From Bacteroidota bacterium (GTDB taxonomy: Bacteria > Bacteroidota > Bacteroidia > UBA7662 > CANHCV01): 64,000 nt of DNA. How positions within the stretch are numbered: position 1 is the first letter of the stretch; each line of letters starts with the position of its first letter. Below are positions 1-64,000 of the stretch, one piece after another. The stretch spans positions 1-64,000 of the forward strand of contig CANMVY010000010.1 of the NCBI GenBank assembly GCA_947501265.1, given 5' to 3'. The notes beneath the pieces were generated by a model that saw only the letters and a program-made list of their open reading frames with translations, did not search any database and was not told where the DNA came from. The translations under genes and the position numbers were made by a program.

Positions 1-1160
1 AACCAAACATTTCCAACAGTCATTACGTTTTTGGCAGCTTTAAATCCACCAGTAATGGTAGAAAAACCGCGGGGAGATGCAGATCCACACGTATTCATTC
101 CTTCATTTCCAGCACTAAATACGTGCAAAACCTGAGGGTACATGTTTACAATCTGATCCATGGAATACGCTTCGATGTTGTAACCGGTATTGCAACCAGT
201 TCCGTAAGCCGTATTAGTAAGAATGGTATTATTTCCTTGGAAGTTAATTCCAGTATTCAACAATTGAAGATTGTTAGCTGCATCGTAATTGGTCATTCGG
301 GCGCGAGGAACGATTCCCATGTTGTAGGGATTGATGTTTCCTGCACCACCGATAACACCGGCCGACATGGTCGCATGGGAATTTTGGGCAGAACCGGTAA
401 AGGCATTGAAAACACGGCCTTTAAAATCGGGATGCATGGAAATTTCAGATAAATCACCGTTAGCGATTTCCACCCCATTGCCGTTTAAACGACGTTGAGA
501 GCGGTAAGCACCTAAAAGGACATTGGATCGAGTTGCAACTCGGGTAGAAAGATCTTCCATTTGAGCAGAACCTGAAACAAAATCCATGGCTTGAACGAAT
601 CCTTCATTGGCGAGGTCCATCAATTGAGCCATGGTTCCAATAACAGTGAAGGTATTTCCAGGAGTTTTATCGGCTTCGAACGTGAATCCTTTTTGTGCCA
701 ACTCCTCTTTAATTTCATTTTTATCAACTCCGTTGAAAAGTACAACGGTGCTTGCAGTCATGTTACCACGAGAAGCGTGAGCAGGAATGGAGCGATTCAA
801 GAATTCAGCACTTACTTTTTCCGATGCATAGAATTCACGTGTGCGAGTGATTCCGGCTTTAGCCAGTTGACTTGCACTCATGTTCTCTGGATAAGAAATG
901 AAGTACTGATTAGCGCGCAAGAAACCAAGAACTTTAACTCCTTGTTCCATCCAGCGCGCTTGAATAGCGGCTGTAGGCGCTTGTTGAACCGAACCTACAA
1001 CGTACACACGGCCCGCATGAGCGGATCCGTGTGCGTGTGTGGTTTGAACTTTTTCAGTGTCGTTTTGACGCTGAACCTGCTGGGTAGCGGCTTTTGCTGC
1101 TACTGTTGTGGCGGCTGCTGCGACGGCGGCCATCAACGCTTTTGTGTTTATTGTGTACAT
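1..1160 (-). CDS. S8 (subtilisin) family serine peptidase, N-terminal part (3' end outside window)
   Basis: The reading frame begins at ATG 1160 and runs without a stop to the left edge, giving about 386 residues. The N-terminus (MYTINTKALMAAVAAAATT) looks like a signal peptide. Subtilase landmarks appear in order: a weak Asp block (GVEIANGDLSEIS), the His block SHATMSAGVIGG, and the oxyanion-hole Asn block FSAGNEG near the window edge. The catalytic Ser block (GTSMAxP) would lie beyond the window. A long pro-region of about 200 residues precedes the Asp block. A TAnnTTTG box 22 bases upstream supports this start. It is probably an exported protease; a type IX sorting tail is likely but cannot be seen. 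Confidence 0.85.
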   Translation of the reverse strand, partial: MYTINTKALMAAVAAAATTVAAKAATQQVQRQNDTEKVQTTHAHGSAHAGRVYVVGSVQQAPTAAIQARWMEQGVKVLGFLRANQYFISYPENMSASQLAKAGITRTREFYASEKVSAEFLNRSIPAHASRGNMTASTVVLFNGVDKNEIKEELAQKGFTFEADKTPGNTFTVIGTMAQLMDLANEGFVQAMDFVSGSAQMEDLSTRVATRSNVLLGAYRSQRRLNGNGVEIANGDLSEISMHPDFKGRVFNAFTGSAQNSHATMSAGVIGGAGNINPYNMGIVPRARMTNYDAANNLQLLNTGINFQGNNTILTNTAYGTGCNTGYNIEAYSMDQIVNMYPQVLHVFSAGNEGMNTCGSASPRGFSTITGGFKAAKNVMTVGNVW

Positions 1161-1182
1161 AACTGCGACGTTTTGTTGATTC

Positions 1183-1190
1183 CAAAACTA
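1183..1190 (-). promoter_or_regulatory. Candidate Bacteroidota -7 box for the S8 peptidase gene
   Basis: The minus strand reads TAGTTTTG, an exact TAnnTTTG, 22 bases before ATG 1160. I could not find a convincing -33 TTG at ideal spacing, so the call rests on the -7 element and its position. Confidence 0.5.
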
Positions 1191-1284
1191 TGGCAGTATG
1201 TATTTTTTTATCACCAATTAAACACTGATGTGTCATGTAGTACCAATATCGTTTTTTAACTTTTTAATTGGCTTTTTTGTTGAT

Positions 1285-3186
1285 TTAATCCAAAAATCTT
1301 TCCCATTCAGCATAAGCCTCATCCCGCTGTTTGATGTACTCCTTCAAGCCGGCATTTAATTGGTTTAAAACCTCAAAATTGGGGTTATTTGCGTTTTCAA
1401 TTAATCCTTTTTCAGCCTCAGAAATGCGCTCTTCAAGTTCAAAAATAGTGCGTTCAATGCTCTCTTTCTTACTTGAAGATTGATTTGTGCTTTCCTTAAT
1501 CTTTTTATTTTTTTCGGATTTATCTGCCGAGTCAGTCACTTTACCCTTTTCAGAATCTCCTTCACTATTCTGAACATTCTTGGATTTTGTTGCCCAAAAC
1601 TCGGCTCCAAATAGCTCCTCAAACTCGGAATATCCGCCATCAAAAACCCTAATTTTTCCTCCGTCCAAATACCAAACTTTGTTCGACACTTCCCTCAAAA
1701 AATCACGATCGTGGCTAACAACCACATAGCTTCCATTGTACGCTTGCAAAGCATCTCCCAATTGTTCCACACTCGGAATATCGAGGTGGTTGGTTGGCTC
1801 ATCCAACATTAAAAAATTAGCGCCCTGCGCCATCACAATGGCCATGGCTACCCTGGCCCTTTCACCACCCGACAAAACACTAACTCGTTTATCAATATCG
1901 TCTCCACCAAATAAGAAGGCACCGAGCAAATTCCTCTTTTCTTGATCGCTGTACATGGTGCCTCGGGTTACCTCATCCCAAATCGTGTTTTTCGAATCCA
2001 AAACATCCAATTGATGCTGAGCATAAAACGAAAAACGAACATTGTGTCCCAAAATCGTCTCTCCATCGTAATCCATCCCACCGCTGATCACCTTCAGCAA
2101 CGTTGATTTACCCTGACCGTTCGGGCCAATTAGGGCAACTTTGTCTCCCCGTTCTAAAACAGCATCGGCCCCCGTGAAAATGATTTTTTCACCAAATGCC
2201 TTTTTCACTTCCTTCAAGCGCACCACTTCTTTTCCGGCCCTTTCAACAGCGACTGGCTTGAAAGCCAACGACTTGCTTGGGCCATCTTCCACCTCAATGC
2301 GATCCACTTTATCCAATAACTTGATGCGGCTTTGAACTGCTCTTGCTTTAGAAGCTTTGGAACGAAATCGCTCCACAAATCGCATTTGCTCTTTGAACCA
2401 CGCTTCCTGGTTTTTGGCCTGAGCCATTAACAATTCAAATCGCTCTGCCTTGGTAACCTCGTATTTGGTATAATTGCCCGAATAATCGGAAATGCGTTGC
2501 CGGTCCAATTCCCAAATCCGATTGCAAGATCCGTCTAAAAATGCTTTATCGTGGGAAACAATCATTACGGCTCCTTCGTAACGAGCAATGAATTGCTCTA
2601 GCCATTGAATAGCCGGTAAGTCCAAGTGGTTGGTAGGTTCATCGAGCATTAATAAATCTGGACGTTCCAACAAGCATTTGGCCAGCATGGCCCTCATTCT
2701 CCATCCACCGGAAAACAGGCGGTAGGTTTTTTCCATTTCCACATCGGTAAATCCCAATCCAACCAAGGTTTTCTTTACTTCACTTTCGATGCGGTAAGCA
2801 TCCAAGCGCTGCACCTCCTCTTGGAGGTAATACATGCGATCGGTTTCTTTCTCGGTAAAATCGGTTCCTTTGTTGTAAAGGGCATCCAATTCTAACAAAT
2901 AATCGTAAGCCGATCCAAAGGCTTGTGCCACCACTTCAAACAAAGAGCGATCGGATTCATAGGCCAATAGATCTTGGTTGAAGTAGCCAATTTTAAGGTT
3001 TTTTTGTTTAGAAACAACGCCTTTTGTAGGAGTTTGTTGGGCCGCTATGATGCGCAACAAGGTACTTTTTCCCATTCCGTTGCGGCCAACCAAGCCAATG
3101 CGGTCGCCTTGATTTACCCTTAAGGCAACTTCTTCAAATAAGGTTCTTCCTCCAAAATCGAGTCCGATCTGATCCAGTGATAACAT
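1285..3186 (-). CDS. ABC-F family ATPase (Uup/YdiF-like)
   Basis: This 633-residue protein has two ATP-binding cassettes and no membrane segment, the layout of the ABC-F family, which acts on ribosomes. Cassette 1 has Walker A GRNGMGKST (residues 34-42), signature FSGGW and Walker B MLDEPTNHLD. Cassette 2 has GPNGQGKST, LSGGERARVAM and a second LDEPTNHLD. An interdomain linker rich in charged residues follows cassette 1. The C-terminal 100 residues are Lys/Glu-rich and probably a coiled coil, as in Uup/YdiF. It is a monocistronic gene with its own TAnnTTTG box. Which ABC-F subgroup it belongs to, and whether it gives antibiotic protection, cannot be decided here. Confidence 0.93.
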   Translation of the reverse strand: MLSLDQIGLDFGGRTLFEEVALRVNQGDRIGLVGRNGMGKSTLLRIIAAQQTPTKGVVSKQKNLKIGYFNQDLLAYESDRSLFEVVAQAFGSAYDYLLELDALYNKGTDFTEKETDRMYYLQEEVQRLDAYRIESEVKKTLVGLGFTDVEMEKTYRLFSGGWRMRAMLAKCLLERPDLLMLDEPTNHLDLPAIQWLEQFIARYEGAVMIVSHDKAFLDGSCNRIWELDRQRISDYSGNYTKYEVTKAERFELLMAQAKNQEAWFKEQMRFVERFRSKASKARAVQSRIKLLDKVDRIEVEDGPSKSLAFKPVAVERAGKEVVRLKEVKKAFGEKIIFTGADAVLERGDKVALIGPNGQGKSTLLKVISGGMDYDGETILGHNVRFSFYAQHQLDVLDSKNTIWDEVTRGTMYSDQEKRNLLGAFLFGGDDIDKRVSVLSGGERARVAMAIVMAQGANFLMLDEPTNHLDIPSVEQLGDALQAYNGSYVVVSHDRDFLREVSNKVWYLDGGKIRVFDGGYSEFEELFGAEFWATKSKNVQNSEGDSEKGKVTDSADKSEKNKKIKESTNQSSSKKESIERTIFELEERISEAEKGLIENANNPNFEVLNQLNAGLKEYIKQRDEAYAEWERFLD

Positions 3187-3202
3187 AAGAAAAAAATGAT
3201 TG

Positions 3203-3210
3203 CAAAATTA
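3203..3210 (-). promoter_or_regulatory. Candidate -7 box for the ABC-F gene
   Basis: Minus-strand TAATTTTG matches TAnnTTTG and lies 16 bases before the ATG at 3186. Confidence 0.5.
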
Positions 3211-3228
3211 CTTCACCATCGATAGAAT

Positions 3229-3254
3229 AAAAATGAAAACCCTCCGATGGAGGG
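3229..3254 (-). terminator. Intrinsic terminator after the rimP-nusA-infB-biotin carrier operon
   Basis: On the minus strand CCCTCC-ATC-GGAGGG forms a 6-bp GC-rich stem with a 3-base loop, followed by a T-rich tract (TTTTCATTTTT). It lies about 50 bases downstream of the biotin carrier stop codon and upstream of the ABC-F promoter. Confidence 0.7.
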
Positions 3255-3301
3255 CTCTTATAACCTTTTTTGGAATTCAGGACAAACGGTTATGCCGCGA
3301 A

Positions 3302-3796
3302 TCAAACGAATTTGATCATGACCGAACCTTTTTCTACGGTTTGTCCTACCAAAACCTTGATTTCAGAAATGATTCCGTCTCCGGGGGATTTGATAAGGTT
3401 CTCCATTTTCATGGATTCCAAAACCAACAAAGGGTCGCCGGTTTTCACTTCTGCTCCATCTTCTGCCAAAACTTTTAAAACCAACCCCGGCATGGGCGAC
3501 TTCAATTCATTCAGTTTTTTTGCAGAGGACGAATCAAAACCCAGTTTTTCCAGCATTTGATCCAAATGATCTTGCAATTCAATGGGGTAAAGAACCTGAT
3601 TGATTTTCCAGAAGAATTGTTTTCCTTCTCGGTTCACCAACTCTGCACGATAGCCGTTGTTTCCCACAAGAATATGATAATGATTTCCTCCTAATGAAAC
3701 CACATCGGTTCCAACAGGTGTTCCATTCAGAAGAAATTGGTCATTTTCGCGGATGAGCGAAAAAACCTGACCTCCAAATTTTACTCGGTAACTCAT
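3302..3796 (-). CDS. Biotin/lipoyl attachment domain protein (biotin carboxyl carrier)
   Basis: The protein is 164 residues. The C-terminal ~75 residues form a biotinyl domain: a Pro-Met-Pro-Gly hinge ([11 protein letters not shown]), then the attachment motif ESMKMEN with the lysine that would be biotinylated, then [10 protein letters not shown]. Classical carriers have AMKM; Ser before MKM is a common variant in acyl-CoA or pyruvate carboxylase carriers. The N-terminal half resembles the linker/BT region of propionyl-CoA carboxylase alpha subunits. Its start overlaps the infB stop by 4 bases, so it is translationally coupled to infB. No biotin carboxylase or carboxyltransferase gene is in the window, so its enzyme partner is unknown. 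Confidence 0.85.
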
Positions 3797-6771
3797 GCCA
3801 ATTTGGTAGCTTTTTCAATGCGTTCGTAACCTTCTAAAATATCTCCAACTTTGATATCGTTGTAGTTTTTCACCTGAAGACCGCATTCGTAACCTGAAGC
3901 AACTTCTTTCACGTCGTCTTTGTAACGTTTCAAAGAATCCAATTCTCCCGAGTAAATAACGACACCGTCGCGCACGATACGGATTTTGGTATTTCGATGG
4001 ATTTTTCCATCCAATACCATACAACCGGCAACCGAGCCAACTTTGGTGATTTTGAAAACTTCACGAATTTCAACGTTGCAAACAATCTTCTCTTCGAAAG
4101 TTGGTGCCAACATGCCTTCCATTGCGCTCTTCACCTCTTCGATGGCATCGTAAATGATGGAGTAATTGCGGATATCGATTTCTTCGGTTTCGGCCAATTT
4201 GCGCGCTTGCGGGTAGGGACGAACTTGGAAACCAATGATGATCGCATCGGAAGCCGATGCCAAAAGAACATCGGATTCAGAGATTTGACCTACACCTTTA
4301 TAAATAACGGTAACACGTACTTGCTCTGTGCTCAATTTTTCGAGCGAATCAGCCAATGCTTCCGCAGATCCATCCACGTCGGCCTTGATGATCAACTTCA
4401 ATTCTTGGAAGTTACCGATGGCCAAACGACGACCGATTTCATCCAAAGTAATGTGTTTCTTAGTACGCATGCCCTGTTCGCGCAACAATTGATTGCGGCG
4501 AGTAGCAATTTCTTTTCCTTGCGCTTCGGTTTCAGGGATAAAGATTTTATCGCCCGCTGTAGGTGCTGCGGGGAAACCTAAGATTTGAACCGGAGTAGAG
4601 GGTCCTGCTTCTTTGATGCGAGAACCACGTTCGTTCATCAAGGCTTTTACCTTTCCGAAATGAGAACCAGCGAGAATAGGATCTCCAACGCGTAAAGTTC
4701 CTTTTTGAATAAGAACGGTGGTAATGATTCCTTTGCCTTTATCCAACATCGCTTCAATTACGGTTCCTGAAGCACGAATGGCAGGATCGGCTTTCAAATC
4801 CAATAGATCAGCTTCCAAAAGAATCTTCTCGAGCAACAACTCAACGTTCATTCCTTTTTTAGCAGAGATCTCTTGACATTGGAATTTTCCACCCCATTCT
4901 TCCACCAAAATATCCAATTGAGCCAATTGCTCGCGGATACGATCGGGATTGGCTTCTGGGCGATCCATTTTATTCAAAGCAAAGATGATGGGTACTCCGG
5001 CAGCTTGAGCGTGGGAGATGGCCTCTTTGGTTTGGGGCATGACCTGATCATCGGCAGAAATAACGATAACAACAATATCGGTTACTTGAGCTCCACGAGC
5101 ACGCATGGCGGTAAACGCTTCGTGACCTGGAGTATCCAAGAACGTGATTTCACGGCCATCAGGCAAGGTAACTTCGTATGCACCAATGTGCTGGGTAATT
5201 CCCCCGGCTTCACCTGCAATAACGTTGGCTTTACGGATGTAATCCAACAACGAGGTTTTACCGTGGTCAACGTGTCCCATGATGGTAACAATGGGCGGGC
5301 GGGAGACTTTATTTTCTTCAATTTCAACCTCTTCCAAATTGGGTTCATCGGATTCAGCTGATTGGAATTCGACTTGGTACCCAAATTCTTCGGCAACAAT
5401 GGTAATGGTTTCGGCATCCAAGCGTTGGTTGATGGACACCATCATTCCGAGCATGAATACTTTTGAAATCACTTCATTAACAGAGGCATCCATCAATTTT
5501 GCCAAATCGGAGGTGGTAAGGAATTCGGTTACTTTCAGGATTTTGTTTTCTCTTTCCTGATTTTCCATTTCCTGACGGAACTCCTCTGCAGCATCATCGC
5601 GTTTTTGACGACGCATTTTGGCGCGGTTATCGAATTTCGATTTTCCGCCAGCCATGCGCGCCATGGTAGCACGAATTTGATCTTGGATTTGCTTTTCGGT
5701 GAGTTCAACCGGTTGAGCCGGAGCTGCAGCGGGTTGATTGCGGTTGTTGTTTCCTTTGTAATTCGGGTTGCGGTTTCCGCCTTGGTAATTCGGGCGATTG
5801 CCACCTCCTGGTGTGAACGGACGATTACCCGTGGTGTTCTGAGTTCCTGTGGTATTCGTTCCAGGAGTTGTTGCAGTTCCTTCAGGTCCTGTTTTCTTCC
5901 TTTTACGCTTTTTCTTATCGTCGTTGGTTACCTGTCCGTTTGCCGTTGCAGACATCACGGGTTTTGGTTTTTTGGCGAACTGAGTCAAGTCAATTTTACC
6001 CATGATCACCGGTCCGGAAAGCCTATCGGCTTTGGCGCGAACCACGGCGTTTGGATCCACAACCTCCGGTGCATTGGCAACGAGTTCTGGCGTTTCAACT
6101 TTTGGAGTAACTGGAGCAACGGCTGCTGCCTCCACTTTAGGTGCTTCTGGTTCAGGAGTTGGTTCCACCTTTTTCTCCACTTGGGGAGCTGGAGCAGATT
6201 TTACTTCTTCAACCGGGGCAACAGGTGTAGGGGCCGGTGTAGGGTCCGGTGTAGGAGCTGGTGTAGGAGCCGGTTCGGGTTTTACTGCTTCAACAGGAGC
6301 TGCTTCAACAGGAGCTGGTGCAACAGGAGCTGGTTCTGGAGCTTCTTCTGCTTTTTCTACCTTTTTGCCAGACAAATCGATTTTCCCTAAAACTCTAGGG
6401 CCAGAAAGCGTGGGAGCTTTGGCTTCAATCTTTTCGTCTTCGGTTTTCCGTTTGATGGGTTCATTCAAATTTTTAATGAGAATGACTTCAGAATCGTCGG
6501 AAGCATCGGATTTAGAATCGTCATGAGCATCGGAGGAATTCGCTCCTTTGCGGTTACCGCCGATTTGAATTTTATCAGCTTGTTCCCGAAGCTCTTTTTC
6601 TTTCCCGTACTCTTTTCCGAGTGAACGGTACATATCGTTATCGATAGGGAAATTCGGATTACGCTCCACCGCATATCCCTTAGCAGTCAAAAATTCAACG
6701 ACTGATGACAAAGAGATGTTGAACTCTTTGGCGACTTTTGCGAGCTTGAGCGCTTTATTTTCGTCTGACAT
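3793..6771 (-). CDS. infB: Translation initiation factor IF-2
   Basis: This 992-residue GTPase brings initiator fMet-tRNA to the ribosome. Residues 7-60 are an IF2_N helical domain ([19 protein letters not shown]). Residues ~110-350 are a long low-complexity linker rich in Pro, Ala and Glu, then Asn and Gly. The G domain starts near residue 497 with [12 protein letters not shown], followed by DTPGHEAF and NKMD. The rest covers domains II-IV, ending in the fMet-tRNA-binding C2 domain. It is the third gene of rimP-nusA-infB, the usual order. The length is typical of Bacteroidota IF-2, which have extended linkers. Confidence 0.98.
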
Positions 6772-6808
6772 ACGTTTTCTTTTTGGATGTTGGGGGAAAT
6801 GGGGTTAA

Positions 6809-8047
6809 TTATTCGAATTCAGCTTTGATAATTCGATAGATTTCGGCTACGGTTTCTTCTTCGAGATCGGTACGTTTCACGATATCGGTGGGGTCGATGG
6901 CCAAAACGGATTTCGCGGTATCCAAACCGATATTTTTCAACTCATCGATGATCCATTCTTCGATTTCATCGGCAAATTCATCCAAATCGATGTCTTCATC
7001 TCCTCCATCGTTTTCACGGAATACGTCAATTTCGTAACCGGTTAGTTTCGCAGCAAGTTTGATGTTGTGTCCACCTTTACCAATAGCCAAAGAAACTTGG
7101 TCGGGTTTCAGGTAAACATCGGCTCTTTTTTGATTTTCATCCAAAGAGATGGATGAGATTTTAGCGGGCGAAAGTGCGCGAGTGATGTACAATTGGGTAT
7201 TGGTGGTGAATGGGATTACGTCAATGGATTCGTTTCGCAATTCGCGAACGATTCCGTGAATACGACTTCCTTTCATTCCCACGCAAGCGCCAACGGGATC
7301 GATACGATCGTCGTAACTTTCTACGGCCACTTTTGCTCTTTCTCCTGGTTCGCGAACGATATTTTTGATCACGATCAAACCGTCGAAAATTTCAGGAACT
7401 TCCAATTCGAGCAATTTGCCGAGGAAGGAGGGAGCAGTGCGCGAAACGATCACGCGCGGATTGTTGTTGAGCATTTCCACTTTCCACACGACCGCGCGAA
7501 CAGTTTCGCCTTTTTTGTAGAAATCGGAACGAATTTGCTCGGTTTTAGGAAGAATTAGTTCATTTCCTTCATCGTCCAACAACAACATTTCCTTTTTCCA
7601 TACCTGATAAACCTCACCGGAAATGATTTCTCCGATGCGGTCTTTGTATTTCTGATACAGATTATCTTTTTCAAGTTCGATGATTTTCTGAGCTAAAATC
7701 TGTTTTGCGGCTAAAATAGCACGACGTCCGAAATGCTCAATTTTCACTTCCTCGATGAGTTCTTCACCAATTTCAATGCTCTCGTCGATTTTGATGGCTT
7801 CTGTGTAAGGAATTTTATCCAAATCCCAAATGTCCTCGGAGTTATCGTCAACAACTTCACGATTCCGCCAAATTTCAATTTCTCCTTTTTCGGTATTGAC
7901 AATTAAGTCAAAGTTTTCATCGGTTCCGTATCGTTTTTTCAACATGGTACGGAATACTTCTTCCAGGATACGCATCATGGTGACGCGATCCATCATTTTA
8001 AACTCTTTAAATTCCGAAAACGAGCCAATCAATTCTTCGCTACGCAT
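6809..8047 (-). CDS. nusA: Transcription termination/antitermination factor NusA
   Basis: The 412-residue protein binds RNA polymerase and nascent RNA. An N-terminal domain (residues ~1-120) is followed by an S1 domain (~130-200; GEIISGEVYQVWK), and KH1 and KH2 domains marked by CVGMKGSRIHGI and AIGKGGHNIKLAAKLTGYEI. The C-terminus is acidic and short, without the duplicated acidic repeats of the E. coli protein, as is usual in this phylum. It lies between rimP and infB, in the standard operon. Confidence 0.97.
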   Translation of the reverse strand: MRSEELIGSFSEFKEFKMMDRVTMMRILEEVFRTMLKKRYGTDENFDLIVNTEKGEIEIWRNREVVDDNSEDIWDLDKIPYTEAIKIDESIEIGEELIEEVKIEHFGRRAILAAKQILAQKIIELEKDNLYQKYKDRIGEIISGEVYQVWKKEMLLLDDEGNELILPKTEQIRSDFYKKGETVRAVVWKVEMLNNNPRVIVSRTAPSFLGKLLELEVPEIFDGLIVIKNIVREPGERAKVAVESYDDRIDPVGACVGMKGSRIHGIVRELRNESIDVIPFTTNTQLYITRALSPAKISSISLDENQKRADVYLKPDQVSLAIGKGGHNIKLAAKLTGYEIDVFRENDGGDEDIDLDEFADEIEEWIIDELKNIGLDTAKSVLAIDPTDIVKRTDLEEETVAEIYRIIKAEFE

Positions 8048-8054
8048 GGCAATC

Positions 8055-8522
8055 TTATTTAAATGATACTTCTACTTTTACTTCTACGGGTTCCTGAAAA
8101 AGAAATTTCTGTTCGGTAATAACCTCCTTTTTCCCTTTTTCTTTGGTGGTGATTTCAAGGATGAAACCATCTTCATCAACCTGTTTGAGGTTTCCTTTGA
8201 TTTTTTCTTTGGAGGGCATGACTACGCACAAACTCCTTCCGATGTGTTTGTGGTACTGACGTCCAAAAGCCAGAGGTTCACTCACTCCTGGAGACGAAAC
8301 TTCCAAGGTATAAGCATGTTGAATGAGGTCATTCTCTTCTAGGAACACACCGGTTGCTCGTGAAAGCTTGGTGCATTGGTCGATGTTGATTCCTAAATCG
8401 CCATCCACCAAGATTCGAATAATTTTCTGATCGGCCGAAATGGCCAAGCGAACCAAAAAAAGATCGGTTTCCAACAATTGTTGTTGGATGTATGATTCTA
8501 GAACGTTATTTAACTCAGTCAT
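8055..8522 (-). CDS. rimP: Ribosome maturation factor RimP
   Basis: The protein is 155 residues from the ATG at 8522 (MTELNNVLESYI). It aids 30S subunit maturation. It shows the N-terminal alpha/beta domain (RILVDGDLGINIDQCTKLSR) and the SPGVSEPL motif that marks the family, then a C-terminal beta domain. The frame remains open upstream to 8582, but that extension reads through a 10-bp hairpin and past the likely promoter, so I place the start at 8522. First gene of rimP-nusA-infB. Confidence 0.93.
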   Translation of the reverse strand: MTELNNVLESYIQQQLLETDLFLVRLAISADQKIIRILVDGDLGINIDQCTKLSRATGVFLEENDLIQHAYTLEVSSPGVSEPLAFGRQYHKHIGRSLCVVMPSKEKIKGNLKQVDEDGFILEITTKEKGKKEVITEQKFLFQEPVEVKVEVSFK

Positions 8523-8525
8523 TTG

Positions 8526-8555
8526 AAAAAAAGAGGGGACATTCGGTCCCCTCTT
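8526..8555 (-). promoter_or_regulatory. Hairpin plus U-run in the rimP leader (attenuator or terminator)
   Basis: On the minus strand AAGAGGGGAC-CGAAT-GTCCCCTCTT forms a perfect 10-bp stem, followed directly by seven T. The rimP ATG comes 3 bases after the T-run. It could terminate the upstream polysaccharide operon (last stop at 8597). However, a TAnnTTTG box lies between that stop and the hairpin, so any rimP transcript from that box would carry the hairpin in its 5' leader. An attenuation role is inference. Confidence 0.75.
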
Positions 8556-8569
8556 CGTGTTTTCTAATG

Positions 8570-8577
8570 CAAAAGTA
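8570..8577 (-). promoter_or_regulatory. Candidate -7 box for the rimP operon
   Basis: Minus-strand TACTTTTG is an exact TAnnTTTG, 47 bases before the rimP ATG and just after the stop codon of the upstream epimerase gene. Transcription would start about 15 bases or less before the leader hairpin. Confidence 0.5.
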
Positions 8578-8596
8578 AGCAATTTTCGCGAAAATC

Positions 8597-9667
8597 CTAA
8601 GCCTTTTTTACATCAATTTTGTAATATTCGGTGTACCACTTTACGAATTGATCAATTCCTTCTTCAATTTTTACTTGAGGTTTGTAGTGAACAGATTCGA
8701 TTAATTCCGAAACATCGGCCCAAGTATTTGGAACATCACCGTCTTGAAGAGGCAGGTATTCAATCTTAGCTTCCATTCCCAAGTATTTTTCGATATTTGA
8801 AACATAATCCATCAACTGAACCGGAGAGTTGTGTCCGATGTTGTAAATGCGATAGGGGGCGGAACTGTGTGCAGGATTCGGATGTTGAGGATCCCAATTC
8901 GGATCAGATTGAGCTGGAGTATCGATCAAACGTTTGATGGATTCAACAATATCTCCTACGTAGGTAAAATCGCGACTCATGTCGCCATGATTGAAAATCT
9001 GAAATGTTTTTCCTTCAGTAATGGCCTTGGTAAACAAGAAAAGCGCCATATCTGGCCTACCCCAAGGTCCATAAACGGTAAAGAACCTTAGTCCAATGGT
9101 TGGAATGCCAAATAACTGGGAATAGGTATGCGCCATCATTTCATTGGCTTTCTTTGAAGCAGCATACAATGAAATAGGGTGGCTGGTTGATTGACTTTCT
9201 TTGAATGGAATGCTTTTGTTCAATCCGTAAACCGAACTAGAAGAAGCATAAATCAAATTTTTAACGGGGTATTTTCTTGCAGCTTCCAAAATGTTTAAGA
9301 ATCCTTGCACATTGGAAGAAACATAAACATCGGGATTGGTTAAGGAATACCGAACACCAGCTTGCGCGGCCAAATTAACAACAACATCGAAACGTTGCTG
9401 TTCAAAAAGGTCCATCATTTCTGCCTTATCTTCCAAATTCATTCGAATGAACTGGTAATTGGGATGTAGGCTGCTGGTTTGAATTCGATGAAACTCGGAC
9501 GCGATTTGGGGATTCAACCCGTGGAAAGCCAAACGGTCGTACTTCAATTGAACATCGTAGTAATCGTTGATGTTATCCAACCCAACGACTTCATGACCCA
9601 AATGAATTAATTTTTCGGCCAAATGAAACCCGATAAATCCGGCTGTTCCTGTAATTAAAATCTTCAT
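8597..9667 (-). CDS. NAD-dependent epimerase, probably UDP-glucuronate 4-epimerase
   Basis: A 356-residue extended short-chain dehydrogenase. The Rossmann motif GTAGFIGFHLAEKL opens the protein and the catalytic YAASK follows near residue 168, with an upstream Ser-rich SSSSVYG. The insert LKYDRLAFHG near residue 45 and the overall length resemble CapI/GAE UDP-glucuronate 4-epimerases, which give UDP-galacturonate. It is the last gene of the polysaccharide operon, 2 bases after the nucleotide-sugar dehydrogenase. Another UDP-sugar 4-epimerase activity is possible. Confidence 0.85.
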   Translation of the reverse strand: MKILITGTAGFIGFHLAEKLIHLGHEVVGLDNINDYYDVQLKYDRLAFHGLNPQIASEFHRIQTSSLHPNYQFIRMNLEDKAEMMDLFEQQRFDVVVNLAAQAGVRYSLTNPDVYVSSNVQGFLNILEAARKYPVKNLIYASSSSVYGLNKSIPFKESQSTSHPISLYAASKKANEMMAHTYSQLFGIPTIGLRFFTVYGPWGRPDMALFLFTKAITEGKTFQIFNHGDMSRDFTYVGDIVESIKRLIDTPAQSDPNWDPQHPNPAHSSAPYRIYNIGHNSPVQLMDYVSNIEKYLGMEAKIEYLPLQDGDVPNTWADVSELIESVHYKPQVKIEEGIDQFVKWYTEYYKIDVKKA

Positions 9668-9669
9668 AA

Positions 9670-10923
9670 TTATAATCGAGCGTCGATAATTTCTTTGGAG
9701 AGTTTGGATTTGACATCGAATAACACGGTTGATTCGTGCGCTATTTTAGAAAGATCCAAGTTTTCGAATTCGTCATGAGCCACAGCTAAAACCACGGCAT
9801 CGTATTGATTATCAATAGTTTTTACTAGTTCTACACCGTATTCATGTTTCACTTCCTCGTTATCGGCCCAAGGATCATAAATTTCTACTTGGGTTCCAAA
9901 TTCCTTCAATTCGTGAATAATATCAATCACTTTTGAATTTCGAATGTCGGGGCAATTCTCTTTGAAGGTCATTCCAAGCACGAGAACTCTGCTTTTGTTC
10001 ACGGTGTGGCCTTTGTGAATGAGAAGTTTTATGACTTTGTTGGCCACCCAAGCTCCCATATTATCATTGATTCGGCGACCTGATAAAATAACTTCAGGAT
10101 GATATCCAAGTTCTTCCGCTTTGTAGGTTAAGTAATAAGGATCTACGCCAATGCAATGGCCTCCTACCAAACCTGGTCGGAAGGGCAAGAAGTTCCATTT
10201 GGTACCCGCTGCTTCAAGCACTTCAACAGTATCGATGTTCATGCGTTCAAAAATGAGGGCAAGTTCATTCACAAATGCGATATTGATATCTCGTTGGCAG
10301 TTTTCAATCACTTTTGCCGCTTCTGCCACTTTGATAGATGGAGCTTTGTAGGTTCCTGCTTCGATGATGGACAGGTAGATCTGATCAACGGTTTCTGCAA
10401 TTTCTGGTGTTGAACCCGCAGTGATTTTTCGAATTTTGGTAACGGTATGCACCTTATCTCCTGGATTAATTCTTTCAGGAGAATAGCCACAGAAAAAATC
10501 GACATTGAATTTCAATCCGCTTACTTTTTCAAGAATGGGCACGCAATCCTCCTCGGTGCAACCCGGATAAACGGTTGACTCGTATACCACGATGTCACCT
10601 TTTTTCAAAACCTTACCAACGGTTTCAGAAGCTTTTCTCAATGGAGTTAAATCCGGTCTACGATTTTTATCGATGGGCGTTGGAACGGTTACAATGAAAA
10701 AATTAGCTTCTTTCAAGTGCTCCAATTCGTTGGTAAACGATAAAAGAGCCGAAGATTTTAAATTGGCTTCGTCTACCTCAAGGGTACGATCATAGCCTTT
10801 TCTTAGTTCATGAATTCGATCGAGATTAATATCAAAACCGATGGTTTTCATTTTCTTCCCAAATTCCACAGCCAGTGGAAGGCCTACATATCCTAAGCCA
10901 ATAACTGCAATATTCTTATTCAT
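9670..10923 (-). CDS. Nucleotide-sugar dehydrogenase, UDP-N-acetylhexosamine 6-dehydrogenase type (WbpO/TviB-like)
   Basis: This 417-residue protein oxidises the C6 hydroxyl of a UDP-sugar to the uronate with two NAD+. The N-terminal Rossmann motif is GLGYVGLPLAVEFG. The catalytic cysteine lies in GGHCIGVDPYYLTYKAEELG (near residue 257), the form seen in WbpO/TviB and WecC enzymes rather than in UDP-glucose dehydrogenases. The C-terminal UDP-binding domain contains GMTFKENCPDIRNSK. The start overlaps the tyrosine kinase gene end by 8 bases. The exact substrate (GlcNAc or GalNAc form) is inferred from motif type only. Confidence 0.87.
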   Translation of the reverse strand: MNKNIAVIGLGYVGLPLAVEFGKKMKTIGFDINLDRIHELRKGYDRTLEVDEANLKSSALLSFTNELEHLKEANFFIVTVPTPIDKNRRPDLTPLRKASETVGKVLKKGDIVVYESTVYPGCTEEDCVPILEKVSGLKFNVDFFCGYSPERINPGDKVHTVTKIRKITAGSTPEIAETVDQIYLSIIEAGTYKAPSIKVAEAAKVIENCQRDINIAFVNELALIFERMNIDTVEVLEAAGTKWNFLPFRPGLVGGHCIGVDPYYLTYKAEELGYHPEVILSGRRINDNMGAWVANKVIKLLIHKGHTVNKSRVLVLGMTFKENCPDIRNSKVIDIIHELKEFGTQVEIYDPWADNEEVKHEYGVELVKTIDNQYDAVVLAVAHDEFENLDLSKIAHESTVLFDVKSKLSKEIIDARL

Positions 10924-13429
10924 CGTTTTTATTCTTTAAATTAAAAATGCCGAGAAATTTATCTTTCAGCGTTTTAGGTTTTTGGTAATCCTCTTCATAG
11001 TAACCGTATCCGTAGCCACCGTAGCCGTAGCCGTAGCCGTAGCCGTAACCGTAACCGTAACCATAACCGTAACCATAACCGTAGCCATAACCGTAGCCAT
11101 AACTATTGGTTCGTCGCATATCAAAATCGTTGAAAATGGTGAATATCTTATCGATATTACCTTTTTCAATTTGGCTATTGATGAACATCAAGTTTTGTTT
11201 TTCAGTAACAGTTTGTCGAACTAAATACAAATTAATATCGGAGAACTTGGTAAGATCCAAGGCGTCGGTAATCAATCCGGCTGGAGGCGTATCGATAACA
11301 ATAACATCGTATTCTTTTTCAAGCGCTTCCATCATAACAGTCACTTTTGGTGAAATGATTAATTCGGAAGGATTGGGTGGAACAGGGCCAGAAAGAATGA
11401 CATCCAGATTATTGATTTCTGTTTTCTTGATGACATTTTCCAACGGAATATCTTTGATCAAATAATTGGTCAAACCAATATCATTGATCATTTCAAAGTC
11501 ATTGTTAATTCTAGGTTTTCTCAAGTCAAAACCCAACAAAACCACTTTTTTTCCTGCAATAGCATAAACGGCAGCAATGTTGATCGCGCAAAATGTTTTT
11601 CCTTCTCCGGAGATACTCGATGTAATGAGAATTTTGAATTTTTCCTTCCCAACGAAATAATTGATGTTGGTTCGAAGCGATCGGAAGGTTTCGGAAATCA
11701 TTGACTTCGGGAAATTCTGAACAACAAGCGGGTGATTTTTATTGTTGTGCGAAATAACCCCGATATTCTTCATCAAGGTAGCTCGATTGAGTTCGTCAAC
11801 GCTATTGATCTTGTTATTCAAGAAGTCGAGAATAACCAACAGAATAATGGGCAATAACAATCCAATGATCAAACAAATGGAATAGTTGAATGCTTTTTTA
11901 GGAGAAATCACTTCTCCAATTCTAGGGGCATCTAAAATTTGGAACGGAGAAATGGCCGAAAACTTGGTAATTCCATATTCAATCCTTTTCTCCAACAGGA
12001 ACTTGTACATGTTTTCTTGTACTCCAAAGCGGCGGGCAAGATCGGAAAGTTTACGGTTTTGATTAGGAATAGAGCGAACTTGCTGATCTAGGATTCCAAT
12101 CTCTCTCGATAAATCGGAAATGGTAAAATTCAACTTAGAATAATAATCATTAACTGCATCCAACAAACTATTTCTATAATTCAAGATGACTTGATATTTC
12201 TCTTGGTAAATGGCTGTTTTTGGAGAAAAACTTTCTTTCACCAATTGAAATTCAGCTGAACTGCTGATGATTTTCGATAATAATTCAAGAACAACGGGGT
12301 CTTCAATGCCTACGGATGAAGGCGAAACCATATCGGTATATTCTTTTTTGTTCTTCAAATAGCTTTTCAAATAATCCAAATAACGAACTTTCAAAACCTC
12401 CTTACTTTTCTGTTCGTTCATGCTGGCTAACTTTTGCATGATGTACGTTTCGCCATTGGTGGTCGCTGAAAAGATATTTTGAGATTGGAAGTTCTCCATT
12501 CCTCCTTCTACTTTCCCCAATGAATCGGAAATGATTTCAAGTTGTTCATCGATAAATCGAATGGTGTTGATTGCACTTTCACGCTGTTCATCCAATTTCA
12601 TGTCTTGAAATGTAAGCAATAAAGTTTCCAAGAAAATAACATCCTTATCAGGGATGGGGGAAACCATGGCTGCTTCGATAAGATTGGCGTTTCTGTTCGG
12701 GCGATTGAAAGAGACTTTACCCAAATATTGCGAGATCAACTGTTGTCGACTGAACGACATGAAGTACACCTCATTGGAGGCAATTTCTTCGGATGAGATT
12801 GATTTGTGTACAATGAATTTGAAGGTAGGTGTTTCAACAATTTCTCCGAACTTATACTTCTTGGCCTTGAGGCCATTTGACTTAATATTTCGGTTTAATT
12901 CTTCGGTTTGTGTTGACGGGTAAAATAATTTTCCATTGGTTACCTTTTCTAAAACATAAGAATTTTGATCAACAATTTTTACTTTGAAAGATCCGTTTAA
13001 TTCTTGCAAGTGGGTAGAATCGAAAACAACTTTGATGGGGTTATTCTTGTAAATTTCAACAAATTTTTGAACCTTACCAACCGTGTAATACTTGATTCCA
13101 AATTCTATTTTGTCGATGGTGTTCTCCGTGATTTTTCTTGACTTGAGCACACTCAAAACATTCTCAATGGCCTCCCCGGTATTGAGCATTCCATTCAAGT
13201 TTAAAAGAACAACGCCTTGTTGATTTTCCTGACGGTCAGAAATAACTACGGTTCCACGGATGGAATAATTGGGAATGGAATAACGATTGATGACGAAACC
13301 AACCAAAAACGAAAACAATAAGCTCAAAAGAATAATTGGCCAGATGCCAACCAACTTATTTAGCAATAGCTTAAAATCTAACGAATTTTCTTCTTTTTCT
13401 TCGAATGAACTTTTTGGATCTTGCTGCAT
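10916..13429 (-). CDS. Wzc-like polysaccharide co-polymerase with tyrosine autokinase domain
   Basis: The protein is 837 residues. A transmembrane segment at ~33-50 opens a Wzz-type periplasmic domain with long coiled coils, and a second segment lies at ~515-540 (YSICLIIGLLLPIILLVIL). The cytoplasmic BY-kinase domain follows: Walker A SSISGEGKT (~610), Walker A' LLGFDLRKPR and Walker B VIVIDTPP (~712). It would regulate polysaccharide chain length and export with the adjacent Wza-like protein. The C-terminal tail contains an unbroken run of about 14 Tyr-Gly pairs, then GYGYGYYEED, about 19 tyrosines in all. Such tails are the autophosphorylation cluster, but this repetition is extreme. Confidence 0.93.
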   Translation of the reverse strand: MQQDPKSSFEEKEENSLDFKLLLNKLVGIWPIILLSLLFSFLVGFVINRYSIPNYSIRGTVVISDRQENQQGVVLLNLNGMLNTGEAIENVLSVLKSRKITENTIDKIEFGIKYYTVGKVQKFVEIYKNNPIKVVFDSTHLQELNGSFKVKIVDQNSYVLEKVTNGKLFYPSTQTEELNRNIKSNGLKAKKYKFGEIVETPTFKFIVHKSISSEEIASNEVYFMSFSRQQLISQYLGKVSFNRPNRNANLIEAAMVSPIPDKDVIFLETLLLTFQDMKLDEQRESAINTIRFIDEQLEIISDSLGKVEGGMENFQSQNIFSATTNGETYIMQKLASMNEQKSKEVLKVRYLDYLKSYLKNKKEYTDMVSPSSVGIEDPVVLELLSKIISSSAEFQLVKESFSPKTAIYQEKYQVILNYRNSLLDAVNDYYSKLNFTISDLSREIGILDQQVRSIPNQNRKLSDLARRFGVQENMYKFLLEKRIEYGITKFSAISPFQILDAPRIGEVISPKKAFNYSICLIIGLLLPIILLVILDFLNNKINSVDELNRATLMKNIGVISHNNKNHPLVVQNFPKSMISETFRSLRTNINYFVGKEKFKILITSSISGEGKTFCAINIAAVYAIAGKKVVLLGFDLRKPRINNDFEMINDIGLTNYLIKDIPLENVIKKTEINNLDVILSGPVPPNPSELIISPKVTVMMEALEKEYDVIVIDTPPAGLITDALDLTKFSDINLYLVRQTVTEKQNLMFINSQIEKGNIDKIFTIFNDFDMRRTNSYGYGYGYGYGYGYGYGYGYGYGYGYGYGGYGYGYYEEDYQKPKTLKDKFLGIFNLKNKNDE
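11005..11103. repeat. Hexanucleotide tandem repeat coding the (Tyr-Gly)n kinase tail
   Basis: About sixteen imperfect copies of a 6-base unit (plus-strand form RNCCRT: AGCCGT, AACCGT, AACCAT, AGCCAT) lie inside the Wzc-like gene. Each unit codes one Tyr-Gly pair. Synonymous differences between units show that the peptide is conserved while the DNA varies, although slippage could still alter copy number in 2-residue steps without a frameshift. Confidence 0.9.
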
Positions 13430-14263
13430 TTAGATAAGTTTGAAGAAGGTTAAAAAGGAAGTAAGGTAAAATAACAACGATGCTCCTTCCTTCAAAGTAG
13501 GATTTAACAAACCAACTTGTCGGATAGGCAAGGCATCTATTATGATGATGTCTTTGGGTTGAATGTAGAACTCGGGGCGACTTAAAGACCTCAAATCGTT
13601 GATGTTAATCGAATACATTTGCGGTTGCCCATCGTACATACGAATTAATCTTACGTAAGAGCGGTTGGCAACCGGTGTTAGTCCACCTGCCAATGCAATC
13701 GCTTCCAAAAGGGAAAGCGAGTTGGCTTGCATTTGATAAAATCCTTGACCAGTAACCTCGCCAATAATTGAAAAGTATAATTGAGCATTCTTTACCTGAA
13801 CAAAAATGTCGGACGTTTTGTAAAATTTACGAACTTCTTTTTCAATCGTTTGCTCTGCCATATTGAGCGTATTGCCTTTTAAATTGACTGAACCAACCAA
13901 AGGAAGTGAAACATTTCCAAGAGAATCAACCAAATAAGAGAAGAAATACGCCCCGGTTCCTTGCAACTGATTACCGCCCATTTGGCGGTTTCCACCATTG
14001 GTTGAAAACTCTTTATCGATGTTAAGTGAATATTGATCTGATTTGATATTGATGATCAACCAGTCGCCCGATTTAATTCGGTATTCACTTAATGCAGGTA
14101 TTTTAAAATTATAAACCGAAGTGTCGGCCTTAGCAAGGTGGGTGTTTTGTTTTTTGGCTTTTGAAGGATCAATCAAATAATTGTATCTTGAATTAGGCAA
14201 GCAAGAGGATAAACCTAGAACTACCAAGAGCAAAAGCGCCTGAAATATTTGTTTTTTTATCAT
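13430..14263 (-). CDS. Wza-like polysaccharide export lipoprotein
   Basis: The 277-residue protein begins with a lipoprotein signal ([21 protein letters not shown]). The Poly_export (PES) domain follows (EYRIKSGDWLIINI), then an SLBB-like domain (YFSIIGEVTGQGFY). The C-terminal hydrophobic stretch (LLFYLTSFLTFFKLI) may be the membrane-spanning helix of the outer-membrane pore. It lies directly upstream of the Wzc-like kinase with no gap, which fits a paired export channel and co-polymerase. Outer membrane, periplasmic ring. Confidence 0.92.
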   Translation of the reverse strand: MIKKQIFQALLLLVVLGLSSCLPNSRYNYLIDPSKAKKQNTHLAKADTSVYNFKIPALSEYRIKSGDWLIINIKSDQYSLNIDKEFSTNGGNRQMGGNQLQGTGAYFFSYLVDSLGNVSLPLVGSVNLKGNTLNMAEQTIEKEVRKFYKTSDIFVQVKNAQLYFSIIGEVTGQGFYQMQANSLSLLEAIALAGGLTPVANRSYVRLIRMYDGQPQMYSININDLRSLSRPEFYIQPKDIIIIDALPIRQVGLLNPTLKEGASLLFYLTSFLTFFKLI

Positions 14264-15261
14264 GGCAAATAGAATTCTATGGTTTCAGACAACATCATTT
14301 TGAAGTTTCCAGAAGGAATAAAATTAACTTTTTGAGCGAGTTTTGAAGCATCAATGGCATAGCGGAAATCATGCCCTTTGCGATCTGTAACAAACGTGAT
14401 TAAGCCTTTCGACGTTCCTGTAGTGCGATTCAACTTTTCATCCATCAAATCACACAATAGTTCAACGAGTTCAAGATTTTTCCACTCGTTATTGCCTCCG
14501 ATGTTGAAGGTTTCTCCAGAATCAGCTTGATGAAAAAGAGTTACGATGGCTTTCGCATGATCTTTTACCCACAACCAATCACGAATATTTTCTCCTTTTC
14601 CATAAACAGGAATTGGAGCGTTTTGAATGATTTTTTGGATGGTTACTGGGATTAATTTTTCGGGATGTTGTTTCGGACCGTAATTGTTCGAGCAATTTGA
14701 AATTACAATGGGAAGTCCGTAAGTATGGTGATACGCCCTCACAAAATGATCGCTGGACGCTTTGGATGCACTGTAAGGTGAACGAGGGTCATATGGGGTT
14801 TCCTCGGTAAAAAAGCCCTCATCACCCAAGGCTCCGTACACTTCGTCGGTACTAACGTGGTAAAACAAATGTTCTGCTCTTTTGGCATTCTCGCCCCACG
14901 TTTGTTTTGAAACATTCAAGAGATTTACAGTTCCGATAACATTGGTGGTCACAAAATCCAAAGGGTTCTCGATAGAACGATCCACATGACTTTCAGCAGC
15001 CAAATGAATCACATCGGTGATTTGAAATTTTGAGAAGGTATTTTGTAGCGCTTCAACATCCCGAATATCGGCTTGAACGAACTGATAATTAGGCCAGTTA
15101 GCCCATTCCTCATTGTTTTCTTCGTGTCCAGCATACGTCAGCAAATCGTAATTCACAACAAGGTAATCAGCATGGTTTTTTACTAATTGCTCAACGACGT
15201 GTGTTCCAATAAATCCAGAACCACCGGTAACAAGAATACTTTTCGTGAATGATTTGGTCAT
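14260..15261 (-). CDS. rfbB: dTDP-glucose 4,6-dehydratase
   Basis: A 333-residue extended SDR enzyme that makes dTDP-4-keto-6-deoxyglucose. It has the NAD motif [14 protein letters not shown], the [12 protein letters not shown] motif typical of RmlB, the STDEVYG active-site region and the catalytic YSASK. A second diagnostic is [15 protein letters not shown]. No rmlA, rmlC or rmlD genes are next to it, so the final sugar is not fixed by this window. Start and stop overlap neighbours by 4 bases. Confidence 0.95.
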
Positions 15262-16202
15262 GAATGATCTTGAATTTGTTGACTGAAATACTGGAGTGTT
15301 TTCCTCAATCCTTCTTCACGGTTCACCTTTGGTTCCCAATTCAGAAGGGTTTGGGCTAAAGTAATATCTGGTTTTCTTTGTTTTGGATCATCCACAGGCA
15401 GCGGATGGTAATTTATAGGAGAATCAGATTGGGTAATTTTAAGGATCTCTTGGGCGAATTGATTGATGGTGATTTCTTCCGGATTTCCAATATTCACCGG
15501 ACCGGAATAGTCAGAATTCAATAAGCGAACAATACCTTCTACCAAATCATCTACATAACAAAAGGAGCGAGTTTGTGTCCCATCTCCAAAAACTGAAAGC
15601 GGTGTTTTTTGAATGGCTTGCCCAATAAATGCAGGAAGAACACGGCCATCATTTAGGCGCATTCTTGGACCATAAGTATTGAAAATTCGAACAATGCGCG
15701 TTTCCAATTTATGGTACGTATGGTACGCCATGGTAATGGACTCTTGGAAACGTTTTGCCTCATCGTACACGCCGCGTGGGCCAACCGGATTCACGTTCCC
15801 CCAGTATTCTTCTTTTTGAGGATGAACCAATGGGTCGCCGTAAACTTCGGAAGTACTGGCAACCAAAATTCGGGCTTTTTTTGCCAAGGCCAATCCCAAA
15901 AGATTGTGGGTTCCTAACGAACCTACCTTCAGGGTTTGAATGGGCATTTGAAGGTAATCGATTGGGCTTGCGGGAGATGCAAAGTGAAGGATATAATCCA
16001 AATCTCCTGGAACAAAAACGAATTTACTTACATCATGATGGTAAAATGTAAATCGCTCGTTTTGGAATAAATGCTCAATATTTTTAAGATTTCCCGTTAA
16101 CAGGTTATCCATTCCGATAACATCGAAGCCATCGGCAATGAAACGATCACACAAGTGAGAACCGAGAAAACCCGCGGCACCGGTAATGAGGACTCTTTTC
16201 AT
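15258..16202 (-). CDS. UDP-glucuronate decarboxylase (UDP-xylose synthase)
   Basis: The 314-residue SDR enzyme has [15 protein letters not shown] at the N-terminus. Features of the UXS family include [31 protein letters not shown], the [10 protein letters not shown] active-site Tyr/Lys and [10 protein letters not shown]. It converts UDP-glucuronate to UDP-xylose, and the preceding gene makes its substrate. The overlap with both flanking genes is 4 bases, so expression is coupled. Confidence 0.94.
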
Positions 16203-17512
16203 CCAAGAACGGTTTTACGACCGATGCTGTTGTAATAGAATCCTTTGCCCTCCATTTCTGAAACGGGGAAAAGGTTTCTTCCATCAAAAATAACGGGCGA
16301 TTTAAGATCGTTCTTTATTTCTTCAAAGTTGGGTGTACGGAACTCGTTCCATTCAGTAACAATGATCAAGGCATCTGCATCTTTCAAAACCTCCATGGGA
16401 GTATTACCGTATTGGATTGGAAAGGAATGGAATCGCTTTACATTTCCCATGGCTTCCGGATCGAAAGCGCTGATGGAAGCACCCAAACTCAATAATTTTT
16501 CAATGATGTACAAGGCCGGTGCTTCACGAATATCATCGGTGTTGGGCTTGAAAGCCAACCCCCACATGGCAAAATGCTTGCCTGTAAGATCGTTGCCGTA
16601 TTTTCCAATAATTTTGTCGACCAAAATGGTTTTCTGACGCTCGTTTACTTCCATAACCGAGTGAAGAACTTGGAAAGAATAGTCGTTTTCAATGGCTGTT
16701 TTAGCTAACGCTTGAACGTCCTTCGGGAAACAGCTACCTCCGTATCCTACGCCAGGGAACAAGAAACGATTCCCAATTCGGGTATCGGTACCAATTCCAA
16801 TTCGAACCATATCCACATCGGCTCCAACCTTCTCACAAAGGTTGGCAACTTCGTTCATGAAGGTAATTTTAGTTGCCAAAAACGCATTGGCTGCATATTT
16901 GGTCATTTCGGCGGAACGCTCATCCATGAAAATAATGGGGTTTCCTTGGCGCACAAACGGTGCGTAAAGTTGCTCCATCAATTTTTGAGCGCGCTCACCT
17001 GAAACACCAATAACCACGCGATCTGGTTTCATGAAATCTTCCACGGCAACCCCTTCACGAAGAAACTCAGGATTAGAAACCACGTCGAAAGCAACCGTTG
17101 CATGCTTTGAAATCGCAGCGTGAACCTTGTCTGCGGTTCCAACCGGAACAGTACTTTTATCGATAATAACCTTGTAATCGGTCATCAATTGCCCAATTTG
17201 ATCGGCAACTCCTAAAATGTAACTTAAGTCGGCTGAACCGTCTTCCATTGGGGGAGTGGGCAAAGCAAGAAAAATGATTTCAGCCTGGTCCAACGCCTCT
17301 TTCAAGGAAGTGGAAAAGCTCAATCTACCTTCTTTAATATTTCTGAGAAACAACGCTTCGAGTCCAGGTTCATAAATGGGTATTTGGCCGTTCCGCATGG
17401 AAGCAACTTTTTCCTCATTGATATCAACGCAAATAACTTGATTTCCCGTTTCTGCGAAGCAAGTACCGGTAACTAAACCAACGTATCCTGTTCCAACTAC
17501 GCCTATTTTCAT
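16199..17512 (-). CDS. UDP-glucose 6-dehydrogenase
   Basis: The 437-residue enzyme oxidises UDP-glucose to UDP-glucuronate. I use the ATG at 17512 ([16 protein letters not shown]) because an in-frame upstream extension to 17545 has no similarity to the family and would overlap the TATCTTTG promoter box. The catalytic cysteine is in [10 protein letters not shown] (near residue 260), and the C-terminal domain has [16 protein letters not shown]. It is the first gene of the polysaccharide operon and feeds the UXS and 4-epimerase genes. Confidence 0.96.
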
Positions 17513-17542
17513 AAACCTCTCGTTTTCAAATGTAACTTCTTG

Positions 17543-17550
17543 CAAAGATA
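17543..17550 (-). promoter_or_regulatory. Candidate -7 box for the polysaccharide operon
   Basis: Minus-strand TATCTTTG matches TAnnTTTG, 30 bases before the ATG at 17512. It is the only such box seen upstream of the seven closely packed genes that follow. Confidence 0.55.
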
Positions 17551-17652
17551 AACTTATTTTTCAGTCATTAACCCTCCCATTTGAAATGTTTTGAATAGAA
17601 ATGTGAATTTTTTAGGTTTCATTTTTAAAACAGCACATGTAACTTTACGCCA

Positions 17653-18426
17653 ATGAGAACTAATTATTTACTACCAACCTACTTCTTTCTAATCCTTGGG
17701 TTTTTTCCACTTTTTAGTCGCTCTCAAACCAACCCACTCGATTCCAATTTGAACATTCGAATTTTCTCCATTGGGGGTGGTCAACAGGTTCCAATAGGAT
17801 TACTTTCCCAACGGTTCGGATCCAATTCCCAAATAAGTTTTGAATTCCACCAGCAACGATCATCATCATGGATTTTGGGATTTCAAGGAGGATGGATGTT
17901 CGGCAATCAATTACGGGAAGATTCGATTTTGCGGGGCCTCACCACCACGACCGGCGATCTCATCTCAGAATCGGGCATTTTTGCCAATTACTCCTTAAGC
18001 CAACGCGGGATTCACGCTTTTCTCCATCTCGGCCGACGCTTAAGAACGCCATGGTCGCCCAACCCCAGCAGCGGATTTACCACCCAACTCGGTTTGGGGT
18101 TTCTTCAACATAAAATTAGGATTGAAGCCCCCTACTCCAACATTCCTTCCATTCAAGGCGATTACAAAAAGGGATACGACCGACTTACTTTTGGTCCAGC
18201 GGGGCAGCTTTCGTTCGGCTACCAATACCTCGGCAACAACCGAAGAACCAACTTTTACATCGGACTCGACTACCAACTTGGCCTCACGAAAAACCGTCGA
18301 ACCGTTAACTTCGACACGGGAATGTCTGATCCACAACTCCGTTTCGATCAGTTGATTGGCGTGAAATTGTTGTGGAGTTTACCCCTTTACAAAAGAAGCG
18401 AAAACGATTACTACTTCTTTGATTGA
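17653..18426 (+). CDS. Predicted secreted or outer-membrane beta-barrel protein of unknown function
   Basis: The 257-residue protein starts with a signal peptide (MRTNYLLPTYFFLILGFFPL, cleavage near SRSQ). The rest is rich in alternating hydrophobic and polar strands with many Gly and aromatic residues (for example QLSFGYQYLGNN, FYIGLDYQLGLT), which suggests an outer-membrane barrel of the porin or OMP_b-brl type. No specific family could be recognised. Its end overlaps the start of waaA by 4 bases, so the two are probably co-transcribed. A TAACTTTA sequence 5 bases before the ATG is a weak promoter match. Confidence 0.75.
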   Translation: MRTNYLLPTYFFLILGFFPLFSRSQTNPLDSNLNIRIFSIGGGQQVPIGLLSQRFGSNSQISFEFHQQRSSSWILGFQGGWMFGNQLREDSILRGLTTTTGDLISESGIFANYSLSQRGIHAFLHLGRRLRTPWSPNPSSGFTTQLGLGFLQHKIRIEAPYSNIPSIQGDYKKGYDRLTFGPAGQLSFGYQYLGNNRRTNFYIGLDYQLGLTKNRRTVNFDTGMSDPQLRFDQLIGVKLLWSLPLYKRSENDYYFFD

Positions 18427-19688
18427 TGACCAAATTTTTTCATACCCTTTTCGTCCTGATTTATCGCCTTTTAATCTCACTTTCTGCGTTGGGGGGAAAT
18501 GCCAAGGCAAAAAAATGGATGGAAGGACGAAAGAATTGGAAATCATCCTTAACCACGCTTTATCGGGAGAATTCAACCCCTGTCATTTGGATGCACGTTG
18601 CTTCCGTAGGGGAGTTTGAGCAAGGCCTTCCGGTTTTGGAGCAACTTCAAAAAAGACTACCCGATCATCGTTTCCTTATTACGTTTTTCTCCCCTTCCGG
18701 GTACGAACAAAAAGCCAAGCACATCAAAAATGCCGATGTGATGTACCTTCCGCTCGACACCCCTTGGAATGCTCGATTCTTTTTGGATGTAGTACAACCC
18801 AGCATCGCCTTGTTTGTGAAGTACGAATTTTGGTACAACCACCTGGCCGAGTGCAAAAAACGAAAAATTCCAACCCTGCTATTCTCGGCCAAATTCCTTC
18901 CCCAGCAATGGTTTTTTAAACCCCTTTTGCGCACATTTGCACGAAAATACCTCGATACCTTTTTCATCATTGGCGTTCAAGACGATTTCTCGATGGTTCT
19001 CTTGGAAGATTTGGGTATGAAACGGGTATTTGTTGCCTTCGATACGCGATACGATCGGGTGATGCTGATCAAGGAAAACAACGTTTATTTGCCCATTCTC
19101 GATCATTTTCGACAAGGTAAAAAACGAATTTTGGTAGCTGGGAGTACTTATCCGACCGATGAGGAAATTTTGAAAAAAATGTGGGATTTGGAGCTGTTGG
19201 ATGGAATGGTGATTGTTCCTCACGAAGTTAATCCCGAACGAATCGAACAAATTGCTTCCCTTTTTGAAGGGCAGCATTTGAAAGCTACAGAAATTGGAGA
19301 AAACGCTGAATTGGCCGCAAAAACGAAAATTTTAATTCTTGACCTGTACGGAATGCTTTCCAAGGCCTATCGTTTTGGAACCCTGAGTTACGTGGGAGGC
19401 GGCTTCAACCGCGGAATTCACAACGTACTCGAGGCCGCCGTATACGGAAAACCTGTTGTTTTCGGACCCAAACATTCCCGATTCGCTGAAGCAGAACGAC
19501 TCATAGAAGCAGGTGGTGCCATCAGCATCGATTCAGCTGAAGATTTTATGGAATGGCTCATCGATCTGGATGAACACCATGATCGGTTATTGAAAATGGG
19601 GCATCAAGCTTCGATGCACATTCATCTTCACACCGGAGGAACGCAACGCGTGTTGCTGGAAATTTCTAAAATATTGGCCATCACTTAA
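18423..19688 (+). CDS. waaA: 3-deoxy-D-manno-octulosonic acid (Kdo) transferase
   Basis: This 421-residue GT30 enzyme adds Kdo to lipid A precursors at the inner membrane. An N-terminal hydrophobic anchor (residues ~4-22) is followed by WMHVASVGEFEQG with the catalytic Glu, then TFFSPSGYE and LPLDTPWNARFFLDV, all typical of WaaA. The C-terminal nucleotide-binding half contains YVGGGFNRGIHNVLEAAVYG and GPKHSRFAEA. Two adjacent ATG codons make the start ambiguous by one residue. The 3' end overlaps the convergent cytochrome gene by 8 bases. Confidence 0.95.
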   Translation: MMTKFFHTLFVLIYRLLISLSALGGNAKAKKWMEGRKNWKSSLTTLYRENSTPVIWMHVASVGEFEQGLPVLEQLQKRLPDHRFLITFFSPSGYEQKAKHIKNADVMYLPLDTPWNARFFLDVVQPSIALFVKYEFWYNHLAECKKRKIPTLLFSAKFLPQQWFFKPLLRTFARKYLDTFFIIGVQDDFSMVLLEDLGMKRVFVAFDTRYDRVMLIKENNVYLPILDHFRQGKKRILVAGSTYPTDEEILKKMWDLELLDGMVIVPHEVNPERIEQIASLFEGQHLKATEIGENAELAAKTKILILDLYGMLSKAYRFGTLSYVGGGFNRGIHNVLEAAVYGKPVVFGPKHSRFAEAERLIEAGGAISIDSAEDFMEWLIDLDEHHDRLLKMGHQASMHIHLHTGGTQRVLLEISKILAIT

Positions 19689-20076
19689 GTGGCTTGTTCT
19701 TACTGATCCACTCCGAGGTAAAATGCCCGCCATCTCTTCCCCACGAATTGTACAAAAAAGTCATCAAATACCCCAACTCTACATCCGTTAAGGTAGGCTC
19801 AGAGGGCATGATTCCGTTGTAACTCACCCCGTTCACTTGAATGGGCCCACTCATTCCCTGCACAATGTGTTGAAGGGTTCGAACAGAGTCGGCCAACATG
19901 TAATCGCTCTTTTGAATCGGTGGATAAAGCAAACCGTTCCCTTCTCCTTTTTCACCGTGGCAAGCCATGCAATGCTGCTGATAAATGCGCAATCCGTTGG
20001 CCTCGGCTAACTCCTTTTCCGATCCCATGGTGCAAGCGAAAAGGGCAACAGGAAGGAGGAAAAATAGCTTTTTCAT
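19681..20076 (-). CDS. Class I cytochrome c lipoprotein
   Basis: The 131-residue protein has a lipoprotein signal (MKKLFFLLPVALFAC) and one haem-binding CMACH motif near residue 36, followed by GEKGEGNGLLYPP. A Met in GIMPSEPTLTD is the likely sixth ligand. It is probably an outer- or inner-membrane-anchored periplasmic electron carrier. The start overlaps the SCO1 gene stop by 4 bases, suggesting a shared role in respiratory oxidase assembly or electron delivery. Confidence 0.9.
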   Translation of the reverse strand: MKKLFFLLPVALFACTMGSEKELAEANGLRIYQQHCMACHGEKGEGNGLLYPPIQKSDYMLADSVRTLQHIVQGMSGPIQVNGVSYNGIMPSEPTLTDVELGYLMTFLYNSWGRDGGHFTSEWISKNKPLK

Positions 20077-20681
20077 TGCTCTTCCAAAAGTAGGGGAAGC
20101 TCCTTCATCAATCGATCAACGTCTTTGGGATCGGTTCCATCGTAAGCTCCACGCTTGCGTCCCTGGCGGTCGACCAAAATAAAAAATCCACTGTGAACGT
20201 AGCCGCCGGGTTCGTTATCATCTGCCACCATGTGACTCATGAAATGGTTTTCACCCAATTGGTAAATAGAGTCTTCGTTTCCAGTTAACATCCACCAATG
20301 CTTCGGATCAATTTTAGCTCTTTTGCCGTATTCAGCCAAGGTAGCTACCGAATCGCGGATCGGATCAATGGAAAAAGATAAAATTCGAAAATCTTCCCGA
20401 TCTCCAAATTTTTCGCTCACCCGCTTCATCTGCTTTAACATTTTTGGACAAATGCTGGGGCAAGAAGTGAAGAAAAACTCGGCTATGTAAACCTTGCCTT
20501 TTACATCCGTTCCTTGGATGGTTTTCCCTTCTTGATTGAGAAATGAAAAATTGGGAATACTTGGATAAATGGTATCTGTTCCAACTACTTTCTCGGGATT
20601 TCCCAAGAATGGAAGTTTCTGTTTAGGCGATTCGCAGGCAATAATTATTGCAAGAAAGGAAAGAAAAATGAGGTGTTTCAT
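20073..20681 (-). CDS. SCO1/SenC family copper chaperone lipoprotein
   Basis: The 202-residue thioredoxin-fold protein is expected to deliver copper to the CuA site of cytochrome oxidase. It has a lipoprotein signal ending in AC at residues 15-16, the copper-binding FFTSCPSICPKM (CxxxC), and a conserved His in GGYVHSGFFILVD. It lies upstream of a cytochrome c gene in a two-gene operon with a TACTTTTG box 21 bases before its ATG. Confidence 0.95.
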   Translation of the reverse strand: MKHLIFLSFLAIIIACESPKQKLPFLGNPEKVVGTDTIYPSIPNFSFLNQEGKTIQGTDVKGKVYIAEFFFTSCPSICPKMLKQMKRVSEKFGDREDFRILSFSIDPIRDSVATLAEYGKRAKIDPKHWWMLTGNEDSIYQLGENHFMSHMVADDNEPGGYVHSGFFILVDRQGRKRGAYDGTDPKDVDRLMKELPLLLEEQ

Positions 20682-20702
20682 GCGTACTTTGTAAAACTAA
20701 CG

Positions 20703-20710
20703 CAAAAGTA
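20703..20710 (-). promoter_or_regulatory. Candidate -7 box for the SCO1-cytochrome c operon
   Basis: Minus-strand TACTTTTG is an exact TAnnTTTG, 21 bases before the SCO1 ATG at 20681. Confidence 0.55.
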
Positions 20711-20728
20711 GGTACAAGAGTTTCAAAC

Positions 20729-21667
20729 ATGAGCCATCGAGGATTTGAAAAAGGAAGCGATACCGGATTATTTACCGAGGTTTCGCACCGAACCAAACGG
20801 AACATCAATCCGGATGGCAGTTTCAACATCGTTCGAAAAGGAGAAACCTTTTCGGAGGTTGGGATTTTCCACAAATTGGTGAACATGCCCATTTTTTCTT
20901 TTTTATCCCTCATTTTCGGATTTTATTTTGGGATCAATTTGCTCTTTAGCGTTGGATACTATTTATTGGGTCCTTCGGCTTTTCAAGGAGTTGGGGATCA
21001 CCAAGGTTGGGACTTTTTTTGGGATGTTTATTTCTTTGGTTTACAAACCATTACAACGGTTGGATACGGTTCTGTTGCGCCTACCGCCCACGGGGCTTCA
21101 GCACTTGCTGGCGTAGAGGCTCTTTCGGGTATTTTAACCTTCGCTTTGGCCACCGGATTGCTTTACGGACGTTTCTCGAAACCGAGGGCCAAAATCTTGT
21201 TTTCCGAAAAAGCCATCATCGGAAAATACCAACAAAACGATGCCTTCATGGTTAAAATTGCCAACGGCCGGAAAAACGTACTCACCGACTTGGAAGCATC
21301 CGTCATCATCAAATTTAGCACGAAAGAAAAGAAGTATTACCGCCAACAATTTCATGTTTTGAAGTTGGAGTTGCAGAAAATTAACTTCATGCCCTTGAAT
21401 TGGACCTTGGTTCATGTCCTTACCGAACAAAGTCCCCTTTACCAAAAAACCAAGGAAGACTTGGCCCAAATGGATGCAGAAATCATGGTTTACGTTAAGG
21501 GTTTCGACGATTCCTACCACCAAATGGTTCAGGCAAAAACCTCCTACGTTTGCGGTGAAATCGTTCATCATGCTTCCTTCGTTCCATCGTACCGAACCGA
21601 TGAGGACGGGAACGTGATCTTCTATCCCGATCGAATTTCCGAAATAGAAATTCACGATGAAGAATAA
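20729..21667 (+). CDS. Inward-rectifier (Kir-type) potassium channel
   Basis: A 312-residue KirBac-like channel. An N-terminal slide-helix region is followed by a first membrane helix (~residues 51-72, FSFLSLIFGFYFGINLLFSV), a pore helix and the selectivity filter TTVGYGS, and a second helix (~113-135). About 170 residues of beta-rich cytoplasmic domain follow (VKIANGRKNVLTDLEASV), the immunoglobulin-like gating domain of Kir channels. It would conduct K+ at the inner membrane. The 3' end overlaps the next gene by 11 bases. Confidence 0.93.
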   Translation: MSHRGFEKGSDTGLFTEVSHRTKRNINPDGSFNIVRKGETFSEVGIFHKLVNMPIFSFLSLIFGFYFGINLLFSVGYYLLGPSAFQGVGDHQGWDFFWDVYFFGLQTITTVGYGSVAPTAHGASALAGVEALSGILTFALATGLLYGRFSKPRAKILFSEKAIIGKYQQNDAFMVKIANGRKNVLTDLEASVIIKFSTKEKKYYRQQFHVLKLELQKINFMPLNWTLVHVLTEQSPLYQKTKEDLAQMDAEIMVYVKGFDDSYHQMVQAKTSYVCGEIVHHASFVPSYRTDEDGNVIFYPDRISEIEIHDEE

Positions 21668-22451
21668 CTCCTTGCACGATATTGCGGTAGTTGTTCGAGC
21701 ATCGGGCGAGCGTACAACCGCCATCTGCATCCAATTGCTGGAGGAGCAAGTCGGCAAGATCGCTGGGCTCGTTGAAGGGATCTCTCCATTCAATGCTGCT
21801 TCACGAAAATCGGTTGAATTGGCGGTGGCCACGGGAAAAAAATACACGGCCTTGGTGGATGCAGATGTGTTGGTATCGCCGAACAGTTTGGCCAAACTTC
21901 GCCGCATTTTAGAACTTGCAACTCCAGAAACCTTTTTGGTTAATACCTACACTTTGGATAAATTTCACCTGGCAGGAAGGGAGGGTGGCATTCATTTTTA
22001 CCGCACGAATTTATTAGCGAAATACCTGGAATTGGCCAACGAATGGTCAGATATTCCACGTCCGGAGGCCAAGTTCCACCATTGGATGGAAGCAAACGGG
22101 TACACCATTTACTACGATCAAGAGATAACTTCCATCCACGAATTCTTTCAATGGAGAAAAGATGTTCGGCAGAAAGTTGGATATCGGTTGCAAAAGTTGG
22201 GATTACCCCAACTGAAACACGCTTCTTATTTGAGAAAGATGGGGTGGTTGGATGGTGATTTTGACATTGCAGGACGACTTGTGAATGAAGCGAACGCTGC
22301 CAGCATTAACGATCGAACGGAGGTACCGAAAATCGATTGGGAGGAAAAAACCTTGAAAATGACCTCATGGAAAGTAAGATGCATGGTACAACCTTGGGCC
22401 ATTTACGGGTACATTTATTTACAAATTCCGCTGAAGCGGTTGCTGGGTTGA
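21657..22451 (+). CDS. Putative glycosyltransferase-like protein
   Basis: A 264-residue soluble protein. The N-terminal part resembles a GT-A nucleotide-sugar fold: IAVVVRASGERTTAICIQLL, then a DADVLV motif near residue 68 in the place of a DxD metal site. No membrane segment is seen until a weakly hydrophobic C-terminus. I cannot assign a sugar donor or acceptor. It starts inside the Kir channel gene (11-base overlap), so the two are translated from one message. Confidence in the fold is moderate. Confidence 0.55.
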   Translation: MKNNSLHDIAVVVRASGERTTAICIQLLEEQVGKIAGLVEGISPFNAASRKSVELAVATGKKYTALVDADVLVSPNSLAKLRRILELATPETFLVNTYTLDKFHLAGREGGIHFYRTNLLAKYLELANEWSDIPRPEAKFHHWMEANGYTIYYDQEITSIHEFFQWRKDVRQKVGYRLQKLGLPQLKHASYLRKMGWLDGDFDIAGRLVNEANAASINDRTEVPKIDWEEKTLKMTSWKVRCMVQPWAIYGYIYLQIPLKRLLG

Positions 22452-22796
22452 TTAACCCCCGGCTTTTTTCACTTGGGAATAGCCCATTTCCTTCAGCCAA
22501 ACCAAAAGTTTGTCGCGAAAGTCGCCTTGAAGAATAATTTCTCCGTCTTTGGCGCTACCTCCAACCCCGCATTTCATTTTCAACTTCTTACCGAGTTCCT
22601 GCAAATCGTCTTGCTGTCCAACAAAACCCCGAATGATGGAGGCTACTTTTCCGCCCCCCTTTCGCTCGAGATGAATTTTTAAATTTTGTTGTTGAGGGGG
22701 CAAGGTTTCAGCATCGCTCAAACCGAAAAACGAATAATTGAACTCGGGATCGGTGGAATACACCACGCCCTCTCGGTTTTTATCTTTTTTTCCCAT
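22452..22796 (-). CDS. SUI1/YciH family translation factor-like protein
   Basis: The 114-residue protein (start [10 protein letters not shown] at 22796) matches the bacterial eIF1/SUI1-like family. The core contains [19 protein letters not shown] and [20 protein letters not shown], ending in [16 protein letters not shown]. Bacterial members are thought to influence start-codon selection. An upstream in-frame extension to 22823 runs into the ABC permease gene and is not used here. The start is 2 bases from that gene's stop. Confidence 0.92.
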
Positions 22797-22797
22797 G

Positions 22798-24060
22798 TTA
22801 CTTTTTAAATGCCCAACGAGCAATTTCCTTCAAAGTTACTTTTTTCCCGTACATCAAAACCCCAATTCGATATATTCGGGCGGAAATATAGGTAAAAAAT
22901 ACAAAGCTCAACACCATGGTTACCATGCTCAACGCCAATTCCCAAGGAGCAACGGCATCGTATGCAAAGCGCGCCATCATCACCACAGGAGCCGTTAGCG
23001 GAATCATGGAGCTCCAAAAAGCGGTTGCCGAATGCGGCTGAGCCACCGCCGTTTGCGCCAATACAAACGCAATGATGATGGGAATGGTAACGGGAAAGGT
23101 TAACTGTTGTGCATCTTGCTCTTGATCTACAGCCGAACCGATGGCCGCAAACAACGCAGCGTAGATTAGGAAACCGAAAATGAAGTAAAAGAAGAACACC
23201 AATAAGAATCCGGGAACATCTGCCATGGCCGAAAGCGCATCGGGCGACATGGCATCGGGAGCGGCAGCCGAACCTGTAGCGGCATCGCCCAAAAAGGCGG
23301 GCAATACCAAGGTAATCACAATCATCGTTAAACCAATCCAAATGAGGAATTGCAACAAAGCGGTGGCTGCGATACCCAATATTTTTCCCATCATGAGTTG
23401 AAACGGCTGAACACTCGAAATCAAAACCTCCATGATTCGGTTGCTTTTCTCCTCAGAAACGCCTCTCAAAACCTGCATACCGTAAATCAAAATGAAAAAG
23501 TACATCAACATGCTACCAATGGAAGCCAAGCCAAACGCTTTCTCGCTCGATTGGGAACTTCCTTCGGGTTTTACACTTTGAATGCTGAATTCCGGAGTTT
23601 TCATGGAATCGAGTTTGGCTCTCGACACTCCGTTTTCTTCCAATTTTTTGTCTTCAACCGTTTTGGAAATATTCTCGGTTAAATAATCCTGCACCTTAAT
23701 ACTCATGGGGGATTGGCTGGTAAACTTGAGGCCTTTCCCGGGATCTTTCCCAAAAACCTCGGCAGTTACCGTAAGCAATCCGAGATTTTCATCCTGCGCT
23801 AAACTATCGATTAAAGCCTGGCCTTTCAATGGCGCAGGAATGAGCAATAGCTTTTCTTTGGATGGAAGTTTTTGCTTCCACAACTGAGCATCGTCTTGCA
23901 CCCAAATGGTTTGAGTGGAATCGTCCATCTTTGTAATGATGATGGGAACCGCAATAAATGCCGACATCAATACCGGGCCCAAAATGGAGAGAATCCAGAA
24001 TTGCTTGGTTTTTACCCGAACGAATAATTCCCTGGAAAGGATAAGGTAGATGGCTCTCAT
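22798..24060 (-). CDS. ABC-2 type transporter permease (NatB-like)
   Basis: The 420-residue membrane protein has an N-terminal helix (~20-45, [20 protein letters not shown]), a large extracytoplasmic domain of about 150 residues and five or six C-terminal helices. [20 protein letters not shown] is the hallmark of ABC-2 permeases of the NatB/YhaP group, involved in export of Na+, drugs or lipids. It pairs with the ATPase gene just upstream (4-base overlap). Confidence 0.9.
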
Positions 24061-24956
24061 AGGGCAGAATTTTGAACGATTTGAATGAAAATTTCATTGA
24101 GTCCCGGAATCAATTCCCGGCAACTGTGGATGGTAAGCTGGGATTGAAGGGCTTTTTGAAGCCACTCGTTCACCGAATGTTCGGCCATCGGCAAAACAAC
24201 CTTTTGCCCGTCTTCCGTTTGAACAATGGAAAACCCTTGCATCCAATCGGGAATGTTTCCTTCAAATAGCAACTCAATTTCACTGGATTTGTGGGCCTGA
24301 CGTATTTCCCGGGTGGTTCCCGAAAGCACCACTTTGCTTTGGTGAATCATCACCAAACTATCGCACAAGGTTTCTACCGATTCCATGCGGTGGGAAGAAA
24401 ACAAAATGGTTGCTCCCCGTTGTTTTAAATTCAGAATTTCTTCCTTGAGAATTTCGGCGTTCACGGGATCGAAGCCGGAAAACGGCTCGTCCAAAATCAC
24501 CAAATCTGGCTCATGAAGGATGGTTGCGATGAATTGCACCTTTTGTTGCATCCCTTTCGACAAGTCGGCCACGTGTTTGTTCCACCATTTTTGAAGGTCG
24601 AAACGTTCAAACCACTGTTTGCAACGAAGGGTCGCTTCCGATTTCGACAAGCCTTTGAGTTGCCCCAAGTAGATGACTTGATCGGCGATATTCATCTTTT
24701 TATACAGCCCTCGTTCTTCGGGAAGATAACCCACCTTTTGAATGTCTTCCCTGCGAATTGGACGACCTTCAAAGAGCACTTCGCCTTCGTCGGGCGCAAT
24801 GATTTGATTGATGATTCGAATGGACGTGGTTTTGCCGGCGCCATTGGGACCCAACAACCCAAAAATGCTGCCCTTAGGAATGGAAAAACTCACTCCATTG
24901 AGGGCCTTGTGCGCTTCAAACGATTTGTGAATGTTGCGCAGTTCAATAAGATTCAT
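24057..24956 (-). CDS. ABC transporter ATP-binding protein (NatA-like)
   Basis: The 299-residue ATPase partners the ABC-2 permease. It has Walker A GPNGAGKTTS, Q-loop VGYLPEERGLYKKM, signature LSKGMQQKVQ, Walker B LVILDEPFSGFDPVN and a switch His in LFSSHRMESV. I place the start at 24956 (MNLIELRNIHKSFEA); an upstream extension to 24995 is unlike the family. The C-terminal ~80 residues are the usual regulatory extension of NatA-type proteins. Confidence 0.94.
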   Translation of the reverse strand: MNLIELRNIHKSFEAHKALNGVSFSIPKGSIFGLLGPNGAGKTTSIRIINQIIAPDEGEVLFEGRPIRREDIQKVGYLPEERGLYKKMNIADQVIYLGQLKGLSKSEATLRCKQWFERFDLQKWWNKHVADLSKGMQQKVQFIATILHEPDLVILDEPFSGFDPVNAEILKEEILNLKQRGATILFSSHRMESVETLCDSLVMIHQSKVVLSGTTREIRQAHKSSEIELLFEGNIPDWMQGFSIVQTEDGQKVVLPMAEHSVNEWLQKALQSQLTIHSCRELIPGLNEIFIQIVQNSAL

Positions 24957-25037
24957 GCGATAAAGTTCTTTAAAAAAACCTGAATAAAAAACCATTTTTT
25001 ACCCGAACTTCGCTGATCGATTGAACGATCTGTATAA

Positions 25038-25550
25038 ATGACCGCGATGAAAGGACGACTATTTTGGATTTTAGGATTCATGTTTTTACTTAACGGCAAT
25101 TCCTTCGCTCAGGTTTACCGTCAAGCCGTAGGAATTCGGGGAAATGGCAACCTTTTGGGATTTTCTTTTGTTCAACGAATTGCTCCTTCCATGACTGGGG
25201 AAGTTATTCTTGAACGAAATCCCTTCGACTCGCACATTGCCGGAACAGTTCGCTTCCACAGAAACACGTTTGGCCCTCGCTTAAATTCGTACTTTGGAAT
25301 TGGCGGACAAGCTGGATTTGTTCGTTATGCGCCAGGAACTTTTGTTGGTTTGAATACGCAGTTTGGATTGGAGTATAAACTGCCGTTCTTGCCCATTCAA
25401 ACCAGCATCGATTTAATGCCCATGATCAATCTCGGGCCGCACCCCAAAAACTTGTATTTGCAAGTTGCTTTGGGAATTCGATATGTTACCAAAAAAGATG
25501 AAACCCGGGGCTTGCGTGGCGTCATCAATCAAATGAAAAACATTCCATGA
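25038..25550 (+). CDS. Predicted outer-membrane beta-barrel protein, function unknown
   Basis: The 170-residue protein starts with a signal peptide (MTAMKGRLFWILGFMFLLNG, cleavage after SFAQ); an alternative ATG lies at 25047. The mature part is made of short amphipathic strands ending in aromatic residues (YFGIGGQAGFVRYAPG, NLYLQVALGIRYVTKK), which suggests a small barrel. It overlaps the next gene by 4 bases. No family could be named. Confidence 0.65.
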   Translation: MTAMKGRLFWILGFMFLLNGNSFAQVYRQAVGIRGNGNLLGFSFVQRIAPSMTGEVILERNPFDSHIAGTVRFHRNTFGPRLNSYFGIGGQAGFVRYAPGTFVGLNTQFGLEYKLPFLPIQTSIDLMPMINLGPHPKNLYLQVALGIRYVTKKDETRGLRGVINQMKNIP

Positions 25551-26107
25551 CGGATCGCGACCTCTTTTTAGAGCATACCATCGATTACTTTGGACCTCAT
25601 GCGCAGCGAAAGGGAGAAATCGAATCGCAACTGCCCACGTTTATTCAGTGGGATTTTGTTTTTCGACCCAGCCAAAACCCCCAGTTAAAACAATTGGAGG
25701 CCGAAGCCTTTCGTCCGGTTCAGCAATGGTTTCGCAACCAAGGTTGGCCCGTTTTACGCTTAGCAGAAAACGTTTGGGAGTCGGTTGAAAGCATTCCTGA
25801 AGAGGCCCGAGTGCCGGAAGAAGTGGTTCAACATTTGCAAGCGCGTTTTGACCAAATGGAAGATCAACGAAAAGGAGCGGTGTTTACGTTGTTCTGCTGC
25901 GGAAGCGATCGCACCCATTGGACGGCCGCTCAAGCGCTCTTGGAGGGCGGAATTACCCCCAAAGAATTTGCTCTCGTGTTGGCATCGGCCGAAATTACTG
26001 CCGCTAAATTGGCCGGACAGATGAGCAAAACCGACTGGAAAGAAGCCTTGAGGGAATTTGAAGATTTGGCGTACGACGCCCTCGACTTTGCCGACGAAGA
26101 AGCATGA
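25547..26107 (+). CDS. Conserved-looking hypothetical cytoplasmic protein
   Basis: The 186-residue protein is acidic, with no signal peptide or membrane segment. It is mostly helical in appearance and has a CCGSDRTHWTAAQALLEGG stretch around residues 123-141. I do not recognise a family. It is coupled on both sides by 4-base overlaps, with a beta-barrel gene upstream and coaE downstream, so it is certainly translated, but this context does not point to a role. Confidence 0.6.
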   Translation: MTDRDLFLEHTIDYFGPHAQRKGEIESQLPTFIQWDFVFRPSQNPQLKQLEAEAFRPVQQWFRNQGWPVLRLAENVWESVESIPEEARVPEEVVQHLQARFDQMEDQRKGAVFTLFCCGSDRTHWTAAQALLEGGITPKEFALVLASAEITAAKLAGQMSKTDWKEALREFEDLAYDALDFADEEA

Positions 26108-26691
26108 AACGCATTGGATTAACAGGAGGAATTGGGAGCGGGAAAAGTACGGTCGCTTCGGTTTTTGCCACCTTGGGGATTCCGTGTTACAATAGCGACC
26201 GCCGCGCCAAAGAACTCATGGTTGAAAAAGATTCCCTACGAACCTTCCTCTTCCAACATTTCGGACCGGAGGTCATCCAAAACCATCAACTCCAATCCTC
26301 CATCATTTCCAAAGTTGTTTTCGAACATCCCGAATTGCTGGAACAACTCAACGGAGCCGTACATCCCGAAGTGGGGAAAGACTTCGACGCTTGGTGCGAA
26401 GAGCAAAATGCTCCCTACATTTTGAAAGAAGCTGCGCTGCTGTTCGAAAGCGGGAGCTGGAAAAATTTGGATGCCATCGTTTGCGTTACCGCTCCCGAAG
26501 CGTTGCGCATTGAACGCGTGATTCAGCGCAACGGATTCTCCCGAGAACAGGTAAAAGCTCGGATTCAAAATCAAATGCCCGAAGAAGAAAAAGTTTCCCG
26601 ATCCCAATTTGTCATCGAAAACGATGGAAATCATTCCCTTATTGAACAAGTTTTGGCCATCCACCAAACGCTTCTCAAGAAAGTTAATTAA
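26104..26691 (+). CDS. coaE: Dephospho-CoA kinase
   Basis: The 195-residue enzyme performs the last step of coenzyme A synthesis, phosphorylating the 3'-hydroxyl of dephospho-CoA. The P-loop GLTGGIGSGKST is at residues 5-16, followed by SDRRAKELM (substrate region) and the lid region ERVIQRNGFSREQVKARI. The length is normal for the family. The start overlaps the preceding gene by 4 bases. Confidence 0.96.
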   Translation: MKRIGLTGGIGSGKSTVASVFATLGIPCYNSDRRAKELMVEKDSLRTFLFQHFGPEVIQNHQLQSSIISKVVFEHPELLEQLNGAVHPEVGKDFDAWCEEQNAPYILKEAALLFESGSWKNLDAIVCVTAPEALRIERVIQRNGFSREQVKARIQNQMPEEEKVSRSQFVIENDGNHSLIEQVLAIHQTLLKKVN

Positions 26692-26724
26692 CAAAACCCC
26701 TCTTTCTTTTTACAACCCCGTGTT

Positions 26725-26732
26725 TACCTTTG
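26725..26732 (+). promoter_or_regulatory. Candidate -7 box for the Cys-rich/TonB/HMA operon
   Basis: TACCTTTG is an exact TAnnTTTG only 4 bases before the GTG at 26737, so the transcript would be leaderless or nearly so. Confidence 0.5.
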
Positions 26733-26736
26733 TGGG

Positions 26737-27165
26737 GTGAAGCGATTCATTTCCATAGCCTTACTTTTCTCTTTCGTCTTCGCAACGGCTGTGCCCGCTG
26801 CGGTTATCGATTGTTGTTGCAAGGCCATGCAAACCGAAAGTTCCAGCTGTTGTGCATCGATGGAAGACGAGGCGGATGCGTGCTGCAGCGATAAAGAATC
26901 GGTGATTCTTAAAAAATTCGAGGAAAAGGCGGCCTTTTTTCAAGAAAAATCGGTGGAGAAATCGGAAAAACCGGTCTTGCATCCTCACGGAAAAGCGCCC
27001 GTCGGTTTGGTTGAATTCGCTTTCAACCGGGCGCTTCAACTTCTTTCCCCCACCTCCATCAAAATTCCCGAGCGAGTCCCGTGTTCCACAAGGGATATCG
27101 TCAGCTTTTCAACCCATTCTTCCCACCGTTTTATGGGGATCGATTTTTCCATTTGGCGCTGTTGA
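26737..27165 (+). CDS. Secreted Cys-rich protein, HYC_CC_PP-like, likely metal-related
   Basis: The 142-residue protein starts at GTG (no ATG is available) with a clear signal peptide (MKRFISIALLFSFVFATAVP). Just after it come clustered cysteines: DCCC, SSCC, DACC. The C-terminal half is Pro/Ser-rich. Small Cys-Cys-containing proteins of this layout sit before TonB receptors and metal-binding proteins in Bacteroidota, and I compare it to the HYC_CC_PP family with caution. The next two genes (TonB receptor and HMA protein) support a periplasmic metal role. Confidence 0.65.
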   Translation: MKRFISIALLFSFVFATAVPAAVIDCCCKAMQTESSSCCASMEDEADACCSDKESVILKKFEEKAAFFQEKSVEKSEKPVLHPHGKAPVGLVEFAFNRALQLLSPTSIKIPERVPCSTRDIVSFSTHSSHRFMGIDFSIWRC

Positions 27166-27213
27166 GTTCAACCCATTTTCACTAGAAAATACGTTGAACA
27201 TCAATCCAAAAAA

Positions 27214-29397
27214 ATGAAAAAATCCATCTTTATCCTATTCATATTCGGCATTTTTTCGACCCATGCGCAAAACCTTTGGTTCGGAAAAATCATCAATAAG
27301 GCTTCTTTAGAGCCCATTTCCGGAGCCGTGATTCGGTTCGGAGAAAACGAATACGCCCTTTCCGATGCTCAAGGGCGATTCAAAATCAAATCATCGGACA
27401 CCCTCCTCACCCTTTTCTTTTCCCATCTCGGATTCGTGTCAGATTCATTGGTAGTTTCCCATCAACAAAAAGGAATCTCCATGCAGATGAGTCCGGCACC
27501 GGTGGAGTTGAAGGGTGCAAACATTGGGCGGAAGCGAAAATCGACCGAGATCAGCACCTTGGATTCTCGAGCGGTACAAACGATCACCACCCGAGAGTTG
27601 CAAAAGGCCGCCTGCTGTAACCTCAGCGAAAGTTTTGAAACGTCGGCGGCTGTAGACGTTTCCCTTTCCGATGCCCTTACCGGCGCACGCCGCATCAAAA
27701 TGTTGGGATTGGACGGAAAATACGTGCAATTGCTCACCGAAAACACCTCGGAATTTCGAGGATTGGGGCAGGCATACGGCATTCAATACGTTCCCGGACA
27801 CTGGATGGAATCCATTCAGATTTTGAAAGGGGCCGGTTCGGTTGCTCAGGGATACGAAGCATTTACCGGCCAAATGAACGTGGAGTTGCTCAAACCTCGT
27901 GAAGCCGAAAAGTTTTCCATGTCGGCCTACCAATCTTCCCAAGGGCGCTCCGAGTTAACGGCCCACGTAGCCGGAAAAGTGAATACCGCCTGGCACGGGT
28001 TGCTGGCCGCCCACACCCAACAAGAGTACATTCAGTGGGACATGAACCACGATGGGTTTTTGGATCAGCCGCTCATCAACAATGTGAACGTGTACAACCG
28101 CTGGCATTGGCAAGGAAAACGCGCCGAGAGTCAAATCGGAATCAAGTACTTGAGGGAAAGTCGTAATGGAGGCGAGGTTCCTTTACCCGACGGGATTTTA
28201 CCGTTGGTTCCTCAATATTTCATCAATCACCACACGGAGCGGTTGTATGCCTGGGCCAAATTTGGGATTTTGTTTCCTGGAAAACCCTACAAAAGCATCG
28301 GAAATATTTTATCGTCGGGCATTCACAAACAGCATTCCATGTTGGGTTGGAACGAGTATCAAGGAAAGGAGAAAAATCTTCAATACTCCTTTTTGTACCA
28401 AACCATTTGGAAAGATACCCGCCATCAAATCAAGATGGGGGCAAATTATTTGTGGGATCAATTCGATGAGAAATTCCGGGATTCGAGTTGGAATCGCACC
28501 GAGCACGTTCCCGGAATCTTTGTTGAATGGCACGAAAAACCGCAAAACCTTCCCCTTGATTTGATCGTTGGCCTTCGGGCAGATCGACACAATTTGTACG
28601 GAGGTTTCCTCACTCCCCGATTCAATTTGAAATGGAACCTTACCGATAACAACATCATTAAAATTTCCTACGGCACCGGCTTCCGCACCGTAAATGCGTT
28701 GGTGGAAAACATTGGTTTTTTTGCTTCGGGAAGGCAATGGATCGTGGAAGAAGCGCCCCAAGCCGAACGCTCCCAAATTTTGGGCGGCAGTTTCATTAAA
28801 ATGATGGATTGGTTCGGACGGGAATGGGTGCTTACCTTGGATTACTACGAAACCCATTTCCAAAATCAATGGTTGGTGGATGTGGAAGAAAGCGGAACGC
28901 TGCGCATGTACAACCAAAAGGCAGCCTCCTTTTCGAAGAGTTTTCAGGCGGAATTGAACGGAGAAGTTTTAGAAGGCACCACCCTACGGTTGGCTTACAA
29001 ATACGACGACCCTCGATCGGGCTTTTCGGGCGGAACGAAAATTCGTCCTCTGGTAGAACAACACCGCTTTTTGGCCAACACCGGCTGGGAAAGCTACAAT
29101 GGGAAATGGCTGGCCGATGCCACGGTAACCTACACCGGTCGAAAACGTTTGCCCCAGTATTACGATTTGCCACAAACCGTTTTGGGCTACAGCCCAGGAT
29201 TCTTTTTGGTGAACGGACAGGTGACCAAGAAATTCAAATTTGCCGATTGGTATATGGGCGTTGAAAACGTTTTGAATTTTCGGCAACACCACCCGATTGT
29301 GGGCGCCCCCATCGGTCCCGGATTTGATGCCGCCATGGTTTGGGGCCCCATCATGGGAAGGAATGTTTATCTAGGAATGCGCTATAAAATCAAGTAA
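27214..29397 (+). CDS. TonB-dependent receptor, likely for a metal or metal complex
   Basis: The 727-residue outer-membrane receptor has a signal peptide (MKKSIFILFIFGIFSTHAQ), then a carboxypeptidase-D regulatory-like domain (residues ~22-95, ISGAVIRFGENEYALSDAQG). The plug follows (~115-225), with the short motif AACCNLSESFE holding two adjacent cysteines, and QILKGAGSVAQGYEAFTGQ at its end. A 22-strand-type barrel ends in GMRYKIK. It lies between a Cys-rich secreted protein and an HMA protein. Copper is a reasonable guess for the ligand, but this is inference from context. Confidence 0.92.
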   Translation: MKKSIFILFIFGIFSTHAQNLWFGKIINKASLEPISGAVIRFGENEYALSDAQGRFKIKSSDTLLTLFFSHLGFVSDSLVVSHQQKGISMQMSPAPVELKGANIGRKRKSTEISTLDSRAVQTITTRELQKAACCNLSESFETSAAVDVSLSDALTGARRIKMLGLDGKYVQLLTENTSEFRGLGQAYGIQYVPGHWMESIQILKGAGSVAQGYEAFTGQMNVELLKPREAEKFSMSAYQSSQGRSELTAHVAGKVNTAWHGLLAAHTQQEYIQWDMNHDGFLDQPLINNVNVYNRWHWQGKRAESQIGIKYLRESRNGGEVPLPDGILPLVPQYFINHHTERLYAWAKFGILFPGKPYKSIGNILSSGIHKQHSMLGWNEYQGKEKNLQYSFLYQTIWKDTRHQIKMGANYLWDQFDEKFRDSSWNRTEHVPGIFVEWHEKPQNLPLDLIVGLRADRHNLYGGFLTPRFNLKWNLTDNNIIKISYGTGFRTVNALVENIGFFASGRQWIVEEAPQAERSQILGGSFIKMMDWFGREWVLTLDYYETHFQNQWLVDVEESGTLRMYNQKAASFSKSFQAELNGEVLEGTTLRLAYKYDDPRSGFSGGTKIRPLVEQHRFLANTGWESYNGKWLADATVTYTGRKRLPQYYDLPQTVLGYSPGFFLVNGQVTKKFKFADWYMGVENVLNFRQHHPIVGAPIGPGFDAAMVWGPIMGRNVYLGMRYKIK

Positions 29398-29398
29398 C

Positions 29399-29734
29399 AT
29401 GAAAAAAATAATCCTCTCTTTCTTGGTTCTATTTGGAATGCAAGAAATCAAAGCCCAAAACAAAGTCGTTACCGACACCATCGCCACATCCACCGTTTGC
29501 GGTACTTGCAAAAGTATTCTGGACGAAGGATTGAAGTTTGAAAAAGGGGTGATTCGGGTAACCGTTTTGGTGGAAGAGCAGAAAATCATTCTGAAGTACC
29601 GCTCCGATAAAACCAATCGAGCGACCCTAAAGGCAGCGATTTCCCGGTTGGGATATCGGGCCGACGATGTTCCTGCCGACCCCAAGGGGTTTGAGGCGTT
29701 GCCGGCCTGTTGCAAGAAACCGCACAACGATTGA
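29399..29734 (+). CDS. Periplasmic heavy-metal-associated (HMA) domain protein
   Basis: The 111-residue protein has a signal peptide (MKKIILSFLVLFGMQEIKAQ) and a single HMA-like ferredoxin fold. TSTVCGTCKSILDEGL carries the metal-binding CxxC, and the fold ends with LKAAISRLGYRADDVPAD. A second Cys pair (PACCKKP) closes the protein. It starts 1 base after the TonB receptor stop and is the last gene of the unit. It could receive metal from the receptor in the periplasm. Confidence 0.88.
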   Translation: MKKIILSFLVLFGMQEIKAQNKVVTDTIATSTVCGTCKSILDEGLKFEKGVIRVTVLVEEQKIILKYRSDKTNRATLKAAISRLGYRADDVPADPKGFEALPACCKKPHND

Positions 29735-29751
29735 TCGGGTAGGAACGAAAC

Positions 29752-29781
29752 AAAAAATGCCGCTTTTCAGCGGCATTTTTT
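29752..29781. terminator. Strong bidirectional intrinsic terminator
   Basis: A perfect 13-bp stem (AAAAAATGCCGCT with its complement) and a TTTC loop lie between the converging HMA and ahcY genes. It has a T-run on each strand, so it can stop transcription from both sides. Confidence 0.92.
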
Positions 29782-29801
29782 GTTGTTGATTCTTCTTGAA
29801 A

Positions 29802-31097
<1,296 letters not shown>

Positions 31098-31116
31098 TTT
31101 TACTATTTTTGGTTTG

Positions 31117-31124
31117 CAAAGGTA
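31117..31124 (-). promoter_or_regulatory. Candidate -7 box for ahcY
   Basis: Minus-strand TACCTTTG is an exact TAnnTTTG, 19 bases before the ahcY ATG at 31097. It lies in the short divergent region shared with the M1 peptidase gene. Confidence 0.55.
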
Positions 31125-31147
31125 AAACATTTACCTTGCAATTTATC

Positions 31148-33082
31148 ATGAATTTACGGCGAAATCTCTTTGTACTCCTCTGTTTATTAACTGTTTGTTG
31201 CCTTCCTATGCGGGGGCAGCACTACGATTACATTTCGAAAAAGGAATACGATTGTAAAAAAAGTGAACAATATTCAACTACCTCCTCTCAAAACACTTCG
31301 TTTCAACTGAAATTTACCGGTCTTTCAATTCGGGTCAGTCCCGAGTCGCGGAACATCACCGGTTCGGTAGTTTACCGCTTGAATTTGCTTGTTCCAACCA
31401 CCAAAATTTGGGTTGATTTAAACGACACCCTCACCTGCGATCGGGTTGTTTCTTCCGTTCCCATTCAGGCCTTTCGAACCAGCCAAAATCAAATTGAAAT
31501 CGAGTGGCCCGCCCCGGTTCAAGGCAACATCCAACTCCAAATCGATTACCACGGAACCGTGGTTAACACCCCTGGATTTGGATCTTACGTAACGGCTTTC
31601 CACGATTCAGTTCCCATTTTATGGACCCTTTCCCAGCCCTATGGCGCACGAGATTGGTGGCCAAGTTTCCAAACGTTGGGCTACAAATCCGACACCACCG
31701 TCATCGACATCACTTGCCCAACGATGAATAGCCGAGGCGATTCCCAAACGGCCGTTTCGAACGGATTATTGGTTTCTAAGTCGCACCGCCCCGACACCAC
31801 GTCTCGTTTCATCTACCAAACCAACTTTAAAACGGCTCCGTATTTGATCGCCATTGCGGTAACCAACTTCAAACAAGCCAACGATACCCTGCGAACCTCC
31901 CAAGGACCGTTGTTGAATGAAACGTTTTATTACCCCGAAGACACCCTTTTTTATCAACGACGACTGGAAAATCTACAAGGTTTTTTCGATGTGTTTGAAA
32001 ACTTGTTTGGTCCATACCCTTTCCATGCCGAGAAACACGGTCACACCCAGTGGGGACGAGGCGGTGGCATGGAACATCAAACCAATAGTTTTGTGGTGGA
32101 CATGGGATTTGGCTTGATCTCTCACGAATTGGCCCATCAATGGTTCGGTGATTTGGTGACTTGCGCATCGTGGAGCGACATTTGGTTGAACGAAGGATTT
32201 GCCAGTTACCTCACGGGATTGTGTTACGAGCGTTTGTTGAACGGCTATTGGTACCCCATCTGGAAAAAGGGCGAGTTGGCTCGAGTGAGTGCTTTGGACA
32301 GCGGAAGCGTTTTCGTTCCCGACACTTCTTCGGTGAGTCGCATTTTTAGTAGCCGTTTAACCTATTCAAAAGGCGCCATGATCTTGCATCAACTGCGTTG
32401 GGAAATGGGCGATACCGCTTTTTTCTTAGCGTTGAAAAATTACATCAACGATCCTCAATTGCGGTTTAGCTTTTCGAAAACCGATGATTTAATCGGTTAT
32501 TTCAATCGGGCATCCGGGAGAAATTGGGATGGATATTTCGATGATTGGTTGTACGGCCAAGGGGTGCCCTTGTATTCGGTTCAATTTCAGCAGCGGGGAT
32601 CGAAAGTGATCAGCCGTTTTGTGCAATCTACGACCCATTCTTCGGTTTCACTTTTCGAGCAGAAGTTAAAAGTTCGGTGGTACAACGAGTCGAAAACCGA
32701 TTCGGTGGATCAAGTCGTTGAAATACGGCAGAACGATCAATCGTTTGAATTCATGGCACCGTTTGTGGTGGCTTCTGCGGTCATCGATCCCGATTTCCTG
32801 AGCATCCAACGCACCTTAAAAGTGGAGCCTGTTTACTCGGATGTTCCGGTAGTTTATCCCAATCCTATGCGGGATCAATTCGAAATTGCTTGGGCACCAC
32901 CTACCGCAACCGAAGGCCAAGTTCGGGTGTACAATGCCCTTGGGCAGGTTGTCTTGCAGCAAACTTGGCCATCTGCAAAAGCCATTCATGAAGTCAATAT
33001 GCGTACCTTTGAGTCGGGCAATTATTTTCTCGAAGTGGTTTTCGGGAATTTTCGATGGACCCGAACCTTGGTAAAGTATTGA
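31148..33082 (+). CDS. M1 family metallopeptidase with type IX secretion sorting tail
   Basis: The 644-residue protein starts at ATG 31148 with a signal peptide (MNLRRNLFVLLCLLTVCCLP). The M1 catalytic domain has GGGMEHQ in place of GAMEN, the zinc motif HELAHQWFG (residue ~326) and the third ligand Glu in NEGFASYL. The last ~75 residues form a Por-type sorting domain (VVYPNPMRDQFEI ... VRVYNALGQVV ... SGNYFLEVV), so the enzyme is probably exported and released or anchored by the T9SS. Substrate unknown; an aminopeptidase is expected. Confidence 0.93.
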   Translation: MNLRRNLFVLLCLLTVCCLPMRGQHYDYISKKEYDCKKSEQYSTTSSQNTSFQLKFTGLSIRVSPESRNITGSVVYRLNLLVPTTKIWVDLNDTLTCDRVVSSVPIQAFRTSQNQIEIEWPAPVQGNIQLQIDYHGTVVNTPGFGSYVTAFHDSVPILWTLSQPYGARDWWPSFQTLGYKSDTTVIDITCPTMNSRGDSQTAVSNGLLVSKSHRPDTTSRFIYQTNFKTAPYLIAIAVTNFKQANDTLRTSQGPLLNETFYYPEDTLFYQRRLENLQGFFDVFENLFGPYPFHAEKHGHTQWGRGGGMEHQTNSFVVDMGFGLISHELAHQWFGDLVTCASWSDIWLNEGFASYLTGLCYERLLNGYWYPIWKKGELARVSALDSGSVFVPDTSSVSRIFSSRLTYSKGAMILHQLRWEMGDTAFFLALKNYINDPQLRFSFSKTDDLIGYFNRASGRNWDGYFDDWLYGQGVPLYSVQFQQRGSKVISRFVQSTTHSSVSLFEQKLKVRWYNESKTDSVDQVVEIRQNDQSFEFMAPFVVASAVIDPDFLSIQRTLKVEPVYSDVPVVYPNPMRDQFEIAWAPPTATEGQVRVYNALGQVVLQQTWPSAKAIHEVNMRTFESGNYFLEVVFGNFRWTRTLVKY

Positions 33083-33086
33083 AGGA

Positions 33087-34277
33087 ATGAGTTGGCGACT
33101 CCGCTGTTTTTTTATTTCGATGGGCTTGTTTTTGGTCTGGCCCATGCTGGTGTTGATGGCTTCGCAGCTGCACCCGAGTTTGGCCAAATTGGCTTCTGCA
33201 AGGGATATTTGGATGTGGTTGCCCATCATTTTCCTTCTATTTCCTCTTTCATCATGGAAAGAAAATCTGCATCGAGGAATCGGACAAACTCCGATTTCTT
33301 TTTTGGTTTTTGTTGCCTTTTTGCTGGGTAGTTTGCTTTGGTCGACGCCCGAATTATCGCCTAAAATTTTATCGATCCGTCAGTTCATCAGTCCGTTGGT
33401 TTTGTGGTTGATTTCTCGGTGGGTTTTGAATTCAGAAGATATCCCCAAGATCCTTTCGTTTTTTTATCGATTGGGATGGTGGTTCATGGCCTTGGGCATT
33501 GTTCTCTACCTTTTCCCCATTTGGAATTGGATGGATATTGGACCGTTCGTGGCGGCCAAAAACCTCAAATTGAACGACGAGGGCGTGATTGAATTCATGT
33601 ACGAACCCATTTTGGGCGGCATGCCGCGCATGAGCAGCGTGTTGTTGGATCCCATCAATTTGGGTCATTTCTGGATGGTGTTGTTTGCTTTGGACTGGAA
33701 GCAACCCCGATTGGGCTGGTGGGGACGAGTACTGTATGTGACTGCCATTGGATTTACGTTTTGCAAAGGCGCGGTGTTGCAGTTTGGCGTAGCCATGATT
33801 GGCTGGACGCGCCTTTTACCGCGTTGGATGAAGGCCATGGCCATCGGAGGAATGGGCTTGGTACTCGTCTTGGGCGCAAGTTTTCATCCCGGCATCCAAG
33901 CGCACTTGGGCGGTTTGGTTAATTCGTTCCGAACCATCACCGTTTTCGGACATGGATTGGGTTCGGTAGGAAATATTGTGGGGCGTTATTCTACGGCCGC
34001 GAATTTAGGAATTGGCGACACGTTCGTGGGCATGGTGATCGGGCAGTTGGGAATTGTTGGCTTTGGAATTTGGCTTTGGAGCATGTGGGAGATGTTCCGG
34101 CGATCGAAAAATGAGTTGTTGTTGCAGTGCCTCTTCGCCGGGCAATTGTTTGTTAGCATCTTCTCCGAAACAGCTTATTACGCAACCAGCATGGTACTTT
34201 TACTGGTGCTCATGGGAGCTACTTCGGAGAAGAAACCGAATAAAAAATCCCGCTTCCGCGGGATTCAAAGGTCTTAA
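33087..34277 (+). CDS. Multi-pass membrane protein, O-antigen ligase/polymerase-like
   Basis: The 396-residue protein has about ten hydrophobic segments. A long periplasmic loop sits between the later helices, and a VFGHGLGSVGN ... GDTFVGMVIGQLGIVGF stretch near residues 285-330 resembles the Wzy/WaaL family, which polymerises or ligates surface polysaccharides. Sequence identity within that family is always low, so this is a structural guess. It lies 4 bases after the M1 peptidase gene. Its last codons contain the terminator of the convergent DUF2795 gene. Confidence 0.65.
   Translation: MSWRLRCFFISMGLFLVWPMLVLMASQLHPSLAKLASARDIWMWLPIIFLLFPLSSWKENLHRGIGQTPISFLVFVAFLLGSLLWSTPELSPKILSIRQFISPLVLWLISRWVLNSEDIPKILSFFYRLGWWFMALGIVLYLFPIWNWMDIGPFVAAKNLKLNDEGVIEFMYEPILGGMPRMSSVLLDPINLGHFWMVLFALDWKQPRLGWWGRVLYVTAIGFTFCKGAVLQFGVAMIGWTRLLPRWMKAMAIGGMGLVLVLGASFHPGIQAHLGGLVNSFRTITVFGHGLGSVGNIVGRYSTAANLGIGDTFVGMVIGQLGIVGFGIWLWSMWEMFRRSKNELLLQCLFAGQLFVSIFSETAYYATSMVLLLVLMGATSEKKPNKKSRFRGIQRS
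34242..34265 (-). terminator. Intrinsic terminator of the DUF2795 gene
   Basis: On the minus strand AATCCCGC-GGAA-GCGGGATT gives an 8-bp stem followed by a run of T. It lies inside the last codons of the opposite-strand membrane protein gene. Confidence 0.82.
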
Positions 34278-34495
34278 TACTCGTCTTCGTTAAAGAAGAA
34301 ATCGTCCTTGGTCGGATAATCAGGCCAAATTTCCTCGATGGATTCGTACGGCTCACCGTCATCTTCCAATTCTTGCAAATTTTCAATCAATTCCAAAGGA
34401 GAACCCGAGCGAATCGCATAATCAATCAACTCGTCCTTGGTCGCAGGCCAAGGCGCATCCTCTAAATACGATGCTAATTCAAGTGTCCAATACAT
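34274..34495 (-). CDS. DUF2795 family small protein
   Basis: The 73-residue protein is very acidic. The DUF2795 core is visible: LASYLEDAPWPATKDELIDY followed by AIRSGSPLELIENLQEL, and an acidic tail (EEIWPDYPTKDDFFFNEDEY). It has no signal peptide and function is unknown. The gene stands alone with its own TATATTTG box and terminator. Its 3' end overlaps the convergent gene by 4 bases. Confidence 0.9.
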   Translation of the reverse strand: MYWTLELASYLEDAPWPATKDELIDYAIRSGSPLELIENLQELEDDGEPYESIEEIWPDYPTKDDFFFNEDEY

Positions 34496-34512
34496 AGTCG
34501 TCTATTTTTGCG

Positions 34513-34520
34513 CAAATATA
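34513..34520 (-). promoter_or_regulatory. Candidate -7 box for the DUF2795 gene
   Basis: Minus-strand TATATTTG is an exact TAnnTTTG, 17 bases before ATG 34495. Confidence 0.55.
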
Positions 34521-34604
34521 AAAGCAAACTTGAAACATCAAAGAGAAATTTTTGTTTTCTAAAAATGACTTTTTGAAGAATTTTTTTCGCACTTTCGCCC
34601 TTGC

Positions 34605-35252
34605 ATGAAACGATGGTTGAGTTATTTAGGTCCTATTCGATTAAAAACCGTGGATTCTTCCCTGCATAAAGATCTTCACATTGCCCTCGATTCGGGAAAG
34701 AAAGTGCTGCATGCCGGTACCGTGAACTACAGCTATGGTCCTTTGCAGCACATCTTGGAAGAAGGTTTGCGCCACTACCTTCCAACCGCTACGCCACAAT
34801 CCATCCTGCTTTTGGGGTTGGGCGCCGGTTCGGTAGTGGAATCCCTTCGGGAAAAATTCCTCGTTTCGGCGCCCATCACTGCGGTTGAAATCGATCCCCA
34901 AATGGCGGAAATCGCCAAAACCGAATTCCAGATCGGCCGATTCCCCAACGTTTCCATTCACATCGATTCGGCCGAAAACCATCTCTCCTCCCATCCAACC
35001 CATCACGACTTGATCATCGTTGATCTTTTCTTCAACCAACACATTCCCGCATCTTGTTTAACACCTTCTTTTTTTGAACAACTTTACCTGCACCTTCAAC
35101 CCAAGGGCACCGTCCTGTTTAATACCTTCCGAGATACCTTTTCAAAAAATAATAAAAATGCCCTAACTTCCTTCTTTGAAAAAAAGAACTGTAAAATAAC
35201 CGTCCTTGAAAACGTGGGAACCACCAACGATTTATTCCTAATTTCGGCATGA
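34605..35252 (+). CDS. Spermidine synthase-like methyltransferase-fold protein
   Basis: The 215-residue protein has the Rossmann fold of spermidine synthases. Motif I is ILLLGLGAGSVVESL, followed by ITAVEIDPQMAEIAK and a DLIIVDLF motif. The N-terminal beta-barrel of true spermidine synthases is short here. It may be an aminopropyltransferase or a methyltransferase; I cannot decide. It opens a three-gene set (methyltransferase-like, asparagine synthetase-like, acetyltransferase-like) linked by overlaps. Confidence 0.8.
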   Translation: MKRWLSYLGPIRLKTVDSSLHKDLHIALDSGKKVLHAGTVNYSYGPLQHILEEGLRHYLPTATPQSILLLGLGAGSVVESLREKFLVSAPITAVEIDPQMAEIAKTEFQIGRFPNVSIHIDSAENHLSSHPTHHDLIIVDLFFNQHIPASCLTPSFFEQLYLHLQPKGTVLFNTFRDTFSKNNKNALTSFFEKKNCKITVLENVGTTNDLFLISA

Positions 35253-36304
35253 GCATCGATTTTTCTTCTTTATTCTTTCTGCACTTCGGGTTCTTTCCCC
35301 ACGAGCCCATTTCCCATTGGCCGACACCCGTTTTTCCGTTTTCCGATTCCAAAGCGAAGCCGCTTCAAATGCTATCCCAATCCATCCAGAAGTCCATTCA
35401 ATCGCATAACGAAGTGGCCTTGTTGCTCAGTGGCGGCTTGGATAGCCGCATCATTTTGGTAGAATTGTTGAAACATCTTCCCCCAAAATCCATTCATACC
35501 ATCACCTACGGCTATCCCAGGACTTGGGATTTTTCCATTGGAAATCTATTAGCCCAAAAGGCGGGAACGCGACATACAGCTATTGATCTTTCCGTTCCGC
35601 CAACTGTTGAACAAATCATGGAGCGCGATCGAGCAAACCGCCGAAGCTCCCATCCACTTTTCAGCATCCCGTGGGACCAATTCCGTGGAAATGTTTTGCC
35701 GGTTTTTACCGGTTTTCTGGGCGATTGGCTCACCGAACTCCCAAGGGAAGAAAGCCTTCCACATCCCGAGGAGCTCTGGAAAAAAAACCAAGGCATTCGA
35801 AATTGGAATTTACCGCCCATTCATTTGGAAGGCAACCCTGTTTCTTTCCGAAAATTCGAATGGGAATGGTACTACCAAAGAGGGCTTTTTCCTTCTTTTC
35901 ACCCCCAAAGCCAAATCACCGTACATCCTTTTTTGGATGAAGCGGTTATTCAGGCCTTTTTATCGGTTCCCTCCTCGCTTCAATTGGAGCAAAAAGGCTA
36001 TCAAGCCGCTCTTTTGGAGTGGTCTCCCGAGTGGTTCAAACTCCCAGTAAAACGAACGTATGGATTGGGTTTGCACCGAAAACCCTGGCAAGAATGGTGC
36101 GTAAAAACTTCTGGGCCGATCTTAAGGAAATGGGGATTTTTGCCGGTAAATCGCAGCACCAATTATGCCGATTATCGGAATATCTTCGAGCAATCCGAGT
36201 GGAGAGACGTGGAGGAAATGGCCATGAAAAAACTGAATGCGTGGGAAATTGACCCGCCGAAAACGTTCGAGCAACGGTTACGCATCTTACCTTTGGCGTG
36301 GTGA
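35249..36304 (+). CDS. Asparagine synthetase-like PP-loop protein without glutaminase domain
   Basis: The 351-residue protein has an ATP pyrophosphatase motif LLSGGLDSRIILVELL near residue 55 and several features of the AsnB synthetase domain (TITYGYPRTWDFSIG, RDRANRRSSHPLFSIPWDQF). The N-terminal Ntn glutaminase domain with catalytic Cys2 is missing, so the enzyme would adenylate a carboxylate with ammonia or another amine. Overlaps the flanking genes by 4 and 7 bases. No substrate can be proposed. Confidence 0.75.
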   Translation: MSIDFSSLFFLHFGFFPHEPISHWPTPVFPFSDSKAKPLQMLSQSIQKSIQSHNEVALLLSGGLDSRIILVELLKHLPPKSIHTITYGYPRTWDFSIGNLLAQKAGTRHTAIDLSVPPTVEQIMERDRANRRSSHPLFSIPWDQFRGNVLPVFTGFLGDWLTELPREESLPHPEELWKKNQGIRNWNLPPIHLEGNPVSFRKFEWEWYYQRGLFPSFHPQSQITVHPFLDEAVIQAFLSVPSSLQLEQKGYQAALLEWSPEWFKLPVKRTYGLGLHRKPWQEWCVKTSGPILRKWGFLPVNRSTNYADYRNIFEQSEWRDVEEMAMKKLNAWEIDPPKTFEQRLRILPLAW

Positions 36305-37191
36305 AAATTCACAAACGAAATACCATCGATGCGGAACGCTGGGACGAAACCGTTTGGAAAGAAAGCGGGATGCCCTATTTCTATTCCGGCTTTTTAGACG
36401 CGGTCAATCCGCGTTGGCAGGCCTTGATTTCAGACGATTACGAAAAGATTTTTCCCATTCCCATAAAAACATATTTGGGCATTGAAGTTGCCCGCCAACC
36501 GTTGGCGTGTCAGCAACTCGGACTCCTGGGCGGGAATACGGCCGACTTTTTTTCTGCCTTAAAATGGATCAAAGCCGAAATTCGATGGGTTCAACTCACG
36601 TTGGGTTTGCCTCCCAAACTCACTTTTGAAGCGTTGGAAGAGGAGGCAAAAAAGCAAAAATTCAAGGTGGAAAAACGCATCACCTATCGTTTAGACTTAA
36701 GCACCGATGAGTTCCACCCGTGGGACAACATTTCGGATCATCACCGCCGTCACATCCGCAAATTCCAATCGAACGGATGCCACATTGCACCCATTTCTTC
36801 TTTGGCATGCATTCATTTCTTTGAAGAACATCAGGGCAAATCGTTAAAACTTCCTCTTTCCTTTTACCAACGGTTCAAGAAAATTGCTGAAATGGAAAAC
36901 GAGCCGTTTCGGGTGAAATGTTGGGGCGCTTTCGAGGGCGTTCATTTGCGCAGTGTAATGGCGATTTTAGAAAGCAGCGGTTGGCGAATTTATTGGTTAA
37001 GCGCCACCGATGACGTGGGCAAAAAACTTTCCGCAGCACAAGGGTTGGTGTACCACGGATTATCAGAAGCGTTTGAATCGAAAAGCAAATGGGATTTTGA
37101 AGGCGGCATGAAGCCCGGTTTGGCCAAGTTTTATGCGGGATTTGGGGCTGAAGCTCGTGAATATGCCTATTTGAAAGCTTGGAGCCTTTGA
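36298..37191 (+). CDS. GNAT/FemAB-like acyltransferase
   Basis: The 297-residue protein begins at GTG 36298 or GTG 36301, inside the preceding gene. The central fold (residues ~140-290) resembles FemAB/GNAT enzymes: NISDHHRRHIRKFQSNG, GAFEGVHLRSVMAILESSGW and SAAQGLVYHGLSEAFESKSKWDFEGG. Proteins of this type transfer an amino acid or acyl group to an amine. It closes the trio that starts at 34605. The function of the set is unknown. Confidence 0.7.
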   Translation: MVKIHKRNTIDAERWDETVWKESGMPYFYSGFLDAVNPRWQALISDDYEKIFPIPIKTYLGIEVARQPLACQQLGLLGGNTADFFSALKWIKAEIRWVQLTLGLPPKLTFEALEEEAKKQKFKVEKRITYRLDLSTDEFHPWDNISDHHRRHIRKFQSNGCHIAPISSLACIHFFEEHQGKSLKLPLSFYQRFKKIAEMENEPFRVKCWGAFEGVHLRSVMAILESSGWRIYWLSATDDVGKKLSAAQGLVYHGLSEAFESKSKWDFEGGMKPGLAKFYAGFGAEAREYAYLKAWSL

Positions 37192-37208
37192 TTTCAATTC
37201 CTTTTTCG

Positions 37209-37216
37209 TACCTTTC
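37209..37216 (+). promoter_or_regulatory. Weak candidate -7 box for the LamG protein gene
   Basis: TACCTTTC differs from TAnnTTTG in the last base and lies 15 bases before ATG 37232. Confidence 0.35.
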
Positions 37217-37231
37217 ATAAAAAATTATTTC

Positions 37232-38458
37232 ATGAAAAAACTTGCCTTTCTCCTCTTGGGAGGACTTTTTGCTTTTCAAGTTTCTGCACAAAATAACGCG
37301 TTGAATTTCGACGGAATCGATGATTACGTTCAAACCAGCATTCCTTCGATTCAAGGAACGGCTGCAAAAACGTACGAAGCATGGATTCGTACCACCGCAA
37401 ATGCAAATCCGAATGCCGGTGGTACTCAAAAAGCCATTATTGATATGGGTTCGTTCACCACCGGAGCACGATTTACCATGAGTTTGTTGTTCAATAACGG
37501 CATTCGAATTGAAGTGGGAGGAAGTGGCCTGAATTCTACCCGTCCGCTCAACGACGGGCTATGGCACCATGTGGCTGCGGTGTACGATCCCTTGAGTTCT
37601 TCTGCTTCTTACTTTTTATACGTAGATGGAGCTTTGGATACCAGTGGGGTATTGACTACGGCCATCAATACCGGCGCGGGAGATGTGGTGATCGGGCGCA
37701 GGATCGATGGCATCAATCGTTGGAACGGCGATTTGGATGAAGTTCGGATCTGGAGTGTGGCGCGGACGGCCAGCGAAATTCAAACCAATTACAACAAGCG
37801 CCTTTGTTCGTTTCCGGGTACTTTGGCCGGGTATTACCGCTTTAACCAGGGCGTTGCTGGTGGAAACAATGTGCTCGTTTCCACCGCCATCAACGAACTA
37901 ACTCGAAATGGAGACGGGATCTTGAATAACTTTTCGCTAACGGGAACCTCCTCCAATTGGGTGGCAAGTAGCGTCCTGTTGGATACGGTAGATACGCGAG
38001 TTACCCGTTCGGGAAACACGTTCACAGCCGTTGCCACGAACGCTCAATTTCAATGGTTGAATTGCAACGGCTTTTCAGTCATTTCCAACGCGACCAATTC
38101 AACATTTTCGGCTACGGCAAACGGAAGTTATGCCGTAAAGGTGACTCAAAACGGCTGCTCGGATACGTCCGCCTGTTACACGGTTACGGGCGTTGGAACA
38201 TCATCAACCACCTTAGAGGAAAACCTGCTGATTTATCCCATGCCGTTGAATGATGGAGGAACAGTACAATTCGGAGGGCAGGGTTCTTTTTCGGTAAAAT
38301 TAATTGACATGACGGGAAAGGTTGTGCTGTTTCAAAACGGAAATGGAACATCTCCGCTGTTCATTTCCACAACGACCTTGAAAAACGGCATGTATCTGCT
38401 GGAATTAGAAAGTCAAATGGGAGTATTCATTCGGAAAAAGGTCACTCTTCTTCATTAA
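37232..38458 (+). CDS. Secreted LamG-domain protein with type IX sorting tail
   Basis: The 408-residue protein has a signal peptide (MKKLAFLLLGGLFAFQVSAQ), a LamG/concanavalin-like domain at residues ~20-200 (ALNFDGIDDYVQTSIPSIQG ... GLWHHVAAVYDP ... RRIDGINRWNGDLDEVRIW), a short Ig-like region and a C-terminal sorting domain (LIYPMPLNDGGTVQF ... KLIDMTGKVVLFQ ... NGMYLLELE). It is likely a surface adhesin or carbohydrate-binding protein exported by T9SS. Ligand unknown. Confidence 0.88.
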   Translation: MKKLAFLLLGGLFAFQVSAQNNALNFDGIDDYVQTSIPSIQGTAAKTYEAWIRTTANANPNAGGTQKAIIDMGSFTTGARFTMSLLFNNGIRIEVGGSGLNSTRPLNDGLWHHVAAVYDPLSSSASYFLYVDGALDTSGVLTTAINTGAGDVVIGRRIDGINRWNGDLDEVRIWSVARTASEIQTNYNKRLCSFPGTLAGYYRFNQGVAGGNNVLVSTAINELTRNGDGILNNFSLTGTSSNWVASSVLLDTVDTRVTRSGNTFTAVATNAQFQWLNCNGFSVISNATNSTFSATANGSYAVKVTQNGCSDTSACYTVTGVGTSSTTLEENLLIYPMPLNDGGTVQFGGQGSFSVKLIDMTGKVVLFQNGNGTSPLFISTTTLKNGMYLLELESQMGVFIRKKVTLLH

Positions 38459-38581
38459 ACCAACCAAACTTTTAGTTTAGTTCGCCTTCGTTTAAGTGAA
38501 CTCACCGTGAAGACGCACCGAAAGAACATCATGTTCAAAACCGAATCGAAAAACCTGGCCGATTTGCTTCGGAAGTTTTAA
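38459..38581 (+). pseudogene. Relic of a LuxR-type HTH regulator C-terminus
   Basis: Starting straight after the LamG stop codon and in the same frame, 40 codons read to TAA 38579-38581 without any plausible start. The peptide contains LSELTVKTHRKNI and ends NLADLLRKF, the recognition helix and last helix of NarL/FixJ-type response regulators. The rest of the gene is missing. A 16-codon frame from the internal ATG at 38530 would be too short to be a regulator. This is decay or the junction of a deletion. Confidence 0.65.
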
Positions 38582-38584
38582 CCG

Positions 38585-39418
38585 TTACGATTCAGTTAGG
38601 GCCAGGTACAATTGCACCGCTTGCCTCGCTTCTTTTACGTCGTGCACCCGCAAAATTTGAGCTCCGCGCTCCAAGGCAAAGGCATGCAAAATGCTGGTCC
38701 CGTTGAGCGCGTCTTCCGGCCAAGTTCCCAAAACCTTGTTGATCATACTCTTGCGAGAAACGCCCACTAAAACAGGCACATGGAGCTGCTGAAACGTTTC
38801 CAAATTGCGCAGCATTTGGTAATTGTGATGCAAGGCCTTCCCAAATCCAAATCCAGGATCTACCACCAAATCGGTTACTCCCAACTTCCTCAATTCTTGC
38901 AATTTATTGAATAAAAACGACATCACATCGGCCGTTACAGCCCGGTAATGCGGGTCTTTTTGCATGGAAACCGGAATGCCTTGCATGTGCATGAGCACGT
39001 ACGGACAGTTTCGCTCCGCCACCAAAGAAAACATGTTGGGATCGAGCTCCCCCGCGCTGATATCGTTCACCCAAAATGCTCCAGCATCCAAAGCAGCGCG
39101 GGCCACTTCGCTGCGGTAGGTATCGATGGAGAGCGTTGCGTGAGGAAAATGTTTGGCCAACAATTCGATGGCCGGCAGCACCCGGTCCATCTCTTCTTGA
39201 ACGGAAACGGCAACGGCTCCAGGGCGGGTACTCATGCCGCCAACATCCAATACCTCTGCTCCGTCTTCCAACATGCGGTTGGCGGTTTCCAACAACGTCT
39301 CTACTTGGATACGGCTACCCTCGAAAAACGAATCGGGGGTACAATTCAAAATGCCCATCACGGCGGGAGTGTTCAAATCTATCGTACCGCGTTTGCTGCG
39401 AATCATCGTGGTTTTCAT
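38585..39418 (-). CDS. folP: Dihydropteroate synthase
   Basis: The 277-residue TIM-barrel enzyme condenses p-aminobenzoate with the pterin pyrophosphate in folate synthesis. Motifs: MGILNCTPDSFFEGSR (pterin loop), ATLSIDTYRSEVARAAL, WVNDISAGELDP, VDPGFGFGK and GVSRKSMI. These include the conserved pterin and sulfonamide-binding loops. Starts 4 bases before the smpB stop, the order smpB-folP being in one transcription unit. Confidence 0.96.
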   Translation of the reverse strand: MKTTMIRSKRGTIDLNTPAVMGILNCTPDSFFEGSRIQVETLLETANRMLEDGAEVLDVGGMSTRPGAVAVSVQEEMDRVLPAIELLAKHFPHATLSIDTYRSEVARAALDAGAFWVNDISAGELDPNMFSLVAERNCPYVLMHMQGIPVSMQKDPHYRAVTADVMSFLFNKLQELRKLGVTDLVVDPGFGFGKALHHNYQMLRNLETFQQLHVPVLVGVSRKSMINKVLGTWPEDALNGTSILHAFALERGAQILRVHDVKEARQAVQLYLALTES

Positions 39419-39867
39419 TCTACTTCTCCCCTCTTTAACTGCCGATCCATATCTCTGGATTTGATGGCATCTCGCTTATCGAATAACTTTTTCCCTTTCA
39501 CCAATGCAATTTGAATCTTCGCGAATCCGCGCTCCCCGAAATGAATATCCAAGGGAACAATTGTAACACCTTGATCTTTAAGTCTTTCACGAATTTTCTT
39601 CAACTCCGATTTGTTAAGCAAAAGGGTTCGCATGCGTCGGGGTGGATGTTGGGAAAATCCGGCGTGAGTATACTCGGAAATGTGTAAACTGGTGATGGTA
39701 AGTTGGCCACCTGTGAACGAACAATAAGCATCGCCCACGTTTACCTTACCATCCCGAAGCGATTTAACTTCGGAACCGGTGAGCATAACGCCGGCCTCAA
39801 ATTCTTGAAGCACGTGGTACTCGTAGAATGCTTTGCGATTGGAAACAACGGTGAAGGGCTTACTCAT
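39415..39867 (-). CDS. smpB: SsrA-binding protein
   Basis: The 150-residue protein binds tmRNA and rescues stalled ribosomes. It contains the SmpB core VVSNRKAFYEYHVLQEFEAG, LTGSEVKSLRDGKVNV, and the basic C-terminal tail (KGKKLFDKRDAIKSRDMDRQ). Its start overlaps the thioesterase-like gene by 8 bases. Confidence 0.97.
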   Translation of the reverse strand: MSKPFTVVSNRKAFYEYHVLQEFEAGVMLTGSEVKSLRDGKVNVGDAYCSFTGGQLTITSLHISEYTHAGFSQHPPRRMRTLLLNKSELKKIRERLKDQGVTIVPLDIHFGERGFAKIQIALVKGKKLFDKRDAIKSRDMDRQLKRGEVE

Positions 39868-40258
39868 GGGAAATGGATGTAAAAATGCGGGAAATCTTCT
39901 CTTTTTTCAAAATTTTTTGTCCGGTTTTTCCGGTAGCGATGCACCGATCGCCAACGAATACATCGATGGAGCAGATGACTTCGTGGCCGGATACGGAAAG
40001 CAGCATGGCGGTTAGGGTCACTTCTTGGCCCACCAAAGCCGGACTTTTGTGTTGAATTTCGAGGAAAGTGCCGATGCCTTCTTCGTCTTCATCCAGCATT
40101 TCGAGCACGAATTGCCGGCCGGCCCATTCCAGATCGCGGGCCAACGCAAACGTGGCATAAACCGGGTGCACTTGGCCCGTTTCAAAAGCTGCGGTGTCGG
40201 CCGGTTGAACGAGATGACGAATGGTTAGGGTTTGGCCGATGGAAAACGGATTCTTCAT
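39860..40258 (-). CDS. Hotdog-fold thioesterase-like protein (FlK-like)
   Basis: The 132-residue protein resembles the fluoroacetyl-CoA thioesterase family: TGQVHPVYATFALARDLEWA near the middle, then GTFLEIQHKSPALVGQEVTL. The conserved His and Glu positions fit a hotdog thioesterase. The real acyl-CoA substrate is unknown. It lies between the DtxR-like regulator and smpB, overlapping both. Confidence 0.75.
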   Translation of the reverse strand: MKNPFSIGQTLTIRHLVQPADTAAFETGQVHPVYATFALARDLEWAGRQFVLEMLDEDEEGIGTFLEIQHKSPALVGQEVTLTAMLLSVSGHEVICSIDVFVGDRCIATGKTGQKILKKEKISRIFTSISHE

Positions 40259-40926
40259 CGGTTAGCTTTTTTGAGCAATAAATTGTGCGCTACTTTGCTG
40301 GTGATGAGGATTTCTGTGGCATTGGGCGCCATTTTAACCACGTAAGAATCGTCGAAAGGATGGTGTTCAACAATGGTCAGAACGGTTCCGAGTGCAATTC
40401 CCATTCGGGTGAGAAGGCGCAGGAAGTCGGTATCGTCTTCGGTTACTGCGCACACTTTCCAGATATGTTGAAAATCGGTAATTTGGGTGAGGGGAACAGC
40501 GGCGATGGAGCGAATGTGGCCATCGGCGGAAGGAATGGGATCGCCGTGGGGGTCAATTTCAGGAAATCCCAAAAACACATCCAACCGCTCGATCAGCAGG
40601 TCGGAATCGATGTGTTCCAATTCTTCGGCAATTTCGTGAATTTCGTCCCAGGTGAACTGTAGCTTTTCAACTAAAAAAACCTCCCAAATGCGGTGCCTAC
40701 GTATGATCGACAAAGCTAATTTAGCTCCTTCTTGCGTTAGAAAAGCACCTTTGTACTTCACGTGGTCCACCAACTTCTTTTCGTGAAGCTTCTTAATCAT
40801 GTCGGTTACCGAAGCCGGTGTGCTTTTCAATAAATCAGCCAAAGCATTGGTGTTGACCGACTTATTGGAGCCATCGCTCAATTTATAGAGCGCTTTTAAG
40901 TAGTTTTCTTCGGTTATGGAAAGCAT
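40255..40926 (-). CDS. DtxR/MntR-family metal-dependent repressor
   Basis: The 223-residue regulator has an N-terminal winged helix (LKALYKLSDGSNKSVNTNAL, STPASVTDMIKKL) and a dimerisation and metal-binding domain (RRHRIWEVFLVEKLQFTWDE, EELEHIDSDLLIERLD, FPEIDPHGDPIP), followed by a C-terminal SH3-like FeoA domain (VLTIVEHHPFDDSYVVK). It should respond to Mn2+ or Fe2+. A TAnnTTTG box lies only 4 bases before its ATG. It is the first gene of a unit with the thioesterase-like, smpB and folP genes. Confidence 0.94.
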   Translation of the reverse strand: MLSITEENYLKALYKLSDGSNKSVNTNALADLLKSTPASVTDMIKKLHEKKLVDHVKYKGAFLTQEGAKLALSIIRRHRIWEVFLVEKLQFTWDEIHEIAEELEHIDSDLLIERLDVFLGFPEIDPHGDPIPSADGHIRSIAAVPLTQITDFQHIWKVCAVTEDDTDFLRLLTRMGIALGTVLTIVEHHPFDDSYVVKMAPNATEILITSKVAHNLLLKKANR

Positions 40927-40930
40927 TCTA

Positions 40931-40938
40931 CAAATGTA
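40931..40938 (-). promoter_or_regulatory. Candidate -7 box for the DtxR-like gene
   Basis: Minus-strand TACATTTG is an exact TAnnTTTG ending 4 bases before the ATG at 40926. If used, the transcript is leaderless or nearly so. Confidence 0.45.
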
Positions 40939-40957
40939 AATAAAGAATAAATAGGGT

Positions 40958-40965
40958 TATCTTTG
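40958..40965 (+). promoter_or_regulatory. Candidate -7 box for the exporter operon
   Basis: TATCTTTG is an exact TAnnTTTG about 70 bases before the ATG at 41037, giving a leader of about 65 bases. Confidence 0.5.
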
Positions 40966-41036
40966 GGAGCAGAAAAGTTTTGGTTTATCTTACTAACCAG
41001 TTCCAACCAATTGACGTCCATTTCTGTTATCGAAAT

Positions 41037-42749
41037 ATGCATATTCTTGACTTGTCCTCATTGAAGGGTTTAAATGGAAAACCCATTCGCAGGCTTTTTC
41101 GTTTGCTGAAGCCCGAACGCGCATTTATTAAGCGATTGTACTGGGTTTCTATTCTCTCCGGTTTGTTTGGCTTGGTCGTTCCGCTTTGCATTCAAGCCAT
41201 TTTTACGTTCATTCAAGCAGGCCAAGCTTCGGCATCGCTTTGGGTGTTGTTAAGTTTTTTGTTGGTTGGCTTGCTTATTTCTGGAAACCTAACGCTTACC
41301 CAGCTGAACATCAATGAAACGTTGCAACAGCGATTGTTTGCTCGCATTGGTTTTGACTTTACCGAGCGAATTCCTCGCTGGAGGTCGGATGAGCACCATG
41401 CTCCCGAAATGGTGAACCGTTTTTTCGAGGTTTTAACCATTCAAAAATCTCTGTCAAAGGTTTTAATCGACTTTTTCTCGGCGCTTCTGCAAGTGTTTTT
41501 TGGTTTATTACTTCTTTCCTTTTACCATCCATTGTTCATCGTTTTCGGCTTGGCATCCATCGGTACCATCATCGTTGCATTTCGAGTTATGGGGCCAAAT
41601 GGAATGAAATCAAGTCTTGGAGAATCTTCTTCAAAGTATGCCATGGTTTATTGGCTGGAAGAGATCGCTCGCTTTATTGACGTTTTTAAACTATCCGGCG
41701 CGCCCAACCTACCCGTTCAAAAATCGAACGCCCTCGTTGAACAATACGTTGATTACCGAACCGAGCATTATAAGATTTTGAGGAATCACTACATCATGCT
41801 TATTGGGTTCAAAATTATTACCGTTTCCGGGTTAATTATGTTGGGTACCTTTTTGGTTTTCAATGAAATGATCAGCATTGGTCAGTTCGTAGCCTCCGAA
41901 ATTGTGATGGTTTTGGTGATTCAATCGGTAGAAAAAATCATTTTTTGCATCGATCCAATCTACGATACCCTAACGGCAGTGGAAAAATTGGGAGGCATTG
42001 CCGATTTACCCTTGGCCGAGCATTCCGGAACAACCGAGGTTACCCCGGGCTCCATCTCCATTTCCCTTGACCAGGTTGGAGTTCCCCCAACCACCCTATC
42101 TTTTACGGCTGAAATTCAAGGAAAAGAGATCGTTGGAATTGTAGGTGCGAATGGTTCGGGTAAAACAACCTTGATTAATTTATTAGGAACACGGGTACCC
42201 GATACCACCGGTGTATTGAAATATTCGGGAGTTCGCGTTGAAGCGTTACAGATGGATTCTCTGCGTTCCCGCATTGGTGAAATCATTGAAGATACCGATA
42301 TTTTTGCGGGAAACGTTCGGGAAAACATCAGTTTGGGTCGCCCAGGTGTAACCGATCAATCGATTCGGGAAGCTTGCGAAGGATTGGGATGCTGGGACGA
42401 TTTGCAGCGTTTACCGAAGGGATTGGATACAACCTTAACCCCAGGAGCACCCGGGCTTCCTCGTTCGTTAGCCATGAAAATTTCCTTGGCCCGGGGCGTG
42501 GTAACCCAACCTTCCCTCTTGCTCATTGATGCAACTTTGGTGACTTTAACCCGAAGCGAAAGGACCAAAATTTTGGATTACCTAACCCGCGCAGACCGCC
42601 CGTGGACCTTGATCGCTTCCATCCATCATCATGATTTTATGCAACGATGCGATCAAATTCTTCATCTTGAAAAAGGAAAAGTTGGGGGCGTTTTCAAATT
42701 GGAGGAAGCTGAAAAACAATCGTTCTACACCGAGTTAATGGTTTACTAA
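41037..42749 (+). CDS. ABC exporter (type I-like) with degenerate ATPase domain
   Basis: The 570-residue protein starts at ATG 41037 (MHILDLSSLKG). Residues ~25-310 hold about six membrane helices of a type I ABC exporter. The ATPase domain has Walker A GANGSGKTTL and the Q-loop region IGEIIEDTDIF. Where LSGGQ is expected it reads LPRSLAMKISLARG, and Walker B is LLLIDATL, with Ala in place of the catalytic Glu. The switch region is SIHHHDF. It probably binds ATP but hydrolyses it poorly. It is followed by HlyD- and TolC-like genes. Confidence 0.9.
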   Translation: MHILDLSSLKGLNGKPIRRLFRLLKPERAFIKRLYWVSILSGLFGLVVPLCIQAIFTFIQAGQASASLWVLLSFLLVGLLISGNLTLTQLNINETLQQRLFARIGFDFTERIPRWRSDEHHAPEMVNRFFEVLTIQKSLSKVLIDFFSALLQVFFGLLLLSFYHPLFIVFGLASIGTIIVAFRVMGPNGMKSSLGESSSKYAMVYWLEEIARFIDVFKLSGAPNLPVQKSNALVEQYVDYRTEHYKILRNHYIMLIGFKIITVSGLIMLGTFLVFNEMISIGQFVASEIVMVLVIQSVEKIIFCIDPIYDTLTAVEKLGGIADLPLAEHSGTTEVTPGSISISLDQVGVPPTTLSFTAEIQGKEIVGIVGANGSGKTTLINLLGTRVPDTTGVLKYSGVRVEALQMDSLRSRIGEIIEDTDIFAGNVRENISLGRPGVTDQSIREACEGLGCWDDLQRLPKGLDTTLTPGAPGLPRSLAMKISLARGVVTQPSLLLIDATLVTLTRSERTKILDYLTRADRPWTLIASIHHHDFMQRCDQILHLEKGKVGGVFKLEEAEKQSFYTELMVY

Positions 42750-42751
42750 TT

Positions 42752-44083
42752 ATGGGACATCATCGCCATCGCTACAACGCTTATAACCACATTTTCGAAC
42801 GGCAACCCAAAGCCATTTTCAAAGTCACCGGACGATTTGCGCTCATCCTCATGTTCATCACTCTCTTTTTACCTTGGACCCAAAATTTTCGAGGAAAAGG
42901 CAAACTCACCACGTTAAACCCCAGCGAACGTCCGCAAACCCTCAATTCAATCATTCCAGGTAGAATTGAAAAATGGTACGTCCAAGAAGGGCAACGGGTA
43001 AAAAAAGGAGATACCATGTTGTTCATTTCGGAGGTAAAAGAAGATTATTTGGATCCCAACCTCGTGCCTCGAACCGACGATCAGATTCTCTCCAAAGAAA
43101 AAGGAATAGGATCGTATCAATCGAAACTGAAAGCCCTTGAAAATCAGTACAAAGCCATCGAACGAGATCAGGTTTTGAAAACAGCCCAATTGCGAAACAA
43201 AGTGAAGCAAACCCGGGCAAAGATGATTTCCGACTCTGCCAAAATCGTGGAAGCGGAGGTGAAGTTGGTGATCGCGAAAAGACAAATTGAGGCCTTTGAA
43301 AAAATGTACAAAGATGGCATCAAATCGTTGGCCGAATACGAAGCAAAAAAAGCTTCATTCCAGCAAGCAATCACCGATAAAACGGCGATGCTGAACAATT
43401 ACATCACGTCAGAAAACGAATGGATCAACGCCCAGTTGCAACTTAACAATCTGAACAACGAATTTGAGCAGAAACTGGCGTACAACCAAGCCGATCGATT
43501 TGCCCTTGAATCCCAAATTTTCGATGGAGAAGCCACCGTATCTAAAATGCGCATTCAACGCTCCAATTACTCCATTCGTACCCAAAACTATTACGTTCTC
43601 GCCCCTCAAGACGGTTATGTGGTAAAAGCCCTGAAATCGGGTATTGGTGAAGTGATCAAAGAAGGAACCCCTTTGGTAGAAATTCAACCCTATCCTTTCA
43701 AAATTGCTGCTGAAATGTACGTCGATCCCTTGAACGTGGCCTTGGTGGAAAAAGGACAGAAAGTACGGCTTCAATTTGATGGATGGCCAGCCTTAGTTTT
43801 TGGCGGTTGGCCCGGCGTTTCGTTTGGAACGTTTGGCGGCGTTGTCGTAGCCATCGACCAAACCATCAGCGAAAATGGCAAATACCGTTTGCTCATTGCC
43901 CCAGATTCTGCCGATAAAGCCTGGCCCAATTTGTTGAAAGTGGGAACCGGAGCGAACGGAATTGGGCTGTTGAAAGACGTTCCCATTTGGTATGAACTTT
44001 GGCGAAACATCAACGGATTCCCACCCGAATACTACAAACCATCTGAACAAGCAGGAAAAGAATCGAATAAAAAAGAAAAATGA
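42752..44083 (+). CDS. HlyD-family membrane fusion protein
   Basis: The 443-residue periplasmic adaptor has one N-terminal membrane helix (residues ~28-44, FALILMFITLFLPW), a lipoyl half-motif (IIPGRIEKWYVQEGQRVKKG), a long alpha-helical hairpin (~100-250) and a second lipoyl half with APQDGYVVKALKSGIGEVIK. It would bridge the ABC exporter and the TolC-like channel. It lies 2 bases after the exporter gene. Confidence 0.92.
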   Translation: MGHHRHRYNAYNHIFERQPKAIFKVTGRFALILMFITLFLPWTQNFRGKGKLTTLNPSERPQTLNSIIPGRIEKWYVQEGQRVKKGDTMLFISEVKEDYLDPNLVPRTDDQILSKEKGIGSYQSKLKALENQYKAIERDQVLKTAQLRNKVKQTRAKMISDSAKIVEAEVKLVIAKRQIEAFEKMYKDGIKSLAEYEAKKASFQQAITDKTAMLNNYITSENEWINAQLQLNNLNNEFEQKLAYNQADRFALESQIFDGEATVSKMRIQRSNYSIRTQNYYVLAPQDGYVVKALKSGIGEVIKEGTPLVEIQPYPFKIAAEMYVDPLNVALVEKGQKVRLQFDGWPALVFGGWPGVSFGTFGGVVVAIDQTISENGKYRLLIAPDSADKAWPNLLKVGTGANGIGLLKDVPIWYELWRNINGFPPEYYKPSEQAGKESNKKEK

Positions 44084-45462
44084 TGCGCATTTTCGGACTA
44101 CTTTTTCTTTTTTCCGCGATGGGAATTCAGGGGCAAAATAACCAAATCCTTACCCGTGATGCTTTTGTAGAACAGGTCAAGCAGCACCATCCCATTGCTT
44201 TTGCCGCGGGGTTGATGGACAATAAGGCCGCAGCCACAGTGTTGCAGGCCCGCGGAGCTTTCGATCCGGCTCTTCAAGGAAAATTGAACCAGAAAACCTT
44301 CTCGGGAACGCAATACTTCAACCTCTTAGAAACCGGTTTGCTGCTCCCCACCCGAAGTCCCGTAGAATTTTCAATGGGTTGGGAACAAAATGCAGGAACG
44401 TTCGTCAACCCGGAAGACAAAACACCCAGTACAGGTTTAGGAAGCTTAGGAATTGGAGTTAATTTAGGAAAAGGGTTGCTGATGGATGCCCGACGGGCTT
44501 CCCTTCGTCAGGCATTGCTCTTGCAAGATGCGGCACCATTCCAAATTCAATCCATGCTGAGCGATCTTTTGGCTCAGGCAGAAATGGATTATTGGAATTG
44601 GGCGCTCACGAAGGAAAAACTAGCACTGTACCAAGAAGCGAGTGACCTTGCTTTTCAACGTTTGAGACTCATTCGTGGAGCCTTGGAACAAGGCGACCGG
44701 CCCACCATCGATACCGTAGAGGCCTATGCCCAATGGCAGTTGCGCCAAATTAACGTTGAACAGGCAAAAGCCGAATATTTGGCCGCCACCAATTTGATCG
44801 AAGCTTACCTGTGGAAAGACGGACTTGTTCCCGATCAATTGCCTTCAGCAACCATTCCACAAAGCATACAAGTTGCCGCTTTAACGGCTGTAAATCTTGA
44901 TTTGCTCACGCAATGGATAACGGGGTTGGATCAACATCCCATTTTGAAAGCCCTGGATGCTGAAATCGCCATGCAGGAGGTTGAAATCAAATTGAAGAAG
45001 GAGAGTTTACGACCTGAATTGAAAGTAAAGTACAACTTGCTCAGTGGAAATCCCGCCCAAATTGGGACGTATTTTGAAGACGGCTACAAATGGGGCGGTT
45101 CGGCAGCTTTTCCATTGTTGCTTCGTTCCGCCCGAGGAGGCGTTCAAATTTCTACCATCAAAAAACAAGAATTGGAAGCCAAGCGCTTTCAAAAGAAAAA
45201 CGAAATCCGAGTGAAAATAGAAACGTATGCTGAACTTTCTGGAATTTTCAATCGACAAACCCAATTGGCAGAAGAACAAATGAATCGCTTCAAACAATTG
45301 TACGATGTAGAACAAATTCGTTTGCTTCAAGGTGATGGATCTGTTTTCTTAATCAATACCCGCGAAGCAAAATGGGTGGAATCCCGCGAAAAAGTACTGG
45401 ATCTTTATTTTAAAGTGCGCAAAAACCAAATTTCTTTGCAAAATTCGCGTGGATTATTCTAA
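44080..45462 (+). CDS. TolC-family outer-membrane efflux protein
   Basis: The 460-residue protein has a signal peptide (MMRIFGLLFLFSAMGIQGQ) and two repeats of the coiled-coil OEP domain, for example LSDLLAQAEMDYWNWALTKE and QLAEEQMNRFKQLYDVEQIR. Coupled to the adaptor gene by a 4-base overlap. It gives the outer-membrane exit of the exporter. Confidence 0.9.
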   Translation: MMRIFGLLFLFSAMGIQGQNNQILTRDAFVEQVKQHHPIAFAAGLMDNKAAATVLQARGAFDPALQGKLNQKTFSGTQYFNLLETGLLLPTRSPVEFSMGWEQNAGTFVNPEDKTPSTGLGSLGIGVNLGKGLLMDARRASLRQALLLQDAAPFQIQSMLSDLLAQAEMDYWNWALTKEKLALYQEASDLAFQRLRLIRGALEQGDRPTIDTVEAYAQWQLRQINVEQAKAEYLAATNLIEAYLWKDGLVPDQLPSATIPQSIQVAALTAVNLDLLTQWITGLDQHPILKALDAEIAMQEVEIKLKKESLRPELKVKYNLLSGNPAQIGTYFEDGYKWGGSAAFPLLLRSARGGVQISTIKKQELEAKRFQKKNEIRVKIETYAELSGIFNRQTQLAEEQMNRFKQLYDVEQIRLLQGDGSVFLINTREAKWVESREKVLDLYFKVRKNQISLQNSRGLF

Positions 45463-45465
45463 CGC

Positions 45466-46641
45466 ATGCGAGTTTTTCTCTTCACCCATTGGTATCCACC
45501 CAACTCAACAGCACCTGCTTTCCGAGCTCAGTCTTGGGTAGAAGGATTTTCGAAGATCGCCAAAGAAGTCATCGTTATTACTCCCTACCGGGAAGGAAAC
45601 GAGGCCTATCCAGCAGCATTTCACAACCAAATCCTCATCGAGGAACGAAAAGGTAACATTCGAATCTTTCGAATGCCCCTTTCCCATCATCCTTTAAGAA
45701 GTGCGATCGCACGCATGCCGAACAGCGCTTACCGACGTTTTTTAATGGGGCTTTTTTACTTGCTTCATCATAAACCGGTTCACCATTCTTTTGATTTGGA
45801 CTTTGAAGCACTGGAATCGAAACTGCCTCTTCCTCAGTCCAACGATTGGGTGCTTTCTTCGGGTCCTCCCTTTATTTTGCACCGCTTGGCATTGCGCTGG
45901 AAAATGATGCATGGCTGCCGATGGATTGCTGATTATCGCGATTTATGGACGTTTGGCCGCGATCGATTCCATTGGGGATGGCTGCGGGAGTGGTGGCAAG
46001 AGCGGGTGGATGGAGAATGGGAGCGGCATTGGCTGCACCTGGCCGATCGGCTGGTGACCGTTGGTCCAACATTGGCGGCCGATTTAAAGAACCAATTCCC
46101 GAAGGTTGAAGTAAGCGTTTTGGAAAACGGGGCTCAGGAAGACATGAAGCAACTTTCTCCTCCCAAAAGCGGGGGAAATCGGTGGCTGTACGTGGGGAAT
46201 TTGTACCCCGCCCAAAAATCGATTTGGCGCTTTTTTTCTTTGTTGGACGACGCCATTCGGCAAGATGGATTAGATTTTGAGTTGAGGTTTTTAGGCTCCA
46301 ATCATTACGGCTGTTTGGATGAATTGTTTGCTCAATTCCCTATCGTAGCCCAACATTGCAAATCGTTGACCTGGCAAAATCGGCCAGAAATTTTGGATCA
46401 TTACGTTTGGAGCAACGGCTGCATTCATTTTCCCTACGAAGGAGCGGAAGGCATTCCCAGCGCGAAGCGCAACGAGTACGCCTGCTCGGGAAGAAAAACG
46501 ATAACGTATTCGAATCAATCGAAACAGGAAGTGTTGGATTGGGCCAAATCAACCGACTTTCCCGAAGTTCCTTTGCATTTATTTCGGCAGTACCTGGTTG
46601 ATTTATGGATCGGCGATCATGTTCGAAGTGATGGGAATTGA
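45466..46641 (+). CDS. Glycosyltransferase family 4-like protein
   Basis: The 391-residue GT-B protein begins with FTHWYPPNSTAPAFRAQSW, typical of family 4 enzymes, followed by VLSSGPPFILHRLAL and WIADYRDLW in the N-domain. The C-domain has RWLYVGNLYPAQKSI and EGAEGIPSAKRNEYACSG. The donor and acceptor are unknown. It lies 3 bases after the TolC gene and may modify an exported product, or be an independent envelope gene. Confidence 0.83.
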   Translation: MRVFLFTHWYPPNSTAPAFRAQSWVEGFSKIAKEVIVITPYREGNEAYPAAFHNQILIEERKGNIRIFRMPLSHHPLRSAIARMPNSAYRRFLMGLFYLLHHKPVHHSFDLDFEALESKLPLPQSNDWVLSSGPPFILHRLALRWKMMHGCRWIADYRDLWTFGRDRFHWGWLREWWQERVDGEWERHWLHLADRLVTVGPTLAADLKNQFPKVEVSVLENGAQEDMKQLSPPKSGGNRWLYVGNLYPAQKSIWRFFSLLDDAIRQDGLDFELRFLGSNHYGCLDELFAQFPIVAQHCKSLTWQNRPEILDHYVWSNGCIHFPYEGAEGIPSAKRNEYACSGRKTITYSNQSKQEVLDWAKSTDFPEVPLHLFRQYLVDLWIGDHVRSDGN

Positions 46642-46656
46642 GTTAATTGATAACCA

Positions 46657-46950
46657 TCAATCCACCTGATCACTAGGGCGGTGAAAGTCTTTGTAATTAG
46701 GGCATTCTTCCTTTAAAATTTTTCTCATCTCGTCTCCCCACTTTTCTGTTCCTCGATAACTGTCAGGAATTTGGTCTCCATACTTTTCATTACAATCCAA
46801 CAAAACAGAAGTGTTTGCATCTAGACCATGATATTTGAAATTATCATAACATTCACATGCACTTGGCCCACAAGAACTTAGGATTGTCACAAGAAAAAAT
46901 AAAAAAGATCCAAGGAAAACTCCTTTTTTGAGATAAATAGATTTTTTCAT
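46657..46950 (-). CDS. Small Cys-containing lipoprotein in the AT-rich block
   Basis: The 97-residue protein has a lipoprotein signal (hydrophobic run then LSSC near residue 27) and a mature part with further cysteines (PSACECYDNFKYH, LLDCNEKYGDQ, EECPNYKDF). No family was recognised. Base composition is clearly more AT-rich than genes to the left. It lies downstream of and on the same strand as the zinc-ribbon membrane protein. Confidence 0.65.
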   Translation of the reverse strand: MKKSIYLKKGVFLGSFLFFLVTILSSCGPSACECYDNFKYHGLDANTSVLLDCNEKYGDQIPDSYRGTEKWGDEMRKILKEECPNYKDFHRPSDQVD

Positions 46951-46972
46951 TTAGCTTAATTTTTAAATTTAA

Positions 46973-48850
46973 TTAGTTAAATGTGACATTGCTTTCGCTT
47001 ATCCACCCTTCAACATATACATCATTAATCATCTGAGAAATAAAAATGAACCCATTTTCACGTCGAGAGAAAGTACCACTATCACCTATTTTTAGGAAAA
47101 TACCTTGTGAATACTCAAAGGATGGTTCTAAATAAACTTCGGTGTTTTCAGTTATTACTGAAAATTGTCCACTTAGTTCAATCTCATTAAACTCATTAAA
47201 CTCATTAAAGTAAGATTTAATTTCTTTTCTAAGAATTTCACCATCCTTCAATCCGATAAAATTAACTTTCTCGCCAGAAGGTAATCGATATGAACCAGTA
47301 ATCTTATCCTTAGAAATAGATGTTAACTGTAAGAAATTATTATCAAAATTAATTGGGAAAGTAATATTTTCATTGTACATGGTATTGACAAGGACTTCTT
47401 GTTGGCCATCAATTTCTGTACAAACAGCAAACATATTTGAAGAGATAATGCCATCAGATGCGTCAGCATTCATGTTTGATGATGAACTATTAATGCTCAA
47501 CTCCTCAATTTCAGTACTATCAGCATTTAAAAAATACCATGTTCCATTAATCAAGTCTAAATTATTTTTAGCAAAAGTAGAATATTCGTCTCTTGTAACA
47601 TTATGTTTAGTTGTCGTTGAGTAGGTGAAAAATGCTAAATACAATGAAGTAATTACTACTGGCAAAAACCAATTTTTGAATAACCAAGTATTTTGAAATT
47701 TGCTTTCTTTAGACCCTTTGGACTTTTTGTAATCAAAAAAGTATGCCGATACCGCTAAAACGAAGAACAGAACTACATAGAAATTTGCTGCGACATAGAA
47801 TGATTTATAAAAATAATACTCCCTTGATGAAGAAAAGTGGTTTTCATCGTCAACAAATAAACTTGCATCCCAAATCTCTCTAAACAAAAAATAATGAAGG
47901 ACACCAAAAAGCAAATTCTGAGTGAATACAGAGGTTGTTAAATTCAAATTTTTGTATCTTGCTAGAGGTATTGGAATTAGGAGCCATATAAAAAACAATG
48001 GGAAGTCGACAATATTCCAAACTTCTAAAAATGGAATTATTGAAAAAGCAACAATATAAAAAGCAAAAATCCAATCACTAGTTAAAAAAAGAAGTATTTT
48101 GGAATTATCGTTTTTTATTTCGTCTAAATACTTCTTAATGTATGGAATAGTTTTATCAACTTTCTTTAATTCTAAAACATTCATTACAATACGCGTGCTT
48201 ACTTTTTTCACAAACCATGTTGTGGCCCAAGAAAGTAAACTAGGTGAAATATTATTTTCCTTTAAAACAGGATTTACAGAGGTATTGAAAACATGATTTG
48301 AGACAGTATTTGCTTCAGCTTTTAACTTTAAGAAAGATTCCAAATCTATATTACCTAATTCAATATTAGATAAAGATTTTGTTATCGATCTAGTTAAATA
48401 TAAAAGGTAAATAAAAAGAGTAAATTTATTTAAATAAGAAATTTTCCTGGTGTGGTAATACACCTTGTAAGCCCAGTTGTTTTTAGGGTCAATTTTTTCC
48501 TTATCAATTTTTGGAACTTGACTGGGTTTCCCTTTTTGTTCACTTTTAACTAAATTAATTTTTGTAGAACAATTTTGACAAACTACCTGCTCAGGGAATT
48601 GTGAAGAAGCATCTTTCTGAAAATTAACTTTCGAATTACACTTTTTGCACGTTACAGTACCTATTTTTTTTGTGCTCGGCTGAAGATTAGGGGTTGGGAC
48701 CTTGTCATTGTTAGAGGTCTTTATTGGATTAGTTAATCTGTATTTTTGTTGACAGCTAGGGCACCCAATGGTAAATTCATTTGCAGGCGCTTTTGAATAA
48801 TCAATTTTTATTTTATTGTCGCATTTTTTGCAACTCAAGATTTTTATCAT
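46973..48850 (-). CDS. Zinc-ribbon, multi-pass membrane protein with C-terminal SH3-like region
   Basis: The 625-residue protein begins with two MJ0042/ribbon-type motifs: CKKC ... CPSC (residues 7-34) and CKKC ... CQNC (~67-93). About five or six membrane helices follow between ~145 and 395 (for example FLTSDWIFAFYIVAFSIIPF). The C-terminal ~200 residues are soluble, Ser/Asn-rich, and end in a stretch that resembles a bacterial SH3 domain (VYLEPSFEYSQGIF ... DVYVEGWISESNV). I know no protein with this combination. Its AT-rich codon use suggests transfer. Confidence 0.8.
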   Translation of the reverse strand: MIKILSCKKCDNKIKIDYSKAPANEFTIGCPSCQQKYRLTNPIKTSNNDKVPTPNLQPSTKKIGTVTCKKCNSKVNFQKDASSQFPEQVVCQNCSTKINLVKSEQKGKPSQVPKIDKEKIDPKNNWAYKVYYHTRKISYLNKFTLFIYLLYLTRSITKSLSNIELGNIDLESFLKLKAEANTVSNHVFNTSVNPVLKENNISPSLLSWATTWFVKKVSTRIVMNVLELKKVDKTIPYIKKYLDEIKNDNSKILLFLTSDWIFAFYIVAFSIIPFLEVWNIVDFPLFFIWLLIPIPLARYKNLNLTTSVFTQNLLFGVLHYFLFREIWDASLFVDDENHFSSSREYYFYKSFYVAANFYVVLFFVLAVSAYFFDYKKSKGSKESKFQNTWLFKNWFLPVVITSLYLAFFTYSTTTKHNVTRDEYSTFAKNNLDLINGTWYFLNADSTEIEELSINSSSSNMNADASDGIISSNMFAVCTEIDGQQEVLVNTMYNENITFPINFDNNFLQLTSISKDKITGSYRLPSGEKVNFIGLKDGEILRKEIKSYFNEFNEFNEIELSGQFSVITENTEVYLEPSFEYSQGIFLKIGDSGTFSRRENGFIFISQMINDVYVEGWISESNVTFN

Positions 48851-48874
48851 GGCATGTTTATTAAAAAATGGGAC

Positions 48875-49300
48875 TTAAAAATCAAAATCTCCATCATTAT
48901 CAGAATCAACTGCATAATCATCTGCAATTCCATCTCCGTCGTAATCCATAGCGACAACATCAACATCTCCATCACCATCAGTATCATATGCCATGGTATC
49001 TACCTGACCGTCACCGTCTGTATCCATTGCCACCGTATCAACTTGACCGTCACCATTTGTATCATATGCCACCGTATCAACTTGACCGTCACCATCTGAA
49101 TCCATTGCAATTGTATCAACATGCCCATCCCCATCAGTATCATAGGCTATTGTGTCGATAAAACCATCATCATCACTGTCTATTGCTATAACATCTGAAT
49201 CACCATCATTATCAGAATCAATAAAAATGGCATCAGCATACCCGTCATTATTTGTATCTTTTGCGACAGATTCATTAATTCCATCATTATTTAGGTCTAG
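48875..49300. repeat. 39-base coding tandem repeat
   Basis: The gene for the Asp-rich protein consists of about eleven direct copies of a 39-base unit. Several middle copies share long nearly identical stretches around 48990-49110 (GTATCAACTTGACCGTCACC recurs), which suggests recent duplication. Copies are contiguous with no spacers, so this is not a CRISPR array. Confidence 0.88.
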
Positions 49301-49312
49301 GTTTTTATTCAT
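48875..49312 (-). CDS. Protein built of eleven 13-residue Asp-rich calcium-loop-like repeats
   Basis: The protein is 145 residues: 5 N-terminal residues (MNKNL), ten full 13-residue repeats and a last one of 10. The consensus is D-x-[DN]-[GND]-D-G-x-x-[DE]-x-x-A-x, for example DTDGDGQVDTVAM, close to the DxDxDG calcium loop of EF-hands and type-3 repeats. There is no signal peptide, membrane segment or other domain. The next gene on the strand is the zinc-ribbon membrane protein. Calcium binding is inferred from the loop. Confidence 0.85.
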   Translation of the reverse strand: MNKNLDLNNDGINESVAKDTNNDGYADAIFIDSDNDGDSDVIAIDSDDDGFIDTIAYDTDGDGHVDTIAMDSDGDGQVDTVAYDTNGDGQVDTVAMDTDGDGQVDTMAYDTDGDGDVDVVAMDYDGDGIADDYAVDSDNDGDFDF

Positions 49313-49352
49313 TTTTTTAGTTTAAATTTTTATTTACTTTGTTTTTATTTTA

Positions 49353-49375
49353 GTGTGCATTAATAAAATGTACAC
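49353..49375. promoter_or_regulatory. Candidate operator: 9-base inverted repeat
   Basis: GTGTGCATT-AATAA-AATGTACAC is an inverted repeat with 8 of 9 matching positions. It lies between the divergent Asp-rich repeat gene and the XRE regulator gene, where a regulator binding site would be expected. Confidence 0.4.
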
Positions 49376-49458
49376 ATTTCAAATTTAATGATTGATATTG
49401 ATTCAAAAAGTGTTTTAAAAATCCCGATTAGATTATCAGTTTGTGATTTTGGTAGGCA

Positions 49459-49899
49459 ATGGTTAAATTTGAGGATATGGAAGGGCAAAATGCTATGGAT
49501 GTAGGACATAAAATCAGAAGAATCCGAGAAATCAAAGGAATTAAGCAAGAAACAATCGCCAATCAAATTGGCATTGCAGTTAGTTCTTTTGGGAAAATAG
49601 AGCGAGGGGAAATACAGCTTTCTGTGGAAAGACTTCAGGCTATTGCCGAGGCGCTTGAACTTCCGGTAAATGCCATCCTTGAATATGATGAAGGAGTGAA
49701 TAATTTCTTCAACTCGAATACGTTTAACACGACGGGTCTTGGCGGATTCTTCAATACCTCCAATTCTCACTTTCATATGAACAATGAGGAAACACTTCTA
49801 AAACAAATAGAAGTTCTTATGGGAATGCTAAAAAGCATGGAGCATGTCGTAGCGACTCAGAAAGACCTTATCAATGAGTTGAGAGGAAAAAACAATTAG
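49459..49899 (+). CDS. XRE-family HTH regulator with C-terminal coiled coil
   Basis: The protein is 146 residues from the first ATG; ATG codons at 49477 and 49495 are alternative starts, the latter just before the domain. The HTH (KIRRIREIKGIKQETIANQI, then GKIERGEIQLSVERL) is a standard Cro/CI type. The middle is Asn/Phe-rich and the last 35 residues form a likely coiled coil (LLKQIEVLMGMLKSMEHVV). It is divergent from the Asp-rich repeat gene and probably controls the block. Confidence 0.87.
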   Translation: MVKFEDMEGQNAMDVGHKIRRIREIKGIKQETIANQIGIAVSSFGKIERGEIQLSVERLQAIAEALELPVNAILEYDEGVNNFFNSNTFNTTGLGGFFNTSNSHFHMNNEETLLKQIEVLMGMLKSMEHVVATQKDLINELRGKNN

Positions 49900-50243
49900 G
49901 TTTGACAGTCCACTAATTACCTATTTTTATTGAGATAGCTCAAAGTATCTAGGTACCTCTTCCCCTGGAGCTACTCCTCGGCAAGGCCCAGGCCACTAAA
50001 ATAGGTTTGATTGTGAGAATGATTTTCATATTAGGTTATTCTAGCCCTTCAAAAAAATCAATGGTTTTTATTGGGACCGCCCTTCGATTGAACTCAGGGA
50101 TCACCCTTGTCCCTTAGGGATAACTCGAAGCGCCCGCCCCGAGAGAGATCAATTTACCGCATTATTCTTGGGAGGATTTGCCTTCGCTCCCAAGACAATT
50201 TCATTTGATTTTCACTTTCCCTTTCCCCCCCCCAATCCAAAAT
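49900..50243. other. Non-coding interval between XRE gene and tRNA-Ser terminator
   Basis: No convincing coding frame is seen on either strand. A 6-base inverted pair, CTTCGA (50082-50087) and TCGAAG (50125-50130), encloses a nested AGGGA/TCCCT pair, so a structured RNA or a decayed RNA gene is possible. I find no copy of the tRNA-Ser 3' end here. In such a compact genome, 344 empty bases are notable. Confidence 0.5.
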
Positions 50244-50269
50244 AAAAAAACCCGGCGATGCCAGGTTTT
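50244..50269 (-). terminator. Intrinsic terminator after tRNA-Ser
   Basis: On the minus strand AAAACCTGGC-ATC-GCCGGGTTTT forms a 10-bp stem with one U-G pair, then continues as a T-run. It lies 11 bases past the tRNA 3' end. Confidence 0.85.
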
Positions 50270-50280
50270 CAGTTAATTTG

Positions 50281-50368
50281 CGGAGACGGAGAGATTCGAA
50301 CTCTCGATACGCTTTTGGCGTATACACACTTTCCAGGCGTGCTCCTTCAGCCACTCGGACACGTCTCC
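50281..50368 (-). tRNA. tRNA-Ser(GGA)
   Basis: The 88-base gene reads from 50368 down to 50281. The acceptor stem GGAGACG pairs with CGTCTCC, with discriminator G as in serine tRNAs. The anticodon loop CTGGAAA gives anticodon GGA (serine codons UCC/UCU). There is a long variable arm (TATACGCCAAAAGCGTAT forms a hairpin), diagnostic of a class II tRNA, and the T-loop is GTTCGAATC. The CCA end is not encoded; the next bases are CAA. It has its own terminator. Confidence 0.96.
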
Positions 50369-50451
50369 AGGAATGAGGGGCAAAAATAGCTGATTTTTTT
50401 AACCCTACCAAGTTTACCCAGAAATAAACCATTTTTTTGCCTTTCTCGTTT

Positions 50452-50459
50452 TACATTTG
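50452..50459 (+). promoter_or_regulatory. Candidate -7 box for the A-type Fe-S carrier gene
   Basis: TACATTTG is an exact TAnnTTTG, 17 bases before ATG 50477. Confidence 0.55.
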
Positions 50460-50476
50460 TAACTCCAATTCAATCC

Positions 50477-50785
50477 ATGATTACCATATCCGAAAAAGCC
50501 GCTAACCAAGTAAAAAGCCTGCAAAACAACAAGGCCGTGCGCGTTTCTGTCACCTCCGGTGGCTGTTCGGGGCTAACGTATCAGCTCGATTTTGTGGATG
50601 CCCCCGCCCCCAACGACGAGGTTTTTGTGCTGCACAACATTACCCTTTGTTGCGATAAAAAAAGCTTTTTCTACCTCATCGGAACCGAACTCGACTTCTC
50701 CGACGGACTTCAAGGAAAAGGATTCTTTTTCAATAACCCCAATGCATCCCGCACCTGCGCTTGCGGAGAAAGTTTTTCCCTCTAA
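50477..50785 (+). CDS. A-type iron-sulfur cluster carrier (IscA/ErpA/SufA-like)
   Basis: The 102-residue protein carries the three conserved cysteines: GGCSGLTYQLDF in the middle and TCACGESFSL at the C-terminus (CxCG). Length and motifs match the HesB/IscA family, which delivers Fe-S clusters. No other isc or suf gene is in the window. It lies 6 bases before the VWA-like gene. Confidence 0.94.
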   Translation: MITISEKAANQVKSLQNNKAVRVSVTSGGCSGLTYQLDFVDAPAPNDEVFVLHNITLCCDKKSFFYLIGTELDFSDGLQGKGFFFNNPNASRTCACGESFSL

Positions 50786-50791
50786 ACCCCA

Positions 50792-52894
50792 GTGCAACTC
50801 CTCTCTCCATTTTCCCCTCTTTGGTACGGATTGGCCGCCCTCCTTTCCTTTGGCATCGCCACCTTATTCTACTATTTTAAACCTCAAAAATCCTACCCTA
50901 ACCCGTGGATTCAACGAGGCCTTTTCCTCCTGAAATCTTTATCTACCTTTCTCCTTCTCCTCCTTTTCATCAATCCCATCCTTCGAAAAAACAACCGGGT
51001 GGTGCAAAAACCCATCATCGGAATTTTAGTCGATCAATCCCAATCCATTGCGCTGCAACCCCAAGGGAAAACCTACACCCAAGAAATTCCCGAGAAAATC
51101 AGAAAGATAAAAGAGAAACTTGAAGGCAATTTCGAGGTAAAAACGTTTTCTTTTTCCAACGAATTGGCCGATTCTCTCGCACCGCGTTGGAGCGGAAACG
51201 CCTCCAACCTCGGCAAGGCCCTGGAGCAATTCCAGGAAAAACTCGAAGGCCAAAATGTTGGGGCACTCCTCATGGTTTCCGACGGAATCGTTAATCAAGG
51301 AAAAAATCCATGGTACGTTGCTCAACAATTGCCGTATCCCATTTTCCCGTTGGCCTTGGGAGACACCACTCCCCAGAAAGATTTGGCCATTCAATCCATC
51401 AAACACAACGAAATTGTGCTGAAAGGAAACGAATTCCAATCGGTATTTTCCATTTCTGCCAAAGCGCTATCCGGTAAAACGGCTTCCTATTCCCTTCAGA
51501 AAATTACCAATAATAATCAGCCTTCACCCGTTAAAACCGGGAATTTCCCCATTCAACAAGATCAATTTCAAACCAACATTTCGGTGCAACTTCCCGCTAA
51601 CGAAGCCGGATTGTTGCATTACCGATTAACCCTTGCAACCGTTGGGGGCGAAAAAAATACCCAGAACAACACCAAAGATTTTTTTGTTGAAGTGATCGAC
51701 GATCGCGCCCGAATTCTTCTTCTGGCATCCGCTCCACATCCCGACGTGGCAACCGTTCGTCAAATTCTCTCCCAAAAACAATCGATGGAAGTGGTTGTAA
51801 AAAATCCGGAATCGGGCAACATCAACCTTTCCAATTTCGATGCGGTGATTTGCTTTCAGCTGCCATCCATCAACGGAAACGATCAAATCGTTCAGCAAAT
51901 TCGCCAAAGTCAACTTCCGGTTTGGTACATCGGAGGAAACCAAACAGCCTATTCCCGCCTCAATGCTCTTCAAGGATTAATTTCGGTGCGGCCGGCGGGA
52001 AAATCGCTTTCCAACGAAATTACCCCCATTCCCAATGCCCAATTCTCCCTTTTCGGACTTTCTGAAAAATGCACCCAACGCCTTTCATCTTTCCCGCCTC
52101 TTCAAGTGCCTTACGGCGATTATTCCGTCCAAGGAAATGCAGCGGTTCTTTTCCAACAACAAATTAAATCGGTTCCCACTTCCATGCCGCTTCTCGCCTA
52201 CGGAGATCAGCAAGGCGTTCGACAGGCCGTTTTGGTGGGCGAAGGAATTTGGAAATGGTACCTCGACGAATACGAACAATTTGGCGATCACGCCGCAGTA
52301 GACGAATGGGTTTCAAAAACGGTACAATACCTCGCCCTAAAACAAAACAAAAAGATTTTTCGAGCGAAATCAGATCGACTCATTTACGAAGAAGGCAACG
52401 AAGTTTTGTTCACGGCAGAATTGTTCAACAAAAACTACGAAGCGGTGAATGAGGCAGATGTTCAGCTTACACTCACCAATGCAAAAGGCAAAACTTTTGT
52501 TTTTTCCATGGGCAAAACCGACCAGAAATACCTCGCCAATGTTGGAAAATGGCCGGAAGGAAAATACCAATACGAAGCGAAAACAACCTACCAAGGAACC
52601 ACCTACATCGAAAAAGGAGCGTTTTCAGTTCAAGGAACCGCCCTCGAAGCCGCAATAACCCAAGCCAATTGGACCACCTTGCGAAATTTAGCCGCTCCTC
52701 AAAAAGGCCGGCTTTACCCCTACAACGAGTGGGAAAAAGTGGTCTCCGATTTGGAAAATCGCCCCGACCTCAAACCGGTTAGTTACATGGAGCTCTTGCT
52801 CACCGAAATCTTAGACGTGCCTTTCCTTTTGATCGCCATGTTGCTTCTTTGGTCGGCAGAATGGTTATGGAGAAAATGGTTGGGACACGCTTAA
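50792..52894 (+). CDS. Membrane protein with von Willebrand A-like domain
   Basis: The 700-residue protein starts at GTG 50792 and has two N-terminal membrane helices (LWYGLAALLSFGIATLFYYF and a second at ~43-62), a VWA-type domain with the MIDAS motif VDQSQSI near residue 82 and LLMVSDGIVNQGKNP, then beta-rich regions and a C-terminal helix (VPFLLIAMLLLWSAEWLW). The layout is common in Bacteroidota proteins of unknown role. It overlaps the next gene (anmK) by at least 19 bases. Confidence 0.78.
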   Translation: MQLLSPFSPLWYGLAALLSFGIATLFYYFKPQKSYPNPWIQRGLFLLKSLSTFLLLLLFINPILRKNNRVVQKPIIGILVDQSQSIALQPQGKTYTQEIPEKIRKIKEKLEGNFEVKTFSFSNELADSLAPRWSGNASNLGKALEQFQEKLEGQNVGALLMVSDGIVNQGKNPWYVAQQLPYPIFPLALGDTTPQKDLAIQSIKHNEIVLKGNEFQSVFSISAKALSGKTASYSLQKITNNNQPSPVKTGNFPIQQDQFQTNISVQLPANEAGLLHYRLTLATVGGEKNTQNNTKDFFVEVIDDRARILLLASAPHPDVATVRQILSQKQSMEVVVKNPESGNINLSNFDAVICFQLPSINGNDQIVQQIRQSQLPVWYIGGNQTAYSRLNALQGLISVRPAGKSLSNEITPIPNAQFSLFGLSEKCTQRLSSFPPLQVPYGDYSVQGNAAVLFQQQIKSVPTSMPLLAYGDQQGVRQAVLVGEGIWKWYLDEYEQFGDHAAVDEWVSKTVQYLALKQNKKIFRAKSDRLIYEEGNEVLFTAELFNKNYEAVNEADVQLTLTNAKGKTFVFSMGKTDQKYLANVGKWPEGKYQYEAKTTYQGTTYIEKGAFSVQGTALEAAITQANWTTLRNLAAPQKGRLYPYNEWEKVVSDLENRPDLKPVSYMELLLTEILDVPFLLIAMLLLWSAEWLWRKWLGHA

Positions 52895-53925
52895 ATCCTA
52901 TCCAAGCCGTTGGGCTCATGTCGGGAACCTCCTTGGACGGTATTGACTTGGCCTACGTGCATTTTTGGGAGGAAGATGGTTGGAAATTCAACCTTCAACA
53001 CACCCATTACATTCCGTATTCCAACCCAGAAAAGACGGAGCTGCGCAACTTGATGGAGGTCCCATCGGCCGAATTGCTTTCGGCACATGCCCGATGGGGA
53101 CAACGTTTCGGGCAGGAAATTCGAACTTGGTTGAACACCATTCAACAAACCCCGCATTTGATCGCTTCTCACGGACACACCATTTTCCATCAACCAGATC
53201 AAGGATTCACCTTTCAATTGGGCGATGGATACGCTTTGCAACGGGAAGTTGGTTTGCCGGTGGTGTTCGACTTCCGAAGCGCCGATGTGGCGGCCGGCGG
53301 ACAAGGCGCCCCTTTGGTACCGTTCGGAGAGTTTCACTTGTTTCCCACCTACGAACATTTCCTAAACATTGGGGGAATTGCCAACGGAAGCTCTCGCGGA
53401 AAGGATACCATGGTAGCCCGCGATATTTCCTTTGCCAACATGTGGTTCAACCATTCCTCCCAAAAACGGGGATGGGCGTTTGACGAAAACGGTGAAGGCG
53501 CAAAGCAAGGAGTGGTTTGTGGCTCGCTGTACTCCCAATTGTTGGAAGAATCGCTGTCCATTTCCGGTAGCTTATCGGCCGAATTAGCGATGAATAGCTT
53601 GAGGTGGATTGATGCTGCGGGGATATCGGCCGAAGATGAGCTGCGAACCGAATTGGAGGTCATGCTGGAAGTTTTTCGGCAGAAGTGGAATGTTCAAGGA
53701 ACCGTGTTGGTAACCGGTGGGGGCGCAAAAAATACCTTTTTATTGGAGCGGATGAACCAAACCCTTTCGGCCAATTTTGTAGCAGCCACCTCAGAACTCA
53801 TCGATTTTAAAGAGGCCCTTGTTTTCGCATTTCTTGGAGTCGTTCGAATCCGAGGAGAGAAGAATGTTTTCCCCTCGGTTACGGGTGCAAAATTTGCAAC
53901 ATCCGGAGGAATTTTCCTGCCATAA
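52861..53925 (+). CDS. anmK: Anhydro-N-acetylmuramic acid kinase
   Basis: The ~354-residue enzyme phosphorylates and opens 1,6-anhydro-MurNAc during peptidoglycan recycling. Motifs: GLMSGTSLDGIDLAYVHF (nucleotide region), IASHGHTIFHQP, VVFDFRSADVAAGGQGAPLV, and TGGGAKNTFLLERM. The start is uncertain: ATG 52861, 52867 and 52876 are all in frame and overlap the upstream gene, whose stop is at 52894. Confidence 0.93.
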   Translation: MVMEKMVGTRLNPIQAVGLMSGTSLDGIDLAYVHFWEEDGWKFNLQHTHYIPYSNPEKTELRNLMEVPSAELLSAHARWGQRFGQEIRTWLNTIQQTPHLIASHGHTIFHQPDQGFTFQLGDGYALQREVGLPVVFDFRSADVAAGGQGAPLVPFGEFHLFPTYEHFLNIGGIANGSSRGKDTMVARDISFANMWFNHSSQKRGWAFDENGEGAKQGVVCGSLYSQLLEESLSISGSLSAELAMNSLRWIDAAGISAEDELRTELEVMLEVFRQKWNVQGTVLVTGGGAKNTFLLERMNQTLSANFVAATSELIDFKEALVFAFLGVVRIRGEKNVFPSVTGAKFATSGGIFLP

Positions 53926-53960
53926 TACCGTTTTGGGGGTAATTTTACAAAAAACCTCCT

Positions 53961-54416
53961 ATGCCTATCCCATCCATTTTTATTCCCGAAGAAACCGAAA
54001 AATTGGTTGCTCGAATTGAATCCTTAACGCCACAAAACCAACCTCTTTGGGGAAAAATGAGCGTTGCCCAAATGATGGCTCATTGCGCTATTCCCTATGA
54101 AATGGATCCGCAAAATCCACCTAAAATTGGGTTTTTCTTGAAATGGATGATGAGAAATTTCTTTAAAAAATCCATGCTAAGTGAGAAGCCTTACCAACAC
54201 CATATTCAAACAGCGCCCCTTTTCCGAATGGTGAATGAAAAGGATTTTCAAGAAGAGAAAACCCGTCTTATTGCCCTTGTAAAAGCGAGCCACGCCATGG
54301 GCGAAGGATTTTACCAAGGGTTGCCTCATTACGCATTAGGGCGCTTAAGTTCGGAAGAGTGGAGCACCCTTTTGTACAAGCACCTCGACCACCATTTGAG
54401 GCAATTTGGTGCTTAA
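53961..54416 (+). CDS. DUF1569 (DinB-like) protein
   Basis: The 151-residue protein has WGKMSVAQMMAHCAIPYEM near residue 30, with a conserved His as in the DinB/DUF1569 four-helix family. Two more His-rich sites follow (KPYQHHIQTAP, KHLDHHLRQF), the likely metal ligands. Enzymatic role unknown. It lies about 35 bases after anmK, on the same strand. Confidence 0.82.
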   Translation: MPIPSIFIPEETEKLVARIESLTPQNQPLWGKMSVAQMMAHCAIPYEMDPQNPPKIGFFLKWMMRNFFKKSMLSEKPYQHHIQTAPLFRMVNEKDFQEEKTRLIALVKASHAMGEGFYQGLPHYALGRLSSEEWSTLLYKHLDHHLRQFGA

Positions 54417-54430
54417 TTCGAAATTTTTCG

Positions 54431-54438
54431 TACATTTA
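54431..54438 (+). promoter_or_regulatory. Weak candidate -7 box for the beta-propeller protein gene
   Basis: TACATTTA differs from TAnnTTTG in the last base and lies 14 bases before ATG 54453. Confidence 0.35.
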
Positions 54439-54452
54439 CAAAAACCAATTTT

Positions 54453-55364
54453 ATGAAAAAAATTACTCTTTTGGCTGCGGTATTTGCCGCATTCGCCGCT
54501 TCTGCCCAAACCAAATTGGAGGGCCTTTCCCATCCAGAATCCGTTTGTTCCAACGGTAAATTCACCTTCGTTTCCAACCTGGGCGAAAAAGTAGAGCCCA
54601 CCAAACGCGATGAAGATGGATTCATTTCCAAATTCGATGCAAAAGGTGCCGAAGTGAAAAAAGATTTCATTTCAGGATTGAATGCTCCCAAAGGAATGGC
54701 CATCGTGAAAGATGTGTTGTACGTGGCCGATTTGGATCAAATTCGCGGATTTAAAATCAAAGATGGCAAAGAAGTATTCAACTTGGATTTGGCCGATATG
54801 GGCTCTACCTATTTGAATGATATCGTAATGATTGATGAGCAAACCTTGATCGTTTCTGCTACCGATATTCACAAACTCATCAAAGTAAATTTGAAAACCA
54901 AAAAAGGCGAAGAACTTTCCATCGCCAAACTACCTTCCATGGGTTGCAACGGATTAACCTTCGATGCTGAAAAGAAAATGCTATTCGTTGTAGGAATGGG
55001 TGGTAAAGTAACAAAGGGAGATGATGTAGAAGATATCCTCGGCGAAATCGGCATGATCAACTTGGCGGCAGATCCTGCAAAATGGGCCTACAAGCGCATT
55101 GGTAAAGCAACCGGAATGTTCGATGGCATTGCCATTTACGACGAAAAAACGCTTATCGTTTCCGATTGGAGGGGTGGAGAAGGAAAAGGCTGCATGTGGA
55201 AAATCGACCGCATGTCGGGAAAACCCACCGAAGCCGTGAAAATGGGCGCCTATGCCGGCCCAGCCGATTTTTACTTCAACGCCAAAGAAAATTCGGTGAT
55301 GATTCCCGATCTTTTGGGCGACAGTGTTTATCCCGTAACCGTTGACTTTAGCATCAAGAAATAA
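54453..55364 (+). CDS. Periplasmic beta-propeller (SMP-30/NHL-like) protein
   Basis: The 303-residue protein starts with a signal peptide (MKKITLLAAVFAAFAASAQ). The rest is made of repeated propeller blades, for example APKGMAIVKDVLYVADLDQI, and MGCNGLTFDAEKKMLFVVG, with many GF or VAD turns. It resembles SMP-30/gluconolactonase-like propellers. No catalytic metal site could be confirmed. The stop overlaps the ridA start by 1 base. Confidence 0.75.
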   Translation: MKKITLLAAVFAAFAASAQTKLEGLSHPESVCSNGKFTFVSNLGEKVEPTKRDEDGFISKFDAKGAEVKKDFISGLNAPKGMAIVKDVLYVADLDQIRGFKIKDGKEVFNLDLADMGSTYLNDIVMIDEQTLIVSATDIHKLIKVNLKTKKGEELSIAKLPSMGCNGLTFDAEKKMLFVVGMGGKVTKGDDVEDILGEIGMINLAADPAKWAYKRIGKATGMFDGIAIYDEKTLIVSDWRGGEGKGCMWKIDRMSGKPTEAVKMGAYAGPADFYFNAKENSVMIPDLLGDSVYPVTVDFSIKK

Positions 55365-55753
55365 TGGCAAGATCCGTCATCAAATCCCCCAACAGCCCCA
55401 ACCCCATTGGGCCTTACAGCCATGCTGTTCAAATCAATGGCGCACAAGGGCTTATTTTTACGAGCGGACAAGTGGCATTGAATGCCGAAACCGGAGAAAT
55501 GGTGCAAGATTCGATTGCTTCCGAAACCAAACAAGTGATGGAGAATCTTGAAAAAATTCTGCATTCTGCCGGGGTTAGCTTTTCCGACGTAGCTAAATCA
55601 ACCATTTTTTTAACCAATCTTGACGATTTTGCCGAGGTGAATGAGGTGTATGGAAGTTTCTTTCAGGGAGATTTCCCCGCGCGCGAAACGGTTCAGGTGG
55701 TTCGCCTTCCTCGCAATGCGCGCGTCGAAATTTCGATGATCGCCTCGCTTTAA
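55364..55753 (+). CDS. ridA: RidA family reactive intermediate deaminase
   Basis: The 129-residue protein hydrolyses reactive enamine or imine intermediates made by PLP enzymes. It shows PIGPYSHAVQINGAQGLIFT, the trimer-interface signature, and FPARETVQVVRLPRNARVEI with the conserved Arg. The length is normal. It lies head to tail with the propeller gene, with 1-base overlap. Confidence 0.96.
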   Translation: MARSVIKSPNSPNPIGPYSHAVQINGAQGLIFTSGQVALNAETGEMVQDSIASETKQVMENLEKILHSAGVSFSDVAKSTIFLTNLDDFAEVNEVYGSFFQGDFPARETVQVVRLPRNARVEISMIASL

Positions 55754-55775
55754 CGTTAATTTTTTCCTAATACCG

Positions 55776-55807
55776 TAGCCCAAGGAGTTGAAAATCGCCT
55801 TGGGCTA
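55776..55807 (+). terminator. Hairpin after ridA, possible terminator
   Basis: TAGCCCAAGG and CCTTGGGCTA pair over 10 bp with a 12-base loop. Only a loose T-rich sequence (TTTAATTT) follows, so termination strength is uncertain. The hairpin argues against a TTG start for the next gene inside its loop. Confidence 0.55.
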
Positions 55808-55823
55808 TTTAATTTGCCGAGGT

Positions 55824-56456
55824 ATGGAAGCACTCCAAGAATTTTTACGCTTCTTCAACGACCCTCAGCACATTATTGAAGCCGGAGGATTGCTGTTACT
55901 CATTTTCATCATTTTCATCGAAAATGGGTTGATCTTCGGATTGTTTTTTCCCGGAGATTCCCTTTTGTTTATTGCCGGTTTAATCGTTGCTACCCAACCC
56001 GAATTGCTTTCGATTGACCTCTCTTCCCTTCAAATTTCTTTGATTTTAGCCTCCATCCTGGGAAACGGTACCGGGTATTGGTTTGGAAAACGATGGGGGA
56101 AAAAATTGTACCAACGGCCGGATGGATTTCTTTTCAAACGAAAATACCTCGAAGCTACCGAGCAGTTTTACACCAAAAATGGCGGAAAAACCTTAATCAT
56201 TGGAAAATTTTTGCCCTACATCCGAACCCTCGCCCCCATCATTGCGGGTGTTATTCGGGTTCCTTTGTTAACGTTTTGGATTTTCAACGTACTAGGATCA
56301 ATCATTTGGGTCCTATCCCTAACCTCCTTGGGTTATTTCCTTGGAATTCAATTTCCGTGGATGAAAGATTACGTGGAATGGATTGCGGTTTTTTTCGTTG
56401 TCTTCGCAAGTATTGCGGTGGTAAGAACCTATCAGAAAAACAAAAAATCTTCTTAA
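55824..56456 (+). CDS. DedA/SNARE-associated family membrane protein
   Basis: The 210-residue protein starts at ATG 55824 (MEALQEFLRFF). It has four or five membrane helices and the family features FIENGLIFGLFFPGDSLLFI, GNGTGYWFGKRWG and FLPYIRTLAPIIAGVIRVPL, where the Arg in the latter is conserved. DedA proteins help to flip undecaprenyl phosphate or phospholipids. The end overlaps the convergent lipoprotein gene by 4 bases. Confidence 0.93.
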   Translation: MEALQEFLRFFNDPQHIIEAGGLLLLIFIIFIENGLIFGLFFPGDSLLFIAGLIVATQPELLSIDLSSLQISLILASILGNGTGYWFGKRWGKKLYQRPDGFLFKRKYLEATEQFYTKNGGKTLIIGKFLPYIRTLAPIIAGVIRVPLLTFWIFNVLGSIIWVLSLTSLGYFLGIQFPWMKDYVEWIAVFFVVFASIAVVRTYQKNKKSS

Positions 56457-56932
56457 TTTCCCTTGATTAGGCTGTAGGGCAGCTCTTCCCGAAGATTTTT
56501 GGGTTCATATCCTTTCAATTGATGAAGAACACTGCTTTCCGGGAAAACCGAGTTTCGGGTTAACTCTTTTCCATCCATTCGAATCATTTCTTCCCGACCT
56601 TCTTTTTTGAAAACCCAGGTGTCGGGTTCCTCGGAGGGTTGAAGCAACAACGTATCCATTTTCTTAGAATCAGCCGTTAGCTCTAAATACACCCATTTTC
56701 CATCCAATTGGGTTACCCGGAATGTTCGCATGCGTTTAATTCGCTGAAGCTCTTTTTTAGGAAGAACGTACGAAAAACCACCCCAAACCCCATCGTTCAA
56801 TTTGTGCCATTCTTCAAAATAGAATTGCTTGTTGGTTTTCTCCAACCACCTCCCCTGTACCGCCTGTAAGAAGCGATCGTCTCCTCCAGAACATCCCCAA
56901 AGGGTGATCAGAAGAAACATCCAGCCTTTCAT
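56453..56932 (-). CDS. Lipoprotein, DUF6265-like
   Basis: The 159-residue protein has a short lipoprotein signal (MKGWMFLLITLWGC). The mature part (GRWLEKTNKQFYFEEWHKLN ... VYLELTADSKKM) is a beta-rich single domain resembling DUF6265 proteins, with low certainty. It overlaps the next lipoprotein gene by 4 bases and lies in an operon with it and the SurA-like gene. Confidence 0.68.
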   Translation of the reverse strand: MKGWMFLLITLWGCSGGDDRFLQAVQGRWLEKTNKQFYFEEWHKLNDGVWGGFSYVLPKKELQRIKRMRTFRVTQLDGKWVYLELTADSKKMDTLLLQPSEEPDTWVFKKEGREEMIRMDGKELTRNSVFPESSVLHQLKGYEPKNLREELPYSLIKGN

Positions 56933-57273
56933 TTTCCGATGGAAATCGCTTGTTCCGACAATCGAACCAAATAAACAACCGGAGGTTCATCCCCTTGATC
57001 AAAGGAAACGGATGCAAATTTTTCGCTTTGCCAAACCACCTTGACCTGCTCTTGAGTTAAATCATTCCCATAAATTTCTACCTGAGCAGGAACCCGCTGC
57101 ATTCCTTTTTTCTCGGCCACGATGGTACACGTCCACGGGTCGGCCCACAATTTCTCTCCTGAAATTTCAATGGAGGCATTTCCATCCGGTGAAACCGAAC
57201 GAATGACTTCGGATTTTTTTCCGCACGAAACCAAGGCGAGAAGACCGAAAGAAAGGAGGAGGGATTTCATCAT
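56929..57273 (-). CDS. Small lipoprotein of unknown function
   Basis: The 114-residue protein starts at ATG 57273 (or 57270), with a lipoprotein signal MMKSLLLSFGLLALVSC. The mature part is beta-rich (VIRSVSPDGNASIEISG, YGNDLTQEQVKVVWQSE). The start codon overlaps the SurA-like stop (ATGA). No family was recognised. Confidence 0.75.
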   Translation of the reverse strand: MMKSLLLSFGLLALVSCGKKSEVIRSVSPDGNASIEISGEKLWADPWTCTIVAEKKGMQRVPAQVEIYGNDLTQEQVKVVWQSEKFASVSFDQGDEPPVVYLVRLSEQAISIGK

Positions 57274-58613
57274 TTTGCAGTAAAAAAGGTTAATCCAGGT
57301 AAATTTTGAAGGGATGGATCCAAGGTAATGTAACAAGTTTTCTTGTTCTTATTCATCCAGGTATCCATTGATTTTTGCTTTTTTTCGGCGATGGCGGCGG
57401 CAGAAATGCGGGCGTAATCATCCTGCAAATTTGCTTGGTGTTGCTTGGTTTTGCTCTTCAACATGACGATTCGAAAACCTTGTTTGTTCCGCTCTTCCAG
57501 CGGTTGAACCGGAGTAATTTCGCCTGGCTTGAGTTTTTCAATGATGAAGAATTGTTCGGGACCCAACTCCGCAGCGGTAAAGGTATTGGTTCCCGTATTG
57601 GGGTTTCGAAGAATGCCGCCGTTGCCTTTGGTCGCCTCGTCCTCGCTGTACTGTTTCACGGCCTGGGCCAAGGTTAGCGTCCCTTTTACCAGTTCTTTGC
57701 GAATGGAGTCCAACCGCAAACGCGCGAGCTCTTGATCGTCTTCTAAAAGGCTCGGTTTGATAAGAATGTGTCGGCAATTTACTCGATCTCCTTTTCGGTC
57801 GATCAGTTGAATGAGGTGGTAACCAAAGTCGGTTTTAATCACTTTCGAAACTTCCAACGGTTTTAATCTAAAGGCGGTGGCTTCAAATTCCGGAACCATA
57901 TCACCCCGTCCGAAATAGCCCAAATCGCCGCCCTGTCGAGCGCTTCCATCTTGAGAATACAAACGGGCGGCGGTGGTAAAGCGGGTTTTACCAGATACCA
58001 CGTCCTCCCTTATTTTATCCAATTGATTGATGGTGTACAACCGCTGTTCATCCGAAACTTGAGGATAGAGCACAATTTGTGCAATCTCGTATTCCGCATC
58101 GAACAGCGGAAGACTATCTACCGGAATATTCTGAAAATACGCCCGCACTTCTTTCGGACTAACCGACACTCCTCCGGTTACTTTTTCCTGCATTTTTTCA
58201 GCGAGGATTTCTTCCCGTTCTTGTTCTTTGAATTCTTCTTTGATTTCGAGAACGGATTTGCCGTAGAATTCTTCCAACTTTTCCGTTCCACCCATCATTT
58301 GGGCAAAATAGCGAATTTTTCGATCCAGCCGTTGCTCCACTTCTTCATCCTTTATCGGGAGTGAATCGAGTTCGGCTTGGCGAACCATCATTTTTCGAAG
58401 CATCAATTGATACAACAATGCACCCCGAACCGAATCGGTTACCTCCTGATTTTGGGAAATCATGCGCCCGATCTCCTTTTCAAAATCAGACTTTAAGATG
58501 ATTTTATCGCCTACTTGAGCAATAATACCATCGGCCAATTTGGTATAAGCCACCGGTTGGGTCATTGCCTTGAACGACACCAAAATCAAAAATAAAATCC
58601 AAATCTTTTTCAT
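57270..58613 (-). CDS. SurA-like peptidyl-prolyl isomerase with two PpiC domains
   Basis: The 447-residue periplasmic chaperone starts at ATG 58613 with a signal peptide (MKKIWILFLILVSFKAMTQ). A SurA N-terminal domain (residues ~25-170; ADGIIAQVGDKIILKSDFE) is followed by two parvulin domains, with AEYEIAQIVLYPQVSDEQRL, then VNCRHILIKPSLLEDDQELA. It should assist folding of outer-membrane proteins. The gene of a GH25 enzyme lies just upstream, and two lipoprotein genes downstream. Confidence 0.93.
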   Translation of the reverse strand: MKKIWILFLILVSFKAMTQPVAYTKLADGIIAQVGDKIILKSDFEKEIGRMISQNQEVTDSVRGALLYQLMLRKMMVRQAELDSLPIKDEEVEQRLDRKIRYFAQMMGGTEKLEEFYGKSVLEIKEEFKEQEREEILAEKMQEKVTGGVSVSPKEVRAYFQNIPVDSLPLFDAEYEIAQIVLYPQVSDEQRLYTINQLDKIREDVVSGKTRFTTAARLYSQDGSARQGGDLGYFGRGDMVPEFEATAFRLKPLEVSKVIKTDFGYHLIQLIDRKGDRVNCRHILIKPSLLEDDQELARLRLDSIRKELVKGTLTLAQAVKQYSEDEATKGNGGILRNPNTGTNTFTAAELGPEQFFIIEKLKPGEITPVQPLEERNKQGFRIVMLKSKTKQHQANLQDDYARISAAAIAEKKQKSMDTWMNKNKKTCYITLDPSLQNLPGLTFFTAK

Positions 58614-58614
58614 G

Positions 58615-59430
58615 TTAATCCACCAATAAGTCGTACAAATCCAAGGAATCTCCCTTGTAAACATTCAAGTCAACGCCACCTTCAATTCCCTGAATCTCCG
58701 CACGATCCGAAAACTGCCAAAACTCCCACTCCTCTTCATCCAAGGAAAAGGTATTGGGTTGATAATGAGCAAACCAAATGGGATATTTACCGCCAAAATC
58801 GCGTTTGATAAACGCTTTGTAATACGCCCGATTGGTATAGATGATGGGTTTTACCCCGTAATATTCTTCGGCCATTTTCAACCACTTTCGGCACAATGCA
58901 GACAGCTGAGCATCCGTGTAACCGAGGCGTTGTTCTACGTCTAGAACCGGTGGCAAATCGCCCGGATCCAAGGTAACGTGTTTGACAAAATTTTTAAACT
59001 GCTCTTCTGCTGGTCGATTGGGGCGTAAAAAATGGTAGGCACCTCGCAACATCCCATACTTTCTGCACAACTGCCAATTCCGATCGAACAATTCGTCTTT
59101 TCGGGTGGCGCCCTCGGTGGCTTTCAGAAACGCAAACGTAACGTACAAATCGGAGCCATGGGAAGCTCGAACTTTTTTCCAGTTGATTTTTCCTTGATGT
59201 CGGGAAACATCTATGCCGTAAACCGAAAATCCTTGGGGAATGGAAACCCCAAACCCGCGAGCATTTCCGCCTACTGCCGTTAAATTGGCAGCCGGATACT
59301 TTCGAAGAACGGCTTTCCCGGTTGGAAACAAAAAGGCTACGAATGCAACGAATAGGCCAATGGCAATCAAGCCATAAAACCTTTGAGAACCGGGTGCAGA
59401 TTTCTTTTTTCCTTTCAAACTCACAAACAA
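58615..59430 (-). CDS. GH25 family lysozyme-like muramidase
   Basis: The 271-residue protein has an N-terminal membrane anchor or signal (FYGLIAIGLFVAFVAFLF, residues ~18-36). The GH25 domain has GIDVSRHQGKINWKKV, ATEGATRKD, and the catalytic PPVLDVEQ (DxE). Its start is uncertain: no ATG is available; TTG 59430 or GTG 59424. It lies 1 base before the SurA-like gene. It probably cuts peptidoglycan in the periplasm. Confidence 0.9.
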   Translation of the reverse strand: MFVSLKGKKKSAPGSQRFYGLIAIGLFVAFVAFLFPTGKAVLRKYPAANLTAVGGNARGFGVSIPQGFSVYGIDVSRHQGKINWKKVRASHGSDLYVTFAFLKATEGATRKDELFDRNWQLCRKYGMLRGAYHFLRPNRPAEEQFKNFVKHVTLDPGDLPPVLDVEQRLGYTDAQLSALCRKWLKMAEEYYGVKPIIYTNRAYYKAFIKRDFGGKYPIWFAHYQPNTFSLDEEEWEFWQFSDRAEIQGIEGGVDLNVYKGDSLDLYDLLVD

Positions 59431-59460
59431 ACGGATTTGAATCGATGAACGATGCTTAAC

Positions 59461-60654
59461 TTAAACAAAATACTTTTGATGAAATCTCCACCAAATATCG
59501 GGTAGTTCCCCTTGGGTGGAAGCCACGAGGTAATCGTTGTAGGTGCAGGGCACCATTTTGATGTTTTCAAAGGTTTCATTTCCGCGACCAGCAGGAACTT
59601 CAATCCACCAACGATCGGTTTTTCGGCTTTTATGAAAGACCAAAGAGTGGTTTCCTTCTTGATCAATATCCACCAAATAGCGGGAAAAATTGGCGCTATT
59701 GGCCGTTGGAATATCGTTCACACGTCCAAAATAACCCTCCATGAAATACCAAAGAATATCGGCAGCTGATTTAGCGCTGTGTTTCTGTTGATCCAAAAGC
59801 GGATTGTAATTGTATAAGCCGAAGGACGTTAATCGGTCTGACATTCCTGCGTAACGAGCCAATTGGCAGGCTTCGTCGTTCGATAGTCCGTTGGCGGGTG
59901 CGTGAGCATTGGCGCCAAACTCCGAGGCGCGAATGGCCGAAACGTCGAAAAAAACAACATCAGCACCGCGCAAATGAGGTTCGGCAATCTTAATGTCTTC
60001 CCTCAATTTTCCAACCCGAACGGCATCAAAAAACAAACGCTCGATCATCTCCAAATGCAAATGCGGATTCAGGTGGGTTTGGTATCCCAAGTTCACCAAA
60101 TTGAAGAGGAAACACTGCTGATGCATGATGATTCGGTACAGGAAATTTTCGTCGTTGGTAGGGTCGGTTTCCAACATCGGTTCCTTCATATCGAGCTTGG
60201 AGTCGATGGAAACCACGTCCAACATTTTCTTGGAGAACTCGTAGGCGGCGTATTGAGCGAAGGCTACGTGATTGGATCCTCCGATGATGATGGGCAGAAC
60301 ATTGATGCGCAACAGCCGCTCAACGGCATTTTTTACCGCAAAAAAGGTGTCGGCATCGGTTTCGCCGGCTCGAATGTTTCCAAGGTCAACCACTTTTCGC
60401 ATGCCGGCGATGGAACAGAGCGAATACAATTGCTTGCGAATCGCATCCGGTGCCATTTCGGTTTCGGCATTCCGTTCGTTTCCACGTCCTTCTTGCACAC
60501 CAATGATGGCGATTTCCGCGTTTTCAGCTTCCGGAAAAGAACTTCCTTCCAAGTAAATTTCTACATTTTGAGCCAATGTAAACGGGTCTTGAAGGCAATT
60601 TTCCTCCAAAACCGTAGCGGAGAGGGGAGTAAAATAAAAATCAATGGTTGACAT
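59461..60654 (-). CDS. Arginase/formimidoylglutamase-fold protein with altered metal ligands
   Basis: The 397-residue protein shows the ureohydrolase framework: PIIIGGSNHVAF where GGDHS is usual, VVSIDSKLDMK where DAHxD is usual, and VVFFDVSAIRASE where SxDxDxxDP is usual. Several of the six Mn ligands are therefore replaced (Lys for His and Ser for Asp). The family name formimidoylglutamase is used in Bacteroidota, but activity by the standard mechanism is doubtful. A TATTTTTG box lies 5 bases before the ATG. Confidence 0.8.
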   Translation of the reverse strand: MSTIDFYFTPLSATVLEENCLQDPFTLAQNVEIYLEGSSFPEAENAEIAIIGVQEGRGNERNAETEMAPDAIRKQLYSLCSIAGMRKVVDLGNIRAGETDADTFFAVKNAVERLLRINVLPIIIGGSNHVAFAQYAAYEFSKKMLDVVSIDSKLDMKEPMLETDPTNDENFLYRIIMHQQCFLFNLVNLGYQTHLNPHLHLEMIERLFFDAVRVGKLREDIKIAEPHLRGADVVFFDVSAIRASEFGANAHAPANGLSNDEACQLARYAGMSDRLTSFGLYNYNPLLDQQKHSAKSAADILWYFMEGYFGRVNDIPTANSANFSRYLVDIDQEGNHSLVFHKSRKTDRWWIEVPAGRGNETFENIKMVPCTYNDYLVASTQGELPDIWWRFHQKYFV

Positions 60655-60659
60655 ACCTT

Positions 60660-60667
60660 CAAAAATA
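60660..60667 (-). promoter_or_regulatory. Candidate -7 box for the arginase-fold gene
   Basis: Minus-strand TATTTTTG is an exact TAnnTTTG ending 5 bases before the ATG at 60654, implying a leaderless or nearly leaderless transcript. Confidence 0.4.
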
Positions 60668-60697
60668 CGGGATTATCGCGGGCTGTTCAATGGAAAA

Positions 60698-61867
60698 TTA
60701 GAATCGTGGATATTTTGTCACCGAAAGCCAGGGTTGTCCATTTTTTTGGTAACACCACAAATAATAATCGCCCCCCGATTTGATTTTCCATTTTTTCGCA
60801 ATTTCTTCGGGGGTATGGAAAAACTGACGGCAACGGATTTGCAACCTGGTTACCCCCGTTTGTTTCATCCATTCTTTCAATTCCTTTTCTTTGAATCGGT
60901 TTTCCCAAACCTGCTCGTGGAACGTACCCGGAAGTGGAAAAAAACGAGAAAATGCGTAGTAATGACCTCCGTCGTTTTCGGCAATTCCTCCATATTTGAT
61001 TGCTACTTTTTGAGCGCTCCCCAATTTGTGATGTCCTGGATGGGGATCCCACAAAAAACAGCCTTCCTTCCCTTCCGAAAAATCCATGGATTGGGTTTCG
61101 TCCCAGTCTTTTGCCACCACCAAAAACTCGGGTGGACCTTCAAACTCGGGTTCAAAAACAAAGAGTATTTCTTTCAGTTCCGTTGCATCGCCCAAGGCAA
61201 TGACCGTTTTAGGAGGAACAGGAAAACAAGTCATCGATTCGTGAAGAGGAATCATGGGGCTGGCTTTCACCACCACCGTTTTCGCTTTTTGCAGCCACAT
61301 CGGTAAAAGAGCATAGACTTTCGGCTCAGAATCCTCAAGCGAAAACGTTCGCTGATCGGTTACCCGGCGATCGGGATCCACGTAGATGAGATCGCAAGCG
61401 GGCAATTCCTCGGCCGTGGCAGATTGAGGGAAAACGGAAACGTGTTCGCGCCCAAGAAGCGCAAGGTTGTGCCGAAGCAGACGGGCGCGCTCTTCGTTTT
61501 GTTCAAACACCCAAGACTTCTCGAAAGAACCCGAAATGGCCCAAAAATCTACGCCCATTCCGCCGGTTAAATCGATGAGAAACCCGCCCGAAAAATGCTT
61601 TTTTTTCCACATTGCCAAAGCTTCGGAAGTGCATTGCTCCAAAGGAACTCTTGAAAAAAGCATTTGAGGATGATTCCAACTGGGTAGCTTTTTTTTCGCT
61701 TTCCCCCTCAGCTCCAGCTGTTCTAACAAAAAAACCTTGTTAAAATTGGCCGACTTGGGCATCTGAAATGCCAATTTTTCGTTGTAGGTTGTACTTTCGT
61801 TCAGCCATTTGCGGGCCTCAGGATGCTCCCAAAGGCGTTGCCATTCATTTAAAAGGTCGAAATTCAT
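60698..61867 (-). CDS. SAM-dependent methyltransferase with THUMP-like C-terminus
   Basis: The 389-residue protein starts at ATG 61867 (MNFDLLNEWQRLW). A helical N-terminal region is followed by the Rossmann core with FLIDLTGGMGVDFWAI as motif I and CDLIYVDPDRR as motif IV. The C-terminal ~100 residues resemble a THUMP-like domain (RLQIRCRQFFHTPEEIAKKW). An RNA or nucleotide substrate is likely. A longer frame to 62140 is the antisense of two small lipoprotein genes and is rejected. Confidence 0.85.
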   Translation of the reverse strand: MNFDLLNEWQRLWEHPEARKWLNESTTYNEKLAFQMPKSANFNKVFLLEQLELRGKAKKKLPSWNHPQMLFSRVPLEQCTSEALAMWKKKHFSGGFLIDLTGGMGVDFWAISGSFEKSWVFEQNEERARLLRHNLALLGREHVSVFPQSATAEELPACDLIYVDPDRRVTDQRTFSLEDSEPKVYALLPMWLQKAKTVVVKASPMIPLHESMTCFPVPPKTVIALGDATELKEILFVFEPEFEGPPEFLVVAKDWDETQSMDFSEGKEGCFLWDPHPGHHKLGSAQKVAIKYGGIAENDGGHYYAFSRFFPLPGTFHEQVWENRFKEKELKEWMKQTGVTRLQIRCRQFFHTPEEIAKKWKIKSGGDYYLWCYQKNGQPWLSVTKYPRF

Positions 61868-61883
61868 GGAAAGAGTAACAAAG

Positions 61884-62066
61884 ATGCACCGATTTTTTGG
61901 GATGCTCCTCTTGGGTGGACTACTTTTTTCGGGTTGCCACAAAAAAAACAGTTGCCCGTCTTTCTCAGACGTTGGTCCCACCGTTGGGAAAAATGGACAG
62001 ATGAAAGTAACAAAACCGAGATCGGGATTAATGGATCCAAAAATGTCCAAACCCAAAAAACGTTGA
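61884..62066 (+). CDS. Tiny lipoprotein with CxxKNxCPxF motif
   Basis: A 60-residue protein (start ATG 61884; an upstream ATG 61866 is also in frame). The signal MHRFFGMLLLGGLLFSGC ends in a lipobox, followed by HKKNSCPSFSD. The rest is basic and Gly/Pro-rich. The next gene codes a similar motif. Divergent from the methyltransferase gene. Function unknown. Confidence 0.7.
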   Translation: MHRFFGMLLLGGLLFSGCHKKNSCPSFSDVGPTVGKNGQMKVTKPRSGLMDPKMSKPKKR

Positions 62067-62067
62067 T

Positions 62068-62075
62068 TAACTTTG
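62068..62075 (+). promoter_or_regulatory. Candidate -7 box before the second tiny lipoprotein
   Basis: TAACTTTG is an exact TAnnTTTG, 15 bases before ATG 62091. Confidence 0.45.
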
Positions 62076-62090
62076 TAAAAAATTAAAACG

Positions 62091-62210
62091 ATGAAAAAAA
62101 TCATTGCCATCGCCGCCTTGTTCACTCTATTCGCAACCACGTCTTGCTACCGTAAAAACCCTTGTCCAGCTTTTGGAAAGGTTGAAACCAGCAAAACGGC
62201 TCGTGGATGA
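62091..62210 (+). CDS. Tiny lipoprotein (39 aa) paralogous to the preceding one
   Basis: The frame from ATG 62091 to TGA 62208-62210 codes 39 residues. The signal MKKIIAIAALFTLFATTSC is a textbook lipobox. The mature part begins CYRKNPCPAFGKVE, matching the C-[HY]-[KR]-K-N-x-C-P-[SA]-F pattern of the gene 24 bases upstream. The stop overlaps the ytxJ start by 4 bases, so they are translationally coupled. Confidence 0.75.
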   Translation: MKKIIAIAALFTLFATTSCYRKNPCPAFGKVETSKTARG

Positions 62211-62548
62211 GCCTTCCCTGGAGGAAAATCCAACAAATTTCTGACGTAACGGAGGCTTGGGAATCATCATTCCACAAGCCTATTTTACTTTTCAAACACA
62301 GCACCCGTTGCAGCATCAGCTCCATGGCCCTGAACCGATTGGAACGAAATTGGGCAGGTCATGAAGAAAAATTAACTCCGTATTACTTGGATTTAATTTC
62401 ATTTCGAGATGTAAGCAATCACATTGCCACGCTTTCCGGCGTTCAGCATGAGTCGCCCCAAGCCATCGTTGTAAAAAATGGAGAAGTTGTTTACCACGCT
62501 TCCCACAATGGCATTTCGCTTGCCGACATGATGGAGGTTCTTGGATGA
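62207..62548 (+). CDS. ytxJ: Bacillithiol-system redox-active protein YtxJ
   Basis: The 113-residue thioredoxin-fold protein has PILLFKHSTRCSISSMALN, where a single active Cys takes the place of CxxC, plus ESPQAIVVKNGEVVYHAS (cis-Pro loop). It is thought to be a bacilliredoxin-like monothiol protein. It overlaps the tiny lipoprotein gene before it and pdxJ after it by 4 bases each. Confidence 0.9.
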   Translation: MSLPWRKIQQISDVTEAWESSFHKPILLFKHSTRCSISSMALNRLERNWAGHEEKLTPYYLDLISFRDVSNHIATLSGVQHESPQAIVVKNGEVVYHASHNGISLADMMEVLG

Positions 62549-63273
62549 AAACGCCTCCGAAATTAAGCGTTAACATCAATAAATTAGCCACGTTGCGCAA
62601 TGCTCGTGGTGGAAATAACCCCAATATTCTCGCTTCTGCACTGAAGTGCGAACAATACGGCGCTCAAGGAATTACGGTGCATCCCCGTCCCGATGAGCGC
62701 CACATTCGTTTTTCGGATGTTGCCGAATTGGCCCAACACCTCACAACCGAATTCAACATCGAGGGCTACCCGTCCAACGATTTCATCGAAATGGTGCTGA
62801 AGTACCGTCCAGCCCAAGTAACGTTGGTTCCCGATCCGCCTCACGTGCTCACCTCCAACAACGGTTGGGATTGCATCGCTCAGGGCGAATTCTTGAAACC
62901 CATCATCGATACTTTCAAAACCGCTGGAATTCGCACTTCAATTTTTTTAAATCCCGATACTGAACAGGTAAAAGCCGCTCAGCAAACAGGTGCCGATCGC
63001 ATTGAATTGTACACCGAAATGTTTGCCTCGGCCTACGAAAACGGCGAAAAAAACGGCATTTTGCCGTATGTTGCTGCTGCGGAAGAGGCCCAAAAATGCA
63101 CCTTAGGTCTCAACGCAGGCCACGATTTAAGTTTAGAAAATCTTTCCTTTTTTACTCAGGAAATTCCCGGATTATTGGAAGTCTCCATTGGGCATGCGCT
63201 GGTTTGCGATGCTTTATGGTACGGAATGGAAAATGCAATTCGCATGTACCGACGTTGTTTGGAAACACCTTAA
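62545..63273 (+). CDS. pdxJ: Pyridoxine 5'-phosphate synthase
   Basis: The 242-residue TIM-barrel enzyme makes pyridoxine phosphate from 1-deoxyxylulose 5-phosphate and 3-amino-2-oxopropyl phosphate. Motifs: LSVNINKLATLRNARGG, GITVHPRPDERHIRFSDV, YPSNDFIEMVLKYRPAQVTL, GLNAGHDLSLENL and VSIGHALVCDALWYG. All active-site loops look intact. It ends a four-gene run and is followed by a strong terminator. Confidence 0.97.
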   Translation: MKTPPKLSVNINKLATLRNARGGNNPNILASALKCEQYGAQGITVHPRPDERHIRFSDVAELAQHLTTEFNIEGYPSNDFIEMVLKYRPAQVTLVPDPPHVLTSNNGWDCIAQGEFLKPIIDTFKTAGIRTSIFLNPDTEQVKAAQQTGADRIELYTEMFASAYENGEKNGILPYVAAAEEAQKCTLGLNAGHDLSLENLSFFTQEIPGLLEVSIGHALVCDALWYGMENAIRMYRRCLETP

Positions 63274-63290
63274 TTACCACGACACAAAAC

Positions 63291-63325
63291 AAAGAAGGGG
63301 CTGATTATTTTTCAGCCCCTTCTTT
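63291..63325. terminator. Strong bidirectional intrinsic terminator
   Basis: AAAGAAGGGGCTGA and its complement (63312-63325) form a perfect 14-bp stem with a 7-base T-rich loop, and T-runs flank it on both strands. It separates the converging pdxJ and paaD genes. Confidence 0.92.
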
Positions 63326-63339
63326 TTAAATTGAATTGG

Positions 63340-63819
63340 TTAAATCGGTTTGAACGCTTCAAACGCCTGAAGGCAGTCGAAACAATAATGCAAACTTCGA
63401 CATAAGGTTGGGCCGAAAGGCGATTTCATGGTGGTGTTTTCACTATCGCAATGCGGACAAGTGGTATGCGCCAATTGGTTCATATCGATATTCCCGTTGT
63501 GTTGAGGCGGTGGAGCCAAACCAAAATTCTTGATGATTTCTTTTCCTTTGGCGCTGATGCGATCGGTATTCCATTGAACATCGAAGTTGGTTTCTACGGA
63601 AACTTCTTCAAAACCCAAGGCTTTTACGGCATCGTGCACCTGTTTCTCCATCAATTTGATGGCCGGGCAACCCGAGAACGTAGGAGTCATTTTCACCGAC
63701 GCCCGGCTTTCGTTCATGCTCACATCCGTAATGATTCCCAAATCTACCACGGATAGAACCGGAATTTCGGGATCCATCACCGCTTCGAGGGCGGTCCAAA
63801 TATCTTTTTCGATTACCAT
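63340..63819 (-). CDS. paaD: 1,2-phenylacetyl-CoA epoxidase subunit PaaD
   Basis: The 159-residue protein shows the MIP18/PaaD domain (AVMDPEIPVLSVVDLGII, TFSGCPAIKLM) and a C-terminal zinc-binding part with cysteine pairs CPHC, TLCR and CFDC. PaaD is needed for assembly of the epoxidase iron centre. It overlaps the upstream paaC by 7 bases. The gene order C-D is the usual one. Confidence 0.95.
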   Translation of the reverse strand: MVIEKDIWTALEAVMDPEIPVLSVVDLGIITDVSMNESRASVKMTPTFSGCPAIKLMEKQVHDAVKALGFEEVSVETNFDVQWNTDRISAKGKEIIKNFGLAPPPQHNGNIDMNQLAHTTCPHCDSENTTMKSPFGPTLCRSLHYCFDCLQAFEAFKPI

Positions 63820-64000
63820 TCGGCGGAGGGATCTAAGCGGAAAACTTCTCCCATTTCATCCAAAAGGGGTTGCAAAAATTCGGAGTGGTAGCCTTTTCCG
63901 CCGCCCAAAACGGGTTGCGCCAATTGCGGTAAGGAATATCCCCATTCCAACAATTGTGCTCCAACCTGCTGCATCCAGGCATCTTTCAACGTAGACTCCC
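63813..64000 (-). CDS. paaC: 1,2-phenylacetyl-CoA epoxidase subunit PaaC, C-terminal end (start outside window)
   Basis: An open frame enters at the right edge and ends at TAA 63815-63813. Its last 62 residues include GGGKGYHSEFLQPLLDEMGE and end DPSAEW, matching the C-terminus of PaaC, the structural subunit of the epoxidase. The overlap with paaD and the shared pathway support the call. Confidence 0.85.
   Translation of the reverse strand, partial: ESTLKDAWMQQVGAQLLEWGYSLPQLAQPVLGGGKGYHSEFLQPLLDEMGEVFRLDPSAEW

Follow-up and report, generated by a model that had tools for sequence, protein, structure and literature searches.

ATP use is a defining trait of ABC exporters. How, then, could an exporter work if its own ATPase domain has lost the signature and the catalytic Glu? 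This question is raised by a half-transporter gene in the window, by which is meant the whole analyzed stretch of 64,000 nucleotides from a Bacteroidota bacterium. An earlier note had placed the altered ATPase at 42116-42749, which covers the ATPase half; the whole gene, encoding the protein P0001, occupies 41037-42749 on the + strand, and its ATG start codon at 41037 is backed by the two congeners L001 and L002. The genes for the exporter, HlyD and TolC are successive open reading frames that overlap or nearly touch, and the ABC, HlyD and TolC gene set of a type I secretion system is complete in the window. The features of the locus are as follows.

40255..40926, - strand: DtxR/MntR-type regulator, divergent neighbour, beside the exporter also in L001 and L002
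41037..42749, + strand: half-transporter gene (P0001), 570 aa, joining a transmembrane domain (TMD) to a degenerate ABC ATPase domain; same ORF in L001 and L002
41079..42041, + strand: TMD, residues about 15-335, the part retained in all relatives
41880..41936, + strand: TM6 segment GQFVASE...EK (residues 282-300), which holds the conserved intramembrane residues E288, E299 and K300
42072..42746, + strand: degenerate nucleotide-binding domain (NBD), residues 346-570
42144..42170, + strand: Walker A GANGSGKTT, residues 370-378, intact
42288..42290, + strand: Q-loop position, residue 418, Glu replacing Gln by alignment to intact exporters
42456..42470, + strand: signature position, residues 474-478, LPRSL and not LSGGQ
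42516..42533, + strand: Walker B LLLIDA, Asp retained, catalytic Glu position Ala (residue 499)
42624..42626, + strand: H-loop position, residue 530, occupied by a His that few family members have (6/82)
42752..44083, + strand: HlyD-type periplasmic adaptor, 443 aa (Pfam HlyD_3 2.4e-12)
44080..45462, + strand: TolC-type outer membrane channel, 460 aa (Pfam OEP 1.9e-24)

The HlyD and TolC partners had been described as normal, and the Pfam matches confirmed this. In the window genus, a DtxR/MntR-like gene stands divergently where many other family loci have TetR, and it may be associated with the exporter. The 110 bp between the two (40927-41036) form a divergent putative promoter region with a possible operator, found in all three congeners. 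Elsewhere in the window, a 145-aa protein made of Asp/Gly repeats of the type DTDGDGQVDTVAY is encoded at 48875-49312 (- strand), and a LamG-like protein with a putative type 9 secretion sorting domain at its end is encoded at 37232-38458 (+ strand).

The motif residues of P0001 were read from alignment columns against intact exporters. The Walker A Lys (K376), the Walker B Asp (D498) and the His at the H-loop position (H530) are kept, and neither the LSGGQ signature nor the catalytic Glu after Walker B is present. The earlier readings of an intact Walker A, a lost signature and an Ala for the catalytic Glu were all correct, but further losses had been missed: besides the Q-loop Gln, a deletion has removed the A-loop aromatic residue, and Thr replaces the D-loop Asp. 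In two independent congeneric MAGs (L001 and L002), the only ones found, the gene is 97 and 94% identical, and both its substitutions and its neighbours are the same. Since both congeners carry every change, the motif loss in P0001 is not an error. Nor is it due to chance, because the genome encodes five further half-transporters, all with intact motifs, and the control exporters were near perfect (seven of seven catalytic residues in 11 of 12, six of seven in the twelfth). A Pfam ABC_tran match of 1.6e-14 and 55 bits (cut-off 25) showed that the ABC fold is present in the NBD. AlphaFold2 run on P0001 with three congeneric sequences gave a pLDDT of 35, and the model was set aside.

Homologs at an E of 1e-40 or better were found in 211 of 396 Bacteroidia genomes, corresponding to 119 of 198 genera, and more distant homologs occur in other classes of the phylum. 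Bacteroidia-type NBDs from 82 members, including the Riemerella, Persicobacter, Aureibacter and Sphingobium records, were aligned. On a seven-residue score, a mean of 1.8 canonical residues survived in these 82, compared to 5.3 in 11 relatives from other classes and 6.9 in the 12 control exporters. The Walker A Lys survived in 72 of the 82, but only 14 members have the catalytic Glu, 6 an H-loop His and 2 the second Gly of LSGGQ; LSGGQ itself was present in no aligned Bacteroidia member. What stands in its place is not random, LP[RK]S[IV]xxK being the commonest form. In the family Walker B, Asp and Glu have most often swapped places (E-D), and Asp is the commonest state at the catalytic Glu position (49/82). 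Some members, for example L038, L083, L097, L138 and L140, have lost the P-loop though the domain is kept. These alignments show the loss of catalytic residues to be a trait of the whole family.

The alignment with homologs proposed in the earlier note thus showed that the substitutions in the ATPase domain are conserved across a family. Homologs with intact motifs, which the note had linked to a local mutation or sequencing error, do exist: the 11 relatives from other classes all have intact Walker A, Asp and Glu, and 9 have the His. They were found only outside the class, in relatives resembling a less decayed state, and so do not point to a local mutation.

Among named members, Riemerella anatipestifer has a degenerate NBD, Persicobacter and Aureibacter are also represented, and a more distant Sphingobium protein has an NBD devoid of a P-loop. 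Two annotated named members carry the label 'ABC transporter ATP-binding protein'. The Riemerella anatipestifer record (L151) is named a plasmid; it holds rplU, rpmA, miaA and murB and resembles a chromosomal piece. The Sphingobium locus (L154:1362-8156; Sphingobium sp. KCTC 72723 plasmid pHAL16) is a relative from outside Bacteroidota; it has HlyD-like and TolC genes and comes immediately after the gene of a DUF2309 protein. A long N-terminal extension (~170 aa) was seen in L058, L065, L072, L073, L078 and L090 as well as in relatives from other classes; the extended relatives L058, L117 and L118 gave no match to a Pfam peptidase family.

Some relatives have no NBD at all. In ten genomes (6 genera, 3 families), an ORF of 334-361 aa ends with the TMD, and HlyD and TolC follow directly, which leaves no room for an NBD. 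In ten other genomes (7 genera, 4 families), TMD and HlyD form one in-frame protein of about 750 aa, followed by TolC and usually accompanied by a divergent TetR gene. In one example of each form, Pfam matched ABC_membrane and ABC_tran was absent; ABC_membrane matches in relatives include L111 (1.1e-8) and L097 (8.6e-8). Together with the alignment of P0001 to LssB and ComA over both domains, these matches mark the TMD as a homolog of ABC exporter TMDs. A further candidate, L133 (3406-5045), was dropped as a case of NBD loss, its TMD and NBD lying in two overlapping frames, which is possibly a frameshift, an assembly error or a true split gene.

In a tree of 116 TMDs, the TMD-only and the fusion forms made up two separate clades (SH-aLRT 100 and 99), implying at least two independent losses. 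The degenerate-NBD protein L058 is sister to the TMD-only clade, and the P-loop-less L140 was placed beside the fusion clade (support 89). The tree is the product of a quick search, its root is poor and the outgroup branches are long. Because of the weak rooting, the direction of decay was judged by the canonical ABC state and not by the tree. By these gene structures, the NBD was deleted at least twice, and TMD, HlyD and TolC were retained each time.

Codon comparison within the window genus gave an omega of 0.06-0.08 (about 0.07) for the NBD and 0.02 for the TMD; for three intact MsbA-like half-transporters encoded in these genomes, omega was about 0.04 in both domains. The NBD of P0001 is thus constrained, if roughly threefold less than the TMD, and must do something, as it is still under purifying selection. 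When columns were ranked by retention across all forms, TM6 was the most conserved part. An intramembrane Glu, E288, in the TM6 motif GQ[FL]VAxE was kept in 110 of 112 rows, covering all forms, and was absent in both outgroup rows. E299 and K300 in TM6 and K/R259 in TM5 are other conserved charges. E288 is not specific to NBD loss, because it is also conserved in the near-canonical relatives. The loops predicted to contact the NBD were relaxed in the fusions (0.42 kept versus 0.74 for other conserved columns, p 7e-4) and kept in the near-canonical relatives (0.86); the TMD-only clade showed no overall relaxation of these loops.

The neighbourhoods were surveyed for a partner or a cargo. Of 40 class loci, 39 have HlyD and TolC adjoining and 19 have TetR upstream. 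Apart from these three, no conserved neighbour was found within about 10 kb, and no cargo gene was linked. The operons surveyed contained neither a second family member nor a gene for a partner half-transporter; at two loci (L072 and L073), an intact MsbA-like gene with an unrelated TMD lies upstream. A search of the 20 NBD-less genomes for a dedicated stand-alone NBD found none; a near-canonical family NBD matched best to ordinary fused exporters. This argues against a dedicated partner, although a shared ATPase may act in trans. The genome search for a partner half-transporter suggested by the earlier note turned up intact MsbA-like ones, none of them in the operons, and nothing pointed to a pairing with P0001.

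A very slow ATPase, a partner ATPase and work without hydrolysis had been offered as the options for this exporter. The evidence favours the third, since the substitutions are conserved family-wide and the NBD-less relatives retain HlyD and TolC. We consider it probable that P0001 belongs to a Bacteroidota-wide tripartite family (TMD-NBD, HlyD, TolC) of exporters with a decayed ATPase, whose cycle would be independent of their own ATP hydrolysis and possibly driven by the proton-motive force. The essential, conserved machine would be the conduit of TMD, HlyD and TolC, cycling with no need of ATP hydrolysis by its own NBD. With its Walker A intact and purifying selection still acting on it, the NBD of P0001 probably retains its fold, and it may bind ATP, serving as a structural part, gate or clamp. 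With lower confidence, the likeliest driving force would be the proton-motive force, acting via the charged TM5/TM6 residues E288, E299, K300 and K259. The cargo would be a small molecule, as suggested by TetR-type control and the lack of a dedicated cargo gene nearby.

An evolutionary reading is put forward more tentatively: an ABC-type tripartite exporter may have turned into an ATPase-free, ion-gradient-driven trans-envelope pump, its catalytic residues decaying first and the NBD being deleted next, with TMD and HlyD joined into one polypeptide in one lineage. The membrane domain of MsbA is known to move ethidium without its NBD, in a manner dependent on the pH gradient (PMC4979069); that of LmrA likewise moves ethidium with protons and was classed as a secondary-active translocator (PMC6155054).

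An intact half-transporter or stand-alone NBD could instead energise the exporter in trans, with P0001 contributing the degenerate NBD to a heterodimer like TM287/288 or TmrAB. The prevalence of Asp at the catalytic Glu position would fit, as this is the state of such a degenerate half (TmrB D500, PMC8277102), and MsbA-like candidates exist in the genome. However, a heterodimer requires its degenerate NBD, yet this domain was deleted twice; the operons lack a partner gene, the TMDs of the MsbA-like neighbours in L072 and L073 are unrelated, and the NBD-less genomes offered only ordinary fused exporters. Energising in trans appears unlikely. An improbable alternative is that no active transport takes place and the TMD serves as a membrane anchor or a passive regulated gate assembling HlyD and TolC, for diffusion or for hand-over of periplasmic cargo. 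The fusion of TMD to HlyD suits a structural or anchoring role, as does the absence of a linked cargo gene, but the invariant charges in TM5 and TM6 and the TMD omega would be superfluous for a simple anchor, and HlyD already has a TM helix of its own. It is very doubtful that P0001 is a slow but real homodimeric ATPase, in which Walker A, the Walker B Asp and the H-loop His suffice for weak turnover. K376, D498 and H530 are retained and the NBD is under purifying selection, but the catalytic Glu, the Ser and Gly of LSGGQ, the Q-loop Gln, the A-loop aromatic residue and the D-loop Asp are all lost, and relatives do without the P-loop or the entire domain. A local mutation, sequencing error or pseudogene, for which the motif loss has the appearance of decay, was refuted by the congeners and deserves practically no credence, as the frame is open, the substitutions are identical in three MAGs, the NBD omega is low and the changes are conserved family-wide.

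Among known systems, the type I secretion exporters (LssB TIGR03375, HlyB, PrtD) resemble P0001 in being fused TMD-NBD proteins in one operon with HlyD and TolC. Their profiles were the best NCBIfam matches and nearly full length, at a score of 154 against a family cut-off of 693 bits; in contrast to them, the catalytic residues of the NBD are lost here or the NBD is absent, and no RTX-type or other cargo gene adjoins. A match to ComA (8hf7) of the PCAT/ComA type spans the TMD and NBD in one stretch, but P0001 has no C39 peptidase domain and is predicted to lack a functional NBD, and no C39 match was found in the longer relatives scanned. Degenerate-site ABC heterodimers such as TM287/288, TmrAB and TAP pair one degenerate and one intact site (PMC7756269). 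They share the non-canonical Walker B Glu and signature, whereas here no partner gene was seen, both sites of a homodimer would be dead, and some members lack the domain altogether. The laboratory truncations MsbA-MD and LmrA-MD likewise consist of the membrane domain without an NBD, and proton- or ion-coupled transport was measured for them (PMC4979069, PMC6155054). Those constructs are artificial and not tripartite, whereas in the present family the same truncation was apparently made by evolution. The transport subunit of ArsB/ArsAB works with or without its ATPase (PMC4979069), but the fold of ArsB is unrelated and the Ars ATPase is a separate subunit. An open-access literature search of incomplete coverage found no description of the family of P0001, or of any ABC exporter that lacks an NBD and is joined to HlyD. 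This exporter family appears to be previously unremarked.

The family is common, with a member in about half of the sampled Bacteroidia genomes. It offers a graded natural series in one operon context, from a near-canonical NBD through a degenerate NBD, a missing P-loop and a missing NBD to the TMD-HlyD fusion, and its natural NBD-less homologs would make ATP-free transport by the membrane domain directly testable. The findings suggest that a widespread exporter family with a decayed or absent ATPase may run on something other than its own ATP hydrolysis.

What the first reader, a model, noticed from the sequence alone, without database searches (positions are those of the whole stretch)
46657..49899. 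AT-rich accessory unit: lipoprotein, zinc-ribbon membrane protein, calcium-loop repeat protein and divergent XRE regulator
Seen: four genes of very different composition from the flanks, three on one strand and one divergent regulator, with no recognisable transposase, phage or toxin gene. Family knowledge: zinc ribbons, DxDxDG loops and XRE regulators are individually known. Inference: a regulated envelope-associated module that senses or buffers divalent metal, with a repeat protein, a zinc-ribbon membrane protein and a lipoprotein as parts. I know no named system with this set.
Basis: partly seen in the sequence, partly recalled or inferred. Interest (0 to 1): 0.75.

Follow-up and report, generated by a model that had tools for sequence, protein, structure and literature searches.

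The report
Paired acidic repeat and zinc-ribbon membrane proteins
A horizontally acquired AT-rich patch in a Bacteroidota genome carries a very rare two-gene module, an acidic calcium-loop repeat protein encoded next to a zinc-ribbon membrane protein, which occurs as the same adjacent pair in two other bacteria beside a caspase-like protease (with a sigma factor and its inhibitor in one) and so points to an undescribed membrane signalling or effector device.

Summary
In detail: four ORFs lie at 46657-49899, at 30-39% GC against about 44-48% around them. Two genes form a real module: the 145-aa acidic protein (11 DxDGDG loops in perfect 13-residue register, net charge -44, no signal peptide) and the 625-aa protein (two zinc ribbons, a new conserved basic helical domain, about five TM helices, a periplasmic beta-rich end). 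Genome searches found the membrane protein's N-terminal module in only two other genomes; both carry the short repeat gene 10-11 bp upstream, and no searched genome has one without the other. There the pair lies convergent to a TPR-CHAT caspase-like gene; the one uncut locus also has an ECF sigma/anti-sigma pair. Other loci of this kind carry a membrane protein with a different N-terminal half and no repeat gene. The window genome lacks the CHAT protease. The lipoprotein and XRE regulator do not travel with the pair: the lipoprotein's only relative is in an integrase/restriction island, and the XRE gene is a diverged paralogue of a genus regulator. Best reading: the acidic (probably Ca2+-binding) protein docks on the basic cytosolic face of the membrane protein, as an envelope sensor/effector. 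Pairing is shown; mechanism is inferred.

The parts
48875..49312 (-). Acidic repeat protein, 145 aa: 11 tandem 13-residue units D-x-[DN]-x-[DN]-G-x-x-D-x-h-x-x, net charge -44, no signal peptide; core of the module
   Evidence: close homologues adjacent to the same partner in L003 (1428-1715) and L043 (7417-7782)
46973..48850 (-). Membrane protein, 625 aa: two zinc ribbons (1-42, 62-104), conserved basic helical domain (119-242), about 5 TM helices (roughly 254-413), periplasmic beta-rich C-terminal region; core of the module
   Evidence: relatives P0005 (L003) and P0006 (L043)
48125..48496 (-). Conserved helical domain (residues 119-242 of the membrane protein), no known family or fold, 60-66% identical between loci while the TM and C-terminal parts are 17-32%
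46657..46950 (-). Small cysteine-containing lipoprotein, 97 aa; probably a passenger, not conserved with the pair
49459..49899 (+). XRE-family regulator with a C-terminal helical tail, divergent from the pair; paralogue of a genus regulator (G000:C12:41282-41689, 57% over 129 aa by BLASTP)
49313..49458 (.). Divergent intergenic region with an imperfect palindrome GTGTGCATT-AATAA-AATGTACAC at 49353-49375, a candidate operator (weak: a palindrome this good with at least 3 G/C per arm arises in 3% of shuffles)

Best explanation
The patch is an acquired accessory segment whose functional core is a two-gene module. SHOWN by sequence: the acidic 13-residue DxDGDG repeat protein and the zinc-ribbon membrane protein are encoded next to each other in all three genomes where either was found, and the part of the membrane protein conserved between loci is its N-terminal zinc ribbon plus helical domain, not the membrane or C-terminal part. 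INFERRED: the repeat protein stays in the cytosol (no signal peptide in any of the three), binds Ca2+ through its loops, and docks on the basic (+24 to +25) cytosolic module of the membrane protein. The membrane protein (N-in, about 5 TM, C-out) thereby links a cytosolic Ca2+/charge-controlled partner to a periplasmic beta-rich domain. In the original setting the pair is cargo of an envelope-stress locus: an ECF sigma factor, a single-pass anti-sigma with a periplasmic TPR part, and a periplasmic membrane-anchored TPR-CHAT (caspase-like) protease that could release the sigma factor. In the window the pair has been separated from that control and sits opposite an XRE repressor.
For: Exclusive co-occurrence and adjacency: the membrane family was found in 2 of 149 relatives of the window genome, 1 of 396 phylum-wide genomes (the window genome itself) and 2 of 299 relatives of G147 as full-length matches; its N-terminal module in 2 of 399 genomes of G147's order. 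The short repeat gene was found only in the same genomes; other hits are stretches inside 2085-2453-residue ORFs. Gaps are 24, 11 and 10 bp. Conservation by region: Zn1 57-79%, helical domain 60-66%, TM part 17-30%, C-terminal region 17-32%. Opposite charges in all three pairs: N-terminal module +24/+25/+25, repeat protein -44/-45/-34. Five homologous membrane proteins with a swapped coiled-coil + 4-TM N-terminus have no repeat gene at their locus, so the repeat gene tracks the zinc/helical half. TM counts of about 5 and 9 keep N-in/C-out. Locus L043: ECF sigma (Sigma70_r4_2 6e-6), anti-sigma-like protein with one TM and TPR, CHAT 1.6e-37 with a signal-like N-terminus and a C-terminal TM. Zn1 resembles ZitP ZnR (Foldseek prob 0.89, rmsd 2.1, but E 1.7), a cytosolic zinc ribbon on a membrane protein that directly binds a cytosolic partner (PMC5182065).
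Against: Only three pairs are known, and one locus (G147) looks decayed (in-frame stops in the membrane gene and the CHAT gene). No direct evidence of Ca2+ binding or of a complex. The cytosolic location of the repeat protein rests on the absence of a signal peptide. The window genome has no CHAT relative, so the sigma/CHAT logic cannot operate there. Sigma/anti-sigma genes are seen in one of the two other loci of the pair; the other contig is cut. Membrane regions were modelled with low confidence (pLDDT 44).
Confidence: 0.45

Rival explanations
1. Effector-inhibitor (toxin-antitoxin-like) pair: the multi-TM protein is a membrane-damaging effector held silent by the acidic repeat protein bound to its basic cytosolic module, with XRE (window) or sigma/anti-sigma/CHAT (relatives) as control; release of the inhibitor perturbs the membrane.
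For: Small acidic gene first, membrane gene second, 10-24 bp apart; complementary charges; CHAT caspase-like neighbours and swapped N-terminal halves are typical of conflict systems; patchy distribution; divergent XRE gene.
Against: No PADLOC match to either protein; large periplasmic C-terminal region unlike simple membrane toxins; no known toxin motif; the XRE gene is not conserved with the pair; inactivating stops in G147 do not discriminate.
Confidence: 0.22
2. The repeat protein is an exported Ca2+-dependent surface or matrix protein and the membrane protein assists its export or anchors it (adhesin-like), without a cytosolic partnership.
For: Most DxDG-rich repeat proteins are extracellular; PMC3123361 says that among known contexts of the motif only the EF-hand and calcium-blade contexts are found inside cells.
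Against: No signal peptide, lipobox or recognisable sorting domain in any of the three proteins; only 95-145 aa; the conserved part of the partner is the cytosolic zinc/helical half; a Rhodococcus plasmid also encodes a 13-residue DxDG protein without a signal peptide.
Confidence: 0.15
3. The reader's four-gene metal-sensing/buffering envelope module: lipoprotein, zinc-ribbon protein, Ca-loop protein and XRE regulator act together.
For: Compact AT-rich patch; three genes on one strand with small gaps; divergent XRE with a weak candidate operator.
Against: Lipoprotein and XRE are absent from the two other loci of the pair; the lipoprotein's relative is in an unrelated integrase/restriction island; XRE has intermediate composition and paralogues in the genus.
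Confidence: 0.1
4. Decaying leftover of a mobile element or of a CHAT/sigma locus with no function in this host.
For: No CHAT relative in the genome; the related G147 locus carries stops; AT-rich and restricted to one of the three species of the genus searched.
Against: All four frames are intact here; 11 repeat units in perfect register; zinc ligands and helical-domain residues retained.
Confidence: 0.08

Closest known systems
ZitP (Caulobacter), zinc-ribbon membrane protein that binds PopZ (PMC5182065)
   Same: N-terminal cytosolic CxxC...CxxC ribbon on an inner-membrane protein with a non-cytosolic C-terminal domain; ribbon 1 matches the ZitP structure 2nb9 (Foldseek prob 0.89, weak E)
   Different: ZitP has one ribbon, one TM and DUF3426; here two ribbons, a 124-residue helical domain, about 5 TM and an unrelated C-terminal region; the partner here is an acidic DxDG repeat protein, not PopZ
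Type III-E CRISPR Craspase / CASP-sigma locus (TPR-CHAT Csx29, Csx30 inhibitor, ECF sigma; PMC10028731)
   Same: The relatives' loci combine a TPR-CHAT protein with an ECF sigma factor and a putative sigma inhibitor
   Different: CHAT here has a signal-like N-terminus and a C-terminal TM (predicted periplasmic); the inhibitor is a membrane anti-sigma; no Cas gene seen in the loci read; the window itself lacks sigma, anti-sigma and CHAT
Dx[DN]xDG calcium-binding repeat proteins (EF-hand loops, dockerins, thrombospondin type 3, DUF6802; PMC3123361)
   Same: The loop motif itself; Pfam EF-hand_5 and DUF6802 score below cut-off; 13-residue DxDG proteins on Rhodococcus plasmids
   Different: Strict 13-residue head-to-tail units without helices or cysteines, no signal peptide, constant zinc-ribbon membrane partner

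Membership tests
ZitP-like polarity anchor | N-terminal MJ0042/zinc_ribbon_5-type ribbon | tested here: inconclusive
   Zn_ribbon_4 E 1.7e-4 but 21.9 bits, below the cut-off of 30.3; Foldseek match to 2nb9 prob 0.89, rmsd 2.1, E 1.7
ZitP-like polarity anchor | single TM plus DUF3426 C-terminal domain | tested here: not met
   about 5 TM; no DUF3426 match
EF-hand / thrombospondin type 3 / DUF6802 calcium-binding proteins | profile match above curated cut-off | tested here: not met
   EF-hand_5 16.0 bits (cut-off 25.9), DUF6802 12.5 bits (cut-off 27.0); no PDB sequence match
EF-hand / thrombospondin type 3 / DUF6802 calcium-binding proteins | binds Ca2+ | not testable with these tools
   needs calorimetry or circular dichroism; only the ligand pattern is seen
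Sigma/anti-sigma/CHAT protease locus (Craspase-like logic) | TPR-CHAT protease present | tested here: not met
   absent from the window genome; present in G147 and G621 next to the pair
Sigma/anti-sigma/CHAT protease locus (Craspase-like logic) | ECF sigma factor and its inhibitor adjacent | tested here: not met
   none next to the pair in the window; present in L043, L044, L045 and L048
Toxin-antitoxin pair | toxicity of one protein relieved by the other | not testable with these tools
   needs expression in a laboratory strain
Known anti-phage defence system | match to a PADLOC family other than a generic HTH | tested here: not met
   no match for P0001, P0002, P0003 or P0006; only HTH-type regulator models for the XRE protein
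Integrative element at a tRNA | integrase and att repeats | tested here: not met
   no integrase in the patch; no flanking repeat of 12 bp or more; no tRNA fragment of 14 bp or more elsewhere in the window

The most novel reading that the evidence does not exclude
A new kind of bacterial signalling or effector device: a cytosolic, tunable-length Ca2+-binding repeat protein (6, 8 and 11 loops in the three loci) that folds on Ca2+ influx and switches, through a new zinc-ribbon/helical docking domain, a multi-pass membrane protein. It would be deployed as an exchangeable cartridge of a periplasmic caspase-like protease/sigma-factor system and also move alone.
Probability: 0.25. Interest if true: 0.85.

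Novelty: new variant of a known kind. Interest (0 to 1): 0.55.

Why it matters
Bacterial intracellular calcium proteins with a defined partner are rare. A strictly co-inherited pair with opposite charges, a new conserved helical domain and a home next to a CHAT caspase-like protease, with a sigma/anti-sigma pair at the uncut locus, gives a small, testable system for how bacteria might couple Ca2+ or envelope damage to a membrane response. It also documents N-terminal cartridge swapping in otherwise homologous membrane proteins of such loci.

Tried and rejected
Viral contigs, phages and plasmids gave no relative of the pair or the lipoprotein; plasmid matches to the repeat protein are actinobacterial 13-residue DxDG proteins, and at the one locus read no zinc-ribbon membrane partner was noted. 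Empty-site comparison in the genus failed: the contig of G002 ends next to the site and G001 has fumC after the glycosyltransferase. tRNA-Ser integration was considered and not supported. A shared operator between the XRE gene and its paralogues was looked for and not found. Structure prediction of the whole membrane protein was poor; the N-terminal module was fair for the helices (80-90) but Foldseek found no known fold. Literature: nothing found for CHAT + sigma factor + zinc ribbon; the Craspase papers are the nearest.

Full report
OBSERVATION. The four ORFs are exactly where described. GC falls to 0.30-0.39 in these genes against 0.46-0.49 in the flanking genes and 0.443 in the window as a whole; GC3 is 0.21-0.27 for the three minus-strand genes and 0.38 for the XRE gene. 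The XRE gene is thus compositionally intermediate. The 145-aa protein has 11 Dx[DN]x[DN]G loops spaced by exactly 13 residues with no indel; at DNA level the 39-bp units are 44-87% identical, so most of the array is old and only its middle units look recently duplicated.

WHO ELSE HAS IT. The membrane protein is extremely rare: 2 of 149 relatives (itself and G147), 1 of 396 across the phylum (itself), one locus in the GTDB scan (JACPDW010000002.1, a groundwater Flavobacteriia MAG, which matches G147), and one more full-length relative, G621, among 299 relatives of G147. Its N-terminal module appears in only 2 of 399 genomes of G147's order, the same two. The GTDB scan uses short exact peptide patterns from one sequence, so it finds close relatives only. 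No viral, phage or plasmid relative was found.

THE PAIR. In L003 (G147) and L043 (G621) a short DxDG repeat gene (95 and 121 aa) lies 11 and 10 bp upstream of the membrane gene, as in the window (24 bp). A search of 149 and 284 genomes for the short repeat protein returned only these genomes; the other two hits are stretches inside ORFs of 2085 and 2453 residues. With two of two coinciding among 284 genomes, chance is about 2.5e-5. The three repeat proteins keep a matching end (A-D-[SD]-Y-A-x-D-S-D-N-D-G-D-F-D) and differ in the number of middle units.

WHICH HALF MATTERS. Between the three membrane proteins the first zinc ribbon (57-79%) and the helical domain (residues 119-242; 60-66%) are conserved, while the TM region (17-30%) and the C-terminal region (17-32%) are not. 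Five further homologues, in L044-L048, share only the TM/C-terminal part and have a coiled coil plus four TM helices in place of the zinc/helical half; none has a short DxDG gene at its locus. So the repeat gene tracks the zinc/helical half. Counting hydrophobic helices gives 4-6 (about 5) and 9, and charge near the membrane favours N-in/C-out in seven of the eight proteins; P0005, where a doubtful sixth helix was counted, is the exception. The N-terminal module has net charge +24 to +25 in all three loci; the repeat proteins have -44, -45 and -34.

CONTEXT IN RELATIVES. L043 reads: ECF sigma - anti-sigma-like protein (one TM, TPR) - repeat protein - zinc membrane protein, then a convergent TPR-CHAT protein with a signal-like N-terminus and a C-terminal TM. 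L044, L045 and L048 have sigma, anti-sigma-like protein, the swapped membrane protein and CHAT; L046 shows the CHAT neighbour on a short contig; L047 (G661) shows neither, and no CHAT relative was found in that genome. L003 is cut upstream; its membrane gene and its CHAT gene each carry one in-frame stop. The resemblance to the type III-E CRISPR protease/sigma logic (PMC10028731) is one of principle only; that the CHAT protein acts on the anti-sigma is inferred, not shown.

WHAT IS NOT PART OF IT. The lipoprotein has one relative, in G070, beside a type I restriction system and within about 5 kb of an integrase. The XRE protein is about 55-57% identical to a regulator found once in the window genome and once in a congener, and no XRE gene was seen at the other two loci. 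A palindrome at 49353-49375 in the divergent promoter region is a weak operator candidate (3% of shuffles when at least 3 G/C per arm are required, 39% otherwise).

MECHANISM. Pairing is shown. Docking of the acidic repeat protein on the basic cytosolic module, Ca2+ binding, and transmission across the membrane are inferred. ZitP (PMC5182065) shows that a small zinc ribbon on a membrane protein can recruit a cytosolic partner; the predicted fold of ribbon 1 resembles it, weakly by E-value, but membership fails on the TM number and the C-terminal domain. The main rival is an effector-inhibitor pair. Both predict direct binding; toxicity of the membrane protein alone separates them.

LIMITS. Three loci only; genomes without names; structure models of low or fair confidence; the literature held is open-access only; the 'first look' of the genome search can miss diverged members.

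Noticed in passing
L043 2750-9255; L044, L045, L048: An apparently undescribed Bacteroidota locus type: ECF sigma, single-TM anti-sigma-like protein with a TPR tail, membrane-anchored TPR-CHAT protease and a 5- or 9-TM protein with exchangeable N-terminal half.
   Followed up: partly
L003 1727-3760 and 5256-7637: The related G147 locus has one in-frame stop in the membrane gene (codon 113, between ribbons and helical domain) and one in the CHAT gene, with a DUF4143-like ATPase gene between them, suggesting decay.
   Followed up: partly
L063 3779-4414: A Rhodococcus qingshengii plasmid encodes a 211-aa 13-residue DxDG repeat protein without a signal peptide, near a C39 peptidase and a sigma factor; similar proteins occur on other Prescottella, Gordonia and Rhodococcus plasmids.
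   Followed up: partly
window 50280-50368: tRNA-Ser(GGA) with its 3' end facing the AT-rich patch, a classic integration position, but no att repeat or integrase was found.
   Followed up: yes
window 10916-13429 (minus strand), near the C-terminal end of the 837-aa ORF: An exopolysaccharide chain-length/tyrosine-kinase-like protein has a striking GYGYGYGY tail near its C-terminus.
   Followed up: no
L010 1-600: In congener G001 a direct repeat family (GGTCCCTGAGCGAAGTCGAAGG) lies downstream of fumC; the window has a related-looking stretch near 50070-50140.
   Followed up: no
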